NCBI RefSeq assembly: GCF_004363655.1
Contig: NZ_SNZH01000009.1
Location: forward strand, 792 to 64,791
Source: Tahibacter aquaticus
GTDB lineage: Bacteria > Pseudomonadota > Gammaproteobacteria > Xanthomonadales > Rhodanobacteraceae
Direction of reading: 5' to 3'
Length of the DNA: 64,000 bases
Part shown: piece after piece, positions 1 through 64,000 of the stretch
How the letters are laid out: each line of letters begins with the position of its first letter
How positions within the stretch are numbered: the first letter of the stretch is position 1
The notes under the pieces: generated by a model
The model's input: the letters and a program-made list of their open reading frames with translations, nothing else
What the model was told of the DNA's origin: nothing
Database searches by the model: none
Made by a program: the position numbers and the translations under genes

Positions 1-880
1 GGTGATCGTTGCTGCAGCCGTCGTGGCCGTCGTGCCGGTATTCGTGACCTGCAGCGTATAGCTCGCCGGAACGCCGACGGTCCACGGGCTCGCGCTCGCC
101 GTCTTGCTCAGCGTGAGCTGCGGTGCGCCTATTGTGGTCGGTCCCGCCGACGAGCTGCAGCGCGCCGCTGCAGGACAGCCTGAGTCGCCGCCGCCGCTGA
201 CGGTGGCGGTGTTCGTCACGCTGGTGCCCGCTGCCAGTGTCGGTGTGACCGGAATGACAAAGCTCGTGCTTGCAGTCGCGGCCAGGCCGGCAGGAACCGT
301 GCAGGTGACGGTCTGTCCGGCTGCCGTGCAACCCGCTGGCAGCGTGCCGATGGTCAGACCAGTCGGAATCGTGTCAGTGATCGTTGCTGCAGCCGTCGTG
401 GCCGTCGTGCCGGTATTCGTGACCTGCAGCGTATAGCTCGCCGGAACGCCGACGGTCCACGGGCTCGCGCTCGCCGTCTTGCTCAGCGTGAGCTGCGGTG
501 CGCCTATTGCGGTTGGTCCCGCCGTCGAGCTGCAGCGCGCCGCTGCCGGACAGCCTGAGTCGCCGCCGCCGCTGACGGTGGCCGTGTTCGTCACGCTGGT
601 GCCCGCGGCCAGTGTCGGTGTGACCGGAATGACAAAGCTCGTGCTTGCACTCGCGGCCAGGCCGGCAGGAACCGTGCAGGTGACGGTCTGGCCGGCTGCC
701 GTGCAACCCGCTGGCAGCGTGCCGATCGTGAGGCCAGTCGGAATCGTGTCAGTGATCGTTGCTGCAGCCGTCGTGGCCGTCGTGCCGGTATTCGTGACCT
801 GCAGCGTGTAGCTCGCCGGAACGCCGACGGTCCACGGGCTCGCGCTCGCCGTCTTGCTCAGCGTGAGCTGCGGTGCGCCG
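1..880 (-). repeat. 375-bp tandem DUF11-coding repeats
   Basis: The same sequence begins at 2, 377 and 752, an exact 375-bp (125-codon) period. Copies differ by only a few substitutions, for example g/c changes near 286/661 and 314/689. The array continues past the left edge, so copy number is unknown. Two full units and the start of a further one are visible. Confidence 0.9.
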
Positions 881-3141
881 CTGTTGCTGAACGTGCAGGT
901 CAAATCGTCACCGGCGTTGGCCGTGACGTTGAAACTGGTGCCGCTGCCGGATGGCGTCTGCCCGCCGCTGAGCGCGTTGGTGCAGCTGTAGCTGGTCTGG
1001 TAGTTGGCGAGATTTGCGCCGCCCGCGGCGGCTTCGGAAAGCACGTAGTTCGCACCGACGACGCCGTTGTTCAGGGTCGCCAGGCCAGTGGCCGTGGTGC
1101 CCGCACCCGTCGTCGTTACCGCGGCCGGGCCGCCGGTGCCGGCAATGGTCAGCGTGAACTGGTCGCCGGCAGCGAAGCGCCCGGTCGGCAGCGTTTTCTG
1201 CAGGCGCAGGATGGGCAGCTTGGTGTTGGTGAAGGTGCAGGAGAAGCTGATGCTTGCTGCGATTTCGGCACCGCTGATGGTGTAGGTAGTGCCGCTGAGG
1301 CTGCCCACCGGGGTGCTCGCCGCGTTCTCGCAGCTAGCCCCCGTCAGCGACCAACCCACCGGCAACGCACCCTCGGTGATGGACACCGCGCTCGTGGGCG
1401 AGACGATGGCATAGCCCTGCGTGCCGGCTATTCCAGTATCGCCGTCGACCGCCGTCGGCGTAGCGGCCGTCGCCGTCGTCACCGTGCCCGTGACCTGGCC
1501 GGTGTTGGTCAGGGCGAAGGTGAACGGACCGCCCGCACCGCCTACGGTGGTCTTGAACAGTTGCAGCAGACGGCTGACCTGGAACTGGTAGTCCTCTACT
1601 TCGCCGCTCTGCACCGTGCCCGCCGGCGTATTGCAGTTGTCGAGCGCGGTGTTGTTGGTGCACACCCGGAAACGGGCGAACGTGGGACCGATGACGGCCC
1701 CGAGGGGTACGGTGATGTTGAGATTCACCGTGCCTGGGGCAACCGCCTGGGCATTGACCATCTGCTCGCCGGCGTCGTTGAAGTCGCCGTCGACATTCCA
1801 GTCGAACCAGGCGCTGAGGAAGCCGCTGGCGTTCTGGATGCTGACCGGGACGATCGTCGTCTGGCCGATCGGTAGCAGCGGCGTCAGCGTGACACCGTCC
1901 TCGTCGTCGGTGTTGTTGGTGTCGTCGCCCGTGGCTGTGGCGTTGTTGAGCAGACTGGCGTCGGCGTCGACCGATGCGCCGAGGCGGACGCCGCTGATCG
2001 TGTGCGTAGGGTTGCCGTAGGCCACCGGTGCATCGCCCACGTCGGCGTTGTCCGACTCCAGCAGGAACGATGCATTCGTGCCGCCGTAGACCAGGGTGCC
2101 CGCCGCGCCGGCGGCCTGCACCGTGTACAGGCTCGCCGGCGTCGCTCCGCCGTTGCGGAAATACGCAGCGCCTGTCAGCCCGTTCGGTTCGTTGTTGATG
2201 TTGCCATTGGGCGTGTCGTATTCGCCCAGGTTGTTGGTCACCGACAGCGTGGCCAGTGCCACATGGCCGGCAGGCAGAACAAAGCCTTCGGTGCTGGAAT
2301 TCGCCGCCGTGACCAGCTTGCCGTCATCGGCCTCGTCGGGTGCCTGACCGGCATCGTAGGCCGCCGGCGCCATCGCGAAATTGCCCGGAGTGCCCGTGGT
2401 CACCTGGGCGGTGGCCGTCGCATTGCGCACGAAACCGGTGACGGTCTGCTCCACGTTCTGGAACACCGAGGCGGTCACCAGCGCGTCGTCGCCGGCACCG
2501 CTGGGCACGGTCACATCGGGGAACGTCACCGCAATGCTGCCGCTCGCGGTGCCGCCGAGCAGCGTGTTGATCTCGTTCTCAAACAGCACAATGTGGAAAC
2601 TGCTGACGCCGAAGAACGCGGTGCCGGCAGGCGAGCCCGTGGGTGAAGTGCTGATGGTGATGAAGCGCGTGTCGCCGCTGGGTGTCCCGCCGATGACCAG
2701 CGCGTTCTGCTTGTTGATGGTGCCGCCCGGGCCGACGAACTGCGCGGTGATCTGGCTGTTCGTCGTCGTCGCGGGCGGCGTACCCGTGCGCGGTTCGGGC
2801 CAGTTGTCGCCCAGTCCCGTGCCGGCGGTATTGCCGCTGGCGCAACGCCCGGCGGTGGTATCTGCGGGGGAGCAGTGGTCGCGCTCGAAGGTGGCCCAGA
2901 TGAACAGCGCGCGGTTCTTGCCCGAGGGTATGCTGAAGCTCGCGATCGTGGGCTTGCCCGCCGCTCCCGCGCCGGACGCGGCTGCGCTCTGGGTGGTGAG
3001 ATGCTGCACCTGCGCCGCTTGAGACGGCAGCGCCGCCATCATCAGCGCCAGGGCCATGCCGCAGCCAAGTCGCGAAGCCGCAAGCAGCTTGCCCGCAACG
3101 CATCGCCGCGCCGCGGCGAATGCCGTGCACATCCGCATCAT
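1..3141 (-). CDS. Secreted GEVED/DUF11 repeat protein, 3' end outside window
   Basis: The reading frame is open from an ATG at 3141 to the left edge, giving 1047 visible codons; the C-terminus is missing. Residues 1-43 look like a long signal peptide ending near PSQAAQ. A globular region follows, then a GEVEDYQ motif near residue 515, typical of the GEVED domain of secreted bacterial proteins. From about residue 755 come near-identical 125-residue units with LTLSKTAS and VTNTGTT motifs, characteristic of DUF11 (conserved-repeat, Ig-like) surface proteins. A second in-frame ATG at 3138 is equally possible. The likely role is an extracellular or cell-surface protein; DUF11 families have no defined enzymatic function. 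The sorting signal, if any, would lie beyond the window. Confidence 0.85.
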   Translation of the reverse strand, partial: MMRMCTAFAAARRCVAGKLLAASRLGCGMALALMMAALPSQAAQVQHLTTQSAAASGAGAAGKPTIASFSIPSGKNRALFIWATFERDHCSPADTTAGRCASGNTAGTGLGDNWPEPRTGTPPATTTNSQITAQFVGPGGTINKQNALVIGGTPSGDTRFITISTSPTGSPAGTAFFGVSSFHIVLFENEINTLLGGTASGSIAVTFPDVTVPSGAGDDALVTASVFQNVEQTVTGFVRNATATAQVTTGTPGNFAMAPAAYDAGQAPDEADDGKLVTAANSSTEGFVLPAGHVALATLSVTNNLGEYDTPNGNINNEPNGLTGAAYFRNGGATPASLYTVQAAGAAGTLVYGGTNASFLLESDNADVGDAPVAYGNPTHTISGVRLGASVDADASLLNNATATGDDTNNTDDEDGVTLTPLLPIGQTTIVPVSIQNASGFLSAWFDWNVDGDFNDAGEQMVNAQAVAPGTVNLNITVPLGAVIGPTFARFRVCTNNTALDNCNTPAGTVQSGEVEDYQFQVSRLLQLFKTTVGGAGGPFTFALTNTGQVTGTVTTATAATPTAVDGDTGIAGTQGYAIVSPTSAVSITEGALPVGWSLTGASCENAASTPVGSLSGTTYTISGAEIAASISFSCTFTNTKLPILRLQKTLPTGRFAAGDQFTLTIAGTGGPAAVTTTGAGTTATGLATLNNGVVGANYVLSEAAAGGANLANYQTSYSCTNALSGGQTPSGSGTSFNVTANAGDDLTCTFSNSGAPQLTLSKTASASPWTVGVPASYTLQVTNTGTTATTAAATITDTIPTGLTIGTLPAGCTAAGQTVTCTVPAGLAASASTSFVIPVTPTLAAGTSVTNTATVSGGGDSGCPAAARCSSTAGPTAIGAPQLTLSKTASASPWTVGVPASYTLQVTNTGTTATTAAATITDTIPTGLTIGTLPAGCTAAGQTVTCTVPAGLAATASTSFVIPVTPTLAAGTSVTNTATVSGGGDSGCPAAARCSSSAGPTTIGAPQLTLSKTASASPWTVGVPASYTLQVTNTGTTATTAAATIT

Positions 3142-3172
3142 CGAATTGTCCCCTGAATGACCACGCTGCGGG

Positions 3173-3188
3173 ACGATCGTACGATCGT
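3173..3188. promoter_or_regulatory. 16-bp perfect palindrome upstream of the DUF11 gene
   Basis: ACGATCGT occurs twice in direct succession, which also makes a perfect 16-bp palindrome. It lies 31 bp upstream of the DUF11 gene start at 3141. A position this close to a start fits an operator, but no binding family is known and no -10/-35 was assigned. Confidence 0.35.
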
Positions 3189-3719
3189 TCGCCATGTGGC
3201 TTGCCCCCGAAAATCGACCGCTTTCCACGGCCCCGGTGTTCCCGCTGGCAAAAAACTAGCACGGTGACCGTACGCAAGCCAATGGTCAGGCGCGCCGTCA
3301 ACGGCCGCACCCCGCGCGCAAGGGGTTACCCACGCATGCAGCCCGCTTTTTCGCGCCAGTATCTGGGTGAAAATCTGGAGAATGCGTCAAAATTTCGTGA
3401 ACGGGCCCGGGCGGCGAGCGGACCGCCGCGCGACTGCGCAAACCCGCTGCCGAGCCACGTGTGCGCGTTCTCTGCCAGCCATGCCTGCCCGGTATGCAGA
3501 CGATAGGGCAGAAGCCGTCGCGGCCGCCAGCAGGCGACCGGTATCTTTGTCCACAAGCCCCAACCGTCGGACGATGAATGTCGAGCCCACGCGGGTACGA
3601 CGGTCCAGCGGCCCCCCGAAGCGCACGAATCAGCCCGAAGGGCGGCCGAAAACAAAGGGGCCGGGCACAAACAGACCTCCGGCACTACCGCATCGCCGCT
3701 CGGGACTCGTTTCAGAAAG

Positions 3720-3749
3720 AAAAAACCCCGTTGATAATCAAGGGGGTTT
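3720..3749 (-). terminator. Rho-independent terminator, original ssrA terminator
   Basis: On the minus strand AAACCCC pairs with GGGGTTT, with an inner TTGAT/ATCAA stem, followed by a run of six T. It sits just beyond the left copy of the ssrA 3' end, where the native ssrA terminator is expected before island insertion. Confidence 0.75.
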
Positions 3750-3753
3750 GATT

Positions 3754-3793
3754 TGGTGGCGGTGGCGGGAATTGAACCCGCGTCCGAAGGCGT
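3754..3793. repeat. attL: orphan copy of the ssrA 3' end
   Basis: Forty bases match 15288-15327 except at 3760 (c here, a at 15294). The copy includes the T-arm sequence GAACCCGCGTCCG and the encoded CCA complement. No tmRNA body follows on its right side, so this is a duplicated target and not a second gene. Confidence 0.85.
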
Positions 3794-3801
3794 GTTGCGA
3801 G

Positions 3802-4359
3802 CTACCGGCTTCGCCGAGCATCGACGCCATACTCGATCAGCAACTCGTCCATCGACGTGCTTATCCCGTAGCCGACCTGGTGACCCAGTCGGCGCACCTG
3901 GTCGAGTCGCGTCCATAGCGCGGGGCGTTGTTGCTCCGGCAGCGCCGCGATGGTCTTCAGTGCCTGCTCGAACATTCGGACCAGCGCGTCGTAATAGCTT
4001 TCATCGTCCAGGCCCACGTCGCTGCTGAAGGCCGCTGCCTGTTCGCAATAGAACACCATCAATTCCGCCAGGCCATCCGGCTGGCCGACTGCTTTCTTGT
4101 AGTCCGCAATGGCCTTCTTTGCCGTAGTCACCGACGTGTTCTGGTTCTTGAGCCAGTTCGGCCAGAGCCAGCGCGTCAGGGTGGCTTTGTAAGGTTTCAG
4201 TACATCGTCTCCGAGGCCGAAGCGCGTGTGCAGGAAGGCCTGGTTGTCCTTGCTGGCGGTGTAGAGGTCGTGGAGCAGGGCGATCAGGCCAGGGTTGTCG
4301 AAACTGGCGAGGTTCTTTTTGACGTCGGTCCAGGTGGGTTTGGTTTTCTTCGCAGGCAC
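3802..4359 (-). CDS. DUF6155 family protein
   Basis: A 185-residue soluble protein starting MPAKKTKPTWTDVKKNLAS. The segment FDNPGLIALLHDLY followed by KDNQAFLHTRF matches my recollection of the DUF6155 family, whose function is unknown. The rest is helical with no membrane segment or catalytic motif. The start ATG at 4359 overlaps a decayed gene fragment upstream, and the stop lies 8 bp from the island boundary, so this is the last gene of the island. DUF6155 genes are often found near restriction and other defence genes, but a link here rests only on location. Confidence 0.7.
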   Translation of the reverse strand: MPAKKTKPTWTDVKKNLASFDNPGLIALLHDLYTASKDNQAFLHTRFGLGDDVLKPYKATLTRWLWPNWLKNQNTSVTTAKKAIADYKKAVGQPDGLAELMVFYCEQAAAFSSDVGLDDESYYDALVRMFEQALKTIAALPEQQRPALWTRLDQVRRLGHQVGYGISTSMDELLIEYGVDARRSR

Positions 4360-4547
4360 TCGGCTTGTTCCTCGTCGACTTGGGGTTGGGTAGTGCGCGC
4401 GATCTGCTTGACCAGCCGGTCAAAGTCGCTCTCGAACAGCCGGTCGTGAACAACGCGATAGTTCTCGAATTCGGTTTCGGCATGCGCCCTGGCGATTTCC
4501 GCTGTTACCTTGCCGGCGTGTTGCAACACCTGCCGGCTGACGTCCTG
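4284..4547 (-). pseudogene. Remnant of a gene with RhuM-like C-terminal tail
   Basis: Immediately after the stop at 4548-4550 the same frame continues with QDVSRQVLQHAGKV, then AETEFENYRVVHDRLFESDF. This resembles the C-terminal region of RhuM-family virulence/Fic-associated proteins (from memory, moderate certainty). It lacks any N-terminal domain, has no good start and runs into the DUF6155 gene. It reads as the tail of a gene whose front was lost when the IS4 sequence arrived. Confidence 0.4.
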
Positions 4548-4979
4548 TCAGACGTAGGCGCTCTGTCCTGCGCCGAAGTAGTGATCGTAGACATGCGCGT
4601 AGGCGCGGGCCAGTTTCTCGGCGCGGATGTCCTTGGTGAACGACGCCGGCAGACGGCCGAACAACTGCTCCAGGGGTTCACTGCCCAGACGCTGGCGGGC
4701 TTGCACGCTGGCGCTGGGCACCGGCACACCTTGCATATCCACGCTCAGCGAGAGGTGCTGCACCACTTGCCTCATGGGTAACTGCCGATACAACGACAGC
4801 CCGATCACCAGCCAGACCGCATGCTCGGCCGGTAGCTTGCGTCGTCGGATGCTTGCTTTACCGCTGGCGGCCAGCGCCTGTTCGATCCAGTGGCTGTCGA
4901 TCAACTGCGCCAACGGGCCGAGCGGGTCGGCATGCACATGCTGCAACGTTTGATTCAGCGTTTCTTGGAGAAGGCGCAA
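4548..4979 (-). pseudogene. IS4-family transposase, N-terminal fragment
   Basis: The first ~115 residues are a typical IS4 transposase N-terminal domain: QLIDSHWIEQALAASGKAS, RRRKLPAEHAVWLVIGL, SASVQARQRLGSEPLEQL. The DDE catalytic domain is absent. After about FGRLPASF the frame passes into an unrelated stretch (RAEKLARAYAHVYDHYFG) and stops after AYV. The upstream base run to about 5036 may include the IS end. This is a deletion scar in which an IS copy was fused to another gene. Confidence 0.7.
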
Positions 4980-5084
4980 AGCAGAAGGGGGGCATGGTGA
5001 ACATGCTCCCCTACGACATTAAATCGCCGGACTAAGGCTTATCTGACTGGCATTGACCGCAAGGGCGGCCTTTTTCGCACGGTT

Positions 5085-5117
5085 TGGTGGTGGAACACGG
5101 AACCGAACCCGCGTCCG
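5085..5117. other. Degenerate second copy of an ssrA 3' end
   Basis: Ungapped alignment with 15288-15320 gives 25 of 33 identical bases, including TGGTGG at one end and GAACCCGCGTCCG at the other. Orientation is the same as attL and attR. It is not part of any gene. It most simply marks the ssrA end of a different, diverged element or host carried inside the island. Confidence 0.55.
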
Positions 5118-5210
5118 CAATCAGAACCAGATAGTAACGCCCGGCCCTGAGTCCCTCAATTTGACGACTTGGCCAGTTCGATCACTTGCTCAGGCACAAA
5201 CAATGGCGCG

Positions 5211-5236
5211 CGATGTCATCGTTCTGATGATATAAA
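5211..5236 (+). promoter_or_regulatory. Candidate promoter/operator of the defence operon
   Basis: CGATG-T-CATCG forms a small inverted repeat at 5211-5221, and a further GATG half lies at 5226-5229, followed by a TATAAA -10-like box at 5231-5236. It is 75 bp upstream of the WYL regulator ATG. CapW/BrxR regulators are known to bind inverted repeats in front of their own operon. No convincing -35 box was seen. Confidence 0.35.
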
Positions 5237-5310
5237 CCGCCTGCCAATGTGCAATCGAACTTCCGTTTTCCGTCTTGCCGTCGCCTGACGTGGATGAGGA
5301 GCGCCTGACC

Positions 5311-6210
5311 ATGCATCCCCAACGCGTCGAGAGCTTGAGCCACCCTCAGCGGGAGCGGCTGGCTTACATCGACTTCCGCCTCTACTTCATGGGTGAAATC
5401 GGCCGCCCTGACTTGGCGAACCGCTTTGGGGTGGCCCCTGCCGGTGCCACACGCGATCTAGCGCTGTACCGGGAAATCGCGCCGCAGAACATCGAGTTCG
5501 ACGGCAGCAACAAGATCTACCGGATCTGCAAGACTTTCTCCCCGATCTTTGAGCACGCGACGCAGCGTGTTTTGTCGGCGCTCGCTCTTGGGTTTGGTGA
5601 TGGCGTAAACGTCGACTCGCAGCCCCTGCTGCCCTGTGAGTCCCCTGCAGCGTTGAGCAGCCCTCGGATGGAAGTGCTGGCTCCGATTTGCCGTGCCATC
5701 CATGCCAAGCACCCAGTGGCGATTCGCTACCACTCGATGAGCAATGGCGAGTCCGAGCGAGTCATCGTGCCGTTTGCGCTGGTGGACACCGGTCTGCGCT
5801 GGCACGTCCGTGCCTTTGACCGCAAGTCCGGCGAATTCCGCGACTTCGTTGTCACCCGCATCGAGACGCCGACTTTGCTTGATGAAGAACCGCAGGCCAA
5901 CGAACGGCCGGACAACGATATCCAGTGGACGCGCATCGTTGAGCTGGACTTCGTGCCGCACCCGCGCCTTGAACGCCCCGAGATCATCAGGATGGACTAC
6001 GGGATGACCGACGGATCGATCCGGATGCGCGTTCGCGCCGCCGTCGCAGGCTACATGCTGCTGCGCTGGAGCGTGGACTGCTCGCCCGACCACCGCCTCA
6101 AAGAAGAACAGTACCGCCTATGGCTCAGCGATCCGCTGGCGCTTTACGGCGTCGAGAACGCCAAGCTGGCTCCCGGCTACCAAGCGCCGACCAGCCCCAA
6201 GAAACGATAG
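5311..6210 (+). CDS. WYL-domain transcriptional regulator, CapW/BrxR type
   Basis: A 299-residue protein with an N-terminal winged-helix region (about 10-75, including LANRFGVAPAGATRDLALYR) and a WYL domain from about residue 130 (HPVAIRYHSM, then LRWHVRAFD). A C-terminal dimer region of WCX type follows. This order is that of CapW/BrxR regulators, which repress phage-defence operons and respond to infection through a ligand bound by WYL. The ATG at 5311 was chosen because GAGGAG lies 9 bp upstream; an in-frame TTG at 5275 has no such site. The next gene begins 11 bp after the stop, so it is the first gene of the operon and probably its own repressor. Confidence 0.85.
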   Translation: MHPQRVESLSHPQRERLAYIDFRLYFMGEIGRPDLANRFGVAPAGATRDLALYREIAPQNIEFDGSNKIYRICKTFSPIFEHATQRVLSALALGFGDGVNVDSQPLLPCESPAALSSPRMEVLAPICRAIHAKHPVAIRYHSMSNGESERVIVPFALVDTGLRWHVRAFDRKSGEFRDFVVTRIETPTLLDEEPQANERPDNDIQWTRIVELDFVPHPRLERPEIIRMDYGMTDGSIRMRVRAAVAGYMLLRWSVDCSPDHRLKEEQYRLWLSDPLALYGVENAKLAPGYQAPTSPKKR

Positions 6211-6221
6211 GAAAGAACACG

Positions 6222-7979
6222 ATGGCCAAGACACTTGAAGCGCATGACAAGCTGATCCGCGAGATTTTCGAAGGCAGTTACCAGTTCGAGATCCCGGACT
6301 ACCAGCGCCCCTACGCGTGGACGACTGAGCAGGCGGGTGAGTTGTTCGACGATTTGATCTCGGCCATGCAGGACGCCCGCGTCTCCGGTGCGACCAGCCA
6401 ATACTTCCTCGGCAGCATCGTGCTGATTAAAAACGACCGGGAACCGAAATCATCCGTCGTCGATGGCCAGCAACGCCTCTCCACGCTGACGATGCTGTTC
6501 GCGGTGCTGCGCGAGGCCATGCCGCACGCCGCCGACGACATCACCGATTTCCTCTACAAGAAAGGCAAGGTCAGCCTCGGCGAGAAAAACGAATACCGCC
6601 TGACCGCCCGCGAGGAAGACGCCAACTTCTTCCGCGCCAACATTCAGGAGCCGGGTGGCATTGCGCAGTTGGTCGCCAGCACCGACAAGCTGGAAGACAG
6701 CCGTCTGCGTTACCGCGAAAACGCCACGCTGCTGCTGGGCAAGGCCAAGGCGCTACCGCCTGCCGACCTGATCGCGCTGTGGCAGTTCCTCGCCAACGAC
6801 TGCTCGCTGGTCGTCATCTCCACGCCTGATCTCGAAGCCGCGTACCGCATCTTTTCCGTGCTCAACAACCGGGGGCTCGACCTCGCGCCCATCGACATCA
6901 TCAAGGCACAGGTGCTGGGTCTGATCCGCACGACGGCGGGCGATGTCAAAAGCCGTGCCTACGCCAAGGAGTGGAGCCGGATTGAAACCGCACTTGGCCG
7001 CGATGCCTTTGGCGATCTGTTCGGTCACATCCGCACCATCTACGCCAAGCAGAAGCAGCGGGCCACGCTGGTCAAGGAATTCCAGGAGCACGTCACCGAG
7101 TACAAGGCCCCCATCGACCTCGTCGACAAGGTCATCAAGCCCTACGCCGAAGTGTGGGACTTCGTGCGCGACGCCGACTTCGAGGCCACCGAGCACGCCG
7201 AGACGATCAATGAGCACCTGTCCTGGCTCAACCGCGTGGACTTCAAAGACTGGGTGCCCCCGGCACTGGTCTATTTCAAGCGCTTCCGGCAAAAGCCCAA
7301 GCTGCTCGCGGAATTTTTCGAATCACTGGAACGGCTCACCTATTTCCTGCTGGTCACCAAGGTGGGCATCAACGAGCGCATTGAAACCTACGCTGCGCTA
7401 ACAAAGGAAATCGAACCGGAGACTCTCAAGGGGGGGCTGGCCGAGCTCACCACGCTGGCTCTGACAGACGCGCAAAAACGCACGTTCGCCGCGGCACTCG
7501 ATGGCGACGTTTACGACGATTTGCCCAAGGCGCGGATGGCGCTGGTCTTGCGTCTTGAATCGCTGGTGCGAGCTCCCGGAGTGCAACTGCAGAGCGCCGT
7601 GTCGTTGGAGCACGTGCTACCGCAGACACCGCCGGATGGCTCGGACTGGCTGCAGTGGTTCCCCGATGAGGACGAACGCGAAGCGTGGACACACCGCCTC
7701 GCCAACTTGGTTCCGCTTGACCGGAACAAGAATTCGTCCGCCAGCAACTACGACTTCGCAAAAAAGAAAAATGTGTACTTCAAGGGCAAGGGCACCGCAT
7801 CACCCTTCGTCCTGACGCAGGAAGTCCGCTCGGAAGACGAATGGACACCGGCGATGCTGATTGATCGGCAAGAGCGCCTTGTCGGCGTGCTCAAGAAACA
7901 CTGGGCACTTGAAGTACCGCCAACCGGATCAGTCAGCAAAGCGCCTGACACAACAAAAGCATCGCAAGGGCAGGCTTAA
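6222..7979 (+). CDS. GmrSD-type DUF262-DUF1524 nuclease
   Basis: A 585-residue single-chain protein. The N-terminal DUF262 domain shows IPDYQRPYAW (24-33) and VVDGQQRLSTLTML with DGQQR at 81-85, the nucleotide-binding/hydrolysing motif of the family. The C-terminal DUF1524 domain has an HNH-type core: EHVLPQ with H464, then NLVPLDRNKN from N495. Such fusions are type IV-like restriction enzymes (GmrSD) that cut modified phage DNA, and relatives such as BrxU and SspE act in other defence systems. It starts 11 bp after the WYL gene and its TAA overlaps the hsdM ATG by one base, so it is translated in the same operon. An upstream in-frame start at 6120 would lie inside the WYL gene and is unlikely. 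Confidence 0.88.
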   Translation: MAKTLEAHDKLIREIFEGSYQFEIPDYQRPYAWTTEQAGELFDDLISAMQDARVSGATSQYFLGSIVLIKNDREPKSSVVDGQQRLSTLTMLFAVLREAMPHAADDITDFLYKKGKVSLGEKNEYRLTAREEDANFFRANIQEPGGIAQLVASTDKLEDSRLRYRENATLLLGKAKALPPADLIALWQFLANDCSLVVISTPDLEAAYRIFSVLNNRGLDLAPIDIIKAQVLGLIRTTAGDVKSRAYAKEWSRIETALGRDAFGDLFGHIRTIYAKQKQRATLVKEFQEHVTEYKAPIDLVDKVIKPYAEVWDFVRDADFEATEHAETINEHLSWLNRVDFKDWVPPALVYFKRFRQKPKLLAEFFESLERLTYFLLVTKVGINERIETYAALTKEIEPETLKGGLAELTTLALTDAQKRTFAAALDGDVYDDLPKARMALVLRLESLVRAPGVQLQSAVSLEHVLPQTPPDGSDWLQWFPDEDEREAWTHRLANLVPLDRNKNSSASNYDFAKKKNVYFKGKGTASPFVLTQEVRSEDEWTPAMLIDRQERLVGVLKKHWALEVPPTGSVSKAPDTTKASQGQA

Positions 7980-8193
7980 TGAAACCCGTAAAACAACAAG
8001 ATCAAAGCAATCTGAAGTGGGTAGCCGACTTCATCTGGAATATCGCTGACGACCGCCTGCGCGATGTGTACGTGCGCGGCAAGTACCGTGACGTGATCCT
8101 TCCCTTCACCGTGCTGCGGCGGCTCGACGCCGTGCTGGAGTCGACCAAGCAGGCGGTGCTGGAGCGCAAGAAGTTCCTCGACACGCACAAGTC
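7979..8193 (+). pseudogene. hsdM: hsdM 5' part, cut off by a one-base frameshift
   Basis: The ATG at 7979 overlaps the preceding stop codon. The product starts MKPVKQQDQSNLKW and matches the HsdM N-terminal helical domain through LERKKFLDTHK. After the AAG codon at 8189-8191 one G is missing: with it, the next codons read V-A-E-Q-D-G-A-L-R-M, joining perfectly to the frame of the main hsdM part. As written, the frame runs 76 more codons of nonsense to a stop at 8417-8419. Confidence 0.8.
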
Positions 8194-8217
8194 GCAGAGC
8201 AGGACGGCGCGCTGCGC

Positions 8218-10371
8218 ATGGCAGCCGGGCAAGCGTTCTACAATACATCGGAATTCACCCTCGCCACTCTCACGGCCAGTGGACAAGGACAGCGCCTTCG
8301 GGACAACTTCGTTGATTACCTGGACGGTTTCTCCCCGAACGTTCAGGACATCTTGGCAAAGTTCAAGTTTCGAGACCAGATCCAAACGATGGTCGAGGCC
8401 GACATCCTCGGTCACTTGATTAACGACTTCCTTGACCCGGAGATCAACCTCGCACCGCTTCCTGTCAAAGATACAGACGGCCGGATCAAGCTGCCCGCAC
8501 TCGACAACCACGGTATGGGCACGGTGTTTGAGGAGTTGATCCGCCGTTTCAACGAAGAGAACAACGAAGAGGCTGGAGAACACTTCACGCCGCGCGACGT
8601 GGTCAAGCTGATGGCCAAGTTGCTGTTCCTGCCGGTGGCCGACCAAATCCAGTCTGGTACCTACCTGCTGTACGACGGTAGCTGCGGCACGGGCGGCATG
8701 CTGACCGTGGCTGAAGAGGCACTGCACGAGCTGGCAGCGAACCACGACAAGGAAGTGTCGATTCACCTGTTCGGGCAGGAGATCAACCCCGAGACCTACG
8801 CGATCTGCAAGGCCGACCTGCTGCTCAAGGGCGAAGGTGACGAGGCCGAGAACATCGTCGGCGGCGCGGACAAGTCGACACTGTCGGCCGATCAGTTCCG
8901 GTCGCGCGAGTTCGACTTCATGATCTCTAACCCGCCTTACGGCAAGAGTTGGAAGACCGACCTCGACCGGATGGGCGGCAAGAAGGAATTCAGCGATTCG
9001 CGCTTCATCGTCAATCACGGCGGCGATTCCGAATTCAAGCTCATCACCCGTTCCAGCGACGGGCAGCTGATGTTCCTGGTGAACAAGCTGCAGAAGATGA
9101 AGCACAACACGCCGCTGGGCAGCCGCATCGCGCTGGTGCATAACGGTTCGGCGCTGTTTACGGGCGATGCGGGCCAGGGCGAAAGCAATGTTCGGCGCTG
9201 GGTGCTGGAGAACGACTGGCTCGAAGCCATCATCGCTCTGCCACTCAACATCTTCTACAACACCGGTATCGCCACCTACATCTGGGTGCTGGCCAACAAG
9301 AAGCCCGCACACCGGCGCGGCAAGGTGCAACTGATCGACGCTTCGCAGTGGTTCCTGCCGATGCGGCGCAACCTTGGCAAGAAGAACTGCGAGTTGGCGG
9401 ATGCAGACATTGAACGCATCCTCAAGCACTACCTCGCCCAGCCGCCCGCCGATGCCGAAGCCGCAAAGGCAGTGCCCGAATGCAAGTGGTTCGACAACGC
9501 CGACTTCGGCTACTGGAAGATCACGGTCGAACGTCCGCTGCGCCTCAAGAGCCAGCTCAAACGCAGCTCCATCGAAAGCTTGCGCTTCGCAACGGGCGAC
9601 GAAGCCCTGCGCAGCGAGATTTACGCCAAGTACAACGACAAGCTGTACACGGAATTCGCCAAGCTCAAAGCCGAAATCGAAGCGTGGCTGAAGGGTGACG
9701 ATGGCGACGAAGATGCCGACGAGGAGTCGGACGACGAAGACGCCAAGACCACCAGGAAGGCCGTGCCGGAGAAGCGGCGCAAGAAGCTGCTCGACCCCGC
9801 GACGTGGCAGCGCGACAAGACCCTTGTGGAACTGGCCAAGCTGGCGCAGCAGGAACTTGGCGAAGGCGTCTTTGACGACCACAACGAGTTCCGCACACGC
9901 TTTGACGCCACGATGAAGGCGCACAGCAAGAAGCTGGGTGCTCCCGAGAAGAAGGCCATCTACAAGGCGGTGAGTTGGCGTGATGAGTCGGCCCCGCCGG
10001 TCATTGCCAAACGCAGCAAGCTCAAGGCGAGTGAGCATTTCGAACCCGGCTACGACGGCGCGTACCTGGAAACCGTGGGCAAGGATCGTTTCATGGTGGA
10101 GTACGAGGCCGATAGCGACTTGCGCGACACAGAGCAGGTGCCGCTCAAGGAGCCCGGGGGCATAGAAGCCTTCTTCGTGCGCGAGGTGCTGCCCCACGCA
10201 CCGGATGCGTGGATCGCAATGGACGCATCCAAGATCGGCTACGAGATCTCGTTCGCGCGCTACTTCTACAAACCGACCCCGCTGCGCACGCTGGATCAGA
10301 TTCGCGCTGACATCCTCAAGCTGGAGGAGCAGACGGAAGGCTTGCTGCACAAGATCGTGGGGGCGGCGTGA
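8218..10371 (+). CDS. hsdM: Type I restriction-modification methyltransferase HsdM, main part
   Basis: This frame encodes 717 residues of an N6-adenine methyltransferase (M subunit). Motif I appears as DGSCGTGGML and the catalytic motif IV as NPPY at residues 238-241. The family also shows EHFTPRDVV and the GQEINPETYAICK segment. About 80 N-terminal residues lie in another frame because of a missing G after 8191. The ATG at 8218 is an internal methionine with no clear ribosome site, so without correction the protein would lack its first domain. An acidic/basic linker (DDGDEDADEESDDED, about 500-515) is unusual. The stop TGA overlaps the hsdS ATG. HsdM would methylate the site chosen by HsdS. 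Confidence 0.9.
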   Translation: MAAGQAFYNTSEFTLATLTASGQGQRLRDNFVDYLDGFSPNVQDILAKFKFRDQIQTMVEADILGHLINDFLDPEINLAPLPVKDTDGRIKLPALDNHGMGTVFEELIRRFNEENNEEAGEHFTPRDVVKLMAKLLFLPVADQIQSGTYLLYDGSCGTGGMLTVAEEALHELAANHDKEVSIHLFGQEINPETYAICKADLLLKGEGDEAENIVGGADKSTLSADQFRSREFDFMISNPPYGKSWKTDLDRMGGKKEFSDSRFIVNHGGDSEFKLITRSSDGQLMFLVNKLQKMKHNTPLGSRIALVHNGSALFTGDAGQGESNVRRWVLENDWLEAIIALPLNIFYNTGIATYIWVLANKKPAHRRGKVQLIDASQWFLPMRRNLGKKNCELADADIERILKHYLAQPPADAEAAKAVPECKWFDNADFGYWKITVERPLRLKSQLKRSSIESLRFATGDEALRSEIYAKYNDKLYTEFAKLKAEIEAWLKGDDGDEDADEESDDEDAKTTRKAVPEKRRKKLLDPATWQRDKTLVELAKLAQQELGEGVFDDHNEFRTRFDATMKAHSKKLGAPEKKAIYKAVSWRDESAPPVIAKRSKLKASEHFEPGYDGAYLETVGKDRFMVEYEADSDLRDTEQVPLKEPGGIEAFFVREVLPHAPDAWIAMDASKIGYEISFARYFYKPTPLRTLDQIRADILKLEEQTEGLLHKIVGAA

Positions 10372-11801
10372 TGGGGGCGGAGTATTCCGACTACCGAACG
10401 TCCGAAGCGTCGTGGGTGGAGCGCATCCCCGCGCATTGGCGCACGGCACGATTGCGCTATGTTGCTCGCGTCGGCAATGGAACGACGCCTGCGCGCGGCC
10501 GGTTCGACTACTGGAGTAACGGCACCGTGCCGTGGCTGGCAAGCGGGCAGGTCAATGACTACATCGTGCGCAAGGCGCGCGAGCTGGTCACAGCGCAGGC
10601 CGTCAAGGAATCGTGTCTTCGAGTTCTGCCAGCGGGCAGCGTGATCCTTGGCATGGTTGGCCAGGGCAAGACGCGCGGCATGTCGGCGTATCTCGCCATC
10701 GATGCGACTATCAACCAGAACCTGGCGGGCATCACGCCGGGCAAGGAGCTGGATGGGCGCTACCTGCACTACATGCTGACCGCAGCCTACGACTTCCAGC
10801 GCAACTACGGTCGCGGCGGCAATCAGGCGGCATTGAACTGCGCCATCGTCGGCAGCTTCCCGACTTTGTTGCCACCCCGCCAAGAGCAAGACAAGATCGT
10901 CGCCTATCTCCGGGCGCAGGATGCCCGCATCTCCCGCCTCATCAAGGCCAAGCGCGAACTGATTGGCCTTCTCACAGAACAGAAGTTGCGCATCATTGAC
11001 CACGCTGTCACGCGCGGCCTCGATGACTCGGTCGCGTTGAAGCCATCTGGCATCGAGTGGTTGGGGGATGTGCCCCTGCACTGGGATATTGCCCTGGTAA
11101 AGCACGTCGCTGATGTGCGCTTCAGTGGTGTGGACAAGCATTCGCATGATCACGAAACGTCAGTTCGTCTGTGCAACTACACAGACGTCTACAAGAACGA
11201 CAAGATCACCGGCGACATGGATTTGATGCAAGCCACTGCGACGGCAGGAGAAATCGCCCGGCTCACGCTCAAAGCGGGCGACGTCATCATCACTAAGGAT
11301 TCTGAAACGCCGGACGACATTGCGGTGCCCGCATGGGTGCCAGTCGGGCTTCCTGGTGTGGTCTGCGCCTACCACCTTGGATTGCTGCGACCCGAGCCCG
11401 GTCGCATCGAGGGTGAGTTCCTGTTTCGCGCCATCGGGTCTGCCCGTATCGCCGAGCAATTTCACGTGCTGGCAACCGGTGTCACCCGATTCGCCCTCGG
11501 CAAGCACGATGTCAAGAACGCCGTCATCCCGCTACCGCCGATAGGAGAACAGAAGGTCATCTGCAGGTGGATTGCCGATGAGTGCAAGCCACTCGAAGAA
11601 GCCATCCTGCGGGCGGAAGACGAAATCAAGCTGATCCGCGAATACCGCGACCGGCAAATCGCCGATGTCGTCACAGGCCAAGTGGATGTTCGCGGCTGGG
11701 TGTCCGGCCCGGATGACGTTGTGGCCGACGAAGACTTGGCTGTGCTCGGCAGCGACGACGAACTGGATACCGATGGGGAGGAAGAAGATGGCGACGACTG
11801 A
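10371..11801 (+). CDS. hsdS: Type I restriction-modification specificity subunit HsdS
   Basis: A 476-residue S subunit with two target-recognition domains. TRD1 begins at WVERIPAHW and TRD2 at IEWLGDVPLHWD. Each is followed by a conserved helical spacer: LLPPRQEQDKIVAYL with RLIKAKRELIGLL, and PLPPIGEQKVICRW with EDEIKLIREYRDR. The two halves would each bind one half of a bipartite DNA target, which cannot be read from sequence alone. The ATG at 10371 overlaps the hsdM stop; a GTG at 10368 is the alternative. The C-terminus ends in an acidic tail (DELDTDGEEEDGDD). Confidence 0.93.
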   Translation: MGAEYSDYRTSEASWVERIPAHWRTARLRYVARVGNGTTPARGRFDYWSNGTVPWLASGQVNDYIVRKARELVTAQAVKESCLRVLPAGSVILGMVGQGKTRGMSAYLAIDATINQNLAGITPGKELDGRYLHYMLTAAYDFQRNYGRGGNQAALNCAIVGSFPTLLPPRQEQDKIVAYLRAQDARISRLIKAKRELIGLLTEQKLRIIDHAVTRGLDDSVALKPSGIEWLGDVPLHWDIALVKHVADVRFSGVDKHSHDHETSVRLCNYTDVYKNDKITGDMDLMQATATAGEIARLTLKAGDVIITKDSETPDDIAVPAWVPVGLPGVVCAYHLGLLRPEPGRIEGEFLFRAIGSARIAEQFHVLATGVTRFALGKHDVKNAVIPLPPIGEQKVICRWIADECKPLEEAILRAEDEIKLIREYRDRQIADVVTGQVDVRGWVSGPDDVVADEDLAVLGSDDELDTDGEEEDGDD

Positions 11802-14784
11802 TACCAGCGAAAAAGGCCTGGAGGCCTTGATCGTGCGCGATCTCTGCACCGGCGGCGGCTATGTGCAGGGCAACCCCAGCGACTACAACCGCGACGTGGC
11901 GGTGGACGTGGTGCAGTTGCTGGCGTTTCTGCAGGCCACCCAGCCCAAGGCGGTCGAAACACTGGAACTGGCAAGCGAGGGCATCAAGCGCACCCAGTTC
12001 TTGCACCGCATCCAGGGCGAGATCGCCAAGCGGGGTGTGGTGGATGTGCTGCGCAAGGGCGTGGGCCACGGCCCGGTTCACGTTGATCTGTACAAGCTGC
12101 TGCCCACGCCGGGCAACGCCAGTGCTGCCGAGAACTTCGGCAAGAACATCTTCAGCGTCACCCGCCAGTTGCGCTACAGCAATGACGAGTCGCAGCGCTC
12201 GCTGGACGTTGCCATCTTCATCAATGGCCTGCCGGTGATGACGTTCGAGTTGAAGAACTCGCTGACCAAGCAGACCGTCGCCGACGCCATCACCCAGTAC
12301 CAGACTGATCGCAACCCGGCCGAGCTGCTGTTCCAATTGGGGCGCTGCGTGGCGCACATGGCGGTGGACGATGCCGAAGTGCGGTTCTGCCCGCATCTTA
12401 CTGGCAAGACCTCCTGGTTCCTGCCGTTCAACCAGGGTTGGAACAGCGGCGCAGGCAATCCGCCCAACCCGCATGGCCTGAAAACCGACTATCTGTGGAA
12501 GCAGGTGCTGGTCAAGGACTCGCTGGCCAACATCATCGAGAACTTCACGCAGGTGGTGGAAGAGGAAGATGAAAAGGGCAAAAAGCGGCGCAAGCAAGTG
12601 TTTCCGCGTTTTCACCAACTGCGTACCGTCCGTGCCTTGCTGCGCCGCTCCCGCGAGGATGGGGTTGGCAAGCGTTATCTCATCCAGCATTCGGCAGGCA
12701 GCGGCAAGAGCAACACCATCGCGTGGCTGGCCCACCAGTTGGTCGAACTCAAGACGGCCGCCGATGCGATGTTGGCTCAATTCGACTCGGTGATCGTCAT
12801 CACCGACCGACGTGCGCTGGATACCCAGATCGCCCGCACCATCAAAAGCTACAACCACGTCGCGTCGACCTTCGGCCATTCCGAGGATGCCGCCGAGCTG
12901 CGCACCTTCCTGCGCAAAGGCAAGAAGATCATCGTCACGACGGTGCAGAAGTTCCCGTTCATCCTCGATGAGCTGGGCGACCTCGGCGGCAAGAAGTTCG
13001 CGTTGCTGATCGACGAGGCGCATTCCAGCCAGGGCGGCAAGACGACGGCCAAGATGCACATGGCCTTGTCGGGCGCTCCTGGTGACGATGAGGACGACGA
13101 GGAATCCGTTGAGGACGCCGTCAACAAACTGATCGAGTCGCGCAAGATGTTGTCGAATGCCAGCTACTTCGCATTCACGGCCACGCCGAAAAATCGAACG
13201 TTAGAGTTGTTCGGGGAGCGGTTCATCGAAGGCAGTGAGGCGCGTTACCGCTCGCCGGAGGAGCTGACCTACACCACCAAGCAGGCGATTCAAGAGGGTT
13301 TCATCCTCGACGTGATTGCGAACTACACGTCGGTTGACAGCTTCTATCACGTCGCCAAGACAGTCGAGGACGATCCCGATTTCGACAAGGTGAAGGCGCT
13401 GAAGAAGATTCGTCACTACGTCGAATCCCACGATAAGGCCATCCGCAAGAAGGCCGAGATCATGGTCGACCACTTCGTGGCGCAGGTGGCGGGCAAGCAA
13501 AAGATCGGTGGCAAGGCGCGAGCGATGATCGTTTGCAACGGCATCGCACGGGCCATCGACTACTACCGCGAGGTGTCGGATTACCTCGCCTCAATCAAGA
13601 GTCCGTTCAAGGCCATCGTGGCGTACTCGGGCGACTTTGACATTGGCGGGGTGAGGAAGACCGAAGCCGATCTCAACCAATTCCCGAGCAAGGACATTCC
13701 GTCCAAGCTCAAGCAAGACCCGTATCGCTTTCTGATCGTCGCCAACAAGTTCATCACCGGCTTCGACGAGCCGCTGCTGCACACGATGTACGTGGACAAG
13801 CCATTGGCGGGCGTGCTGGCGGTGCAAACGCTGTCGCGGCTGAACCGAGCCCACCCGCAGAAGCGCGATACCTTCGTGCTGGACTTTGCCGACAACGCCG
13901 AGGCGGTAAAGGCTGCATTCCAGGACTATTACCGCGCGACGGTGCAGGTCGGCGAAACCGACCCCAACAAGCTGCATGACTTGAAGAACGACCTCGATGC
14001 CAAGCAGGTGTACAGCTGGCAGCAGGTTGATGATTTGGTTGCGCTCTATGTCACCGGCGCAGACCGCGACAAGCTCGACCCCATTCTCGATACCTGTGTG
14101 GCCGAGTACATCGACAACCTGGACGAAGACGGTCAAGTCGAGTTCAAGGGCAAAGCCAAGGCTTTCGTGCGTAGCTACGGCTTTCTTGCTGCGATCCTGA
14201 CCTACGGCCACCCGGCCTGGGAAAAGCTGTCGATCTTCCTGAACTTCCTGATCCCAAAGCTACCGGCCCCGAAGGAGGAAGACCTCTCCAAGGGCGTGCT
14301 GGAAGCCATCGACATGGACAGCTATCGGGTAGAAGCGCAGGCGTCACTGAAGATGTCGATGGACGATGCCGACGCCTTCATCGAACCGCCCCCTCCCGGC
14401 GGGGGCGGCGGTGGCGGTACGCCGGAAATCGACAAGTTGTCGAACATCATCAGAGCCTTCAACGACATGTTCGGCAACATCGAGTGGAAGGACGGCGACA
14501 AGATTCGAAAGGTCATTACCGAGGAAATTCCGGCGCGCGTGGCTCAGGACAAGGCCTACCAAAACGCGCAGGCCAACTCCGACAAGCAGAACGCCAAGCT
14601 GGAGCACGACAAGGCGCTCAATCGCGTGGTGCTGGAGCTGATCTCCGACCACACGGAGCTATTCAAGCAGTTCAGTGACAACCCGAGCTTCAAGCGCTGG
14701 CTGACCGACATGGTCTTCGACTCGACCTACCACCCAGGCACGGTGCCGCCTAAGGCCTCTCCTCCAACCGGCGCGTCTGCGTGA
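11788..14784 (+). CDS. hsdR: Type I restriction endonuclease subunit HsdR
   Basis: A 998-residue motor-nuclease subunit. The N-terminal PD-(D/E)xK nuclease has D140 and E154-L-K156 (FELKN) followed by AITQYQ. The SF2 translocase follows with Walker A SAGSGKSN (302-309), DEAH box D409-H412 and FTATPKNRT. A proline/glycine linker (EPPPPGGGGGGG) near residue 870 precedes a C-terminal helical region that docks onto the methylase. All catalytic residues look intact. The ATG at 11788 overlaps hsdS by 14 bp; a longer in-frame extension would lie inside hsdS. With HsdM and HsdS it forms the R2M2S complex that translocates and cuts unmethylated DNA. Confidence 0.93.
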   Translation: MATTDTSEKGLEALIVRDLCTGGGYVQGNPSDYNRDVAVDVVQLLAFLQATQPKAVETLELASEGIKRTQFLHRIQGEIAKRGVVDVLRKGVGHGPVHVDLYKLLPTPGNASAAENFGKNIFSVTRQLRYSNDESQRSLDVAIFINGLPVMTFELKNSLTKQTVADAITQYQTDRNPAELLFQLGRCVAHMAVDDAEVRFCPHLTGKTSWFLPFNQGWNSGAGNPPNPHGLKTDYLWKQVLVKDSLANIIENFTQVVEEEDEKGKKRRKQVFPRFHQLRTVRALLRRSREDGVGKRYLIQHSAGSGKSNTIAWLAHQLVELKTAADAMLAQFDSVIVITDRRALDTQIARTIKSYNHVASTFGHSEDAAELRTFLRKGKKIIVTTVQKFPFILDELGDLGGKKFALLIDEAHSSQGGKTTAKMHMALSGAPGDDEDDEESVEDAVNKLIESRKMLSNASYFAFTATPKNRTLELFGERFIEGSEARYRSPEELTYTTKQAIQEGFILDVIANYTSVDSFYHVAKTVEDDPDFDKVKALKKIRHYVESHDKAIRKKAEIMVDHFVAQVAGKQKIGGKARAMIVCNGIARAIDYYREVSDYLASIKSPFKAIVAYSGDFDIGGVRKTEADLNQFPSKDIPSKLKQDPYRFLIVANKFITGFDEPLLHTMYVDKPLAGVLAVQTLSRLNRAHPQKRDTFVLDFADNAEAVKAAFQDYYRATVQVGETDPNKLHDLKNDLDAKQVYSWQQVDDLVALYVTGADRDKLDPILDTCVAEYIDNLDEDGQVEFKGKAKAFVRSYGFLAAILTYGHPAWEKLSIFLNFLIPKLPAPKEEDLSKGVLEAIDMDSYRVEAQASLKMSMDDADAFIEPPPPGGGGGGGTPEIDKLSNIIRAFNDMFGNIEWKDGDKIRKVITEEIPARVAQDKAYQNAQANSDKQNAKLEHDKALNRVVLELISDHTELFKQFSDNPSFKRWLTDMVFDSTYHPGTVPPKASPPTGASA

Positions 14785-14838
14785 CTCTTGGTGATTAGGC
14801 GAGGGAACTGCAATGGGCGTAGGTGAGGACTTTGGAAG

Positions 14839-14985
14839 ATGAGCCGACTGGCGCAACTGGCCCCTGACCTGATCGATGCCATCGCCTTGGGACGCATCGA
14901 GGTGGGTGTCAGCCAGTTGCTGCGCGGCAAGTTATCGGCGTCCTGGCTGGCGCAACGCGAGGCGCTGGTTGCAGGCTCGCGCTGA
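14839..14985 (+). CDS. Short protein resembling a serine-recombinase tail
   Basis: Forty-eight codons starting MSRLAQLAPDLIDAIALGRI and continuing with LLRGKLSASWLAQREAL. This pattern (L-A-P-D-hydrophobic-A-I, then short helix and W-x-x-Q) is common at the extreme C-terminus of large serine recombinases. It begins 54 bp after hsdR and is followed by a terminator. It may be the last trace of a recombinase or a small free-standing gene. Ribosome site GGAAG is close to the ATG. Confidence 0.45.
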   Translation: MSRLAQLAPDLIDAIALGRIEVGVSQLLRGKLSASWLAQREALVAGSR

Positions 14986-14993
14986 CGTCCGTG

Positions 14994-15026
14994 CCGCAGC
15001 GACACGCCGCCACGCAGCGGTTTTTT
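14994..15026 (+). terminator. Rho-independent terminator of the defence operon
   Basis: CCGC-A-GCG pairs with CGC-A-GCGG (one A-A mismatch) and is followed by six T at 15021-15026. It lies 9 bp after the small recombinase-like gene and ends the plus-strand operon. Confidence 0.55.
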
Positions 15027-15246
15027 GTGCCTTTCGCTGTCTCGGCCGCGCGCTCCCGAGCAAGCGAAGAAGCAAACCAATGGCCCGCAAACCCGCGCCA
15101 ACACACGACTTCAGGCCTTGAATGCTCAAGAGGGCAGCAGAGAACAGAGAGAGAAAAACGGCGAAAAGTGCGCCGGAAACGTCGACTTCGGGCGGGGGGC
15201 TCCAGAGGTCAAGGCGCGAAACCGCGACAACACAGGGGGAACGGGC

Positions 15247-15280
15247 AAAAAAAATCCCAACCGGATAAGGGCTGGGATTT
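15247..15280 (-). terminator. Terminator of ssrA, supplied by the island
   Basis: On the minus strand AATCCCA pairs with TGGGATT around a 13-base loop and is followed by eight T. It lies 8 bp beyond the tmRNA CCA end, inside the island, and replaces the original terminator left at 3720-3749. Confidence 0.8.
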
Positions 15281-15287
15281 CACATTA

Positions 15288-15327
15288 TGGTGGAGGTGGC
15301 GGGAATTGAACCCGCGTCCGAAGGCGT
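15288..15327. repeat. attR: 3' end of ssrA
   Basis: Forty bases repeat those at 3754-3793 with one difference at 15294. They encode the tmRNA T-arm and acceptor strand. This is the junction at which the island was inserted while keeping ssrA functional. Confidence 0.85.
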
Positions 15328-15641
15328 TTGACGCCAGGTACTACATGCTTAGCTCACTGTTAAATCTCGTCCGTCGGCAGCACAGTGTGCAAGGCGCACC
15401 GGAAGACCAGTCTGTAAGTTTTAGCCGAGCCCCGACAGACGGCGGTTCTCAGCGATCTTGTGATAATGACCCTACATCCACGAGCACAAGCACAAGTGGG
15501 TTCGGGGCTAGGCCTTAAGCGGCCAGTGCGTAGACGTCGTCGTTGGCGTCTGAGTTTTTTGCCGCTGGATTAACGAGGAAAGCTGCCCCCTCGGCATGCA
15601 CCCAACCATCTCACTACCCCCGTCGAAGCCGTGACACCCCC
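15288..15641 (-). ncRNA. ssrA: Transfer-messenger RNA (tmRNA)
   Basis: A 354-nt RNA on the minus strand. The 5' end reads GGGGGTGTCACGGCTTCGAC from 15641 and the encoded CCA is at 15288-15290. Acceptor strands GGGGGTG and CACCTCC pair over seven positions with one G-U. The tag frame at 15515-15547 encodes ANDDVYALAA and a TAA stop, the typical proteobacterial degradation tag. With SmpB (20392-20886) it rescues stalled ribosomes and marks the product for proteolysis. A TAGCAT box about 11 bases upstream could be the -10. The 3' end is shared with the island junction. Confidence 0.97.
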
Positions 15642-15911
15642 GGGGAAAGGCGATGCTAGCACGATGCCAGCGTCGGTTGCGATGTGATGACAGGCAGGGC
15701 GGGTTTCAAGGGCGGGTCGGGCAGGGAGGGAGGGGTAGGGCCCGCCTCTTGGGCGGGCGCAGGCCAGGCCGAGGACTGCTTGCCGGCCGCATGGGCAGGC
15801 GTTGCCCGACCCGCCTTCGCGCGGCTCGATAGCCGCTTGGCCTGGTCGGTCGGGGCTGCTTCGGTTGGCTTGGCTGGCCCTGCAGTGGCTCCCCGCTGGC
15901 CCTGCAATGGC
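15642..15911. other. GC-rich spacer upstream of ssrA
   Basis: It should contain the ssrA promoter on the minus strand, with TAGCAT just upstream of the RNA start. The remainder is GC-rich and grades into the minisatellite. No gene was recognised. Confidence 0.4.
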
Positions 15912-16396
15912 GCGGGTCCGAACGGCAGCGTCGCAGGTTTTATCTGGAGCGACGCAGTTTTTTTCTGCAACGGTGCAGGTCTGACCTGAAGCCATGCAGG
16001 TTTTATCTGCAACAGTGCAGGTTTGATCTGGAGCGACGCAGTTTTTTTCTGCAACGGCGCAGGTTTGACCTGAAGCCATGCAGGTTTTATCTGCAACGGT
16101 GCAGGTTTGATCTGGCGCGACGCAGTTTTTTTCTGCAACGGCGCAGGTTTGACCTGAAGCCATGCAGGTTTTATCTGAAGCGACGCAGGTTTTTTTCCTG
16201 CAATGGTGCAGGTTTGATCTGCAGCGCCGCAGGTTTTATCTGCAACGACGCAGGTCTGACCTGAAGCCATGCAGGTTTTATCTGCAACGGCGCAGGTTTT
16301 ATCTGCACCGATGCAGGTCTGACCTGAAGTGATGCGGCGTTTATGGGGAACGATGCAGGTCTGATCGGCAGCGCCGCAGGTTTCGACGGGGTCGGA
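15912..16396. repeat. 21-bp minisatellite with 84-bp higher-order period
   Basis: About 23 consecutive units start with GCAG or GCAGGT every 21 bp (for example 15933, 15954, 15975, 15996). Units at 15954, 16038 and 16122 are nearly identical, showing a four-unit (84-bp) super-repeat. One unit at 16185 is 23 bp long. Many units contain GCAG...CTGC and could form small hairpins. On the minus strand the array is open in more than one frame, coding heptads such as LQIKPAP; the 23-bp unit shifts that frame. No spacers occur, so it is not a CRISPR. Outer units (16334 and beyond, and 15912) are degenerate. Confidence 0.85.
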
Positions 16397-16427
16397 GCAC
16401 CCGTTGCGAGGCAGAAACGGCGGGTAT

Positions 16428-17300
16428 CTACCCCTCCGCCTGCCGGCTCTGCAGCTCTTTCAGCGTGCGGCCCTGGGCATCCTTCCATTCCACCCGTCCG
16501 TTCACGTTGCGGCCCAGCACGACGGCGCCTGCGGTGGACGGGCTGGAGAAGGCGTAGTCCTGGCTGAAGACGAGGTGGTCGGCGCTGCGTTGCAGAACGC
16601 CGTTGGCGATCAGTTGCTGGCGCAGTTCGGCCGCAGCGCGGAAATGCTCGGGCAGGGAGGGCAGGTGTTCCAGCGCGGCGTGCGAGCCGGCCTTGACGAC
16701 GAAGCCTTGCGTGGATTCGTGTCCGCGGGCTTCCAGGCCTTTGCCGCGGCAGCTGAGTAGGGGGCTGGGCAGCGCGGCGGGCGTGTGCGGTGCGGCCAGT
16801 TCGAAGGCTTGTACGCCGAGCACCGGCAGCATGCTGAGCAGGTTTTCCAGGAAGACGACCATGTCGGCGCGGTCGGCTTCCGACAGGGTGGGCTCGGCCG
16901 GTCTGTTGCCGTTGTCCAGCGGCACGCGCTTGGCCTGCCGGGCGCGCTGTACCAGCTGTGCTTCCAGGAACTGGACGTGGGCTTTGTTCAACTGGCCGGG
17001 GCCGGCGACGAAGAACACGGCCCAGGTCCAGAAATCTTTCTCGCTGTAGTGCCGCTCCAGCCGCGGCCGCACCGGGTCGCCTTCGCCGATGTAGAGCAGG
17101 TCGCCGTCGCCGTCGGCGCGCGGCCCCAGCAACAGGTAGACGCCGGCCTGCTGGAATTCTTCGCGCTGCTTGATCGCCGGCAGCAGTGGGCGCGGAAACA
17201 CCAGGGCCTTGCCGATCCAGTTGCTGCGTTCGGCGATGCGCAGGCCGTCGGGATCGCCCTGGGCGACGAAGATTTTCAGGGAGAAGGGGCGAGGGTCCAT
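16428..17300 (-). CDS. GIY-YIG nuclease family protein with DUF4357
   Basis: A 290-residue protein. After an N-terminal part beginning MDPRPFSLKIFVAQGDPDG comes a GIY-YIG-like core (GVYLLLG, then LLYIGEGD, R-x-x-RH and KDFW). The C-terminal DUF4357 segment contains FVVKAGSHAA and VVLGRNVNGRVEWKDAQGR. Proteins of this build are predicted DNA endonucleases, sometimes linked to restriction or defence, with unproven substrates. The ATG at 17300 was chosen because family similarity begins there; the upstream extension is low-complexity arginine-rich. The gene ends about 30 bp before the 21-bp minisatellite. Confidence 0.8.
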   Translation of the reverse strand: MDPRPFSLKIFVAQGDPDGLRIAERSNWIGKALVFPRPLLPAIKQREEFQQAGVYLLLGPRADGDGDLLYIGEGDPVRPRLERHYSEKDFWTWAVFFVAGPGQLNKAHVQFLEAQLVQRARQAKRVPLDNGNRPAEPTLSEADRADMVVFLENLLSMLPVLGVQAFELAAPHTPAALPSPLLSCRGKGLEARGHESTQGFVVKAGSHAALEHLPSLPEHFRAAAELRQQLIANGVLQRSADHLVFSQDYAFSSPSTAGAVVLGRNVNGRVEWKDAQGRTLKELQSRQAEG

Positions 17301-17698
17301 GGGGTCCGGGCGCGAGGAGGGGAGCGTCGGCGAGGCGGTGATTCTGCCTCGGGCCCGCCGGGCGAGCCTGCTACAGCAGGCGCTGCGGATCAACACGTCG
17401 GCGTACATTTTTCGGATTGACTGGACTTTGTGCACACATGAAACTTGGCACCGCTGAGCCTCTATCGGCCAGCCGGGATTGGCGTCCCGAAACAACGGCG
17501 CACCCAGCGCCCATCGTCCGATGCAGGCGCTTTGCTTTTTCTGGCAGCCTGTACCCTCGATGGCGTGTTCGTCACTTTATGGCGGGCGGTGCGTGGCAGC
17601 CGCAAGGCTGGCCGGTCGTTGTTCGGTACGCCAACCACGCACCGTCCGTCACCTGGGCCGTTCCAGGTGACGGGCTCTCGCGGGTCAGGAGCGGTCGG
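17301..17698. other. Intergenic region between GIY-YIG and RadC-like genes
   Basis: About 400 bp separating divergent genes. It should carry both promoters. An AGGAG ribosome site lies at 17687-17691 before the RadC-like start. No repeat or RNA was recognised. Confidence 0.5.
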
Positions 17699-18535
17699 AT
17701 GCGCAAGACACAGGAAGTCGCGGCAAACCTTACGTTGGCTCGGCCGGCAAAGCCCCGCGCCAACGCGGCAACACGGTCTGCATCGTCGGGATCTTCTGCA
17801 AGCCCCGAGCCCTCCTGCACGACATCGCTTGCTCCACACGGTGCCCGCGACACCTCGCGTGAACGCGAAGACCGCACCATTGCCAAGGCCCTGGCCATCC
17901 TGGAATCCCGCGCCCGCCAGCCCGGTGTGCTGCTGACGCATTCCGACGTCGCGGGCGACTGGTTCCGCCTGCGCATGGCGGAATACCCGGTGGAAGTGTT
18001 CGCAGTGGCCTGGCTGGATGCGCGCCACCGGTTGATTGCGTTCTGCGAGCTGTTCCGCGGCACGGTCGACCGCGTGTCCGTGCCGATGCGCGAGTTGCTG
18101 CGCTCGGCCATCGCGTACAACGCGGTGGCCGCGCTGCTGGCCCACAACCATCCGTCCGGGGCGACGGAGCCGTCGCGGGACGATATCGGCCTGACCGCCG
18201 ATGCGGCTGCGGCGTTGCAGCTGGTCGGCGTGCGGCTACTGGATCATTTCGTGGTGGGGGCAGGTCAGGCGACGGTATCGCTGGCGCAGCGGGGCTGCGT
18301 GCCCACGGCGCTGGCGCCGCGGCTGCCGTTGGCGGCAAGGCGAGGGCAGCTGCGGGATTCGGCGGCGGCAACGCCGTGTTCGATCAGCGGCGCGCCGGTC
18401 ACGGCGGCGAACGGCAGCAGCGGGAGCACGAGCCAACAGGCATCGATGGGCGGCGGTGATTTCAGTGGATCGGATCGAGCGAACAGGCCAAGCCTGGCGT
18501 CGGCGTCATCGTGCGAGCGCGCCCACTGCGCATAG
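17699..18535 (+). CDS. RadC-like JAB-domain protein
   Basis: A 278-residue protein with the MPN/JAB metalloprotease-like fold of the RadC family. The metal site is seen as AHNHPSG followed by P-S-R-D-D, and the family segment LLAHNHPSG...LVGVRLLDHFVVG is complete. The N-terminal helix-hairpin-helix part of classical RadC is missing, as in many short RadC-like proteins carried by mobile elements. The C-terminal ~80 residues are low-complexity and unlike the family, and end inside a REP-like repeat. AGGAG 7 bp before the ATG supports the start. Its function is not established; RadC is not required for recombinational repair in E. coli. Confidence 0.75.
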   Translation: MRKTQEVAANLTLARPAKPRANAATRSASSGSSASPEPSCTTSLAPHGARDTSREREDRTIAKALAILESRARQPGVLLTHSDVAGDWFRLRMAEYPVEVFAVAWLDARHRLIAFCELFRGTVDRVSVPMRELLRSAIAYNAVAALLAHNHPSGATEPSRDDIGLTADAAAALQLVGVRLLDHFVVGAGQATVSLAQRGCVPTALAPRLPLAARRGQLRDSAAATPCSISGAPVTAANGSSGSTSQQASMGGGDFSGSDRANRPSLASASSCERAHCA

Positions 18536-18625
18536 GGCGCGATGAGCGCCGCGAATGGCGTCGCAGCAACGGCACAGGGCCGCATGCGGCGACGGGGCAA
18601 TTCGCGGCGCTCATCGCACCCTACG
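18531..18625. repeat. REP-like inverted repeat
   Basis: The arm at 18533-18558 (TAGGGCGCGATGAGCGCCGC) is the reverse complement of the arm at 18597-18624 with about three mismatches. The same arm sequence occurs at 22969-23053. It overlaps the stop codon of the RadC-like gene and lies between convergent genes, as REP elements typically do. Confidence 0.75.
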
Positions 18626-18661
18626 ACAGGGGCGGCGTTGTGGTGGCGGCAGGCGGCGATG

Positions 18662-20185
18662 TCAGAAATCGCCGCCGTCGACCGGCAGGCCGGCCAGGCG
18701 GATGATCGAGGACAGGCACCAGTCTGGTGCGGAATCGATCCGGTCGCTGGCCTGCAGCAGCGGGTCGCGGTCCGGCGTCCAGGCCGGGTCGACGTTGACC
18801 CAGGCGTTGGGATCGCCGGTCAGCAGTCCGGCGAATACGGCGGCAACGATGGTCGAGCCGACCGCGCCGAGCCGCTCGCCGGGGAACGACGGGTTCGTCT
18901 CGGCTTCGAGCAGGCAGTAGAACCAGAGGGAATCGCGGTCCGGCGGTATGGCGATCGGGGTCAGGCCGAGCTGTCGCGCGGTATCGCTGCCCGAGGGCAG
19001 TTCCAGCCGCACGCCCCGCAGCAGGTTGCGAAAGGCCAGCACGTTCATGGGCGAACCGGCCGGCCCTTCGTGCAGCGCGGCCAGCGCGTTGGACAGCTTG
19101 GTATCGAGCTTCCGGGCCCGCTGCGGGAAAAGTCCGTGGACGGAAGACTGCATCGGCAGGAACCAGTCCCACTGCACGTAGTTGCGGATATCCAGCGTGC
19201 GCCCGCCGCGCAGGTCGTCCGGCGGGACGGGGGCGCCGGGCGAGTTGTCGAACAGCACGGCGAAATTGCCGAAGCCGCGGATCGGGCTATTGGTCTGGTA
19301 GGCGTTGCGCACCATGGAGTGGCCGAAGCGATACGCGGCTACGGAGAATTCCACCGGCATGAAGGGCTGGTTCTTCCAGTGGAAGACCGCTTTCAGGCCG
19401 CTTTCCCATTGGCTGCCGCCGACCGCATTCGGTGTTTTCCTGAGGGCCAGCGCATGGATGGCCGGATCGACGATGCGGCCGAGGAAGTCATGCCATACCA
19501 CCCACTGGTACAGCCACAGCAGCGTCTTGCGCGCGGCGTTGAACGGCTCGGCCATGCCGGCGGCGACGGCACGGTCGACCAGGGTGTTGTGGGCGAGCAG
19601 GCAGGCCAGGTGCAATTGCGCGACGAACGCGTTCTCGTCGTTTCTGGGATCGCCGGTCAGTGCGGTCTGCTCGGTATTGCGCGGCAGGTCCGGCAGCGTG
19701 GCGCGCGTGCCGCCGGGCACGCCGGCGATCGCGCCGAGCAGAAATTTCTTGGCGTTGGCGGGGGTGTGCCGGTCGTAGAGGAAGGGCGCGTCGGCCGGGC
19801 CTCGTCCGTACAGCGAATCCAGGTCGAGCCGGGGCGTGCGGTGGTTCAGCAGGCCGGACGGATCGTTCGCCCGCATCAGCAGCGAGGCCGGGTCGAAGGT
19901 GATGTCGTGATCGACAAATTGGCCAAAGTATACATAGCCGGCGGGCAGCTCCGCGTCGAACGGCGGCTGCGGCACGGCGGTCGGTATTTGCAGCAGGTTG
20001 CCGGGGCTGACGCCGGGAAATTCCACCATGTCGGCGTTGGCGATCTGCAGGAAGTGCTGTTCCAGCGCCGAATCGGGCACGCCGGGCGGGCGCCAGGCGG
20101 GCAGGTTGGGGAAAAGGCGGCCGAACGGGCCTTGGTAGAACGGCGATTTGGGCGCGAGAATGGCGACGTTGGAAGCGTGGGACAT
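18662..20185 (-). CDS. Animal-type haem peroxidase
   Basis: A 507-residue protein of the An_peroxidase (peroxinectin/cyclooxygenase) superfamily. The distal site is QFVDHDITFDP, with the conserved D-H pair, and the proximal haem ligand is in FRFGHSMVRNAY (seen as RFGHSMVRNAY). The linker SLYGRGPADAPFLYD corresponds to the Ca-binding/loop segment of the family. There is no classical signal peptide. Bacterial members oxidise halides or organic substrates with hydrogen peroxide; the natural substrate here is unknown. The nearest genes give no operon partner. The start ATG at 20185 is the only suitable one before the divergent spacer. Confidence 0.88.
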   Translation of the reverse strand: MSHASNVAILAPKSPFYQGPFGRLFPNLPAWRPPGVPDSALEQHFLQIANADMVEFPGVSPGNLLQIPTAVPQPPFDAELPAGYVYFGQFVDHDITFDPASLLMRANDPSGLLNHRTPRLDLDSLYGRGPADAPFLYDRHTPANAKKFLLGAIAGVPGGTRATLPDLPRNTEQTALTGDPRNDENAFVAQLHLACLLAHNTLVDRAVAAGMAEPFNAARKTLLWLYQWVVWHDFLGRIVDPAIHALALRKTPNAVGGSQWESGLKAVFHWKNQPFMPVEFSVAAYRFGHSMVRNAYQTNSPIRGFGNFAVLFDNSPGAPVPPDDLRGGRTLDIRNYVQWDWFLPMQSSVHGLFPQRARKLDTKLSNALAALHEGPAGSPMNVLAFRNLLRGVRLELPSGSDTARQLGLTPIAIPPDRDSLWFYCLLEAETNPSFPGERLGAVGSTIVAAVFAGLLTGDPNAWVNVDPAWTPDRDPLLQASDRIDSAPDWCLSSIIRLAGLPVDGGDF

Positions 20186-20340
20186 GGCGAGGCTCCGGTG
20201 GCGGTTGCCTCATACAGGTCGCTGGGCGGTGCGGGTTCTCTCAGTGTCGGGCGGCGTGTGCCGGACACGCCAGCGGTGCAAGTCGCTGCGTTCTTCGCAC
20301 CGGCCGCACTGCCTGGCGCGATGGCGGCGCCCGAATGAGC

Positions 20341-20362
20341 AAGGCCACCTTGCGGTGGCCTT
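20341..20362 (-). terminator. Strong hairpin downstream of smpB
   Basis: AAGGCCACC pairs with GGTGGCCTT around a four-base loop, 30 bp past the smpB stop. It has no T-run on either side, so termination is probable but unproven. Confidence 0.45.
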
Positions 20363-20391
20363 GGCGGGTGTGGCGAGCGGCGGCGGTGGGT

Positions 20392-20886
20392 TCAGGCGTC
20401 ACGGTTGTGCGAACGCATGGTGCGCTGCTTCTCGCGGTTCCAGTCGCGCTCTTTTTCGGTTTCGCGCTTGTCGTGCTCCTGCTTGCCGCGGGCCAGGCCG
20501 ATTTCCACTTTGACGCGGTTGTTCTTCCAGTACAGCGCGGTGGGGACGATGGTATAGCCCTTGCGTTCGACCGCGCCGATCAGCTTGTCGATTTCTTCGC
20601 GGTGCAGCAGCAGTTTGCGCGTGCGGCGGTCGTCGGCGATGACGTGGGTGGAGGCCTGGATCAGCGGGGTGATCTGGGCGCCGAACAGGAACAGTTCGCC
20701 GGCCTTGATCAGGGCGTAGGAGTCACCGAAGTTGACCCGGCCGGCACGCAGGCTTTTCACTTCCCAGCCCTGCAGGGCCAGGCCCGCTTCGTAGCGGTCG
20801 TCGATGTGGTAGTCGTAGCGGGCGCGCTTGTTCAGGGCGATGGTGCCGCCGCCGTCCTTGTCTTTTTTGTCCTTGGGTTTTGCCAT
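20392..20886 (-). CDS. smpB: SsrA-binding protein SmpB
   Basis: A 164-residue OB-fold RNA-binding protein that delivers tmRNA to stalled ribosomes. Diagnostic segments are [46 protein letters not shown] and the tail [20 protein letters not shown]. The ATG at 20886 gives [14 protein letters not shown]; upstream codons in frame belong to the divergent spacer. Its partner ssrA is 5 kb away in the same orientation. Divergence from ratA is the usual arrangement in Xanthomonadales and other gammaproteobacteria. Confidence 0.97.
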
Positions 20887-21033
20887 CTTGGGTAGAATCC
20901 GCCGCGCGCGCCGAGGCGCGCTTGTTGTTATGGGTTGCGGTCCGATCAATGCGCCCGCCAGCGTCGAGTTCAAGGCGGGGCGGAGCCGGGCCAGCGATAC
21001 TGCCTGCTTGCCCGATACGTCGAGACTGCCGAT

Positions 21034-21465
21034 TTGATCCAGATCCGTCGCAGCGCCCTGGTGCGCTACAGCCCGGGCCAGATGTTCGACCTGGTTAACG
21101 ATGTGGAAGCATACCCCAGGCGTTTCGCCTGGTGCGTCGCGGCCGACATTCTGCAACAGGACGAGGCCTCGCTGACGGCCCGCCTGCAGGTCAAGGCCGC
21201 GGGGCTGTCGCAGAGCTTCACCACGCGCAATACCTTGCTGCGGCCCGAGCGCATCGACATGAACCTGGTCGACGGCCCGTTCCGCGCGCTGACCGGCGGC
21301 TGGAGCTTCACGCCGCTGGGCGAGGTGGGCTGCAAGATCGCCCTGGCAATGGATTTCGAATACGCCGGGGCGCTGATCGGCTCGGCCCTGCGCGTGGGTT
21401 TCCAGGGGCTGGCCGACCGCATGGTCGACGATTTCGTGCGCGTGGCGGCGCGGGTCTATGGCTGA
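21034..21465 (+). CDS. ratA: RatA family START-like protein
   Basis: A 143-residue member of the polyketide-cyclase/START-like family, with the family landmarks [22 protein letters not shown] and the C-terminal [10 protein letters not shown]. In E. coli RatA was described as blocking 70S assembly, while homologues (COQ10) bind ubiquinone; which applies here is open. No ATG fits; the TTG at 21034 gives the expected N-terminus and length, so it was chosen. The gene overlaps rnfH by 8 bp and is divergent from smpB, a conserved pairing. Confidence 0.88.
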
Positions 21466-21757
21466 GCGGCTGCGGGCAGAAGTGGCCTATGTCGAGCCGG
21501 GCCGCCAGTTCCTGCAGGCCGTCGAGCTGCCGGCGGGCGCGACCGTGGCAGATGCCCTGGCCGCCTGCGGCCTGGCGCAGCAGTTTCCGCAGCTGGACCT
21601 GGCCAGTTGCAAGCTCGGCCTGTTCAGCCGGCCGGCGACGCCGGCCACGCTGCTGCACGAAGGGGACAGGGTAGAGGTGTATCGGCCGCTGATCGCGAAT
21701 CCGAAGGACGTGCGCCGCGCCCGGGCGGGCAAGGCGGCGACGCCGTTGAAGCGGTGA
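21458..21757 (+). CDS. rnfH: RnfH family (UPF0125) ubiquitin-like protein
   Basis: A 99-residue protein with the beta-grasp RnfH pattern: [28 protein letters not shown], and the ending [19 protein letters not shown]. The function is unclear; the partner ratA directly precedes and overlaps it in most gammaproteobacteria. The stop codon lies in a 17-bp tandem repeat. Confidence 0.93.
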
Positions 21758-21795
21758 AGCGGTTGGAACGGTGAAGCGGTTGGAACGGTGAAGCG
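21753..21795. repeat. 17-bp tandem repeat after rnfH
   Basis: The unit GGTGAAGCGGTTGGAAC occurs at 21753 and 21770 and is half repeated at 21787. It fills the gap between convergent rnfH and bamE and looks like a recent slippage product. Confidence 0.8.
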
Positions 21796-21798
21796 CGA

Positions 21799-22206
21799 TC
21801 AGCCGCGGGCGGGCTTCTTTTCCGGGCGCTTCTCGTCCGGAAACTCGACGCGGTAGCGTTTCGCGTCCTTGATCAGCTGGGCGGGGTCTTCGGGGAAATA
21901 GTCGCCTTCGATACGCGTCAGTGCGTCGTTTTCGAAGGTGAGGCTGAGGTTCTTGGTGGCGATCTTGCCACCGCGGCGCTGCATGGAAGAAACGTAGTCC
22001 CAGCGGTCTTTCTCGAACGGGCTGGTGACCGAAGGCGTACCCAGCAGCAGGGTGACCTGGCGTTTGCTCATGCCCGGCTTGAGCTGGTCGACGATGGGCT
22101 TGGACAGCAGGCTGCCTTGTTGCACATCGGGTCGGTAGATGATGCCGCAACCGCTCATGGCGAGGGCCAGGCCAAGGACGGTCAAGCTGCGGGTGAAACG
22201 CGTCAT
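21799..22206 (-). CDS. bamE: Outer membrane assembly lipoprotein BamE
   Basis: A 135-residue lipoprotein. The signal peptide ends in the lipobox LAMSGC, giving Cys20 as lipid anchor. The SmpA/OmlA domain follows: VDQLKPGMSKRQVTLLLGTP, FEKDRWDYV, then LSLTFENDALTRIEGDY. BamE is a subunit of the BAM complex that inserts beta-barrel proteins into the outer membrane. The gene is convergent with rnfH and divergent from fur, the standard neighbourhood. The tail (KRPEKKPARG) is slightly longer than usual. Confidence 0.96.
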   Translation of the reverse strand: MTRFTRSLTVLGLALAMSGCGIIYRPDVQQGSLLSKPIVDQLKPGMSKRQVTLLLGTPSVTSPFEKDRWDYVSSMQRRGGKIATKNLSLTFENDALTRIEGDYFPEDPAQLIKDAKRYRVEFPDEKRPEKKPARG

Positions 22207-22449
22207 CGCGACGATCCGGTCAGTCAGGAAGGGCCGGATGATACACTAGCGACGCCAACTGGCCGGTAGATCCGGGCTGCTGCATCGCCAGCCGCACCAC
22301 CCTGTCTCGTATCGCGCAGGCCTTGTGGCACAAGGCTTCCGCGCTGCTCCACTCCGGCCAAGTCAGCCCCTCAACGTGAATCGTCCCGAAACGGGACGGA
22401 CTTCCCCCATCAGCCGGCGACCCGCTGATCACGCCACAAGGAGAAACGC

Positions 22450-22857
22450 ATGGAGTCGCAAGACCTGCGCAAAGTCGGTTTGAAGGTTACCCATCCCCGC
22501 GTCCGCATCCTCGGCATCCTGGAGGATTCCGATGGCAAGCACCTCACCGCCGAAGACATCTACCGCGAACTGCTGGCCCACGAAGACGACATCGGCCTGG
22601 CCACGGTCTACCGCGTACTGACCCAGTTCGAAACTGCCGGGCTGGTGCTCAAGCACAATTTCGAAGGCGGCCAGGCGGTCTACGAGCTGGACCGCGGCCA
22701 CCACCACGACCACATGGTCGACCTCGACAGCGGCAAGGTGATTGAATTCACCAGCGAGGAGATCGAGCGGCTGCAGCGCGAGATTGCCGACAAGCACGGC
22801 TATGTGATCGAGGAACACAGCCTGGTGCTGTATGTGCGGCCCAAGCGCAAGAAGTAG
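22450..22857 (+). CDS. fur: Ferric uptake regulator Fur
   Basis: A 135-residue metal-responsive repressor. The N-terminal winged helix includes KVTHPRVRILGIL and DIGLATVYRVLTQFE. The metal-binding part has HHHDHMVDLDSG and E-E-I/E-H-S ligands. The classical C-terminal CxxC is absent, as in several Fur proteins of this group. AGGAGAA 6 bp before the ATG confirms the start. It controls iron uptake genes; the two TonB receptors in this window are plausible but unproven targets, as no Fur box was identified. Confidence 0.97.
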   Translation: MESQDLRKVGLKVTHPRVRILGILEDSDGKHLTAEDIYRELLAHEDDIGLATVYRVLTQFETAGLVLKHNFEGGQAVYELDRGHHHDHMVDLDSGKVIEFTSEEIERLQREIADKHGYVIEEHSLVLYVRPKRKK

Positions 22858-22894
22858 GCGATGCGCGACGGCGCCAGTGCAAAGATGGAAGCAG

Positions 22895-22922
22895 GGCCGC
22901 CCGCAAGGGCGGCCTTTTTTTT
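22895..22922 (+). terminator. Rho-independent terminator of fur
   Basis: GGCCGCCC pairs with GGGCGGCC around a GCAA tetraloop and is followed by eight T. It lies 37 bp after the fur stop. Confidence 0.93.
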
Positions 22923-22968
22923 CGGGGCGGTGGTGCTGGGACAGGTGCAGACGGGGACACGTGTGGAC

Positions 22969-23066
22969 GGCGCAATTCGCGGTGCTCATCGCGCCCTACG
23001 GGCTATGCCGAGGCAGGCTTTTGCAGGGCGCGATGAGCGCCGCGAATTGCGCCGCAAGGCATAGCC
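22969..23066. repeat. REP-like inverted repeat, second copy
   Basis: Arms 22969-22998 and 23025-23053 are inverted copies (GGCGCAATTCGCGG versus CCGCGAATTGCGCC) and match the 18.5-kb element. A second pair, GGCTATGCC at 23001 and GGCATAGCC at 23058, extends the fold. It sits between the convergent fur and btaB genes. Confidence 0.78.
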
Positions 23067-23091
23067 CCGCGCCGGCACTGCGTCGCTGTCG

Positions 23092-23835
23092 TCAATCCCG
23101 CAGCGGCTTGCGCCCCACGAAGCGGTAATACGGCACGCGCAGCAGCGGCAGATAGGGCACACGCGCACGCGATTCCACCAGCGCATGCTGCGGCATCAGC
23201 TCGCCCAGCAAGGGCAGGTGTTCCGCACTCGGCATGACGCCGTCATGGCCGAACCAGCGCGGCCAGAACCAGCGCGTGAAGGCGCCGTGGCGCGCGCGAC
23301 CCAGCTGGGGCTGCGCCGGGCTGACGTAGAAATCGACCACGGCCAGCGTGCCGCCGGGCTTGAGCATGTGCAGTGCGTTGGCGATCGCGCCACGCCAGTC
23401 GGGAATCATGCTCAGCGCGTAGGACAGGTAGACACAGTCGACCGGGCCGGACGGCTTCCACGCCGTCGCATCGGCTTCATGGATGCGGATGCGGTCGTCG
23501 TTGGCGCGGCGTTCGCGGGCGCGCTCGATCAGGGCAGGGCAGAGGTCGACCAGTTCGAAGCGGGCGATGCGCGACCATTGTTGCGGAGTGAAGAAATCCA
23601 GATTGCGGCCGGTGCCGCCGCCCAGTTCCACCACGCGCGCGTTGGGCGGCAGGTTCAGGCTGGCGATCAGCTCGCGACGGCCCTGCAGCAGGCGTTCGCG
23701 GAAGGCGTCGTACTGGCCGGCCTGGGGCGCGTAGAAGGATTGCAGGCGCTGCTGCAGCGGCACGTCGCGCGGCATGCCGCGCAGCAGGCTGCGCAGCACG
23801 TCGAAATCGGCGCGCAGCGCGTCAAGCCGGCGCAT
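23092..23835 (-). CDS. btaB: Betaine lipid N-methyltransferase BtaB
   Basis: A 247-residue class I SAM-dependent methyltransferase with motif I VVELGGGTGRNLDFF, an acidic FELVDLCPAL segment and VDCVYLSYALSMIPDW. The ending RVPYYRFVGRKP resembles BtaB. In Rhodobacter BtaB adds three methyl groups to diacylglyceryl-homoserine to form the phosphorus-free lipid DGTS. Assignment rests on the overlap (14 bp) with btaA. The last step may also serve other headgroups. Convergent with fur across the REP element. Confidence 0.85.
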   Translation of the reverse strand: MRRLDALRADFDVLRSLLRGMPRDVPLQQRLQSFYAPQAGQYDAFRERLLQGRRELIASLNLPPNARVVELGGGTGRNLDFFTPQQWSRIARFELVDLCPALIERARERRANDDRIRIHEADATAWKPSGPVDCVYLSYALSMIPDWRGAIANALHMLKPGGTLAVVDFYVSPAQPQLGRARHGAFTRWFWPRWFGHDGVMPSAEHLPLLGELMPQHALVESRARVPYLPLLRVPYYRFVGRKPLRD

Positions 23836-25015
23836 CGGCGATCACGAAGCCGGCATAGGTGTGGACGCGGTCGTGCCGGTGCAGGCTTTGCGCCAGTTCG
23901 TCCTGGAAGTTCAGCACCTGGCGCAGGGGCAGGGCGTCGCGGCCGACGCGCAGGCTGTCGAGGTAGGCGGGTTGCGCATGCGCGCTGCGCAGCAGGATGC
24001 GCGCGGACGGCGCGGCACGCTGCAGGATCAGTTCCCATTCCTCGGCCAGGGCCTGCGGGTAGTAGCTGCTCATCCAGTCCATGTGGTCGAGCAGCACGAA
24101 GCGCGTGATGGGTTGTTCGTGCTGGCGCAGGAAATCGGTGATCAGCGTGGTATGCGGTTCGATCGCATCGACGCGGCCGTTCTTCAGCGCGGCGAAGTTG
24201 TCGGCCTTGAGGTATTCGGGGCAGCAGTCGCGGCGATAGCGGCCGGCGACGTAGACCTGCCAGAAATAGTTGTCGCTGACCGGCAACTGGCGGAATACGT
24301 ACTGCACGGCTTCGCGGATAAAACCGGCAATGCCGCCGGCGTGCTGCGCTTCCACCAGCTTGCGCTGCGGATAGGGCACGCCGAGCAGGCTCATGACGAA
24401 TTGCTGCGACAGCAGCCAGTTCATCGGCTTGCTCCACATCAGCGGGGCGACGCGGTCGTCGTAGATCACGCGCTGCTCGGAAATGTCGCGCGCCTGGAAC
24501 AGCGCCGTCAGCGCGTGCCTGAGGCGCGGGCGCAGGCCGAAATAAGCGCGGCAGCTGCGCGCGACGATGCCCGACAGACCATGGAAATAGAAACTGCTGC
24601 GCGGATTGGCGAACCAATCCTGGTGCTTGTCCCACCACGCGGTGGCGAACGCGCTGAGCTGCGGCCGCAGGCGGCTGCGGTAGAGATTGCGGAAATCCGG
24701 GTGATAGCCCTCGCCGAATACGGCGAAGAAATCGTCGAACTCCAGCGCGCGGATGCCGGCCAGCTTGAGTTCCAGCAGCGCGGTCTGACGCGGGTTCGCA
24801 TCCACCGCGTATACCTTGCGCGGGCCGGCAATGGCGTAGTCCAGCGCATTGCAGCCGGCGCTGGTGATCACCAGCACGCTGTCGTCCGGGCCCAGGGCCA
24901 GGGCCTGGCGGTCTACTGCCGGGTCTTCCCAGCAGGCGTTGTAGACCAGGTTGCGCGAATAGATCGCGTTGAACACACCGGCATCGAGCCGGTCCATCAG
25001 GCTGGGTTTGTCCAT
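23822..25015 (-). CDS. btaA: Diacylglycerol 3-amino-3-carboxypropyltransferase BtaA
   Basis: A 397-residue DUF3419-family protein. Typical segments are IYSRNLVYNACWEDP at the start, SVLVITSAGCNALDYA (SAM-binding), AVDANPRQTALLELKLAGI and FVLLDHMDWMS near the C-terminus. BtaA transfers the aminocarboxypropyl group of SAM to diacylglycerol, the first step to betaine lipids. The family is known from alphaproteobacteria and scattered others, where it is induced by phosphate starvation. The gene is first in the btaAB operon and divergent from a RegB-like kinase; an inverted repeat lies between. No Pho box was recognised. Confidence 0.9.
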   Translation of the reverse strand: MDKPSLMDRLDAGVFNAIYSRNLVYNACWEDPAVDRQALALGPDDSVLVITSAGCNALDYAIAGPRKVYAVDANPRQTALLELKLAGIRALEFDDFFAVFGEGYHPDFRNLYRSRLRPQLSAFATAWWDKHQDWFANPRSSFYFHGLSGIVARSCRAYFGLRPRLRHALTALFQARDISEQRVIYDDRVAPLMWSKPMNWLLSQQFVMSLLGVPYPQRKLVEAQHAGGIAGFIREAVQYVFRQLPVSDNYFWQVYVAGRYRRDCCPEYLKADNFAALKNGRVDAIEPHTTLITDFLRQHEQPITRFVLLDHMDWMSSYYPQALAEEWELILQRAAPSARILLRSAHAQPAYLDSLRVGRDALPLRQVLNFQDELAQSLHRHDRVHTYAGFVIADAPA

Positions 25016-25087
25016 CGCGCATGACTCGTCGGTGACCGCTGCGCACGCTAAAGACAGGGCATGACAGCGCGGTGACCGGCTTGCGAC

Positions 25088-25117
25088 GGTCTTGCGTCGC
25101 GGCTGCGACGCAAGACC
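25088..25117. promoter_or_regulatory. 13-bp perfect inverted repeat between btaA and the RegB-like gene
   Basis: GGTCTTGCGTCGC and its exact reverse complement are separated by GGCT. The element lies in the 140-bp divergent spacer. The half sites contain GCGAC...GTCGC, which resembles the GC-rich imperfect dyads bound by RegA/PrrA regulators. It could alternatively act as a hairpin in either leader RNA. There is no T-run, so a terminator is less likely. Confidence 0.5.
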
Positions 25118-25155
25118 GCAGTACAGCCAAGGCGAACGGCGCTACAGTTGCGCGC

Positions 25156-26409
25156 ATGGCTACGACCGTTCCCGCCGGATTGCTGCGCACCCTGGCCACC
25201 CTGCGCTGGGTGGCGGTCGGCGGTCAGTCGTTGGTGGTGCTGCTGGCGGTGCATCTGCTCGGCCTGCCGCTGCAGTCGGCGCCGCTGTGGGGCGGTATCG
25301 CGGCGCTGGCGCTGTTCAATGTGTGGGCTTGGCATCGTGCGCGCCGCCTGGCCGAGGCCACGCAGGGCGAGGCCTTGCTGCATGTGCTGGTCGACCTGGC
25401 CAACCTGGCCTGGATGATTGCCTGGAGCGGCGGCGCGATGAATCCGTTCGCTTCGCTGTTCCTGCTGCCGCTGGCCCTGGTCGCCGTGGCCATGCCCTGG
25501 CGCGCGGTGCTGGCGGTGATGCTGGCCTGTGCCGCCGGCTACGCGGTTTCCACCGTGTTCGGCCGGCCTTTGCCGCATATGCACGGCGTGTTCGGCGACA
25601 CGCTGGATCTGCATCTGTGGGGCATGGCGGTGAATTTCGTCGTCTCCGGTGCCGTCGTCACCGGTTTCCTGACGCGGCTGGCGCAGACCCTGCGCGAGCG
25701 CGAGCAGGAACTGGCACGCCTGCGCGAACAGTTCGCCCGGCGCGAGGGCATCGTCGCGCTGGCCACGCATGCGGCGGCGGTGGCGCATGAATTGAATACG
25801 CCGCTGGGCACCTTGACCCTGATGGTCGAGGACGTGCTGGCCGATGCCCCCGCCGGCAGCGTGCAGCAGGCCGATGCGCAGCTGATGGCGCAGCTGCTGG
25901 ACGAATGCCGTGACCGCGTGCGCCAGCTGGCGCAGCCGGCCGACGATAGCCTGGCCCAGCCGCGGCTGCTGCGTGGCGTGCTGGACCAGCTGGTCGAACG
26001 CTGGCAGCTGCTGCGCCCGGCCATCCAGCTGGATCGGCAGGAACAATTGCCGGCTGATGTCGTGGTGAACTGGGATGCGGGCATAGGCCATCTGCTGCAG
26101 GCCTTGCTCAACAATGCCGCCGACGCCAGCCAGGCCGCCGGAAGTGCACAGGTGGAACTTGAGATGGAGTGGACAGACGGCCTGCTGCGCGGCTGCGTGC
26201 GCGATTTCGGCCGCGGCGTGAGCGCCGGCGAAAACCTGCTGCCGGGCCGTCTGTTCCAGAGCAGCAAGCCCGACGGCCTCGGCGTCGGCCTGGTGCTGTC
26301 GCATGCGACGGTGGAACGCCTGGGCGGCCGCCTCGCCGTCGGCAGCGCCGGTACGTTCGGCGCCAGCGTGCGTTTCGAGTTGCCGCTGGCTTCGGTGGCA
26401 GGCGCATGA
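25156..26409 (+). CDS. RegB/PrrB-type redox sensor histidine kinase
   Basis: A 417-residue membrane kinase with about six N-terminal helices. The loop motif GGAMNPF (92-98) matches the GGxxNPF ubiquinone-binding heptapeptide of RegB/PrrB. The phospho-acceptor H211 lies in AAVAHELNTPLGTL, and the ATPase domain shows LLNNAADAS, DFGRGV and GLGVGLVLSHATVE. Such kinases sense the quinone pool and control respiration and redox genes. The ATG at 25156 was chosen as the first fitting the family; upstream sequence is the inverted repeat. Its stop overlaps the regulator start by ATGA. Confidence 0.9.
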   Translation: MATTVPAGLLRTLATLRWVAVGGQSLVVLLAVHLLGLPLQSAPLWGGIAALALFNVWAWHRARRLAEATQGEALLHVLVDLANLAWMIAWSGGAMNPFASLFLLPLALVAVAMPWRAVLAVMLACAAGYAVSTVFGRPLPHMHGVFGDTLDLHLWGMAVNFVVSGAVVTGFLTRLAQTLREREQELARLREQFARREGIVALATHAAAVAHELNTPLGTLTLMVEDVLADAPAGSVQQADAQLMAQLLDECRDRVRQLAQPADDSLAQPRLLRGVLDQLVERWQLLRPAIQLDRQEQLPADVVVNWDAGIGHLLQALLNNAADASQAAGSAQVELEMEWTDGLLRGCVRDFGRGVSAGENLLPGRLFQSSKPDGLGVGLVLSHATVERLGGRLAVGSAGTFGASVRFELPLASVAGA

Positions 26410-26936
26410 ACGGCCTGCTCATCGACGACGATCCGGTGTATGCACGCGTGCTGCAACGCTCGCTGGAACGGCGCGGCCTGCAACTGCGCATTGCGCTGGA
26501 CGTGGAATCGGCGCTGGCGCTGGTGCAGGAGGACGCGCCGGATTTCGCCCTGGTCGATCTGAAGATCGGCAGCGATTCGGGCCTGAACCTGATTGCGCCG
26601 CTGCGTGCAGCGCGGGCGGACATGCAGATCATCCTGGTCACCGGCTATGCCAGCGTGGCCACGGCGGTCGATGCGATCAAGCGCGGCGCCGACAACTACC
26701 TGCCCAAGCCGATCACCGCCGAAGCGCTGATCCGCGCGCTGCAGGACGAGCCGGTGGCCGAGGACGTGGACACCATGACGCCGCTGAGCCGACTGGAATG
26801 GGAACATATCCAGCAGGCCTTGCTGGCCTGCGACGGCAATATTTCCGCTGCGGCACGCCTGCTCGGCATGCACCGGCGCAGCCTGCAGCGCAAGCTGGCC
26901 AAGCGCCCCGGACCGGAACGCAGCAGCGTCGCGTAG
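26406..26936 (+). CDS. RegA/PrrA-type response regulator
   Basis: A 176-residue regulator with a receiver domain (DDD near the N-terminus, phospho-acceptor D51 in FALVDLKIG, T and K in VTGYAS and LPKPIT) and a Fis-type helix-turn-helix (NISAAARLLGMHRRSLQRKL). This build is that of RegA/PrrA/ActR. It is translationally coupled to the kinase by ATGA and surely its partner. It may act on the inverted repeat at 25088-25117, which would link redox state to its own operon and btaAB. Confidence 0.92.
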   Translation: MNGLLIDDDPVYARVLQRSLERRGLQLRIALDVESALALVQEDAPDFALVDLKIGSDSGLNLIAPLRAARADMQIILVTGYASVATAVDAIKRGADNYLPKPITAEALIRALQDEPVAEDVDTMTPLSRLEWEHIQQALLACDGNISAAARLLGMHRRSLQRKLAKRPGPERSSVA

Positions 26937-27072
26937 ATCCCGCAACCGTTTTCCCGCCTTCCTGGCACTCACCGCGACAACCACCGCACTACGCCTGCCT
27001 GCGACAGTCGGTCGCATCGCCCGCGCGGACGATGCCGGTTGTACTAGTGAACTTTCGTCAGGGACTTCGACC

Positions 27073-29100
27073 ATGCTCGTTTTGCCGCTCAGCTCCGCCA
27101 TTTTGCTTGCACTGGCGACCACGCCACCGCTGACACCGGACGATGCCGGCGGGCCACGGCACGAGGTTTTGCCGCGTATCGATGTGCAGGCAACGGCGGC
27201 GGCCGAGGTGGAAGCGGCACGCGCACGCCTCAACGAAACTGCGGGCGCGGTCGGCGTTGTCGATGCGGAACGCTACAAGGAACAGCGCGCCAGCACGCTG
27301 GCCGATGCGCTGGGCTTTGCCGCCGGCGTGTTCGTACAGCCGCGTTTCGGCTCGGAGGAATCGCGCCTGTCGGTGCGCGGTTCTGGATTACAGCGCACTT
27401 TCCACTTGCGCGGCCTGGAGCTGATGCAGGACGGCGTGTATCTGAACCAGGCCGACGGCGGCGGCGATTTCCAGGCGGTGGAGCCGCTGGCGGCGCGTTA
27501 TATCGAGGTCTATCGCGGCGCCAATGCGTTGCAATACGGTGCTGCGACGCTGGGCGGCGCGGTGAATTTCGTCAGCCCTACCGGGCGCAGTGCACCGGCG
27601 GTCGATCTGCGCCTGGAAGGCGGCAGCTTCGGCTACGCCCGCGGCCAGCTGGCCCTGGCCGGTGCGGACGAGAAACAGGATTACTACGCCAGCGTCAGCG
27701 TATTCGACCAGGACGGTTATCGCGACCACGCGCGCCAGGAAACCTATCGCCTGTTCGCCAACTACGGCCTGATGCTGGAACGTGGCGAGTCGCGTTTCTA
27801 CCTGAGCCAGGTCGACACCAATTCGCAATTGCCCGGCAGCCTTACCCTGGCCGAACTGCAAAGCGATCCGACCCGCGCCGCACCGGGCAACCTGAGCGGC
27901 GACCAGCGCCGCGATTTCAGCCTCAGCCGCATCGCCAACCGCACCGTGCTGCAAGTGGACGATGCCAGCGATCTGGAGATCGGCGCGTTCTACGCGGCCA
28001 AGCACCTGAACCATCCGATCTTCCAGGTGCTGGTGCAAAGCTCGCGCGACTACGGTGCCAATCTGCGCTGGCGTCACGATGCCGACTGGGGTGGACACCG
28101 CAGTGTCTGGACCCTCGGTGCCGCGGCGATTCAGGGGCGCCTGCGCGACCGGCGCTACGCGAATATCGGCGGCGAACGCGGTGCGCCGACCAACGGGTTC
28201 GACAACGACGCCACGCGACTGTCGCTGTTTGCCGAGCAGCAGTATTACCTCACGCCGGCCACGGCACTGGTGCTGGGCGTGCAGGCCTCGCGCAACCGGC
28301 GCGAGGCGCAGGACACCCTGATCACGGGCGGGCGCGACGAAAGCTATGCGCGCAGTTATTCCGGCGTCAGCCCGAAGCTGGGCCTGCGCCATGAGCTGGG
28401 CGAGGGTGTGACCGTGTTCGGCAATATCAGCCGCAGCTACGAGCCGCCGAGTTTCGGCGAGCTGGCCGGCGGGCCGAACGTGACCCTGGTCGATGCGCAG
28501 AAGGCGACCAGTGGCGAGCTGGGCCTGCGCGTGGAAAAATCCACCTTGTCGCTGGACGCGGCGCTTTACCGCGCCGACCTGCGTGACGAGCTGCTGGCGC
28601 TGAGCGATGCCGACGGCAATCCGCGCGGCACGGTGAATGCGCCGCGCACGCGCCACCAGGGGCTGGAATTCGCCGCAACCTGGCGCATCAGCGATGCGCT
28701 GGAATGGCGCGGCGCCTATCTGTGGAACGATTTCCGCTTCGATGGCGACGCGGTCTATGGCGACAACCGCCTGGCCGGCGTGGCGCCGCAACTGTTGCGC
28801 ACCGAGCTGCGCTGGAGTTTCGGCAGCTGGTACGTGGCGCCGACGGCGGAATGGTCGCCGCAGCGGTCGTTCGTCGATCATGCGAACACGCTGGCGGCCA
28901 AGGGCTATGCCATTGCCGGCCTGCGCGTTGGCGGCGACTGGCAGCAGCAATGGCGCTGGTTCGTCGATGCACGCAACCTTGGCGGCAAACGCTATGCGGC
29001 GACCACCGGCGTGATCGCCGATGCGCGAGGACAGGACAGCCGCCAATTCCTGCCCGGCGACGGGCGTTCGGTGTTCGTCGGGCTGGAGTGGCGCCGATAG
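27073..29100 (+). CDS. TonB-dependent receptor, FecA-like
   Basis: A 675-residue outer-membrane receptor. After a signal peptide of about 17-20 residues comes the plug domain (RIDVQAT TonB-box-like start, RLSVRGSGLQRTFHLRGL, IEVYRGANALQYGAATLGGA) and a 22-strand barrel. The C-terminus ends GRSVFVGLEWRR, with a terminal aromatic-containing strand. The layout is closest to FecA/ferric siderophore receptors, but substrate cannot be told. It begins 136 bp after the RegA-like gene in the same direction and may or may not be co-transcribed. Confidence 0.88.
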   Translation: MLVLPLSSAILLALATTPPLTPDDAGGPRHEVLPRIDVQATAAAEVEAARARLNETAGAVGVVDAERYKEQRASTLADALGFAAGVFVQPRFGSEESRLSVRGSGLQRTFHLRGLELMQDGVYLNQADGGGDFQAVEPLAARYIEVYRGANALQYGAATLGGAVNFVSPTGRSAPAVDLRLEGGSFGYARGQLALAGADEKQDYYASVSVFDQDGYRDHARQETYRLFANYGLMLERGESRFYLSQVDTNSQLPGSLTLAELQSDPTRAAPGNLSGDQRRDFSLSRIANRTVLQVDDASDLEIGAFYAAKHLNHPIFQVLVQSSRDYGANLRWRHDADWGGHRSVWTLGAAAIQGRLRDRRYANIGGERGAPTNGFDNDATRLSLFAEQQYYLTPATALVLGVQASRNRREAQDTLITGGRDESYARSYSGVSPKLGLRHELGEGVTVFGNISRSYEPPSFGELAGGPNVTLVDAQKATSGELGLRVEKSTLSLDAALYRADLRDELLALSDADGNPRGTVNAPRTRHQGLEFAATWRISDALEWRGAYLWNDFRFDGDAVYGDNRLAGVAPQLLRTELRWSFGSWYVAPTAEWSPQRSFVDHANTLAAKGYAIAGLRVGGDWQQQWRWFVDARNLGGKRYAATTGVIADARGQDSRQFLPGDGRSVFVGLEWRR

Positions 29101-29184
29101 CGGCGGATTTTGTCCGCATTCGCGGCGATGATGGCAGGGCCGGCCGCAAGCGGTCTTGCTATCCATTCTTCAGCGGAGCACCTC

Positions 29185-29559
29185 ATGCTGCACCATATTT
29201 CCTTTGCCGTTACCGACCTTGCCCGTTCCATCGCGTTCTACGACGCGGTGATGGCGCCGCTGGGGTTTCGCCGCGTCTGGAGCCATGACAGCGGCGCGGG
29301 CTACGGCATCGAGGACGACAACGAATCGTTCGCCATCAAACAGCGCGAACTTGTACAGATTTCTCCTTCGGGATTTCACCTGGCGTTTGCGGCACCGACG
29401 CAGGATGCCGTCGTGGCATTTCATGCAGCTGCGCTGGCGCAGGGCGGCAGCGACAAGGGCGCGCCGGGGCTGCGGCCGGATTATGGCGATGCGTATTTCG
29501 CGGCATTTGTGCTGGACCCGGATGGTTACTGGATCGAGGCGGTGATCAACGGGCGGTGA
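29185..29559 (+). CDS. VOC (glyoxalase/bleomycin resistance) family protein
   Basis: A 124-residue protein of the vicinal oxygen chelate superfamily: MLHHISFAVTDLARSIAFYD at the start, GFHLAFAA in the middle and AFVLDPDGYWIEAV at the end give the paired beta-alpha-beta modules and the metal ligands H and E. Substrate is unknown. GGAG lies 8 bp before the ATG at 29185; longer reading would add non-family sequence. Confidence 0.85.
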   Translation: MLHHISFAVTDLARSIAFYDAVMAPLGFRRVWSHDSGAGYGIEDDNESFAIKQRELVQISPSGFHLAFAAPTQDAVVAFHAAALAQGGSDKGAPGLRPDYGDAYFAAFVLDPDGYWIEAVINGR

Positions 29560-29709
29560 GGGGGGCTTTCAAAAAAAGCGCCGGAGGAATTTCTCTGCAT
29601 GCTTTGTTGAATGCGCGCTGTGTGCAACATGAATGCTGACGGATTCCGCCCTTATTGACGCCGACCCTGGCGCCGACACGACCACGCTGGTCGGTGAGGG
29701 GAGAAACGG

Positions 29710-30288
29710 ATGGACAGCAATTCGATCGATACGATGCGGCGTGCGTTGCTGCAATCGGCGGCAGTGGGCATGGCCCTGGGCGCGGCCGGCATCGACGCGG
29801 TATTCGCCGCCGGGGCGGCAGCGGAAAAGCCGCCGGGCAAGCCCGGCGATTTCGATTTCCTCAGCGGCAACTGGACGATTCGCCATCGGCGCCTGAAAAC
29901 AGCAGGCACGCAGGACTGGGACGAATTCGACGGCGAGGCGACGTGCTGGAGCATCCTCGGTGGCGTCGTCAGCGTCGAGGAATTGCGCATACCGGCGCGG
30001 CAGTTCAGCGGCATGGGCTTGCGCGTGCTGGACGTGGAGAAGAAGGTCTGGTCGGATTTCTGGGTCAATGCCAAGTCCGGCGTGGTGGTGCCGCCGGGTA
30101 CGCAAGGCCACTTCATCGACGGTGCCGGCATTTTCGAAGCCGACGACAAGGACGGCGAACAGGCGATCAAGGTGCGTGGAGTATGGGACCGCATCACACC
30201 GGCATCCTGCCGCTGGTACCAGGAAATATCCCGCGACGGCGGCAAGCGCTGGGAAGGCAATTGGTACATGGACTGGACGCGCGCCTGA
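29710..30288 (+). CDS. Exported protein of unknown function, Tat-like signal
   Basis: A 192-residue protein. The N-terminus MRRALLQSAAVGMALGAAG resembles a weak twin-arginine signal preceding an A-rich cleavage site near FAAGAAAE. The mature part shows GDFDFLSGNWTIRHRR and WDRITPASCRWYQEISRDGG, resembling lipocalin-like DUF1579-type proteins. No catalytic site is evident. The gene stands alone; GGAGAAAC precedes the ATG. Confidence 0.65.
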   Translation: MDSNSIDTMRRALLQSAAVGMALGAAGIDAVFAAGAAAEKPPGKPGDFDFLSGNWTIRHRRLKTAGTQDWDEFDGEATCWSILGGVVSVEELRIPARQFSGMGLRVLDVEKKVWSDFWVNAKSGVVVPPGTQGHFIDGAGIFEADDKDGEQAIKVRGVWDRITPASCRWYQEISRDGGKRWEGNWYMDWTRA

Positions 30289-30421
30289 GCAGGGCGTAGC
30301 CGCGGAAGGCACGGCGCGAGGGGCAGCGCAAATGGCGGCGCGAGGTCTGTGGTGTTGCGGTTGGCATGAATGCCGCTGCGGTGCGATGAGCAGGCTGGCC
30401 AGCCCTGGGTATGAGGACGGT

Positions 30422-30832
30422 CTAGCCGCGTAGCGCAGCAACCTGCGCGGCAAGTTTTTTCGGCGCCAACGCAGCGTAGCTGGCGAGCAGCAATTCCTCG
30501 ACGTTGTCCCAGTCGGTCTGGGCATCCAGCGCCAGGCCGACGATGTCGGGCCACCAGCGCGGCAGAAAAAACGGCGGGCGTGCAAAGCGTGGCGTGTCGG
30601 CGGCCGGGCGCGGTGTGCGGAACGTCAGTACGCACAAGGGACCGTCGTTGCCGGCGGCCTGGGCATAGGCCGGCGGCCAGCCCTGCTCGATCATCACTGC
30701 ATGCGCGAAGTTCTTGCCGCGTATGCACCAGCGCGTGCCGGTCCAGGCGGCTTCCTCGACGACTTCGGGCAGATCGAGGCAGACCAGTCTTAGCCGTTGC
30801 AGCACTGCCTGCGGCGGTTGCGGCCGTGTCAT
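30422..30832 (-). CDS. MmcQ/YjbR family protein
   Basis: A 136-residue protein with the CyaY-like YjbR fold: LPEVVEEAAWTGTRWCIRGK, PPFFLPRWWPDIVGL and the C-terminal LLLASYAALAPKKLAAQV. The family is widespread, annotated as DNA-binding, without a defined role. The ATG at 30832 was preferred over one seven codons upstream because GAGGG lies about 8 bp before it. Confidence 0.8.
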   Translation of the reverse strand: MTRPQPPQAVLQRLRLVCLDLPEVVEEAAWTGTRWCIRGKNFAHAVMIEQGWPPAYAQAAGNDGPLCVLTFRTPRPAADTPRFARPPFFLPRWWPDIVGLALDAQTDWDNVEELLLASYAALAPKKLAAQVAALRG

Positions 30833-30887
30833 TCGCCAGCCCTCGCATTCCACGACTGGCGGATACTAGCCCAGGCCGAGGCAAACG

Positions 30888-30925
30888 CGGCTGCTCATCG
30901 CACGCTACGCGTAGTGCGCCGCTGG
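30888..30925. repeat. Degenerate REP-like half element
   Basis: CTCATCGCACGCTACG resembles the arm CTCATCGCACCCTACG of the REP-like elements at 18.5 and 23.0 kb, and a partial palindrome (GCTACGCGTAGTGCGC) follows. It lies in the spacer before the orphan histidine kinase. Confidence 0.45.
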
Positions 30926-31100
30926 CGTGGCGGCCTGCGCACGAACATTGCTGCACGCTTACGGAGGACTCGCATCGCCGCGATCGTGGGCTCAGCCCCG
31001 CGGGACCGCCCAGTCGGACTGCCGAGGGGTGTCTCAGGCGGACGTTAAGCGCAAAAGAATCGGGCAAGCTACGCCGGTTCGGGCAATCGGGACATGTCGG

Positions 31101-32345
31101 ATGTACCGCAAACTCACGTTGCGACAACGCATCACCCTGGCCTATGCCGTGCTGGGCCTGGTACTGAGTCTGCTGTTCGCGCTGGCTTCCATCTACTTGA
31201 CCGAGGACTACGAGGAAATCGTGGTCACTGAAATTCTGCTGGGCCAGGCGCAGGACTACGCCGAGCGGCTGCAGCAACAACCCGATCTGGCCTTGCCGCG
31301 CACGCACCGCCTCAGCGGCTACCTGCGCCGCGCCGACGGCAGCGGCTTCGTGCCGGCGGATGTAGCCGATCTGCCGCCGGGCATCCACGATGTCGACGAC
31401 GCCACCGATCCGGGGAAGCACGCCGGCGTGTTCGATACCAAGGCCGGCCGCCTGACCTTCGTGATCAATCTGAATTCGATCGAGGCGCTGGAAGACTATC
31501 TGCTCTGGTTCATGCTCGCGGTTGTTGTGCTGGGCACGGCCGCGAGCGGCTGGATAGGCTGGCTGCTGGCCGGCAAAACCATATTGCCGGTGCGCCGACT
31601 GGCCCAGGCTGTGGACAGCCTGCCGGCGCGGCCGCAGGCGACCGATCTGGCCCGCCTGGTCGGCGAGGACGAACTGGGCCGGCTGGCGATGGCGATCGAT
31701 GCCTACCAGCGCCGCCTGCTCGATACCGATGCGGCCGAGCGGTCTTTCTTTGCCGACGCCAGCCACGAACTGCGCACGCCGATTGCAGTGGTGCAGGGCG
31801 TTGCCGAAGTGCTGCTGGACGATGCCGAGGCGCCGCCGCCGCTGCGCCGCCGCCTGGCGCGGCTGGAGCGCGGCATGAACGAGCTGACCGACCTGATCAA
31901 CGTGCTGCTCGGCCTGGCCCGGCGCAGTGCCTATGTCGCGGTGACCACTGACGCCCGCGCGCTGTTGCAGGAAAGCGTGGCGTCGATACTTTCGCCGCTG
32001 GAAGCCAGCGGCTTGCGCGTGGAAATCGACGCCACGGGCAGCCTGCAGCTGCCGCATGCCGAATCGGTGCTGACCTTGCGCGGCATCCTGCGCCGCCTGC
32101 TGCCGCCGGCGGCGGGCGGCGTGCTGCACTTGCAGGCGCAGACAGGCCGCATCGAACTGCGCTATGACGCCATCGCGTCCGCGTCGTCGTCGCCGGCCTC
32201 AACCGGCGCCAGCAGCGACCAGAACCTCGGGCTTACCCTGGTCGGCCGTTTCGCCACGCACCTGGGCTGGCATCTTGAGGAAGTACCCGCGACAGCGGCG
32301 CAGCGGCGCATCGTCATCGTGCTGCCGGCAGAGGAAAGCGCGTAG
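31101..32345 (+). CDS. Orphan sensor kinase-like protein with degenerate ATPase domain
   Basis: A 414-residue protein with a membrane helix near 13-33, a ~105-residue periplasmic part, a second helix near 138-160, a HAMP domain and an intact HisKA helix with H222 in ADASHELRTPIAVVQG. The following region should be a HATPase domain, but the N-box Asn and the DxGxG loop are absent; only NLGLTLVGRFATHLGW recalls the G2 box. A serine/alanine stretch (ASASSSPAS) sits where G1 would be. ATP binding is doubtful. No response regulator gene is adjacent. The start ATG at 31101 gives MYRKLTLRQRITLAY. Confidence 0.75.
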   Translation: MYRKLTLRQRITLAYAVLGLVLSLLFALASIYLTEDYEEIVVTEILLGQAQDYAERLQQQPDLALPRTHRLSGYLRRADGSGFVPADVADLPPGIHDVDDATDPGKHAGVFDTKAGRLTFVINLNSIEALEDYLLWFMLAVVVLGTAASGWIGWLLAGKTILPVRRLAQAVDSLPARPQATDLARLVGEDELGRLAMAIDAYQRRLLDTDAAERSFFADASHELRTPIAVVQGVAEVLLDDAEAPPPLRRRLARLERGMNELTDLINVLLGLARRSAYVAVTTDARALLQESVASILSPLEASGLRVEIDATGSLQLPHAESVLTLRGILRRLLPPAAGGVLHLQAQTGRIELRYDAIASASSSPASTGASSDQNLGLTLVGRFATHLGWHLEEVPATAAQRRIVIVLPAEESA

Positions 32346-32512
32346 TGGTTTTTGGCGGATGACGCGAAGGCCGCTCGTTTGCCCGGTGTGGCCGCTGCCG
32401 TGTCATCGCTGTCCGGCGTCATCTGTCCGGCGTCATCGGTTACGGGCCGCTCGTGCAAAAACGTCCCCATGCGAGAATGCAGGTTCGTTTCGGCCCTGAA
32501 CCTGGTGCATCC

Positions 32513-33481
32513 ATGTCTGCAGACACTTCGCTCTATCCACCGGTCGAGCCCTATGCCAGCGGCATGCTCGACGTCGGCGACGGCCATCGCCTGTACTGGG
32601 AGCGCGTAGGCACGCCCGGCGCGCGCCGGGCCGTATTCGTCCATGGCGGTCCCGGTGCGGGCTGTTCGGCGGCGCACCGGCGCCTGTTCGATCCGCACGG
32701 TTATGACGTGTTGCTGTTCGACCAGCGCGGCGCCGGCCGCTCCACGCCGCCGGCCTCGCTGCAGGCGAACACCACGGCGCATCTGATCGCCGACATGGAA
32801 CGCCTGCGCGAAGAAATCCTGCAGGGCGAAACCTGGCTGGTCTTCGGCGGCTCCTGGGGATCGACCCTGGCACTGGCCTATGCCCAGCAGCATCCGCAGC
32901 GCGTCGAGGCCCTGATCCTGCGCGGCATCTTCACCGCCACGCGTGCCGAAATGGACTGGTTCTACCGCAGCGGCGTGGAGCAGGTCTTTCCCGACAAATG
33001 GGCGCGCTTCATCGCGCCGATTCCTGTCGCCGAGCGCGGCGACCTGCTGGCCGCCTACGCACAACGCCTGCAGCAGGGCGATGCCGCCAGCCGTCTGGCC
33101 GCTGCCCAGGCCTGGTGCCAGTTCGAAGACGAAGTATCGGTGCTGAGCTTCCAGGCCGATGCCGGCGCCACGGCGGAAGATGCCGCGCGCAACCTCGCCA
33201 TCGCCTGTATAGAAAACCACTATTTCTGCAACGGCTGCTTCCTCGACGAAGGCCAGCTGCTGCGCGACGTACGCCGCCTCGCGCACATTCCCGCCATCAT
33301 CATCCATGGCCGCTACGACATGCCATGCCCGGCCAAATACGCCTGGGCTCTGCACCAGGCCTGGCCCGAAGCCGAATTCCACCTGGTCGAAGGGGCGGGG
33401 CACGCCTTCCGCGAACCCGGAATACTGCCGCTGCTGCGGCAGGCCACCGATCGTTTCGCACAGCCGCCCGTAACAACTTGA
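32513..33481 (+). CDS. pip: Proline iminopeptidase
   Basis: A 322-residue alpha/beta hydrolase of peptidase family S33. The oxyanion loop HGGPGAGC, the motif DQRGAGRS, the nucleophile elbow GGSWGSTLAL, an aspartate in HGRYDMPCP and the final histidine in EGAGHAF complete the triad. It releases N-terminal proline from peptides in the cytoplasm. The ATG at 32513 gives the usual length; no close ribosome site is evident. Confidence 0.93.
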   Translation: MSADTSLYPPVEPYASGMLDVGDGHRLYWERVGTPGARRAVFVHGGPGAGCSAAHRRLFDPHGYDVLLFDQRGAGRSTPPASLQANTTAHLIADMERLREEILQGETWLVFGGSWGSTLALAYAQQHPQRVEALILRGIFTATRAEMDWFYRSGVEQVFPDKWARFIAPIPVAERGDLLAAYAQRLQQGDAASRLAAAQAWCQFEDEVSVLSFQADAGATAEDAARNLAIACIENHYFCNGCFLDEGQLLRDVRRLAHIPAIIIHGRYDMPCPAKYAWALHQAWPEAEFHLVEGAGHAFREPGILPLLRQATDRFAQPPVTT

Positions 33482-33620
33482 GCGGGGCGTAGCGCGGGCA
33501 GGACGGCCATCCGGCGCCATTGTGCGGGCACCGCCGCACCGGCTTCCGATGCCTGCCTGCGGTTTGCGCCCATACCGCGGCGAGCAGGAAGGGCGCATGC
33601 CGCTTCCCGCGCGCTTGGGG

Positions 33621-33649
33621 TTAATGGTATAAATCGTATAAACCATTAA
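33621..33649. promoter_or_regulatory. AT-rich operator-like palindrome
   Basis: TTAATGGT and ACCATTAA form an inverted repeat across 13 bases that hold two direct GTATAAA copies. It lies 15 bp upstream of the lysine-rich gene start at 33664. It stands out in a GC-rich region and probably overlaps the promoter. Confidence 0.6.
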
Positions 33650-33663
33650 CTGAGGCGGGCGAC

Positions 33664-34119
33664 ATGAAGCGTTCACGGCTGAAATCCGATAGCACAACTC
33701 TCGCCGCGATCAAGGCCGACAGCCTCGGCCAGGCGCTGGCGCCGCAGAAGCCCGCAAAGAGCAAGGCGGCCAAGCGTGACAAGGCAGCCAAAGCAGACGG
33801 CGGCAAGATTTCCCTCAAGAAAACCAAGATCAAGACCAAGGTCAAGGCGTCGGCGGCTGGCGCCAAGGCCGGCAAGATCGCGGACGCCAGCAAGGCCAGG
33901 GACAAGCTGATCCGCGACAGCTTCACCCTGCCGCGCGAAGATTTCGACCTGATCGCCGTGCTGAAGGAACGCGCCCTCGGCTTCAAGCGGCCGACCAAGA
34001 AAAGCGAACTGCTGCGCGCCGGCCTGCAGCTGCTGGCCCGCCTGGACAGTGCAGCCCTGCAGAGCGCACTCGATGCGTTGCGGCCACTCAAGGCCGGCCG
34101 CCCCAAGAAGAAGCACTGA
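33664..34119 (+). CDS. Lysine-rich protein with RHH-like C-terminus
   Basis: A 151-residue basic protein. Residues 20-75 are lysine/alanine-rich (KSKAAKRDKAAKADGG, SLKKTKIKTKVKASAAG), like histone H1-type tails. The C-terminal part RDSFTLPREDFDLI followed by RPTKKSELLRAGLQLLARL recalls a ribbon-helix-helix DNA-binding fold seen in a family of proteobacterial hypothetical proteins. It is probably a nucleoid-associated or autoregulatory DNA-binding protein; no experimental function is known to me. The palindrome directly upstream may be its own operator. Confidence 0.6.
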   Translation: MKRSRLKSDSTTLAAIKADSLGQALAPQKPAKSKAAKRDKAAKADGGKISLKKTKIKTKVKASAAGAKAGKIADASKARDKLIRDSFTLPREDFDLIAVLKERALGFKRPTKKSELLRAGLQLLARLDSAALQSALDALRPLKAGRPKKKH

Positions 34120-34197
34120 GCGGTACGCCGCTTCTCCCGCCGATGAGCCGCCGGTGGGCGGCGCGGCATTGGCATCACGCACGGGTCTTTCCATCCG

Positions 34198-35271
34198 ATG
34201 AAATCGTTCTTGCGCCGTCGCTCCGCTCTGGCGGCGCGACTGGCTACTGCCGTGCTGGTACTGGCCGGCAGCCTCTGCGCCACCTGGCTGTGCGCCGATG
34301 CCGTGGCATTCTTTGCCGGCCGCGACAGAGAAGCGCCGCCGCAGCCGCTGGCCGGCGACCGTTTCGCTGTCAGCGATCTGGAATGGTCCGATGCGGGCCG
34401 CCAGCGGCGGGTGCCGGTCAGACTGTTCTGGCCGCAGGCGGTGCAGGGCGGCAAGGTGCCGCTGATCGTCTTCTCCCACGGCATCGGCAGTTCCCGCGAT
34501 GGCTACAACTACCTGGGCCGCTACTGGGCCCGACACGGCGTTGCCAGTCTGCACCTGCAGCATGTCGGCAGCGACCGCACGCTATGGCGCGGCGATGTGT
34601 CCGGGCTGCTGTCGCGCTTCCAGCGCGCCGCCGGCGACCAGGAAGCCATCGCCCGCGTACAGGATTTCAGCTTTGCGCTGGACCGCCTGCTGCAAAGCGG
34701 CTACGGCGAACACATCGATGCGGCCCGGATAGTCGCGGCCGGCCATTCCTACGGCGCCAATACGACCTTGCTGGCGGCCGGTGCCAGGGTGATGCGCAAC
34801 GGGCGCGAGCTGGCCTTCCGCGACGCACGCATTTCCGCGGCCATACTGATTTCCGCGCCGCCGTTCTATGGCGAAAGCGATTTCGGGCCCATCCTGTCGG
34901 CGATCACGATTCCCACCTTGCACATCACCACGGCGCAGGACGTGATCCGCATTCCCGGCTTCGGTTCCGGGGTGGACGATCGCCTCAAGGTGTTCAGCGC
35001 AACCGGCAGTGCATTCAAGGCGCTGGCGATCTATCGCGAGGGGAGCCACAACGTGTTTACCGATCGCCGCTATTTCGATTCGCTGGCCGTTGCCGACCAG
35101 GTCAAGTCGGCGACCGAAGATCTGTCGCTGGCCTTCCTGGCCCAGGTGTATTCGCAGCAGGACAGCCTGCGCGGCTGGAAGGACGAGCACGCGGCGCTGA
35201 TGAGCGCCTATCTGCAGTTCGGCACTGTGCAGGCGGCGTTGCCTGCGGCGGCAAGGCTGGCGGCGCAATAG
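34198..35271 (+). CDS. Exported alpha/beta hydrolase
   Basis: A 357-residue protein with an N-terminal signal or anchor (MKSFLRRRSALAARLATAVL then hydrophobic) and an alpha/beta hydrolase fold. Visible are PLIVFSHGIGSSRDGYNYLG (oxyanion side), the nucleophile GHSYGANTTL and a late histidine in EGSHNVFTD. It resembles platelet-activating-factor acetylhydrolase-like and dienelactone-hydrolase-like esterases. Substrate unknown. It is convergent with the broken EamA gene. Confidence 0.8.
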   Translation: MKSFLRRRSALAARLATAVLVLAGSLCATWLCADAVAFFAGRDREAPPQPLAGDRFAVSDLEWSDAGRQRRVPVRLFWPQAVQGGKVPLIVFSHGIGSSRDGYNYLGRYWARHGVASLHLQHVGSDRTLWRGDVSGLLSRFQRAAGDQEAIARVQDFSFALDRLLQSGYGEHIDAARIVAAGHSYGANTTLLAAGARVMRNGRELAFRDARISAAILISAPPFYGESDFGPILSAITIPTLHITTAQDVIRIPGFGSGVDDRLKVFSATGSAFKALAIYREGSHNVFTDRRYFDSLAVADQVKSATEDLSLAFLAQVYSQQDSLRGWKDEHAALMSAYLQFGTVQAALPAAARLAAQ

Positions 35272-35291
35272 CCGGCTGCTGCAGCGTTCAT

Positions 35292-36140
35292 TCAGCGCGC
35301 ACGTTCCCGCGCCGCCAGTACCAGCGCGATACCGCCCAGGACGGCGACCGAGGCGATGGCCAGGCGCAGGCTCAAGGGCTCGGCCAGCACCACCACGCCG
35401 GCCAGCGCGCTGATGACCGGCACGCTCAGTTGCACGGCCGATGCGCGCAGCGCGGTCAGGTGCGGCACGGCCTGCTACCAGACGGTATAGCCCAGGCCCG
35501 AAGCCAGTGCGCCGGACAGCACGGCGCAGAGCAGGCCGAGTCCGTCGATATGCAGGTCGGGCAGCCAGGGCAGGGCAGCGGCCAATACGACAGGCACGGC
35601 GCGCACGAAACTGCCGGCCGTCGTGCGCAGTGCATCGCCGGCACGGCGTCCCAGCACCGTATACCAGGCCCAGGCCAGGCCGGCGCAGACCATCAGCAGT
35701 GCGCTGCCCAGGTGCGGCGCGCTGCTGCCGGGCAACAGCAGCAACAGCAGTCCGGCGATGCTGGTGGCCAGTCCGGCCCAGGCCAGCGCTGCCAGGCGTT
35801 CGCCCCTGGCGATGGCATAGCCGAGCAGCCCCGACTGCACGGCGCCGAACAGCAGCAGGGCGCCACTGCCGGCGCTCAGGCGCACATAGGCGAAGGAAAA
35901 TGCCAGCGCATACAGGCTCAAGGCGGCGGCCCCGGCCCAGCTGCCGCTGCTGCGCAGACGTTCGCCGCCGCGCAGCCCGACCAGCACTGCCAGCACCACG
36001 GCGCCCGCAACGATACGCACCACGGTGAAGCTGGCCGGGTCGCTGGCCGAGCCTTTCAGCGCTAGCCGGCACAGCACCGAATTGCCGGCGAAGGCGAGCA
36101 TCGCCAATAAAGTGAGTAGTGCAAGCCTTGCTTTGTTCAC
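35292..36140 (-). pseudogene. EamA/DMT family transporter, interrupted by an amber codon
   Basis: The frame from GTG 36140 encodes a ten-helix drug/metabolite transporter (LALLTLLAMLAFAGNSVLC at the start). A TAG at 35475-35477 (codon 222) stops it after GYTVW. The same frame then continues QAVPHLTALRASAVQLSVP and 61 further codons to a TGA at 35292, exactly the missing last two helices. EamA proteins normally have Tyr at the stop (W-Y-x-A), so TAC to TAG is the likely change. An upstream ATG near 36220 is a less likely start. Confidence 0.8.
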
Positions 36141-36247
36141 TATGTTGTTTCCGGCAGGGGCATGGCAGCGCGGCGCTGCGCAAGGCGGTGAATCGTAGGC
36201 GAGCAGTGCCAGTGTCATGGTCACGTGCCTCGGCTGTTGCCGCGGCA

Positions 36248-36487
36248 TCAGTCGTCTTCGTCGATCTCGGCCAGGTCGGCTTCGCCCGGCTCGTAGACGA
36301 GCAGGTCGCCCGGCTGGCAATCCAGCGCGGCGCAGAGCTTGGTCAGGGTGGAGAAACGTACGCCGCGCACCTTGCCCGAGCGGAACAGCGACAGATGGGT
36401 TTCGCTGACGCCGATCTGGGCGGCGATCTGTTTTGCCTTGAGCTGCCTGGCAGCCAGTACTTCGTCGAGACAGATTCGGATAGGCAT
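36248..36487 (-). CDS. XRE-family HTH regulator, YozG-like
   Basis: A 79-residue Cro/C1-type helix-turn-helix protein: LKAKQIAAQIGVSETHLSLF forms the HTH, then FSTLTKLCAALDCQPGDLLVY. The tail is acidic (EADLAEIDEDD). It begins at the stop of the upstream DUF2975 gene. HTH/DUF2975 pairs are common; the small regulator probably controls the pair. Confidence 0.88.
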   Translation of the reverse strand: MPIRICLDEVLAARQLKAKQIAAQIGVSETHLSLFRSGKVRGVRFSTLTKLCAALDCQPGDLLVYEPGEADLAEIDEDD

Positions 36488-36990
36488 CAGAAAATCTCGT
36501 CGAGTTCGGCTTCGAGCGCCGCGGCGCGGCCGAAGACATGGGCGATGACGGTCAGCGACAGCCCCAGCGCGCCCAGTACCAGTGCCGACACATCGAAGGC
36601 GATCCAGTAGCCGGGGCTGGCGCCCAGTGCGCGCTGCAGCCCGGGCACGACGAACACGCCGACAAAGGCGCCCGCCGCCAGCAGCAGGCCGATGCGATCG
36701 AGCATGCGCGTGACCGTCGGCACGTACAGCTGGCCGCGGGCGAATTCGGCCAGGGCGCGGCGCACGCCGCCCAGGGCCAGCAGGTAGAACAGCTCGGGGA
36801 TGGCCAGCACGCACTGCACGGCGAAGGCGCGCCAGGCCGTCGCATCGCTGGCAGGCGCGAACAGGCCCAGGCTGACGGCGCCGAAGCGTTCGAGCAGGAA
36901 GGTCAGCCACAGGGCGGCGGCAAGCAGGCTGACGAAGCGCAGCAGCAAAGCGCTGCGGGCGCGGATATGGGCGATCTGAGTATCTGTCAT
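36487..36990 (-). CDS. DUF2975 membrane protein
   Basis: A 167-residue protein with four hydrophobic helices (SLLAAALWLTFLL, QCVLAIPELFYLLALGGV, GLLLAAGAFVGVFVV, ALVLGALGLSLTVIAHVFG). It fits DUF2975, of unknown function. The stop overlaps the XRE gene start, giving a two-gene unit. The ABC exporter operon starts 108 bp away in the other direction. Confidence 0.82.
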   Translation of the reverse strand: MTDTQIAHIRARSALLLRFVSLLAAALWLTFLLERFGAVSLGLFAPASDATAWRAFAVQCVLAIPELFYLLALGGVRRALAEFARGQLYVPTVTRMLDRIGLLLAAGAFVGVFVVPGLQRALGASPGYWIAFDVSALVLGALGLSLTVIAHVFGRAAALEAELDEIF

Positions 36991-37098
36991 GAATTTGCCA
37001 GTTATTTACCTTTAACTTAAATTTTTGACGTGATAATGTAAGTCTAACATCAATTTTCGCCTCACCCTTCCGCCGACTCCCCGCACGGACCACGACCC
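36991..37098. promoter_or_regulatory. AT-rich divergent promoter region
   Basis: The spacer between the DUF2975 and ABC genes is strikingly AT-rich for this chromosome. TTGACG at 37025-37030 could be a -35 box, but the nearest -10 (TAACAT, 37045) is only 14 bp away. An imperfect dyad TGATAATGT/ACATCA (37031-37052) could be an operator, possibly of the XRE regulator. Confidence 0.4.
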
Positions 37099-38013
37099 AT
37101 GCTCTGCCTGGAAACGACCGATCTCTGCCACCGCTATTCCGCCGGCGAAGCTGTGCTGCACGACATCGCCCTGGCGGTACCGCACGCCAGCATCTACGGT
37201 TTTCTCGGCCCCAACGGCGCCGGCAAGACCACGACATTGCGCCTGCTGCTCGGCCTGATCCGCAAACAGCGCGGCACCATCTCGATCTTCGGGCGCCATC
37301 TCGACGAACACCGCGTCGAGATTCTGCGGCAGGTCGGATCGCTGATCGAAACCCCGTCGCTGTACGAGCACCTGACCGCGGCGGAAAACCTCGCCCTGCT
37401 GCAGCGCATCCACCGTGTGCCGGCGGCGCGCATCGCAGAGGTGCTGGAACGGGTCGGGCTGGCCGCCACGCGCGACAAGCGCGCCGGCCAGTTCTCGCTG
37501 GGCATGAAGCAGCGCCTGGGCATTGCCGCGGCCATGCTGCACCGGCCGGCGTTGTTGATCCTGGACGAACCGACCAACGGGCTGGACCCCAACGGCATCA
37601 TCGAGATGCGCGACCTGCTGATCGCGCTGAATCGCGAGGAAGGCACCACGGTATTGGTGTCCAGCCATCTGCTGGCCGAGGTCGAGCGCCTGGTCAGCCA
37701 TGTGGGCATCGTGCACCGCGGGCGGCTGCTGTTCCAGGGCACGCTGGATGCGCTGCGGCGCGAAAGCCAGTCCGCAGCGCACGTCAGCCTGCACACAGCC
37801 GACGATGGCCACGCCCTGCGCCTTCTGGCCGATGCCGGCGTGCCTGCGCGCTGCGGCAGCGCCGGCCTCGTGCTGCCGGCGATGCCGCCGCCGCACATCG
37901 CGGCCATCAACCGGCGCCTGGTCGAGCAGGGCGTCGAGGTCTACGCGATCGGCGCCCAGGGCGGCGATCTGGAATCCATCTTCATGAACCTGATCGGGAG
38001 CCGCGCCGCATGA
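37099..38013 (+). CDS. ABC transporter ATP-binding protein, BcrA/LanF type
   Basis: A 304-residue ATPase with Walker A GPNGAGKTT, Q-loop, signature FSLGMKQRL, Walker B LLILDEPTNGLDP and H-loop VSSHLLAEVE. The type is that of peptide-antibiotic self-resistance and ABC-2 exporters. The stop overlaps the permease start (ATGA). Substrate unknown. Confidence 0.93.
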   Translation: MLCLETTDLCHRYSAGEAVLHDIALAVPHASIYGFLGPNGAGKTTTLRLLLGLIRKQRGTISIFGRHLDEHRVEILRQVGSLIETPSLYEHLTAAENLALLQRIHRVPAARIAEVLERVGLAATRDKRAGQFSLGMKQRLGIAAAMLHRPALLILDEPTNGLDPNGIIEMRDLLIALNREEGTTVLVSSHLLAEVERLVSHVGIVHRGRLLFQGTLDALRRESQSAAHVSLHTADDGHALRLLADAGVPARCGSAGLVLPAMPPPHIAAINRRLVEQGVEVYAIGAQGGDLESIFMNLIGSRAA

Positions 38014-38792
38014 ACAGCGTATTTGTCGATGCGTTTCGTTGCGAATGGCTGAAGCGCCGCCGCAGCCTGGGCGCCTGGCTGGTTGCCGTCGGCGCGTTCT
38101 TCACGCCGGCCATCATCACCGTGGTGCGGCTGATCCGCCATGCGACGCTGCCGCAGCTGTACGCCGATCCGCTGTTCTGGACCTTGCACTGGCGCAATGC
38201 CTGGGAATCGATGGCGATCTTCTTCGTGCCGATGGCAGCCATCCTGGCCACCAGCCTGGTGGTGCAGATCGAGGTGAGGAACAACGCCTGGAAACAGGTG
38301 CATGCGCTGCCGCTGCACACGGCGACGATCTTCTTCGCCAAGTTCGCCGTGATCCTGCTGATGCTGGCGCAGTTCTTCGTGCTGTTCGTGCTCGGGATCT
38401 ATCTGTCGGCGCTGCTGCCGGCGCTGCTGGTCGGCGGCGTGGCGTTTCCGCCGGCGCCGCCGCTGCGCGTGTTCCTGGCCGATACCGCGCTGTACTACCT
38501 CGATTGCCTGCCCATCGTCGCCGCGCAATACCTGCTGAGCCTGCGCTTCAACAATTTCCTCGTGCCGATCGGCATCGGCTTCCTGGCCTGGATAGCCGCG
38601 CTGTCGGCGTTGTCCTGGCAGTACGCCAACCTGGTGCCTTACGCCTACACCATGCTGGATTTCCTCAAGGACAATCCGGACGCGCGCCGGGCCGTGGTCA
38701 GTTCGGGCATGCATGCGCTGGCAGCCGCATGGTCTGTGCTGTTCGTCGCCGCCGGCTATGTGGGTTTTGCGACGAAAGCGCAAAAAGGGTAA
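38010..38792 (+). CDS. ABC-2 type permease
   Basis: A 260-residue membrane protein with six helices, starting MNSVFVDAFRCEWLKRRRS, the usual cytoplasmic entry of ABC-2 permeases. It forms the transporter with the preceding ATPase by overlapping ATGA coupling. Architecture resembles BcrB/LanE-like subunits; substrate unknown. Confidence 0.88.
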   Translation: MNSVFVDAFRCEWLKRRRSLGAWLVAVGAFFTPAIITVVRLIRHATLPQLYADPLFWTLHWRNAWESMAIFFVPMAAILATSLVVQIEVRNNAWKQVHALPLHTATIFFAKFAVILLMLAQFFVLFVLGIYLSALLPALLVGGVAFPPAPPLRVFLADTALYYLDCLPIVAAQYLLSLRFNNFLVPIGIGFLAWIAALSALSWQYANLVPYAYTMLDFLKDNPDARRAVVSSGMHALAAAWSVLFVAAGYVGFATKAQKG

Positions 38793-39008
38793 AAGCGCGC
38801 CGCCGGCGGTGGCGGCGACCGCCGGCGCCTGGGCTGCTCCGCTGCCGCCTGGGGCACCTGGCCGGCCGGTGCGCGACAGGCATTCGTGCCGGTGCCGGCT
38901 GGCAACGGGTGCGCAGGCCGATGGACGCGCGCATCGGCAGGACGTGCTTCACCGCGTGCTGGCGCGAGTTGCGCATAATCCGACCCGCTGCCGGTGCGGA
39001 GGTCGGGT

Positions 39009-40196
39009 GTGATTCGTTTCGGTTCCTGGAGTACCACGCTGGGCCTCGCGGCCGGTTTCGGCGCGCTGATCGCCATGTTGCTGTTGCTGGCGCCCGCCAA
39101 TCGCAGCGCCAATCGCCTGCTCGCGGCCTTGCTCGCTGTCGCCACGCTGCGCCTGATGCCTTACGTGATCGGTTTCGCCGGCTTCTACGACGCGTATCCC
39201 TGGTTGACCTTTGCGCCGTTCGACCACGGCCTGGCGATAGGGCCGCTGCTGTATCTGTATGTCTGCCGCCTGGCCACGCCGTCGCTGCCGCCACGCTGGG
39301 GCTGGCATCTGCTGCCGGCGGCGATCGACTTCGCCTACAACCTGTGGGCGTTCGCCCTGCCGCTGGCGCAGAAAGAAAACTGGGACGAGCGCGTGCATCG
39401 TCCCTGGATAGAGCCGCTCGAATCGGCCGCTGCCTTGGTTTCCCTGGCCATCTACCTGGTCGCGGCGATTCGCTTCTGCCGCCGCTACCGGCGCTGGCTG
39501 GCCGAGCATGTCAGCGACCAGGACATTCACCGCCAGCCCTGGATCGGCACCGTGCTGGCGGCACTGTCACTGTGGCTGGCGGTCGGCCTGGGCTTCGAGA
39601 TCGTCGATCGCTTCCTGCGCGACTTGAGCTACTTCGATCGCTTTCCGCAGTACCTGGCGTTCGCCGCCATCGTGCTGTGGCTGGGGCTGGAGGGCTGGCG
39701 GCACGCAGCGCACTGCTTTCCGCCGTTGGTAGACCCGCTGCCTGCGCCACCACGGCAGACCGCTGCGATAGCGGCAGAGCCGATGCCGCCGGCCCTGCCG
39801 CAGCCCGAGCGCACGCGCGACTGGAGTGCGCTCGCCGCAGAATGGCTGGTGCGCATCGACCAGGCCGGCTGGTGGCGCGAACCTGGCCTTACCCTGGAAC
39901 AGGTGGCGCGCCGGCTGGGCAGCAACGAAAGCTACGTCTCGCGCGCGTTCAACGCCGGTGCCGGGCGCAACTTCAACTTCGCCATCAATGCGCTGCGCGT
40001 GCGCGCCGTACAGCAGGCGCTGGCCGCCAACGACGTGCGCAGCGTGCTGGCCATCGCGCTGGAATCGGGCTTTTCTTCCAAGGCCAGCTTCAACCGGGTG
40101 TTCCTGGCGCATGCCGGTGTCAGCCCGACAGCCTGGAGAGCGGCTCATATCCCGGAAACCGCGGCCGGCAAGGAATCTGAGGCGACGTCGGCGTAG
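39009..40196 (+). CDS. Membrane-anchored AraC-family regulator
   Basis: A 395-residue protein with about seven hydrophobic helices in the first ~240 residues and a C-terminal AraC-type DNA-binding domain (LTLEQVARRLGSNESYVSRAF, then ALESGFSSKASFNRVF and the closing GVSPTAWR). This one-component, membrane-anchored build is common in Bacteroidetes and Xanthomonadales. The GTG at 39009 has GGAGG 6 bp upstream and was chosen over GTG 38994. Targets unknown; the S41 peptidase follows. Confidence 0.85.
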   Translation: MIRFGSWSTTLGLAAGFGALIAMLLLLAPANRSANRLLAALLAVATLRLMPYVIGFAGFYDAYPWLTFAPFDHGLAIGPLLYLYVCRLATPSLPPRWGWHLLPAAIDFAYNLWAFALPLAQKENWDERVHRPWIEPLESAAALVSLAIYLVAAIRFCRRYRRWLAEHVSDQDIHRQPWIGTVLAALSLWLAVGLGFEIVDRFLRDLSYFDRFPQYLAFAAIVLWLGLEGWRHAAHCFPPLVDPLPAPPRQTAAIAAEPMPPALPQPERTRDWSALAAEWLVRIDQAGWWREPGLTLEQVARRLGSNESYVSRAFNAGAGRNFNFAINALRVRAVQQALAANDVRSVLAIALESGFSSKASFNRVFLAHAGVSPTAWRAAHIPETAAGKESEATSA

Positions 40197-40310
40197 CACG
40201 GGCGGCACCGTGCAAGGCGGGGCTGGCCTGGCCGATCGCCTGGCCCGCCGTGTCTGTCGCCTTCGCCGTACCGCTGCTGCAGCGGCACGCGCTCTCTTGC
40301 GGGAAATACC

Positions 40311-41792
40311 ATGTGCCATCGATTGCTTGCCGCTGTGCTGTTTGTGCTGTGCGCGTTCTGCGCTGGGGGGCGGGTGGCTGCCGCGGACGCCATGTCGTTC
40401 GATGCCGCCGCCATCCAGGCGGACATCGACGTGCTGCAACAGGCCTACGAGACCTTGCACCCCGGCCTGTATCGCTACAACACGGCCGAGTCCATGCGCG
40501 GCCATTTCGCCGTGCTGCGCGCAGCGCTGCACGGACGGCGCAGCCTGGCCGAGGTCTATCTGGCCTTGTCGGAATTCGCGGCCAAGGTGCGCTGCGGCCA
40601 TACCTATGCCAATTTCTACAACCAGCCCAAGGCGATTCAGGCCGCGCTGTTCGAAGGGCGCAACCGCGTGCCATTCGAGTTCCGCTGGCTGGACGGACGC
40701 ATGTGGGTCACGCGCGATCTGAGCGGCCGGCGCCTGCTGGCGCGCGGCAGCGAAATCCTTTCGATCAACGGTGTCGCAACGTCCGACATCCTCGCGCAGC
40801 TATTGCCCATCGCCCGTGCCGACGGCAGCAACGACGCCAAGCGCGTCGCTCAGCTGGAGGTGCAGGGCGTAGACCGCTACGAGGCCTTCGATATTTTCCT
40901 GCCGCTGTATTTCCCGCAGATCCAGGCCGAGCAGCAGCTGCGCCTGCGTACACCGGGCGGTGCCGTGAAACGCGTGACCGTACAGGCGCTCAGCGACGCG
41001 CAGCGCCAGGCGGCGCGGCGCCTCAAGGGTGACGACGAAACCGGCGGCTTTGCGCTGGAGATCGCGCGCGATACCGCTGTATTGCGTATGCCGAGCTGGG
41101 TGTTCTACGAAAGCAAATGGGACTGGAAGGGCTTCATCCAGCGCAGCTTCGATACCATCGCGCGTAAACGCATACAGGTTCTGGTGATCGACTTGCGCGG
41201 CAACGAAGGTGGCATCGACGCGGGCGATGCCCTGTTGCAGCATCTGATCGATTCGCCGGTGCAGCTGTTCGATCCGCCGCGCCTGGTGCGCTATCGCGCG
41301 GTACCGGATGCGCTGGCGCCGCTGCTGCATACCTGGGACAAATCCTTCAAGAACTGGGGCGACGATGCGCAACCTTATGACGCGCATTTCTTCCGCCTGC
41401 GCGACGAGCCGCAGGCATCCACGCCACGCCGCATAGAACCGGCGTTGCCACGCTTCCGCGGCAGAGTGTTCGTGCTGGTCGGCGCCACCAACAGTTCGGC
41501 CACGTTCCAGTTTGCCCAGCAGGTGCAGAAGGCCGGCCTTGCCACCCTGGTCGGCCAGACGACCGGCGGCAACCAGCGCGGCATCAACGGCGGCGCGTTC
41601 TTTTTCCTGCGCCTGCCGAATACCCAGGTCGAAATGGACTTGCCGCTGATCGCGCGCTTTCCCGTGGGCGATCCGCCGGATGCCGGTATCGAGCCGGATA
41701 TCCGCGTTGTGCCGACGCCGCAGGATATTGCCGCGGGCACCGATACGGAGATGGCCGCGGTGCGTGAAGCGCTGCGCCGGCCGGCGCAATGA
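40311..41792 (+). CDS. S41 family peptidase (C-terminal processing type)
   Basis: A 493-residue exported protein. The signal peptide ([20 protein letters not shown]) ends near VAAA. A PDZ-like region ([10 protein letters not shown]) and the S41 catalytic core follow: [12 protein letters not shown], then [17 protein letters not shown] with the catalytic Ser, and [12 protein letters not shown]. Tail-specific proteases of this family act in the periplasm. The partner lysine is not obvious, and the closest relatives are annotated only as S41 peptidases. Confidence 0.87.
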
Positions 41793-41832
41793 ACCGTATG
41801 GCCTTGCGCGGCCGGTGCAGGGTTCGGCGCGA

Positions 41833-43929
41833 TCAGGCCAGGCTGCGCACTCCCGCCTCGCGCTCGTAGTGCCGCGTGGCGGCCGCATCGAGGAACGCGT
41901 CGATGTCGTCCGCGGCAATCACACCCTCGTCTGCTTCGATGCGGGCGGCATCCAGCAATGCCTGGGCACCCGGAGTGAAGGCGATGGCCTTGAGGTGGCC
42001 GAAGGCATCGCGTACCCAATCCACCGCGGCCGCTTCGCGCGCGAGCTTTGTCCCGGCCTCGGCCGACAACGCCAGCGCGACCGCATCGAAAACGACGGAC
42101 GGCGTGCCGGCCAGCTGGCCGTCGGCCGCCAGCGTGCTGCCTTTGCTGCCGGTGACGCCACCGATGCGTGGTGCAACAATCTTGACTTGTGCACCTTGCG
42201 CTTCGGCCGCCTTGCGCATTGCCGCGACGGCGCGCAGGTCGGAGCCGTCGGCGACGAGGATGCCGATGCAGCGTCCCTGCAGCGTGGCTTTCATCTTGCC
42301 GATGATCTGCAGCGCCGGGGAAGGCGGCAGGTCGTTCGGCTCCACAGCGGCGCGCGGTGCGGGTGGCAAGGCTGTCATGCCCAGTCCGTCGGCCACGCGT
42401 TGCGCAAGCTCTGCATCGATATGCCGCAGATGGCCGACCACCGCCTCGCGCACGTGCGCCGTGCCGACCTTGGACAGTTCGAACACCAGCGCCGACGCCA
42501 TGTGCGACTGTTCCGGCGCGCTTTGGCTGCGGAAGAACTGGCGCGCCTGGCTGTAGTGATCGGCGAAGCTCTGCGGGCGCAGGCGGCCTTTCACTTCCGG
42601 GTCTACCGGCGCGGCGAACGAGCGGAATCCGGCGCGGGCCTCGCGTACAGCATCGGGTTCCAACGAGCTGGGCTCGTAGTTGACGCGTCCGCGCGGCACC
42701 TGCATCTGCATGTGGCCGTCGCGCTGCAGATTGGCGAATGGGCATTTCGGCGCATTGATCGGTATCTGGTGGAAGTTCGGGCCGCCCAGGCGGCTGAGCT
42801 GTGTGTCGAGATAGGAGAACAGGCGTCCCTGCAGCAGCGGGTCGTTGCTGAAGTCGATGCCGGGCACGATATTGGCCGGGCAGTAGGCGACCTGCTCGGT
42901 TTCGGCGAAGAAATTGTCTGGCCAGCGATCCAGCACCATCCTGCCAATGACTGTCAGCGGCACCAGTTCTTCCGGGATCAGCTTGGTCGGGTCGAGGTGG
43001 TCGAACGGGAAACGCGCCGCGTCATCCTCGGTGAACAGCTGCACGGCCAGATCCCACTGCGGGAAGTTGCCGGAGGTGATGGCCTCGAACAGATCGCGCC
43101 GGTGGAAATCGGGGTCGGCGCCGGCGGTCTTGACCGCCTCGTCCCAGACCATCGACTGCAGGCCCAGCTGCGGCCGCCAATGGAATTTGACGAAGGTCGA
43201 CTGGCCCTGGGCATTGACCAGGCGGAACGAGTGCACGCCGAAACCTTCGATCATGCGCAGCGAACGCGGTATGGTGCGGTCCGACATCGCCCACATGATC
43301 ATGTGCATCGATTCGGGGGTGAGCGAGATGAAATCCCAGAAGGTGTCGTGCGCGCTGCCGGCCTGGGGAAAGCCGCGGTCGGGTTCCATTTTTACAGAAT
43401 GTACAAGATCGGGAAATTTCATCGCGTCCTGGATGAAGAACACGGGAATATTGTTGCCGACCAGATCCCAGTTGCCTTCGCTGGTATAGAACTTCACCGC
43501 GAAGCCGCGCACGTCGCGCGGCGTGTCGATGGAACCGGCGCCGCCGGCCACAGTGGAGAAGCGCACGAATACCGGCGTGCGTTCGCCGACCTGGTTCAGC
43601 ACGGCGGCCGAGGTATAGCGCTTGAGCGACTTGGTCAGTTCGAAAAAGCCGTGCGCCGCCGATCCGCGCGCATGCACGATGCGTTCGGGAATGCGCTCGT
43701 GATCGAAGTGGGTGATCTTCTCGCGCAGGATGAAATCTTCCAGCGCCGTAGGGCCATTGCGGCCGATGCGCAGCGAGTTCTGGTTGTCGGGGACCGGGAT
43801 GCCCTGGTTGGTGGTCAGGGGCGGATGGTTGCCGCCTGCGGCAAGATGCAGTTCTCCACCATTGCCCAACGTAGCGCCCGCTGGCGTCGTGCCACGGCGC
43901 GAAGCCGGCGTCGATTTTTTCTTGTTCAT
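41833..43929 (-). CDS. katE: Large-subunit catalase HPII
   Basis: A 698-residue monofunctional catalase of the large-subunit (clade II) type. The distal His is in [15 protein letters not shown], the distal Asn region is [14 protein letters not shown], and the proximal haem Tyr is in [16 protein letters not shown]-terminal flavodoxin-like domain ([14 protein letters not shown], then [11 protein letters not shown]) marks the type. It breaks down hydrogen peroxide in the cytoplasm. The ATG at 43929 has GGAGGG 6 bp upstream. Divergent from the MerR-CopA operon. Confidence 0.96.
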
Positions 43930-44101
43930 GAGCAACCCTCCGGGAGACGCGGGCATCCTCCAGGCAGCGGCGTGCAGGTGCCGTCAATCCCTGCGCTCGA
44001 CCGCCCTGGCCGATGCCAGGACGCCGCACGCGCGGGCCCTGTCGCCGCAATCCCGCGCGTCATGACAGCGCGCCGGCGCCGCTGCCGCTCCGCCCGGCCG
44101 C

Positions 44102-44128
44102 TTGACTCTGGACCTGGGTCCATACTGC
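44102..44128 (+). promoter_or_regulatory. MerR-type operator-promoter
   Basis: TGGACC-TG-GGTCCA is a perfect 14-bp dyad (44109-44122) directly after a TTGACT -35 box (44102-44107). MerR regulators bind such dyads in the long spacer between -35 and -10; the -10 here is not clear. The site precedes the cueR-like gene by 33 bp. Confidence 0.75.
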
Positions 44129-44155
44129 AGACTGGCCATACACAGGAGATCGCGC

Positions 44156-44560
44156 ATGACCACACTAGGTATTGGCCAGCTGGCCAAACGCGCCGGAGTC
44201 GGCATCGACACGGTGCGCTACTACGAACGCGACGGCTTGCTGTCGCCGGCTACGCGGCTGGAGTCGGGCTATCGCCGTTACGGCGACGCGGAACTCAAGC
44301 GGCTGCATTTCATTCGCCGCGCCAAGGCGCTGGGCTTTTCGCTGGAAGATATCCGCGGCCTGCTCGCCTTGAGCGAAGAACGAGATGTGGCCACGGTGAA
44401 GCAGGTGGCCGAAAGCAAGCTCGTCGACATCGAGCAGCGCATTGCCGAGCTGGAACGCATCCGCTCGGGCCTGCACACGCTGATTGCAGCCTGTCCCGGC
44501 CATGGCCGCGCAGAGGACTGTCCCATCCTCAATGCATTGACCGGGCAGGAGCGCGTATGA
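44156..44560 (+). CDS. cueR: MerR-family copper-responsive regulator
   Basis: A 134-residue MerR protein: [20 protein letters not shown] (HTH), [20 protein letters not shown] (wing), a coiled-coil dimer helix, and the metal-binding loop CPGHG-x5-CPIL. Two cysteines in this spacing with a downstream Cu-ATPase fit CueR/HMRTR-type sensors of Cu(I) or other monovalent metal. AGGAG lies 8 bp upstream of the ATG. The ATGA overlap with copA indicates an operon controlled by this regulator. Confidence 0.88.
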
Positions 44561-46917
44561 ACCCGTCCGACGCCAAGCCCCAACACGCCTGTTGTCATGC
44601 CCCGGCACAGGCAGAAGGCGATGTCGCGGCGGATACTGGCCTGCGCGATCCGGTCTGCGGCATGCGCGTGGCGCCCGATTCGCCGCACCAGGCGATGCAT
44701 GCAGGCCAGGACTATCGCTTCTGCTCGGCCGGCTGCCGCACGAAATTCGTGGCTGACCCGGCGCGCTATCTCGCGCCCAAGGCCGACGGGCCGGAGCCCG
44801 CTGCACCGCCGGGGACGCAATACACCTGTCCCATGCATCCGGAAATCGTCAATGCGGGTCCGGGTACATGCCCGCTCTGCGGCATGGCGCTGGAACCCAT
44901 GATGCCGAGCCTGGACGACGGCGAGAATCCCGAGCTGACCGATTTCCGGCGCCGGTTCTACTGGACCTTGCCGCTGTCGCTGGCCGTGCTGGTGCTGGCG
45001 ATGTTCGGGCATCGGTTCGGCGCGCTGCCGGCCGCGGCGCGTACCTGGCTGGAACTGGTTCTTTCCGCGCCCGTCGTGCTGTGGGCCGGCTGGCCGTTCT
45101 TCGAGCGCTGGGCGCAGTCGATCGCCAATCGCAATGGCAACATGTGGACGCTGATCGGCAGCGGCGTCGGCGCGGCCTTCGGCTACAGCGTCGTCGCCAC
45201 GCTCGCACCGGATCTGTTCCCGGATTCGTTTCGCGAGCACGGCCGTGTCGGCGTCTATTTCGAGGCGGCAGCGATCATCGTCTCGCTCACCTTGCTCGGC
45301 CAGCTGCTGGAACTGAAGGCGCGTGCCAGCACGTCGGCCGCCATCAAGGCTTTGCTCGGGCTTGCACCCAAGACCGCGCGCCGCCTGCGCGAGGACGGCA
45401 GCGAGGAAGACATTCCGCTGGCCCACGTACATGTCGGCGACCGCCTGCGCGTGCGCCCCGGCGAGAAAGTGCCGGTCGACGGTGAAGTTCTCGACGGCCG
45501 CTCGCGCGTCGACGAATCCATGCTGACCGGCGAAGCCATGCCGGTGGAGAAAATGCCCGGCGAGAAAATCGTCGGCGCCACGATCAACGGCAATGGCAGC
45601 CTGGTCATGCGGGCTGACAAGGTGGGCTCCGATACGGTGCTTGCGCAGATCGTGCAGCTGGTGGCACAGGCGCAGCGCTCGCGGGCGCCCCTGCAGCGCC
45701 TCGCCGACAAGGCCAGTTTCTGGTTTGTCCTCGTGGTGCTCGCCATCGCGCTGGCCACGTTCGTGGTCTGGGGTGTGTTCGGTCCCGATCCTTCGTGGAC
45801 TTATGCCGTGGTCAATGCCGTCGCGGTGCTGATCATCGCCTGTCCCTGCGCGCTGGGCCTGGCGACGCCGATGTCGATCATGGTGGCGACCGGGCGCGCC
45901 GCACAGGCCGGTGTGTTGTTCCGCGATGCGGAAGCGATCGAGCGGCTGCGCAGCATCGACACGCTGATCGTCGACAAGACCGGCACCCTGACCCAGGGCA
46001 AGCCCGCTTTTCGCGAGGTGGTTGCCACTGCTGGCGCGACTGCCGACGAGGTTCTGCGCCTGGCGGCGAGCCTCGACCAGGGCAGCGAACATCCGCTGGC
46101 AGAGGCCCTCGTGGCGGAAGCGCGGCGGCGTGGCCTGGCGCTGGAAGCGGCCATCGACTTCGAGTCGTCGACAGGCATCGGTGTGCGAGGCCGCGTCGGT
46201 ACGCAGCAGCTGGCACTGGGTAATACCGCGCTGATGCAGGAGATCGGTGTCGATGTCGCTGCGCTGAGCGAGCCGGCCGAGCGACTGCGCCGTGACGGCG
46301 CGAGCGCGATGTTTCTGGCAGCGGATGGCCGGGCGCTGGGCCTGATTGCAGTGGCCGATCCGATCAAGGAGAGCGCACCTGACGCCATTGCCGCACTGAA
46401 AGCCGCCGGCTTGCGCATCGTGATGGCCACCGGCGACGGCAAGACCACGGCAGCAGCGGTAGCAAAGCAACTCCGCATCGACGAGGTGTATGGCGAAGTG
46501 CGGCCACAGGACAAGCTGGATCTGGTGGCGCGATTGAAGGCCGCGGGCTGCCGGGTGGCAATGGCCGGAGACGGTATCAACGATGCGCCGGCGCTGGCGG
46601 CCGCTGACGTGGGTATCGCCATGGGTACCGGCACCGATGTCGCCATGTCGAGTGCCCAGGTCACCCTGGTGAAAGGCGATCTGCGCGGCATCTTGCGCGC
46701 GCGACAGATTTCCCAGGCCACGGTCGCGAACATGCGGCAGAACCTCGGCTTCGCGTTTGCGTACAACGCGCTGGGCGTGCCGGTTGCGGCGGGTCTGCTG
46801 TATCCGCTCTTCGGACTGTTGCTGAGCCCGATGATCGCCGCGCTGGCGATGAGCCTGTCGTCGGTCTCGGTCGTGGCCAACGCGCTGCGGCTGCGCAGCA
46901 CGCAGGCCGGGCAGTGA
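44557..46917 (+). CDS. copA: Copper-translocating P1B-type ATPase
   Basis: A 786-residue pump. The N-terminal part has a YHS/TRASH metal domain ([18 protein letters not shown]) and a heavy-metal-binding domain ([21 protein letters not shown]) in place of the usual HMA CxxC. The pump core shows the metal motif C429-P-C431 ([10 protein letters not shown]), TGEAMP and the phosphorylated D473 in DKTGTLT, then AGDGINDAP. This is the YHS-type CopA/CadA-like subfamily. It exports copper (or silver) from the cytoplasm. ATGA coupling to the MerR gene sets the start; longer upstream frames lie in katE antisense. Confidence 0.95.
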
Positions 46918-47229
46918 CGCACGGTGTCGATCGCACGGCATGCGATCGGTGCGGCAGTCTGCCCGGGTGGCGAACTACCGCCAGTTATTGCGCGATCGCA
47001 TTGCGCCTTCCGCCAATGCAAACAGATTCACTGTTGTCTTAGTTAACTCATGTAGAAAGCGCATTTGCCGCGGCGGGCACGGCTCGCCGCGGCATGTCCG
47101 CCATGTAAGGCAGAGTCCGCTGTGTGCGCTCGCGCTGGTTGCAGACCCGGCCACGAAAAGCGCGCAATCTGAACGAGTTACCATCCGTATGGATGGTAGG
47201 CTCCATCCAGACAGCTGCATGGACCTGCC
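46918..47229. other. Intergenic region between copA and the CopG-like regulator
   Basis: About 310 bp without a gene. The first part follows copA and has no clear terminator. The part from 47030 is less GC-rich and should hold the promoter of the CopG-like gene, including the operator at 47179-47198. Confidence 0.5.
47179..47198. promoter_or_regulatory. Perfect 8-bp inverted repeat, CopG-type operator
   Basis: TACCATCC-GTAT-GGATGGTA is perfect, and a further CTCCATCC half follows at 47201-47208. It lies 31 bp before the CopG-like start. Ribbon-helix-helix regulators bind such repeats, so autoregulation is likely. Confidence 0.7.
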
Positions 47230-47634
47230 GTGGACACCAAGAGTCGCCTCGCCGAAACGGAAAAAATCACCATCAATCTTGGCCTGGTCGATCTGGGGCA
47301 GATCGATCTGCTGGTGATGGAAGGCTTCTTCAACAATCGCACCGATTTCATCCGCACGGCCATCCGCACGCAGTTGTCGGCACATGCCGACACGGTGCGC
47401 CAGACCGCCATCCGCAAGACGTTCGTGATGGGCGTGCAGAACATCAGCGCGGCCGATCTGATCGCGGCACAGGCAGCGGGTACGCGCCTGCATATTCGCG
47501 GGCTTGGTCTGGTACGCATTGCCGACGACGTCACGCCGGCGCTTGCCATGGAAACCATAGCGTCGCTCGAGGTTCTCGGCGCACTGCACGCCAGCAGTGC
47601 GGTGAAGAAGGCCCTGGCGTCGCGTACCAACTAA
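47230..47634 (+). CDS. CopG-family regulator linked to PHB-depolymerase-type esterase
   Basis: A 134-residue protein starting with GTG, MDTKSRLAETEKITINLGLV. The N-terminal ribbon-helix-helix is followed by TDFIRTAIRTQL. The same short protein precedes PHB-depolymerase-family esterases in many proteobacteria, so it is taken as the regulator of the pair. No ATG fits. The stop lies 17 bp before the esterase start. Confidence 0.8.
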   Translation: MDTKSRLAETEKITINLGLVDLGQIDLLVMEGFFNNRTDFIRTAIRTQLSAHADTVRQTAIRKTFVMGVQNISAADLIAAQAAGTRLHIRGLGLVRIADDVTPALAMETIASLEVLGALHASSAVKKALASRTN

Positions 47635-47651
47635 TCTAAAGGACAAACCAA

Positions 47652-48797
47652 ATGTCAGTATTTTCCAACGCGATGCGCGAGGCATTGCGCCTCACGCGCG
47701 CGGGCGATCTGCGCGATGCCACGCGCGTCATCCGCCACGCCTTGCAGCGTCGCCCGGCCGACACTGCGGCGCGCGATGCCGCATTCGATACTGTTGCAGA
47801 AGGGCGCTGGATCGACAGCGAGCCTGCGAGTGCATTACCGCCGACAACCCCGCAGCCGCCGTACCGGCCCGACACCGCGCAGGCCCGCGCCACCGCCGCG
47901 ACATCGCCGCGGCCCGAGCTGCGAGGGCACTTCACGGCCGGCGTCTTTTCCAATGCCGCCGGCACGCGCGCCTACAAGCTGTGGGTGCCCTCCGCGGCCG
48001 CGCAGGCAGAGCGCCTGCCGCTGGTCGTCATGCTGCACGGCTGCACCCAGGATGCCGACGACTTCGCCCGCGGCACGCGCATGAACGAGTACGGCGAGCG
48101 GCACGCTTGCTTCGTGCTGTATCCCATCCAGGACGGTGCGGCGAACGCGCAACGCTGCTGGCGCTGGTTCGACACGGCCCATCAGGGACGCGACAGCGGC
48201 GAGCCGTCCATTCTTGCCGGCATGGCCCGGCACCTGGTCAGTGAGCAGCGCATCGATCCCGATCGCATCTACGTGGGCGGGCTTTCGGCCGGGGCGGCCA
48301 TGGCGTTGGTGCTGGGCGACAGTTATCCGGATGTGTTCGCAGCCGTCGCCGTGCACTCGGGTTTGCCGCTCGGTGCCGCACGCGACGTACCCAGCGCCTT
48401 CGCTGCCATGGCCGGGCGCGCCAGCGCGCATTCCGCGAGCGCAGGCATTCGCCCGATCAGCCATCCCATGCCCGCGCTGGTGATCCACGGCAGCGCCGAC
48501 CAGACCGTGCGGTCGAGCAACGGCGATGCGGTAGTGCAGCAACTGATGCAAGGCTACGAGAACGCCGGCCATGCCTTGCAGCGGCAGGTCGTGGCCGAGC
48601 CGGCGCATACGCGGTCCTGCTTCTACTCGGGCGATGGCCGGCTGGTGATCGAACAGTGGACGGTGAAGAACGCGGGCCATGCCTGGTCTGGCGGTGCAGC
48701 CGGCGGTTCCTATACCGCTCCGGCCGGTCCCGATGCGTCGGCCCGCATGCTGGCGTTTTTCCTCGGGCATTCGCTGAGCGATCGCCGCGCCGGATGA
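47652..48797 (+). CDS. PHB depolymerase family esterase
   Basis: A 381-residue protein. After a ~90-residue low-complexity N-terminus the LpqC-type alpha/beta hydrolase begins: LPLVVMLHGCTQDADDFA (oxyanion), nucleophile elbow GGLSAGAAMAL, and the late residues VIHGSADQTVR and NAGHAWSGG completing the Ser-Asp-His triad. The family includes secreted PHB depolymerases and feruloyl esterases, but no signal peptide is visible, so a cytoplasmic role in storage polyester turnover is possible. It is co-directional with and 17 bp after the CopG-like gene. Confidence 0.86.
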   Translation: MSVFSNAMREALRLTRAGDLRDATRVIRHALQRRPADTAARDAAFDTVAEGRWIDSEPASALPPTTPQPPYRPDTAQARATAATSPRPELRGHFTAGVFSNAAGTRAYKLWVPSAAAQAERLPLVVMLHGCTQDADDFARGTRMNEYGERHACFVLYPIQDGAANAQRCWRWFDTAHQGRDSGEPSILAGMARHLVSEQRIDPDRIYVGGLSAGAAMALVLGDSYPDVFAAVAVHSGLPLGAARDVPSAFAAMAGRASAHSASAGIRPISHPMPALVIHGSADQTVRSSNGDAVVQQLMQGYENAGHALQRQVVAEPAHTRSCFYSGDGRLVIEQWTVKNAGHAWSGGAAGGSYTAPAGPDASARMLAFFLGHSLSDRRAG

Positions 48798-49115
48798 ACC
48801 CGGCATGGGCCTGCCGGCGGCCGGGGAGGCAGGCAGCCGGGCTGCGACAGGGCCCGGCGCGGGTCCCCGCAGGTGTCGTGCCGATGACTGTGCGTATACC
48901 TTGTCGTCCGATTTAATTCTAACGAAATCAAAAAATTGCATGATGGTTTCGCAGCCGTATGGCGGCATTCTGGCGGTCCGTTGCCTGGCCAGCGCGTCCA
49001 CCAGCGTGTCGGATTCCGAGTAGTAGTCAGAGCAGGGGGCGGCCCGCAGCGGGCCGTGCAGCATCGCCACACCCATAAAACCAATCGCTCGCCCACTTAC
49101 TGCTCGGGGGTTTCC
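48798..49115. other. Intergenic region before the second TonB receptor
   Basis: About 320 bp. The first 100 bp are GC-rich with a weak GCCTGCC/GGCAGGC dyad after the esterase. An AT-rich patch at 48915-48945 may hold the TonB receptor promoter. No gene was recognised. Confidence 0.45.
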
Positions 49116-51494
49116 ATGTTTTTCTGCAAACGCAGCCTGACCATCGCTGTCGCCGCCGCCCTGACCGCATTGCCTGCGGCCGCCCAAACGTCCGGCGAAA
49201 AAGCCGATTCGCTGGAAACCGTCATCGTCACCGGCACGCGCGTCACCGACCGCACGGTGGCCGAATCGGCCTCGCCGATCGACATCATCACGCCCGCGGC
49301 ACTGGAGGCGACCGGCACCATCGAACTGGCCACCGCCCTGTCGCGCGTACTGCCCTCGCTGAATTTCCCGCGACCGGCCATCTCCGACGGTACCGACGCG
49401 GTAAAGCCGGCGCAGTTGCGCGGTCTCGCACCCGACCAGGTACTGGTGCTGGTCAACGGCAAGCGCCGCCATACCACGGCGCTGATCAACCTCAACGATA
49501 GCCAGGGCCGTGGCTCTTCGCCGGTCGATCTGAATGCGATCCCGATTGCATCGATTGCCCGCGTCGAGGTGCTGCGCGACGGTGCCTCGGCGCAGTACGG
49601 CTCGGACGCCATCGCCGGTGTGGTGAACATCGTGCTCAAGGGCAGTGGCAGCGGCGGCGGCATTGCCGCGCGCTACGGCCAGTACACGGCCGGCGACGGC
49701 GACCAGTACCAGCTGTCCGGCGATACGGGTTTCGTGCTCGGCGAGCGCGGCTTCCTGCACCTGGCCGGGCAGGCCGGGCACAACGACCAGACCGACCGCG
49801 CGCGCCCGTACACCGGCGCGCCGGGACCGGCCGCGCCGCCGTACGACAAGGTCGTGCAGCGCTACGGCGATCCGGAGATCGACCAGGGCGCCGTGTCGTA
49901 CAACGGCGAGTTCGGCCTGGGCGAACGCGCTGCGCTGTATTCGTTCGGCGCGGCGAGCAACCGCGACGTGCTGTCGAACGGCTTCTTCCGGCCTGCTGGC
50001 GATCCGCGCAATATTCCGCAGATCTATCCGAATGGTTTTTTGCCGAATATCCATAACGTGGCCAAGGACCGCTCCCTGGTCGCCGGTGTGCGCGGCACGG
50101 CCGGCAGCGACTGGAGCTACGACCTCAGCTACAACTACGGCTACAACAAGCTGAGCTTCGACATCGAGAACACCCTCAACCGCAGCCTGGGCCCGACCTC
50201 GCCGCAGGCGTTCTACGCCGGCAGCCTGGAAGTCACGCAGAACGTGGCCAATCTCGACGTGACCAAGCCGCTGGACATCGGCCTGGCCTATCCGGTCACG
50301 TTTGCCTTCGGCGCGGAACGGCGCGAAGAGAAATTCAACCAGGGCCCGGGCGAACTCGGTTCCTATGTCGATGGCGACGGCCCGGTCAACACGCCACCCG
50401 GCGCCCAGGTGTTTCCGGGCTTCAAGCCGGAAGATGCCGGCCATCGCGAGCGCAACAGCAATTCGCTGTATGCCGATTTCGAGGCCGACCTGACCGACCG
50501 GTTTTCCGCCGGTATCGCCGGGCGCTACGAGGACTACAGCGACTTCGGCACGACCACTTCGGGCAAGCTGTCGGCACGCTACGCGTTCACCGACGCGGTC
50601 GCGCTGCGCGGCACCGTGTCGACCGGCTTTCGTGCGCCGTCGCTGCAGCAGCAGTACTTCCAGTCGACCGCGACGAATTTCATCGGCGGGGTGCCGTTCG
50701 ACGTACGTACCTTCGCCGTCGACAACCCGACCGCGATCGCGCTCGGCGCCGAGCCGCTGCAGGCCGAGGAATCGACCAACTACGGCCTGGGCCTGGTGCT
50801 GTCGCCGGCCGAAGGGCTGTACGTAACCATCGACGCCTACCGCATCGACATCGACGACCGCATCATCCTGTCGGAAAACCTGATCGGTCCGGCGGTCACT
50901 ACCTTCCTCGAGACGCGCGGGATTTTCGGCGTGACCGGCGGGCGCTATTTCACCAACGCTGTCGATACCAAGACCACAGGCATCGACATCATCGGTACCT
51001 ACAAGTGGACCTTCGCCGCGGGCGAGATCGACTGGACTGCCGGGTATAACTATTCCAAAACAAAAATCGAGAAAATTGCTGCGAATCCGCCGGAACTGAC
51101 CGCGGGCGGGCTGAATCTGCAGCGCATCGGCCGCGTGGAGCAGGGCCGTATCACGGTCGGCGCGCCGCGCGACAAGGTCCTGCTGGGCGGCGTGTGGAAG
51201 AGCGGCGACTGGAGTTTCTCCGCCATGGCGACGCGCTACGGCGAATTCAGCGCACTGAATGCGAGCCCTGCGCTGGACCAGACCTTCGGCGCGAAATGGA
51301 CCATCGACGTGTCGGCCTCGTACCAGCTCGGCCAGTGGAACTTCGCCCTGGGCGGCGACAATATCTTCGATGCGTATCCGGACGAATACCTGTTCGCCAC
51401 CTCGAATGGCGGACAGCTGCCGTATCCGCGCAACGCGCCGTTCGGCTTCAATGGTGCGTTCGTCTACGGCAAGGTCGGCTATACCTGGGAATAG
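49116..51494 (+). CDS. TonB-dependent receptor
   Basis: A 792-residue outer-membrane receptor. The signal peptide (MFFCKRSLTIAVAAALTALP) ends near AAAQT. The TonB box region SLETVIVTGTRV precedes the plug (QVLVLVNGKRRHTTALINLN, IARVEVLRDGASAQYGSDAI). The barrel ends FVYGKVGYTWE. Its plug resembles the catecholate/vitamin B12 TonB receptor class; substrate is not determined. No operon partner is visible; the downstream genes run the other way. Confidence 0.9.
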   Translation: MFFCKRSLTIAVAAALTALPAAAQTSGEKADSLETVIVTGTRVTDRTVAESASPIDIITPAALEATGTIELATALSRVLPSLNFPRPAISDGTDAVKPAQLRGLAPDQVLVLVNGKRRHTTALINLNDSQGRGSSPVDLNAIPIASIARVEVLRDGASAQYGSDAIAGVVNIVLKGSGSGGGIAARYGQYTAGDGDQYQLSGDTGFVLGERGFLHLAGQAGHNDQTDRARPYTGAPGPAAPPYDKVVQRYGDPEIDQGAVSYNGEFGLGERAALYSFGAASNRDVLSNGFFRPAGDPRNIPQIYPNGFLPNIHNVAKDRSLVAGVRGTAGSDWSYDLSYNYGYNKLSFDIENTLNRSLGPTSPQAFYAGSLEVTQNVANLDVTKPLDIGLAYPVTFAFGAERREEKFNQGPGELGSYVDGDGPVNTPPGAQVFPGFKPEDAGHRERNSNSLYADFEADLTDRFSAGIAGRYEDYSDFGTTTSGKLSARYAFTDAVALRGTVSTGFRAPSLQQQYFQSTATNFIGGVPFDVRTFAVDNPTAIALGAEPLQAEESTNYGLGLVLSPAEGLYVTIDAYRIDIDDRIILSENLIGPAVTTFLETRGIFGVTGGRYFTNAVDTKTTGIDIIGTYKWTFAAGEIDWTAGYNYSKTKIEKIAANPPELTAGGLNLQRIGRVEQGRITVGAPRDKVLLGGVWKSGDWSFSAMATRYGEFSALNASPALDQTFGAKWTIDVSASYQLGQWNFALGGDNIFDAYPDEYLFATSNGGQLPYPRNAPFGFNGAFVYGKVGYTWE

Positions 51495-51498
51495 CAGG

Positions 51499-51528
51499 AA
51501 AAATCGCGCGGGCCTTCCCTCCCGCGCG
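51499..51528 (-). terminator. Terminator of the DUF1501/DUF1800 operon
   Basis: CGCGCGGG pairs with CCCGCGCG around an eight-base loop. On the minus strand five T follow (51499-51503 are A), so it terminates the leftward transcripts and may also limit the TonB gene. Confidence 0.7.
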
Positions 51529-51671
51529 GGGCGAAGCGAGCATTGATTCGTCGTGCCGGAAAGACGATCGATGCGCTTCGCAACGGTTGCCGCGACACCG
51601 GGCCAGGCCGGTGTCGGGCTTGGTGCAGCACTGGCGAGTTTTCGCCCGGCCAGTCTGGCCGGGCGAGAGTC

Positions 51672-53129
51672 CTAGGCGTTCATGAAGCCGAGGTTGGCAG
51701 TGGGGAAATTCGCCAGGTTGGGAAAGATCGTGTTGAGTTCCGCGGCGCTGGTGACGCCCATCCAGCGCGCCAGTGTCGCGGCCATCTGGTCGACGCTGAC
51801 GGAGGGAATGAACTGGCCGCGCGAAAGGCTGACCGGACCGTTCAGCTGCTGCGCGGGGAAGCTGCCGTAGAGCCGGCCGCCGTTGACGGCGCCGCCCATG
51901 ACCAGCTGCACGCCGCCCCAGGCATGGTCCGAGCCGTCGCCATTGGAGTTCATGGTCCGCGCAAATTCGCTCATTGTGAATAAAGTAACTTCGTTCTGGG
52001 CGCCGAACTCGCCCAGCGAGCGCCAGAACGCATCGAGCGCGACGCTGAGCTGGTGCATATGAGCCGCATGTCCGTCCGGCCCTGGCAGCATGAGGCCGTC
52101 GTGCATGTCGAAGCTGCCGAAGCGCAGGAAGTAGACCTGTCGCTTGTGGCGCAGGGTGCCGGACGGATTGCGGCTCGCCCTGATCGTGCGCGCGATCATT
52201 TTCAGCTTGCTGCCCAGGCGGTCGTCCGGAAATTCCGTCGCGACCGTGCTCGACGCGAGCGCTGCGTCGAGCACGGTATAGAGCTGCCGCGCGCGCTGGA
52301 AGGTGTGCGCGAACTGCTGTCCCAGCGGCGAGGTCGTCTGCTGTTCGGCCAGCAGGCGGTCGAGCGCGCGGGCGCGCGCGCCGTCGGAACTGGTCGAGGC
52401 GACCGGACTGACGCCCGAAAGCGCGCCCAGTCCTCTGGCATTCAGGCCGTAGGGACGCGTGTCGTTGCCGGTGCCGAACAGGTTGCGGTCGAGGGCGATG
52501 CTCGGCGACAGCGCGGCGTAACCGTTCTCGATGCCGACGCGGTCTGCCACCAGGCCGCCCCAGCCGTAGCTGGCGTCATTCGCCGTCGCCAGGTGCCAGA
52601 GGCGTTCCTGCGAATCGTGTGCGTACAGATTCGGCGGCTTCGGCACGTCGCCGTTGACGAACTGGGCCTTGCTCATGGGGCGGACGAGCGGGCCGACGTT
52701 GGCGACGAAGGCCAGCTTGTTGGCGCGGTACAGCGCCGCGAGCCGGCCCATGCCTTCCGGATACTCCTCGCTGCCCGGATTGAGCGCGTACTCTGCGCCG
52801 GTCGCCGCGTCGCCGATGCGTACCGGCGCGCCCATGCGACCACGGTCGATGGCAAGGCCGGCGCTGTTGGACGGCGAATGGACGCCGCCCCGCGCCGCGG
52901 CATAGGTCGCATGTCGCGCCGCATCGTAGGGCATCAGCATGTTCCAGCTGTCATTGCCCCCGCTCAGGTAGACGCAGACCAGCGCCCGGTAGCCCTCGAC
53001 GGCGTAGTCCTCGGCCGCTGCGGCGCGGATCAGCTGCAGCTGTGGCAGCAGCGCGCTGGCGCCGCCGGCGCCGAGGGTGATGCCGAGATTGCGCAGGAAT
53101 CGGCGGCGCGCATGATCGTTCTGGTTCAT
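51672..53129 (-). CDS. DUF1501 family protein, downstream copy
   Basis: A 485-residue exported protein with a twin-arginine signal, RRRFLRNLGITLGAGG. Family motifs are VCVYLSGGNDSWNMLMPY near the start and FTMSEFARTMNSNGDGSDHA with WGGVQLVMGGAVNGG, a sulfatase/alkaline-phosphatase-like fold of unknown function. DUF1501 proteins nearly always occur directly after a DUF1800 gene, as here (10 bp). The whole pair is duplicated at 54891-57992. It is the last gene before the terminator at 51499-51528. Confidence 0.88.
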   Translation of the reverse strand: MNQNDHARRRFLRNLGITLGAGGASALLPQLQLIRAAAAEDYAVEGYRALVCVYLSGGNDSWNMLMPYDAARHATYAAARGGVHSPSNSAGLAIDRGRMGAPVRIGDAATGAEYALNPGSEEYPEGMGRLAALYRANKLAFVANVGPLVRPMSKAQFVNGDVPKPPNLYAHDSQERLWHLATANDASYGWGGLVADRVGIENGYAALSPSIALDRNLFGTGNDTRPYGLNARGLGALSGVSPVASTSSDGARARALDRLLAEQQTTSPLGQQFAHTFQRARQLYTVLDAALASSTVATEFPDDRLGSKLKMIARTIRASRNPSGTLRHKRQVYFLRFGSFDMHDGLMLPGPDGHAAHMHQLSVALDAFWRSLGEFGAQNEVTLFTMSEFARTMNSNGDGSDHAWGGVQLVMGGAVNGGRLYGSFPAQQLNGPVSLSRGQFIPSVSVDQMAATLARWMGVTSAAELNTIFPNLANFPTANLGFMNA

Positions 53130-53139
53130 CGGAGGCTCC

Positions 53140-54768
53140 TCAGCGTTGCACGGCGAATTCGGGCGAAAGCGCGGTGAGCAGGATGGCCGAGCGCGCGCGT
53201 TCGCGTCCGCTGGCCAGGCGCGGCAGCATTTCCGCCAGGATGGCGCGCATGCCGGGCGACATGGTTCCGTAGAGCATGCGGCGGTTGACGTCCTCGATCA
53301 GCTGGGCGTCGGGCAGTGCGCCGAGGGTGTCGAGACGGATGTAGGGCCGTACCGCGCCCGTGTCTCCACTGCCGAAGTAGTTCGAGAAGCCGTAGTGCGC
53401 CATGCCGTTGGCGATGTCGTAGATGGTCGCCTCGTCGATCGGCTGCAGCTCCGGCGCATACAGTCCTGCTGCCTGCAGCGTGCCGGGCGGCTGGTGATCC
53501 GGCTCGTAGAAATTGAACACGGACGGTGCGCTGAGCGGCACCTGGGTGACCGGAACCGAGTTGTGAGCCATCGGCAGGCTGCCATTGGCGTCGACGCCGG
53601 GCACCTGGAACGGCCAGGCGCGCAGGATCGCCGTGACCTGCAGCAGCGGCTCGCGCACCTTGCCGAACGTGGCCGGCGGCGGAAACTGGCGCGCTTCCGG
53701 ATCGATCAGGATCTGCCGCACGACCGCACCGAGGTCGCCGTATTCGCCGTCGCCGTTGTCGCGGAATTTCTCGGCGACACGGCGCACGTAGGCGCGCGAG
53801 GGATTGCTGGTGGTGAAGCGCTGGATCAGCCGCCGGGCGATGAAGGGCGCCGTATTCGCATGCGCGGAAAGCAGGTTGACCACGCGGCGCACTTCCTCGG
53901 GGCAGGTGCGGCCTGCGGGCAGTACGCTATTGCCGATCACCGTCTTTGCGGTTTTGTCATGCTCGGCTTCCAGGCATTTCATCGGGCCGAAGTAGGTGAA
54001 GCTGCCCGAATTGATGTCCGCTCCCGCGTTGCCGAAGGTAAAGCCCGTGAATACCTTGGCAAGGTCGGTGATTGCGTCCTGGCTGTAGGTCGGAATCGGC
54101 CGTCCCGCGGTGTCGAGCACGGGCGAGCCGTCGATGTTCAGTTCCTTCAGCCCGACCGAGAACAGCTGCATGATCTCGCGCGCGTAGTTTTCGTCGGGCT
54201 CGTGCCCCGGGCCTGCCTTGCGGTTGCGGAAGTGGCTGAGGTACTTGCCCATCGTGACGTGGTAGGTCACGTTCTGCAGCAGCGGTGCGTAGCTGTCGAA
54301 GGCGGCGTCGGCCAGCATGTCCCAGTAGGCGCCGGACTGCTGCGCACCGTTGTCGTTGATCAGTCCGGGATGCTGCGACGAGATGACGAAGATCTGCGAC
54401 AGCGCGAAGGCCATGCGCTGGCGCAGCTGGTCCGGCGCGACCATGAAGCTGTGCAGGTGGCGGTCCATGCGCCGGTTGTGGTTCCTGCGCACGTTCTCCA
54501 GTCCCAGCATGTAGGGCAGTACCCGCGTCGCCGGCAGTAGCATCTGCTGGTCGATCCAGGCGGACACGCCGATCGTGCGCACTTTGTCGATGTCGGCCTG
54601 GGTGGGCCCGAAGGTAGCCTGGGTGAGGAAGCGCGCGGCCTCGCCGTCGCTGGCGGGAATATCGGCCGGGCGCTCGAAATTGCCTTTGAAGAAGCTGCGC
54701 GCATGCAGCGGCGGGGCGAGGCAGGCGCACAGCACGAGCAGTACCGCTTTGGTCGCAAATTGCCGCAT
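53140..54768 (-). CDS. DUF1800 family protein, downstream copy
   Basis: A 542-residue exported protein (signal MRQFATKAVLLVLCACLAPP). The DUF1800 core shows ARFLTQATFGPTQADID, MDRHLHSFMVAPDQLRQRMA, NYAREIMQLFSVGLKEL, IARRLIQRFTTSNPSRAY and a C-terminal PGMRAILAEMLPRL. Function unknown; the family pairs with DUF1501. The ATG at 54768 has GGAGAA about 9 bp upstream and was chosen over ATG 54783, which lacks one. It is co-transcribed with the DUF1501 gene, 10 bp on. Confidence 0.88.
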   Translation of the reverse strand: MRQFATKAVLLVLCACLAPPLHARSFFKGNFERPADIPASDGEAARFLTQATFGPTQADIDKVRTIGVSAWIDQQMLLPATRVLPYMLGLENVRRNHNRRMDRHLHSFMVAPDQLRQRMAFALSQIFVISSQHPGLINDNGAQQSGAYWDMLADAAFDSYAPLLQNVTYHVTMGKYLSHFRNRKAGPGHEPDENYAREIMQLFSVGLKELNIDGSPVLDTAGRPIPTYSQDAITDLAKVFTGFTFGNAGADINSGSFTYFGPMKCLEAEHDKTAKTVIGNSVLPAGRTCPEEVRRVVNLLSAHANTAPFIARRLIQRFTTSNPSRAYVRRVAEKFRDNGDGEYGDLGAVVRQILIDPEARQFPPPATFGKVREPLLQVTAILRAWPFQVPGVDANGSLPMAHNSVPVTQVPLSAPSVFNFYEPDHQPPGTLQAAGLYAPELQPIDEATIYDIANGMAHYGFSNYFGSGDTGAVRPYIRLDTLGALPDAQLIEDVNRRMLYGTMSPGMRAILAEMLPRLASGRERARSAILLTALSPEFAVQR

Positions 54769-54890
54769 ACGATCATTCTCCATAAAGAAAATACCGTTCG
54801 TGGCCGGCCGGTCGCCGGAGCGATCCGGTCGAGCGCCGTGCTGCCGTATCCGGCCGGCTGGTGCCGGCCGGCCAGGTTTCCGGAGCGTTG

Positions 54891-56348
54891 CTAGGCCGCC
54901 ATGAAGCCGAGGTTGGCCGTCGGGAAATTCGCCAGGTTCGGAAAGATCGTGCCGAGTTCCGCGGCGCCGGTGACGCCCATCCAGCGCGCCAGGGTCGCGG
55001 CCATCTGGTCGACGCTGACTGCGGGAATGAACTGCCCGCGCGCCAGGCTGACCGGGCCGTCCAGCTGCTGCGCGGGGAAGCTGCCGTAGAGCCGGCCGCC
55101 GTTGACGGCGCCGCCCATGACCATCTGCACGCCGCCCCAGGCATGGTCCGAGCCGTCGCCGTTGGAACTCAGCGTGCGGCCGAATTCGCTCATGGTGAAG
55201 GTCGTCACCTCGTTGTGTGCGCCGATCTCGTTCAGTGCGCGCCAGAACGCGTCGAGCGCGGTACTGAGGTCGGCCAGGTGGCCGGCATGGCCGTTGGCAT
55301 CGTCGGCCATCAGGCCGTCGTGCATGTCGAAATGGCCGACGCGCACGAAATAGATCTGGCGCTTGTGGCGCAGCGTGCCGGCCGGGTCGCGGCTGGCCTT
55401 GATCATGCGCGCGATCGTCCTCAGCCGGTCGCCGAAGCCGGTATCCGGAAAGGCGGTAGTGACGGTATTGCTGCGCAGGGCGGCATCGAGCACGGTATAG
55501 AGCTGGCGCCCGCGCTGGAACGTACGTGCATATTCCTGGCCCAGTGGCGAAGCGGTCTGCTGTTCCGCCAGCAGCCGATCGACGGCGCGGGCACGCACGC
55601 CGCCGCCGCTGGCCGATGCGACCGGGTCGACACCGGTAAGCGACAGCAGCCCATCCTTGCCGAGCGCGTAGTTGCGCGTATCGATGCCGGAGCCGAACAG
55701 ATTGCCGTCGAGGGCGATGCTCGGCGACAGCGTCTGATAGCCGTTCTCGATGCCGACCTTGTCGGCGACCAGGCCGCCCCAGCCGTACGCGCCGCCGCTT
55801 GCGGTGGCGAGGTGCCAGAGCCGTTCCTGCGCGTCGTGCGCGTAGAGGTTGGGCGGCAGCGGCACGCTGCCGTTCTGGTATTGCGCCTTGGTCAGCGGTT
55901 TGACGAGCGTGCCGACATTCGCCACGAACGCGAGCTTGTTGGCGCGGTACAGCGTGGCGAGCTTGCTCATGCCTTCCGGATACAGATCGTTGCCGGGATT
56001 CAGGGCGTACTGAGCGCCCGTTGCCGCGTCGCTGATCTGCACCGGCGTGCCGAGGCGGCCGCGGTCGATCGCGAGCCCGGCGCCATTGGCCGCTGAGTGG
56101 ACGCCGCCACGGGCGGTCGTGTAGACCGCATGGCGCGCGGCGTCGTAGGGCATCAGCATGTTCCAGCTGTCGTTGCCGCCGGTCAGGTAGATGCAGACCA
56201 GCGCGCGGTAGCCGTTCAGCGCGCGATCGTCCGCGGCCGCGGCGCGGATCAGCTGCAGTTGCGGCAGGAATGCGCCGACACCGCTGGCGCCGAGGGTCAT
56301 GCCCAGCGTGCGCAGGAATCGCCGGCGAGAATGGTCGTTCTGTTTCAT
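54891..56348 (-). CDS. DUF1501 family protein, upstream copy
   Basis: A 485-residue paralogue of the protein at 51672-53129, with a twin-arginine signal (RRRFLRTLGMTLGASG) and the same motifs (YLTGGNDSWNMLMPYDAARH, FTMSEFGRTLSSNGDGSDHA). The two copies have exactly the same length and are roughly three-quarters identical by eye. It directly follows its own DUF1800 partner (9 bp). The pair forms the first half of a tandem duplication. Confidence 0.88.
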   Translation of the reverse strand: MKQNDHSRRRFLRTLGMTLGASGVGAFLPQLQLIRAAAADDRALNGYRALVCIYLTGGNDSWNMLMPYDAARHAVYTTARGGVHSAANGAGLAIDRGRLGTPVQISDAATGAQYALNPGNDLYPEGMSKLATLYRANKLAFVANVGTLVKPLTKAQYQNGSVPLPPNLYAHDAQERLWHLATASGGAYGWGGLVADKVGIENGYQTLSPSIALDGNLFGSGIDTRNYALGKDGLLSLTGVDPVASASGGGVRARAVDRLLAEQQTASPLGQEYARTFQRGRQLYTVLDAALRSNTVTTAFPDTGFGDRLRTIARMIKASRDPAGTLRHKRQIYFVRVGHFDMHDGLMADDANGHAGHLADLSTALDAFWRALNEIGAHNEVTTFTMSEFGRTLSSNGDGSDHAWGGVQMVMGGAVNGGRLYGSFPAQQLDGPVSLARGQFIPAVSVDQMAATLARWMGVTGAAELGTIFPNLANFPTANLGFMAA

Positions 56349-56357
56349 GGAGATGCC

Positions 56358-57992
56358 TCAGCGCTGGGTGACGAATTCGGGCGAAAGAGCGGCGACCAGG
56401 ATCGCCGAGCGGGCGCGTTCGCGGCCGTTGGCGGAGGCCAGCGGCGGCAGCATTTCCGCCAGGATGGCGCGCATGCCGGGCGACATCGTGCCGTAGAGCA
56501 TGCGGCGATCGATTTCCCCGATCAGCTCCGCGTCGGACAGCGCGCCCAGCGCATCGAGGTCGATATACGGCCGCACGTCGGTCGTGTTGCCGCCGACATA
56601 GGCGGAGAAGGTGTAATACGCCTTGCTGTTGGACAGGCTGTAGACCGAGGCTTCCTCGACCGACTCCAGCTCTGGCGCATAGATTCCTGCCGCCTGCAGC
56701 GCGCCGGGAGGCTGGTAGTCGGGCGAATAGAAATTGAAGACCGATGGTGCGTTGAGCGGCACCTGGGTGACGGGGATCGAATTGCGCGCCATCGGCAGGT
56801 TGCCGTCGGCACCGGGCACCGGCAGCTGGAACGGCCAGGCACGCAGGATGGCCGTCACCTGCAGCAGCGGTTCGCGGATCTTGCCGAAGCCGGCGGGCGG
56901 CGGGTATTGGCGCGCCTCTGGATCCAGCAGGATCTGCCGCACGACGGCACCGAGGTCGCCCGCTTCGCGATCGCCGTTGTCGCGGAATTTCTCGGCGACC
57001 CGGCGCACGTAGGCGCGCGAGGGATTGCTGGTGGTGAAGCGCTGGATCAGCAGACGCGCGATGAACGGCGCGGCATTCCGGTGCGAGGCCAGCAGGTTGA
57101 TCACGCGGTCGACTTCGTCGTTGCAGCCGACTGCCGCCGGCAGGACGGTATTGCCGATCACCGTCTTCGCGGTCATGTCGTGTTCGGAATCAAAACATTT
57201 CATCGGGCCGAAGGCGCCGTAGCTGCCGGTGAAAATGTTGTTGTTGCCGGCGTTGGTATAGGTAAAGCCGGTGAAAACCTTGGCCAGATCGGTGATCGCG
57301 CCCTGGGCGTAGGTGGGAATCGGGTTGCCGCCGGCGTCGAGCATGGGCGTGCCGTCGATGTTCAGCTCTTTCAGCCCGACCGAGAACAGCTGCATGATTT
57401 CGCGCGCGTAATTCTCGTCGGGTTCGTGGCCGGGCCCGGCCTTGCGATTGCGGAAATGGCTGAGGTATTTGCCCATCGTGATGTGATGGGTCACGTTCTT
57501 CAGCGCGACGGCGTAGCTGCCGAACGCGCCGTCGGCCAGCATGTCCCAGTAGCCGGCGAAATGCTGCGGGCTGGGATCGGTGATCAGGGCCGGATGCTGC
57601 GAGGAAATGACGAAGATCTCCGACAGCGCGAAGGCCATGCGCTGGCGCAACTGGTCCGGCGCGACCACGAACGTATGCAGATGGCGGTCCATGCGGCGGC
57701 CATGGATTTTCGGCACGTCGCGCAGGCCCATCATGTAGGGGAAGGCCGGTGTCGTCGGCTGCAGCATCTGCTGGTCGATCCAGCGCGACCGGCCGATCGT
57801 GCGCACTTTGTCGATGTCGGCCTGCACAGGCCCGAATGTGGCCTGGGTCAGGAATCGCGCGGCTTCGCTGTCGCTGGCGGGAATGTCGGCGGGACGCTCG
57901 AAATCGCCTTTGAAGAAAGTGCGCGCCTGCAGCGGCGGGGCCAGACAGGAGCAGGAAACCAGCAGGGCCGATATCGCTATAAATTGCCGCAT
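56358..57992 (-). CDS. DUF1800 family protein, upstream copy
   Basis: A 544-residue exported DUF1800 protein, signal MRQFIAISALLVSCSCLAPP, with FLTQATFGPVQADIDKVRTI, NYAREIMQLFSVGLKELNID and PGMRAILAEMLPPL. It is a close paralogue of the protein at 53140-54768. The ATG at 57992 was chosen by agreement with that copy and by GGAG 10 bp upstream. It is the first gene after the divergent spacer shared with a REC-histidine kinase, so its promoter lies there. Confidence 0.88.
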   Translation of the reverse strand: MRQFIAISALLVSCSCLAPPLQARTFFKGDFERPADIPASDSEAARFLTQATFGPVQADIDKVRTIGRSRWIDQQMLQPTTPAFPYMMGLRDVPKIHGRRMDRHLHTFVVAPDQLRQRMAFALSEIFVISSQHPALITDPSPQHFAGYWDMLADGAFGSYAVALKNVTHHITMGKYLSHFRNRKAGPGHEPDENYAREIMQLFSVGLKELNIDGTPMLDAGGNPIPTYAQGAITDLAKVFTGFTYTNAGNNNIFTGSYGAFGPMKCFDSEHDMTAKTVIGNTVLPAAVGCNDEVDRVINLLASHRNAAPFIARLLIQRFTTSNPSRAYVRRVAEKFRDNGDREAGDLGAVVRQILLDPEARQYPPPAGFGKIREPLLQVTAILRAWPFQLPVPGADGNLPMARNSIPVTQVPLNAPSVFNFYSPDYQPPGALQAAGIYAPELESVEEASVYSLSNSKAYYTFSAYVGGNTTDVRPYIDLDALGALSDAELIGEIDRRMLYGTMSPGMRAILAEMLPPLASANGRERARSAILVAALSPEFVTQR

Positions 57993-58374
57993 ATGAAGAA
58001 TTCTCCAGAAATTGGGAGCGGACAGCGGGCCGGCCGATCTGCCCGCTGCGTCTTTCGCTATTGCCTCAGCCGTTCGCGCTGCGCGGACTGGCGCAGGCAG
58101 CAGGCCGCGGGCCGGGCTGCGCGGCACTGCCGGCGGCTCCGGACAGGTGCCGGCACAGGACAAGCCGATCCGCGGGGGCAATGTATGCGCCGCTGCGTAC
58201 TGTCGGGTCTGGCCGAGTGGCCAGTGCCGCAGTGCCGGTGCAGACCTGGCCAGTTGTCCAGTACTGCCGTGTTTGCGTTTGGCTAGACTGGCCGCGCCGG
58301 GCGCAGCCGCGGCGGGCTGGACGCGATTTCCGGTCCGGTACAGCAGTTTCCGATGCCAGGGGAGGCGCGATCGC
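57993..58374. other. Divergent intergenic region, DUF1800 and REC-kinase genes
   Basis: About 380 bp between divergent starts. TGGCCAGT occurs twice, at 58218 and 58247, spaced 29 bp, a possible regulator site. The sequence is GC-rich and no gene fits. A GGGGAGG ribosome site precedes the plus-strand ATG. Confidence 0.45.
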
Positions 58375-59433
58375 ATGGAGCAGGGCGGCAATTCCTCACA
58401 GGCAGGGCCGGCGCTGCCGTCGATACTGATCATCGACGACTCCCTGTCGGCGCTGTGCACGCTGGAGGCGTTCCTCTGCGACGAATTCACCATCTGGTCG
58501 GCGCAGGACGGTGCCGAGGCGCTGGAGCTTGCGCAGCGCCTGCGCCCGGACCTGATCCTGCTCGACGTGGTGATGCCGGGTCTGGACGGTCATGAGGTCT
58601 GCAGGCGTCTCAAGCGCAGTGCAGACACTGCCGATATCCCGGTGATTTTCGTCACCGTCAGGGACGAAGAAGCCAACGAGATCGATGGCCTGCAGCTCGG
58701 CGCCGTCGATTTCATCGCCAAGCCGTTCAGCCATGCCGTGGTGCGCCAGCGGGTACGCACGCACATCGAACTGAAACGCCACCGCGACTGGCTGCGCGAT
58801 CTTCCGCGCGCATTGGGCATGGACCTGCACGACCGGCATGCGCAACTGATGACCGGGCTGCTGCTGCAGCTCGACGCGCTGCGGCACGCCCTGTCGGACC
58901 CGCCTGCGGCGCCGGCACTGCTGGGCTATGTCAACCGCGCCGCGGCGCTGGCCCGGGAAAGCATGGAGCAGACACGCAATACCGTGCGGGGCCTGCGCGC
59001 CATTGCCGAAGGCGAGGAAAGCCTGGCCGAGGCAATCTCGCGCGCACTGGCGCCTGTCGCCGAAGGCACGCCGCTGCAGGTCTCGGTGGAGCAGCGCGGC
59101 GTGCCGTTTCCGCTGCCGGCGGCCTCGGTGCATGCCATGGCCCGCGTGGCGGAGGAGGCGGCCTCCAACGCGGCACGCCACGGCGCCGCGTCGGCGCTGC
59201 AGGTCAGCCTGGTCTATTCGGCAGAGGCGATCGACATGACCGTCCGCGACGATGGCTGCGGTTTCGACCTGCAGGCCTTCGATTCCGGCCGGCACGGCGG
59301 CCTGGGCCTGCGTGGCATGAACGAACGCGTCGCCGCGCTGGGCGGCACGTTCGGCATTCGCAGCGAACCGCAAGGCGGCACCGTGGTCAGCGCGCGCCTG
59401 CCGCGGCCGCAGACAAGGAGCGGCAACGCATGA
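58375..59433 (+). CDS. Receiver-histidine kinase hybrid, NarX-like
   Basis: A 352-residue soluble protein with an N-terminal receiver domain (IDDS, phospho-acceptor D64 in LILLDVVMPGLDGHE, K in FIAKPFS) followed by a HisKA_3 dimer domain (H152 in GMDLHDRHAQL) and an ATPase domain (EEAASNAARHG, DDGCGFD, GLGLRGMNERV). No membrane segment. The receiver is in front, so the kinase may be switched by another phosphotransfer. The stop overlaps the NarL-type regulator start by ATGA. Confidence 0.9.
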   Translation: MEQGGNSSQAGPALPSILIIDDSLSALCTLEAFLCDEFTIWSAQDGAEALELAQRLRPDLILLDVVMPGLDGHEVCRRLKRSADTADIPVIFVTVRDEEANEIDGLQLGAVDFIAKPFSHAVVRQRVRTHIELKRHRDWLRDLPRALGMDLHDRHAQLMTGLLLQLDALRHALSDPPAAPALLGYVNRAAALARESMEQTRNTVRGLRAIAEGEESLAEAISRALAPVAEGTPLQVSVEQRGVPFPLPAASVHAMARVAEEAASNAARHGAASALQVSLVYSAEAIDMTVRDDGCGFDLQAFDSGRHGGLGLRGMNERVAALGGTFGIRSEPQGGTVVSARLPRPQTRSGNA

Positions 59434-60050
59434 ATCCGATCCGCATCCTGCTGGTGGACGATCACGCCGTGGTGCGGGAGGGCCTGCGCACCGTGCTCGG
59501 GCAGCGCCTCGACCTGTGCGTCGTCGGCGAAGCGGGCGACGCGGCAACGGCGGTGGAGCTGTATCGGCGCCTGCGCCCGGATGTGGTGCTGGTCGACCTG
59601 CGCCTGCCGGACGTCAGCGGCATCGAGCTGATCGTGCGCGTGCGCACCTTTGCGCCGGAGGCGCGCTTCTGCGTGCTGTCCGCGTTCGACGCCCGCACCG
59701 ATATCGAAGGCGCCATCGCAGCGGGCGCACGCGGCTATGTGGTCAAGGCGGCGCCGGCCGAGGAGATCGTCGATGCGGTGCGGCGCCTGCACACCGGCCT
59801 GCGCGCGATCGAATCGCGTCTGCTGTCGCGCTCGCGGCCAAATGGGGCGGAGTTCGTACTGACCGCGCGGGAAATGCAGATCCTGCGCCGTGTCGCCGCC
59901 GGCACAAAAAATCACCAGATCGCCGAGGCGCTCGGCATTTCGCTGAGTACAGTCAAGTTTCACCTGCAACGCCTGATGGAGAAGCTGGGCGCCTCCGACC
60001 GCACCGAAGCGGCGGCCATCGCGCTGCGTGAGGGAATTATCCGCGACTGA
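59430..60050 (+). CDS. NarL/LuxR-type response regulator
   Basis: A 206-residue regulator with a receiver domain (DDH at the start, D56 in VVLVDLRLPDVSG, K in YVVKAAP) and a LuxR-type HTH (LTAREMQILRRVAAGTKNHQ, then GISLSTVKFHLQRLMEKLGA). It is coupled by ATGA to the REC-kinase, its likely partner. Possible targets are the divergent DUF1800-DUF1501 operon; no direct evidence. Confidence 0.93.
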   Translation: MNPIRILLVDDHAVVREGLRTVLGQRLDLCVVGEAGDAATAVELYRRLRPDVVLVDLRLPDVSGIELIVRVRTFAPEARFCVLSAFDARTDIEGAIAAGARGYVVKAAPAEEIVDAVRRLHTGLRAIESRLLSRSRPNGAEFVLTAREMQILRRVAAGTKNHQIAEALGISLSTVKFHLQRLMEKLGASDRTEAAAIALREGIIRD

Positions 60051-60064
60051 AGGAAAGCGGTCCG

Positions 60065-63000
60065 ATGCAGTGCATACCACGGCCATGCCAGGCCATGCCG
60101 ATCTGCAGGGGAGTTGCACTCCGGGGTAGTGCATGGCGGGCCGGCTGGCGCGCGCTGTGGCGGCTTTTCCTGCTGCTGGCCTGCGCGGCGCTGCTGCCGC
60201 AGGACGCGGCGGCCGCATCGGTCGACGGATTGCCGGAACATGTCGCGTTCCGCACCTACGGCGCGCGTGAAGGGCTGCACAACCTGAATGTGCTGCACAT
60301 CGTGCAGGACGGCACCGGCTTTATCTGGGTCGGCACCGAAGACGGCGTGTGTCGCTACAACGGCCGCAAGTTCGATTGCTTCGGCCTCGACGACGGTCTG
60401 GCGTCGACGGACATCGGTGCCTTGCACGAGGCGGCCGACGGCACCTTGTGGGTCGGCACGCGTTCCGGTCTGAGCTGGTGGAACGGCCATCGTTTCGTCG
60501 CCCTGCCGGCCCACAGCGGCATGCCGGCGGCACAGGTTTTCGGCATTGCCGACAGCGCCGAAGGGGTCTGGGTCGCGACGGAGCGTGGCCTGTACCTGGG
60601 CCGCAAGGACGCTGCGTTCGCCCTGGCCGACGGCGACTATCGCGACACCGTGCAGGCCGTGCTGGTGGCGCAGGACGGCGCGGTCTGGGCCGCGCGCTGG
60701 CAGGAGTCGCGCAGCGAGGTGCGCGTACGCCGGGCTGGTGTCTGGAGCAGCGTGCCGTTCGAGGAAATTGCCGCGGCCCCACGCTCGCAGATACAGGCGT
60801 CGGCGCAGGATGGGCGGGGCCGCGTCTTCGCCCGGGCGCGCATCGGCCTGTGGCGGCTGGCGGCCGACGGCAGCCGGCTGCAGGCGCTGACGGCGCCGAT
60901 CACACTCAAGCCGAGCCGGCCCAAGCTCGCCACGGCGCGCTCCGGCGGCCTGTGGATTCCCGCCCGCGAAGGTCTGCTGCTGCTCGAAGGCGAGCGCTGG
61001 CAGCTGGTGAAGCTGGACGACCTGCCGCCTGGCAATCGCCCGGTGCTGGAAGACCGCGACGGCTCGCTCTGGGTCGGCTCATCCGGGCTGCACCGCGCCC
61101 TGGGGCGCGGCACGCTGCACGTCTACACGCGCGCCGAAGGACGCGACTCGGAAACCGTCTGGAGCATTGCCGAAGACAGTGCCGGCCGCATTTGGTTCGG
61201 CACCAACCAGGGACTGGAGTACATCGAGCACAATCGCTTCCACAGTGTCCCCGGCACGGAATCGCAGGCGATACGCTCGATCGCGCAGGCCCGCGACGGC
61301 ACGCTCTACCTGGCCGGCCTGCCGGTCGATCGTGTGCTTGCCTATACGCCCGGCACCGATGTGCTGCGCGTGCTGCCGGCGCCGCCCGGCCTGGGCATGA
61401 TCTACCGCCTGCGCATCGACCGCGAAGACCGCCTCTGGCTGGCTGCCGGCCGTGGACTGTACCGCCGGCCGCTCGCCGCGGCCGATGCCTGGGAAGCCGT
61501 GGTTCCGCCGCAAGGCGAGGACGGCGAAAATTTCAACGACGTGTTCGAGGACACGGCCGGGCGTATCTGGGCCAGCGGCGCGCGCGGCCTCGCGCTGCTG
61601 GAGAACGGCCGGTGGCAGCGCTTTGCTGCTGCCGACGGACTGCGTGCGAACCACGTGACCGCGCTGCGGACGGCGCACAACGGTGACCTGCTGATTTCCT
61701 ACTACGAACCGCATGGCCTGACCCGCGCCCGCTATGCGCAGGGGCGGCTGCAGGTGCTGAGCCACTACGACCAGGCGACGACCGGATCGAGCGACAAGGT
61801 TTTCCTGTTCGGCGAGGACTGCCTGCAGCGGCTGTGGATCGGCGGCGGCCAGGGCGTCGACATCATCGGCGACGGCGTCGTGCGGCATCTGGGCTCGGCG
61901 CAGGGTTTCGTCGGCGACGACACCAGCAACATGGCGTTCCTGGAACAGCAGAATGGCGATGTCTGGATCGGTACCAGCGTATCGGCCGTGCGCTTCGATT
62001 CGCTCGCCTTCGCCGGCCTGCCGACGCCGCCGCCGCCGGCGACGGCGATCACCGACCTGCGCTTCGAGCGCGACGTGGTCGATCCGGCGGTGCGCGGGCT
62101 GGTCCTGCCGGCGACGGCGGACGATTTCAGCGTGCATTTCGCCGGCCTCAGCTACGCCTACGAGGACAGCCTGCAATACCGCGTCCAGCTGCATGGCCGG
62201 GCCGACCGCGAATATGTCAGCGCCAGCACCGAGGCGCACTTCCAGGCGCTCTCACCGGGCGCGTACCGGCTCGAAGTCGCCGCGCGCATCGGCGAATCCG
62301 GCCGCTGGGGGGCACCGGCCAGCTTTGCATTCCGCATCGCCCCGGCCTGGTGGCAGACCTGGTGGGCGCGCGGGCTCGCCGCGCTCGTCGCCGGCGTGCT
62401 GCTCTGGCGTTCGCTGCGCTGGCGCGCCGCCGTGCGCAGCCGGCGCACGCGCATGCTGGAGCTGATCGTCGCCGAACGCACGGAAGAACTGCGCCGCAAT
62501 GCGCACTCGCTGCACGCTGTCAACGCCGAACTGGCGCTGGCGCGCGAAGCGGCCGAGGCGCTGGGCCGGGTGAAAAGTGCATTTCTTGCCAATATCAGCC
62601 ATGAGATACGCACGCCGATGAACGCCATCATCGGCTTCTCCACGCTTGGCGGCCGCCTGCCCGGCGCCGGCCGCGCGCAAGGCTATTTCGAGCGCATCGC
62701 GACCAGCGCGCGCCACCTGCTGGCCCTGCTCGACGACGTGCTGGACCTGTCCAAGATCGAGGCGGACAAGATCGAACTGGAAGCGGTGCCGCTGGATTTC
62801 GACGAGATCGGCGACGAACTGGCCGACCTGTTCGCCGCCGACGCATTCGGCCAGGGACTGGAACTGTTCGTCGATATCGCGCCGGTCCCGGCGCAGCTGC
62901 TCGGCGACAAGCTGCGGCTCAAGCAGGTGCTGGTCAACCTGATCGGCAACGCGATCAAGTTCACTCCACGCGGCCATGTAGCCCTGCGCATGGACATTCA

Positions 63001-64000
63001 TGCGGCCGCGCCGGAAACCGTCACATTGCGTTTCCGCGTCGACGATTCCGGCATCGGCCTGTCGCCGGCGCAGCAGGCACGCATCTTCGAGGCCTTCGTG
63101 CAGGCCGACGAATCGACCACGCGGCGTTTCGGCGGCAGCGGCCTGGGTTTGTCGATCTCCCGGCGGCTGGTCGAGCTGATGGGCGGCACGCTGCGCGTAT
63201 CCAGCGCCCTGGGCCGAGGCAGCACCTTCGAGTTCATGGTGCCGTTCCAGCGCCTGGCCGGCACTTCGCGCGTACCGCCAGCCGGCCGGCTCGACGGCCT
63301 TGCCATCGGCGTCGCCGATGCCTCGCTGATCGGCGCCGAGAGGGTCGCGGCTATGCTGCGGGCGCACGCGGCATGGACGCTGACGGTATCGCCGGACGAC
63401 AGCCCGCTTCCTCCCACCCCACGCATCGACCTGTGGCTGGTGGAAGCGCGGACGCTGGCGGCGGCCGTCGCGCAGGGCACGGTCGACACGACGCCAGTGC
63501 TGCTATACGCCGCCCTGGCGGACGGCTTGCCGGAGACTCCCGCCGGCGTTCTTGCCAAGCCGCTGACCTCGGGCCGGCTGGTCGCGGCCGTACTGCGCGC
63601 GCTGCAGCGTGGCAGCGACGCGGCGGCCAGATCCGTGTCGGACCCTGCCGGTGCGGCGTCGATCGCCGGCGTGCGCATCCTGCTGGTGGAAGACAGTCCC
63701 ATCAACCAGCAGGTTGCCTGTGAAATGCTCGCTGCCGCGGGCGCCGGGATCGATATCGCCAGCGACGGCGTCGAAGCGGTGCAGCTCGCCGCCCAGCGCC
63801 AGTACGACGCGGTGTTGATGGACTTGCAGATGCCGCGCTGCGACGGCTTCGAGGCGACGCGGCGCATTCGCGAATTCGCCGGCGATGCACTACCCATCAT
63901 CGCGCTCAGCGCCGCCAGCGAGTCCGAGCAGTCGCGCTGCCTCGACAGCGGTATGAATGGCTTCATCGCCAAGCCGATCGATCCGGTCCTGCTGGTACGC
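60065..64000 (+). CDS. Giant hybrid sensor kinase with beta-propeller, truncated at the right edge
   Basis: 1312 codons are visible and the C-terminus is beyond the window. A signal-anchor is followed by repeated propeller units (for example FIWVGTEDGVCRYNGRKFDC, LWVGTRSGLSWWNG), then a Y_Y_Y-like domain, one membrane helix near WWARGLAALVAGVLLWRSL, a HisKA domain with H846 in ANISHEIRTPMNAIIGFSTL, HATPase (NLIGNAIKFTPRG, GSGLGLSISRRLVELMG) and a receiver with D1253 in VLMDLQMPRCDGFE. This is the hybrid two-component system type. It starts 15 bp after the NarL-type gene (AAGGAAAG before ATG 60065). Confidence 0.9.
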   Translation, partial: MQCIPRPCQAMPICRGVALRGSAWRAGWRALWRLFLLLACAALLPQDAAAASVDGLPEHVAFRTYGAREGLHNLNVLHIVQDGTGFIWVGTEDGVCRYNGRKFDCFGLDDGLASTDIGALHEAADGTLWVGTRSGLSWWNGHRFVALPAHSGMPAAQVFGIADSAEGVWVATERGLYLGRKDAAFALADGDYRDTVQAVLVAQDGAVWAARWQESRSEVRVRRAGVWSSVPFEEIAAAPRSQIQASAQDGRGRVFARARIGLWRLAADGSRLQALTAPITLKPSRPKLATARSGGLWIPAREGLLLLEGERWQLVKLDDLPPGNRPVLEDRDGSLWVGSSGLHRALGRGTLHVYTRAEGRDSETVWSIAEDSAGRIWFGTNQGLEYIEHNRFHSVPGTESQAIRSIAQARDGTLYLAGLPVDRVLAYTPGTDVLRVLPAPPGLGMIYRLRIDREDRLWLAAGRGLYRRPLAAADAWEAVVPPQGEDGENFNDVFEDTAGRIWASGARGLALLENGRWQRFAAADGLRANHVTALRTAHNGDLLISYYEPHGLTRARYAQGRLQVLSHYDQATTGSSDKVFLFGEDCLQRLWIGGGQGVDIIGDGVVRHLGSAQGFVGDDTSNMAFLEQQNGDVWIGTSVSAVRFDSLAFAGLPTPPPPATAITDLRFERDVVDPAVRGLVLPATADDFSVHFAGLSYAYEDSLQYRVQLHGRADREYVSASTEAHFQALSPGAYRLEVAARIGESGRWGAPASFAFRIAPAWWQTWWARGLAALVAGVLLWRSLRWRAAVRSRRTRMLELIVAERTEELRRNAHSLHAVNAELALAREAAEALGRVKSAFLANISHEIRTPMNAIIGFSTLGGRLPGAGRAQGYFERIATSARHLLALLDDVLDLSKIEADKIELEAVPLDFDEIGDELADLFAADAFGQGLELFVDIAPVPAQLLGDKLRLKQVLVNLIGNAIKFTPRGHVALRMDIHAAAPETVTLRFRVDDSGIGLSPAQQARIFEAFVQADESTTRRFGGSGLGLSISRRLVELMGGTLRVSSALGRGSTFEFMVPFQRLAGTSRVPPAGRLDGLAIGVADASLIGAERVAAMLRAHAAWTLTVSPDDSPLPPTPRIDLWLVEARTLAAAVAQGTVDTTPVLLYAALADGLPETPAGVLAKPLTSGRLVAAVLRALQRGSDAAARSVSDPAGAASIAGVRILLVEDSPINQQVACEMLAAAGAGIDIASDGVEAVQLAAQRQYDAVLMDLQMPRCDGFEATRRIREFAGDALPIIALSAASESEQSRCLDSGMNGFIAKPIDPVLLVR

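Follow-up and report, generated by a model that had tools for sequence, protein, structure and literature searches.

Gene content of the cluster

The analyzed window is a 64,000-nucleotide stretch of the Tahibacter aquaticus genome, an 82-contig draft assembly, and carries a cluster of defense genes read on the forward strand. The first gene (5311..6210, with an alternative GTG start at 5290) encodes a WYL-domain transcriptional regulator of 299 aa (Pfam WYL, E = 1.8e-14), and the second (6222..7979) a fused GmrSD-family nuclease of 585 aa (GmrSD_N, 6.8e-37; GmrSD_C, 1.1e-23). All components of a type I restriction-modification (R-M) system follow, as judged by Pfam: hsdM in two pieces (7979..8419 and 8218..10371, the latter with N6_Mtase, 6.4e-52), hsdS for the specificity subunit (10368 with GTG or 10371 with ATG, to 11801; Methylase_S, 2.8e-18), and hsdR for the 998-aa restriction subunit (11788..14784; HSDR_N, 3e-19; SWI2_SNF2, 3.4e-26). 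A sequence-only reading had described five genes in one direction; open reading frames and Pfam confirmed the regulator, the nuclease, hsdS and hsdR, but hsdM is split in this genome. The junctions that it listed were all recovered, namely, an 11-bp gap between the regulator and GmrSD genes, a 1-bp overlap of GmrSD with hsdM at 7979, a 1-bp overlap of hsdM with hsdS at 10371 for the ATG start (4 bp for GTG at 10368), and a 14-bp overlap of hsdS with hsdR. On sequence comparison, the five-gene arrangement is beyond chance, because relatives preserve the gene order and the 14-bp overlap is common to 13 of the 14 measurable loci, the window included. Terminator-like sites showed no excess (12 versus 10.3 ± 3.9), and dN/dS against relatives was 0.04 to 0.17 across four genes, with hsdR itself spanning 0.04 to 0.17.

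The reading had also taken hsdM as intact and missed a frameshift. The frame from 7979 matches HsdM over 71 residues, after which it is off-frame until a stop at 8419, and the remaining HsdM lies in a different frame, open from 8218 to 10371; this genome thus holds no intact HsdM frame, whereas the same stretch is uninterrupted in the ten relatives translated. The part after the break has a dN/dS of 0.05 to 0.14, similar to that of the other genes, and the break is therefore either recent or a draft error. Either the type I arm of this copy is dead or the assembly is wrong; with hsdM frameshifted, the repressor and GmrSD are the only products of the assembled sequence that look functional. The first recognition half of hsdS is unlike all seven sequences compared, and its second half resembles four of the seven.

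The regulator and the nuclease

The assignment of the regulator to the BrxR/CapW family, first made from the letters alone, was borne out by a phmmer search against PDB. The best match was BrxR 7QFZ (E = 3.9e-87), with full-length homology across the wHTH, WYL and C-terminal dimerization domains (residues 6-291 aligned to 7-293), and further matches were CapW 9c5g (7.5e-38), 7tb5 (1.4e-31) and 7tb6 (1.5e-29), and BrxR 7t8k (4.9e-26). An equivalent of the DNA-binding residue R17 of BrxR was found, as QRER in 7QFZ is matched by QRER in the regulator if chain numbering equals native numbering, and R16 of the regulator is invariant in nine sequences. Residues of the WYL domain, R163, W164 and H165 among them, do not vary across nine homologues, and dN/dS against four relatives was 0.06 to 0.09.

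The GmrSD-type claim for the nuclease likewise agreed with both sequence, in which the two Pfam domains exceed their cut-offs, and predicted fold (model pLDDT 83). The closest PDB folds were DndI (E = 5e-15) and SspE (7e-13), ahead of BrxU (1.2e-6); all eight fold matches at E ≤ 1e-3 were chains of these three proteins, with a whole-chain TM-score of at most 0.56. Residues Q28-R29, DGQQR 81-85, F211/N215, H464, N495 and N504 are invariant in 16 GmrSD sequences, and dN/dS was 0.08 to 0.15. The best PADLOC labels were Orf5 and HEC-06, and NCBIfam returned no name for either the WYL or the GmrSD protein. Family membership suggests that the enzyme may cut modified phage DNA; its best fold match, DndI, belongs to a phosphorothioate-sensing system.

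A predicted operator upstream of the regulator gene

A comparative footprint shows, at the WYL gene, a predicted 21-bp operator that is newly described here (5213..5233, forward strand). It is a palindrome with 9-bp arms and a 3-bp spacer, located 5' of the gene, and seven of its nine arm pairs match in the window. It ranked top in its own locus in all 14 leave-one-out scans, 3 of which ran on stretches of merely 3.9 to 6.5 kb. The site scores 24.7 here, versus 11.4 at the next-best place in the 64 kb (leave-one-out matrix), and is the sole match in the 7.27-Mb genome at one mismatch. In 12 of the 14 loci it precedes the codon that aligns with WYL residue 1 by 74 to 78 bp. It also occurs on five plasmid stretches, which are not mutually independent, with 16 to 17 of 21 letters. 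In an absence test, the site was missing from all four near loci (those with GmrSD identity of at least 59%, n = 26) that have GmrSD-hsdMSR and no intact WYL gene, where the best match reached 11 to 12 of 21 letters. Nor was it found at six loci with WYL proteins 55 to 63% identical (L017, L018, L019, L020, L024 and L034), whose best palindromes match at 5 to 6 of 9 positions; a further locus (L026, WYL 84%) has just 22 bp upstream and was left out.

When palindromes were tested locus by locus in even-length windows against shuffles, 0 of 20 loci reached significance; the spacer of the site is odd, and the site was picked up once arms of 9 and a spacer of 3 were used, and then backed by the leave-one-out scans. 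The site-placing consensus was derived with knowledge of the alignment of 14 regions, in which L018 and L020 lack the site, and the leave-one-out design limits this circularity rather than removing it.

By eye, a −35-like TTGCTC lies at 5186..5191 (forward strand), with an identically spaced TTG in 8 of 12 upstream regions, and a −10-like hexamer, CGCGAT, at 5209..5214 (forward strand) in alignment with relatives. The latter is degenerate here and shares 2 bp with the operator; in the seven relatives with TTG at the same spacing, the −10 position reads CATGAT, CATAAT or TATTAT. Since a sigma-70 scan of 5000-5400 found no promoter-like site, the −35/−10 reading rests on these relatives aligned by eye. 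Support for the operator comes from conservation, and binding and repression would follow by analogy with BrxR and CapW.

Gene order and exchange of modules among relatives

The order with the WYL gene first had been proposed as fixed. The neighborhood survey showed that it recurs, with WYL directly upstream in 14 of the 26 near loci, but that it is modular. The GmrSD-hsdM-hsdS-hsdR order is kept in 15 of 26 and the complete five-gene order in 9, of which 5 are compact and open throughout and 3 contain additional DNA among the hsd genes. L015, from the environmental strain Luteibacter sp. Sphag1AF, has open frames for all five genes. In 12 of 26 loci, no intact WYL gene lies immediately next to the cargo (4 have a large gene separating WYL from GmrSD, 7 have no WYL, 1 has a WYL remnant), which can thus occur without this gene. 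GmrSD stands without WYL or related hsd genes in four near loci (L027, L029, L031 and L032), and four distant loci with a GmrSD of ~45% identity have the order hsdM-hsdS-GmrSD without WYL (L041, L042, L043 and L046). For the 52 more distant loci, scoring used the WYL and Hsd proteins of the window as the only queries (tblastn, E ≤ 1e-8), so that other type I systems and WYLs are undercounted there. PF04313 positions from 44 genomes are not part of any of these counts.

As compared across loci, the WYL gene with its operator, GmrSD and HsdMSR are shown to recombine as modules. WYL and operator head a different type I system with GmrSD in L124 (same record as L094) and without it in L123 (same record as L095), and a GmrSD 89 to 90% identical lies beside unrelated HsdMSR in L018, L020 and L124. 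Genes of one locus also differ in dS (in L033, 1.43 for WYL versus 0.25 for hsdR). Of the 12 relatives examined, 4 show DNA homology starting at 5203-5213, and another 6 have its start between 5084 and 5317; it begins only at the WYL gene, not the operator, in L016, L021, L023 and L033. Nine relatives have a match past 14500, and in eight of these homology extends exactly to the stop codon of hsdR (14784-14785), the ninth being limited by the end of its stretch. Five-gene copies, annotated as intact, are also present on Escherichia coli plasmids, and plasmids carrying the operon are predicted to be conjugative in 72 of 95 matching records.

In T. aquaticus the cluster sits on an island at the host tmRNA gene (15288..15641, reverse strand; ARAGORN), its insertion target, with an attL-like copy of the tmRNA 3' end at 3754..3793 on the forward strand (39 of 40 positions identical to 15288-15327). 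The left flank of the window joins the tmRNA directly in two of six same-genus tmRNA loci (L128 and L131). A truncated transposase-like frame was seen by eye inside the island. As a general address, the tmRNA was rejected, since it lies in the stretch of only L047 among the 26 near loci; a serine-recombinase triad was likewise rejected as a general carrier, with matches in L038 and L056, a DUF2924 piece in L015 and none in the window.

Proposed mechanism and alternative explanations

We consider it probable that the cluster is a mobile, autoregulated restriction operon with two complementary barriers. By analogy with BrxR and CapW, a BrxR-family dimer would bind the single palindromic operator overlapping the −10 region and thereby repress one promoter driving the repressor, GmrSD, hsdM, hsdS and hsdR; a single transcript is suggested by these homologues and by the gene junctions. 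A ligand arising in infection or DNA damage might release the repressor. To judge by their families and by TgvAB and BrxU, GmrSD would then act on DNA with a modification, and the HsdMSR complex on DNA without the host mark. We add, tentatively and as less likely than not, that BrxR and its 21-bp operator may form a portable regulatory head that captures varied restriction cargo and makes it inducible, type IV and type I restriction being switched on jointly by one WYL-sensed signal. Such cargo would comprise GmrSD with HsdMSR, GmrSD with an unrelated HsdMSR and SIR2/Abi_C genes, and an unrelated HsdMSR without GmrSD.

It is quite possible, if a little short of an even chance, that the operon is a relic dying on its island in this genome, with hsdM lost, the promoter drifted and perhaps only GmrSD active. 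The hsdM frameshift, the degenerate −10 hexamer and the truncated transposase-like frame (both by eye) fit this decay, as do broken hsd genes elsewhere (a shortened hsdM in L024 and L134, an interrupted hsdR frame in L028 and L133), against a full-length, open GmrSD in 22 of the 26 near loci. However, the low dN/dS after the break points to a recent event or draft error, hsdS and hsdR are open, and GmrSD is not always spared, with two stops in L023 and one in L029. That the genes are chance neighbors in a defense island, independent modules without shared control, seems improbable: the modules do recombine (as in L027, L029, L031, L032, L123 and L124), dS is uneven within L033, and the available text of PMC4619093 reports GmrSD as frequent near type I genes generally, but recurring order, overlaps, one conserved site and common homology end points speak for a unit.

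More plausible, though still less likely than not, is that the repressor serves dosage control on transfer rather than phage sensing, allowing an expression burst in a naive cell before steady autorepression sets in. The operon's presence on plasmids mostly predicted to be conjugative would suit such a role, and so would the toxicity of deleting the BrxR gene in Acinetobacter BREX, described in the accessible part of PMC9122589; against it, CBASS expression is reported to rise in a CapW-dependent manner on phage infection (PMC9122588, accessible part), and the invariant WYL-domain residues fit a retained sensor. As improbable as chance adjacency, or a shade more so, is a GmrSD linked to a mark on the DNA of its own host, in the manner of the phosphorothioate sensors DndI and SspE, instead of to phage base modifications. 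Its best fold matches are these proteins, yet with modest whole-chain TM-scores the matches may reflect a shared fold alone; moreover, closely similar GmrSDs lie beside unrelated HsdMSR and others stand without related hsd genes, and the HsdS recognition halves vary whereas GmrSD does not.

Relation to known systems

Most studies treat type I and type IV restriction as distinct barriers. An operon that recurs in several genera and on plasmids predicted to be conjugative, and that places a single repressor and a single conserved site before both systems, makes their joint, possibly inducible control directly testable, and supplies a site and a reporter for finding the signals of WYL repressors. 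It would extend BrxR/CapW-type control to type I R-M, parallel to RptR. The parts and the logic are already known from BrxR/BrxU, TgvAB and RptR. No WYL-GmrSD-HsdMSR operon was found described in the open-access journal literature searched, as far as its partial texts go.

The comparisons that follow draw on the available portions of the sources. In the RptR-DarTG2-type I RMS island of enteropathogenic E. coli (PMC12255303), as here, a small repressor is first in an operon with a second defense module and type I R-M, its sites overlap the −10 region as predicted for our operator, and regulator and site are conserved with the type I RMS. However, RptR is a different type of protein, 79 aa long and with 6-bp sites, and DarTG2 is embedded among the hsd genes, whereas GmrSD precedes hsdM here. 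In the pEFER BREX and BrxU island (PMC9122601), BrxR with an inverted-repeat site near its own promoter similarly controls an island with a GmrSD enzyme, but the partner is BREX, not type I R-M, and the arms of 11 bp and spacer of 5 bp differ from our 9 and 3; BrxR homologues lie near type IV systems in 37 of 210 cases and near type I systems in 34 of 210, and this text describes no WYL-GmrSD-HsdMSR operon. CapW of CBASS (PMC9122588) is likewise a WYL repressor with a 19- to 24-bp palindrome overlapping the −10 region, although its cargo is CBASS. TgvAB, in the type I cluster of Vibrio cholerae VPI-2, and RloF of Campylobacter (PMC11411939, PMC12409362 and PMC4619093) place a GmrSD-family enzyme in an operon with hsdM, hsdS and hsdR, as here, and complementary action on modified and unmodified phages was proposed for TgvAB; having been published for TgvAB and BrxU, the idea of complementary protection is not new. 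TgvA and TgvB, though, are two proteins encoded between hsdS and hsdR, while the fused GmrSD precedes hsdM in our cluster, which has no GmrSD-type gene in the position that characterizes TgvAB and RloF. The available descriptions name no WYL gene in the TgvAB operon and place the VPI-2 WYL gene VC1772 upstream of ddmDE.

Gene content and limits of the conserved unit

ORF and Pfam analyses bore out the sequence-only reading of five genes in one direction, with the junctions that it claimed. On the plus strand lie a WYL regulator gene (5311-6210), a gene for a fused GmrSD protein (6222-7979), hsdM, hsdS (ending at 11801) and hsdR (11788-14784). That reading had overlooked a break in hsdM: HsdM sequence is present but split over two frames. 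The first, which begins at 7979, agrees with HsdM over 71 residues before going out of frame (stop at 8419); the remainder, with the N6_Mtase domain, lies in another frame, open over 8218-10371. The same stretch, when translated, is uninterrupted in ten relatives. As the assembly is a draft in 82 contigs, the frameshift may be an error rather than a recent break; the dN/dS of 0.05-0.14 after the break (vs four relatives) fits either. Purifying selection was found on the four genes tested (dN/dS 0.04-0.17).

Comparison shows both a putative operon unit and a predicted operator site. Among 12 relatives compared, DNA homology to the window begins at 5203-5213 in four (L028, L035, L039, L047) and between 5084 and 5317 in six (L015, L016, L021, L023, L025, L033), four of the latter being homologous only from the WYL gene on. 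Homology stops at the hsdR stop codon (14784 or 14785) in eight of nine relatives with a match past 14500; in the ninth, L039, it is ended by the end of the stretch. The 14-bp hsdS/hsdR overlap recurs in 13 of the 14 loci where it could be measured, a count that takes in the window and two almost identical plasmids. Terminator-like sites were not in excess (12 vs 10.3 ± 3.9 in shuffles).

Predicted operator and regulation

A predicted 21-bp operator, with 9-bp arms and a 3-bp spacer, is common to fourteen WYL genes (at least 82% identity), namely that of the window (site at 5213-5233), those of 11 loci from the GmrSD scan, and L094 and L095; the surrounding upstream DNA is otherwise poorly conserved. 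The site lies 74-78 bp ahead of the codon aligned to WYL residue 1 in 12 of the 14, and 64 and 104 bp ahead in the other two. A first palindrome test for the operator was negative. With a leave-one-out matrix built from the other 13, the site ranked first in all 14 loci (on the opposite strand in L030), three of the stretches scanned being only 3.9-6.5 kb long. Over the 64-kb window it scored 24.7 vs 11.4 for the runner-up, and genome-wide it is the sole match within one mismatch, one other place having two. It also precedes the WYL gene, with 16-17 of 21 letters, in the plasmid stretches L133-L137, which are closely related to each other. The operator is missing in four loci with GmrSD-hsdMSR and no intact WYL gene (L022, L036, L037, L038; best 11-12 of 21), and upstream of the more distant WYL genes of L017, L018, L019, L020, L024 and L034 there is no palindrome of this kind (best 5-6 of 9). 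By eye, a -10-like hexamer overlaps the predicted operator by 2 bp, reading CATGAT, CATAAT or TATTAT in seven upstream regions and CGCGAT in the window, and 17 bp ahead of it TTG stands at the expected -35 place in 8/12 regions; a consensus promoter scan returned nothing at this position.

In a search of solved structures, the regulator matched best the chain 7QFZ (residues 6-291, E 3.9e-87), which is Escherichia fergusonii BrxR (PMC9122601), followed by three CapW/WYL chains, Acinetobacter BrxR and, weakly, PafBC. The arginine aligned to BrxR R17, a residue reported as essential, is kept in the regulator and invariant in nine homologues. Another WYL relative, a distant one (33%), is encoded in the same genome at G000:C28:13677-14408.

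The best-supported reading is that one repressor-controlled transcript unites a type IV and a type I system. By analogy with BrxR (PMC9122601), CapW (PMC9122588), TgvAB (PMC11411939, PMC12409362) and RptR (PMC12255303), a single transcript would span the operon, the regulator would bind the operator and repress, a signal would release it, and the products would give two-way phage protection. Type I systems are described as the commonest defence neighbours of GmrSD (Machnicka et al., PMC4619093), and in the data of Picton et al. BrxR homologues lie near type I systems in 34/210 cases and near type IV systems in 37/210. In the available portions of the literature searched, we found no published description of a WYL-GmrSD-HsdMSR operon with the 21-bp site.

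The family motifs of GmrSD and its His-Me finger residues do not vary among 16 sequences, and a structure model (pLDDT 83) had matches at E <= 1e-3 to chains of DndI, SspE and BrxU alone. On family grounds it would cut modified DNA, and the family would likewise suggest which modification. For HsdS, residues 1-160 (the first recognition half) show 5-35% identity, in bins of 40 residues, to each of seven sequences compared; residues 241-400 (the second half) are 80-100% identical to L015, L033, L030 and L047 and 12-32% identical to L025, L037 and L023. This alignment pattern is ordinary exchange of recognition halves.

Arrangement among relatives

A scan of genome_contigs with an alignment of five GmrSD sequences retained 78 loci out of at least 542 relatives, 26 of them near loci (GmrSD at least 59% identical) and the remaining 52 below 50%. 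The WYL-first order, earlier taken to be fixed, recurs but is not fixed: nine of the 26 near loci have all five genes in order (L015, L016, L023, L025, L028, L030, L033, L039, L047). WYL lies directly upstream of GmrSD in 14 (these nine, L018, L020, L021, L026 and L035), is separated from it by a large gene in four (L017, L019, L024, L034), is a remnant in L036 and is absent from seven (L022, L027, L029, L031, L032, L037, L038). The separating gene, next to a 55-57% WYL, encodes a DUF4011/AAA/MTES_1575 protein; in L017 (4519-9963) it has 1814 aa with DUF4011 and MTES_1575, and its L019 counterpart is insertion-interrupted. GmrSD-hsdM-hsdS-hsdR is kept in 15 near loci (the nine full sets, L019, L022, L034 and L036-L038).

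Three full sets have extra DNA among the hsd genes (L016, L028, L039); a PRTase-CE gene lies between hsdM and hsdS at L016:14154-15188, and DUF1828/DUF1829 between hsdS and hsdR at L039:17712-18551. Damage is found in L028 (hsdR broken) and L023 (two stops in GmrSD), and five sets are compact and open (L015, L025, L030, L033, L047). Elsewhere among the near loci, L017 is without an hsdR match, hsdM is cut in L024, the type I system of L018 and L020 is unrelated, GmrSD stands without WYL or related hsd genes in L027, L029, L031 and L032, and the stretches of L021, L026 and L035 end on short contigs. None of the 52 loci with GmrSD below 50% has a related WYL directly upstream; one (L079) has it 8 kb away. 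In four (L041, L042, L043, L046) the order is hsdM-hsdS-GmrSD, and three of these have hsdR downstream.

A separate sample covered 369 genomes of the class, of which 52, the window's own included, have a WYL relative (E <= 1e-20), and GmrSD adjoins WYL in 2 of the 30 loci returned (about 1.5 kb each side), the window and G473. The type I genes of G473 are unrelated to those of the window and are accompanied by SIR2 and Abi_C genes. G528 has this WYL and operator in front of another unrelated type I system, there with no GmrSD. Of the loci in which the same WYL leads unrelated type I systems, L124 has SIR2 and Abi_C among the hsd genes, and L123 is followed by a pair of SIR2-STALD and ThsB-like TIR genes. 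Divergent neighbours at L018:7465-8949, L123:436-1902 and L033:5152-8862 carry DUF3375 or DUF3584, domains of Wadjet (Jet) components.

Insertion site and mobility

The stretch from 3754 to about 15287 is an island inserted at the tmRNA gene, since 3754-3793 (40 bp) copies the tmRNA 3' end at 15288-15327 with 39/40 bases identical, and the left flank (from about 3495) joins tmRNA directly in two (L128, L131) of the six same-genus tmRNA loci L126-L131. In L127 that flank is about 0.2 kb from tmRNA; the other three had no match within the 1.5 kb compared. GC is about 59-62% across the operon vs mostly 65-70% in the rest of the window. Tyrosine-recombinase matches were absent from the window's contig, C9, and numbered 16 elsewhere in the genome; one query set found no serine recombinase in the window. 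A truncated transposase-like frame was recognized by eye at about 4550-4985 (minus strand), and a 185-aa ORF inside the island (3802-4359, minus strand) matches DUF6155 at 26.5 bits (cut-off 27). Just upstream of the operon, 5085-5124 is a diverged third copy (68%) of tmRNA/tRNA-end-like sequence, which may be an older attachment site that has travelled along; Luteibacter L015 (from about 8858) shares it, and no tmRNA was found in the L015 stretch. Beside the tmRNA gene, at 15925-16383, a 21-bp unit is repeated imperfectly about 22 times (67% matches; 81% for an 84-bp period), and the window's left end (2-879) holds 2.3 near-identical (97%) copies of a 375-bp tandem repeat.

A Klebsiella WYL-GmrSD-hsdM query matched 95 of 72,556 plasmid records, 79 covering at least 80% of the query and 72 of the 95 predicted conjugative. 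It matched 6/5,426 Escherichia coli genomes (four at >=80% coverage), always on plasmids. The two E. coli plasmids examined carry all five genes without a pseudogene flag, with the 14-bp hsdS/hsdR overlap and a short TnsE-annotated gene upstream. In the two Klebsiella plasmids examined, hsdR is broken (L133) or hsdM cut (L134), and the one Salmonella plasmid has WYL without GmrSD. Directly upstream of WYL lie a TniQ gene (L023:6094-8954) or, on plasmids L133-L137, TnsD/TnsE-annotated genes, neighbours that hint at Tn7-like carriage. Drug-resistance genes occur near the operon copy on plasmids L134 and L137.
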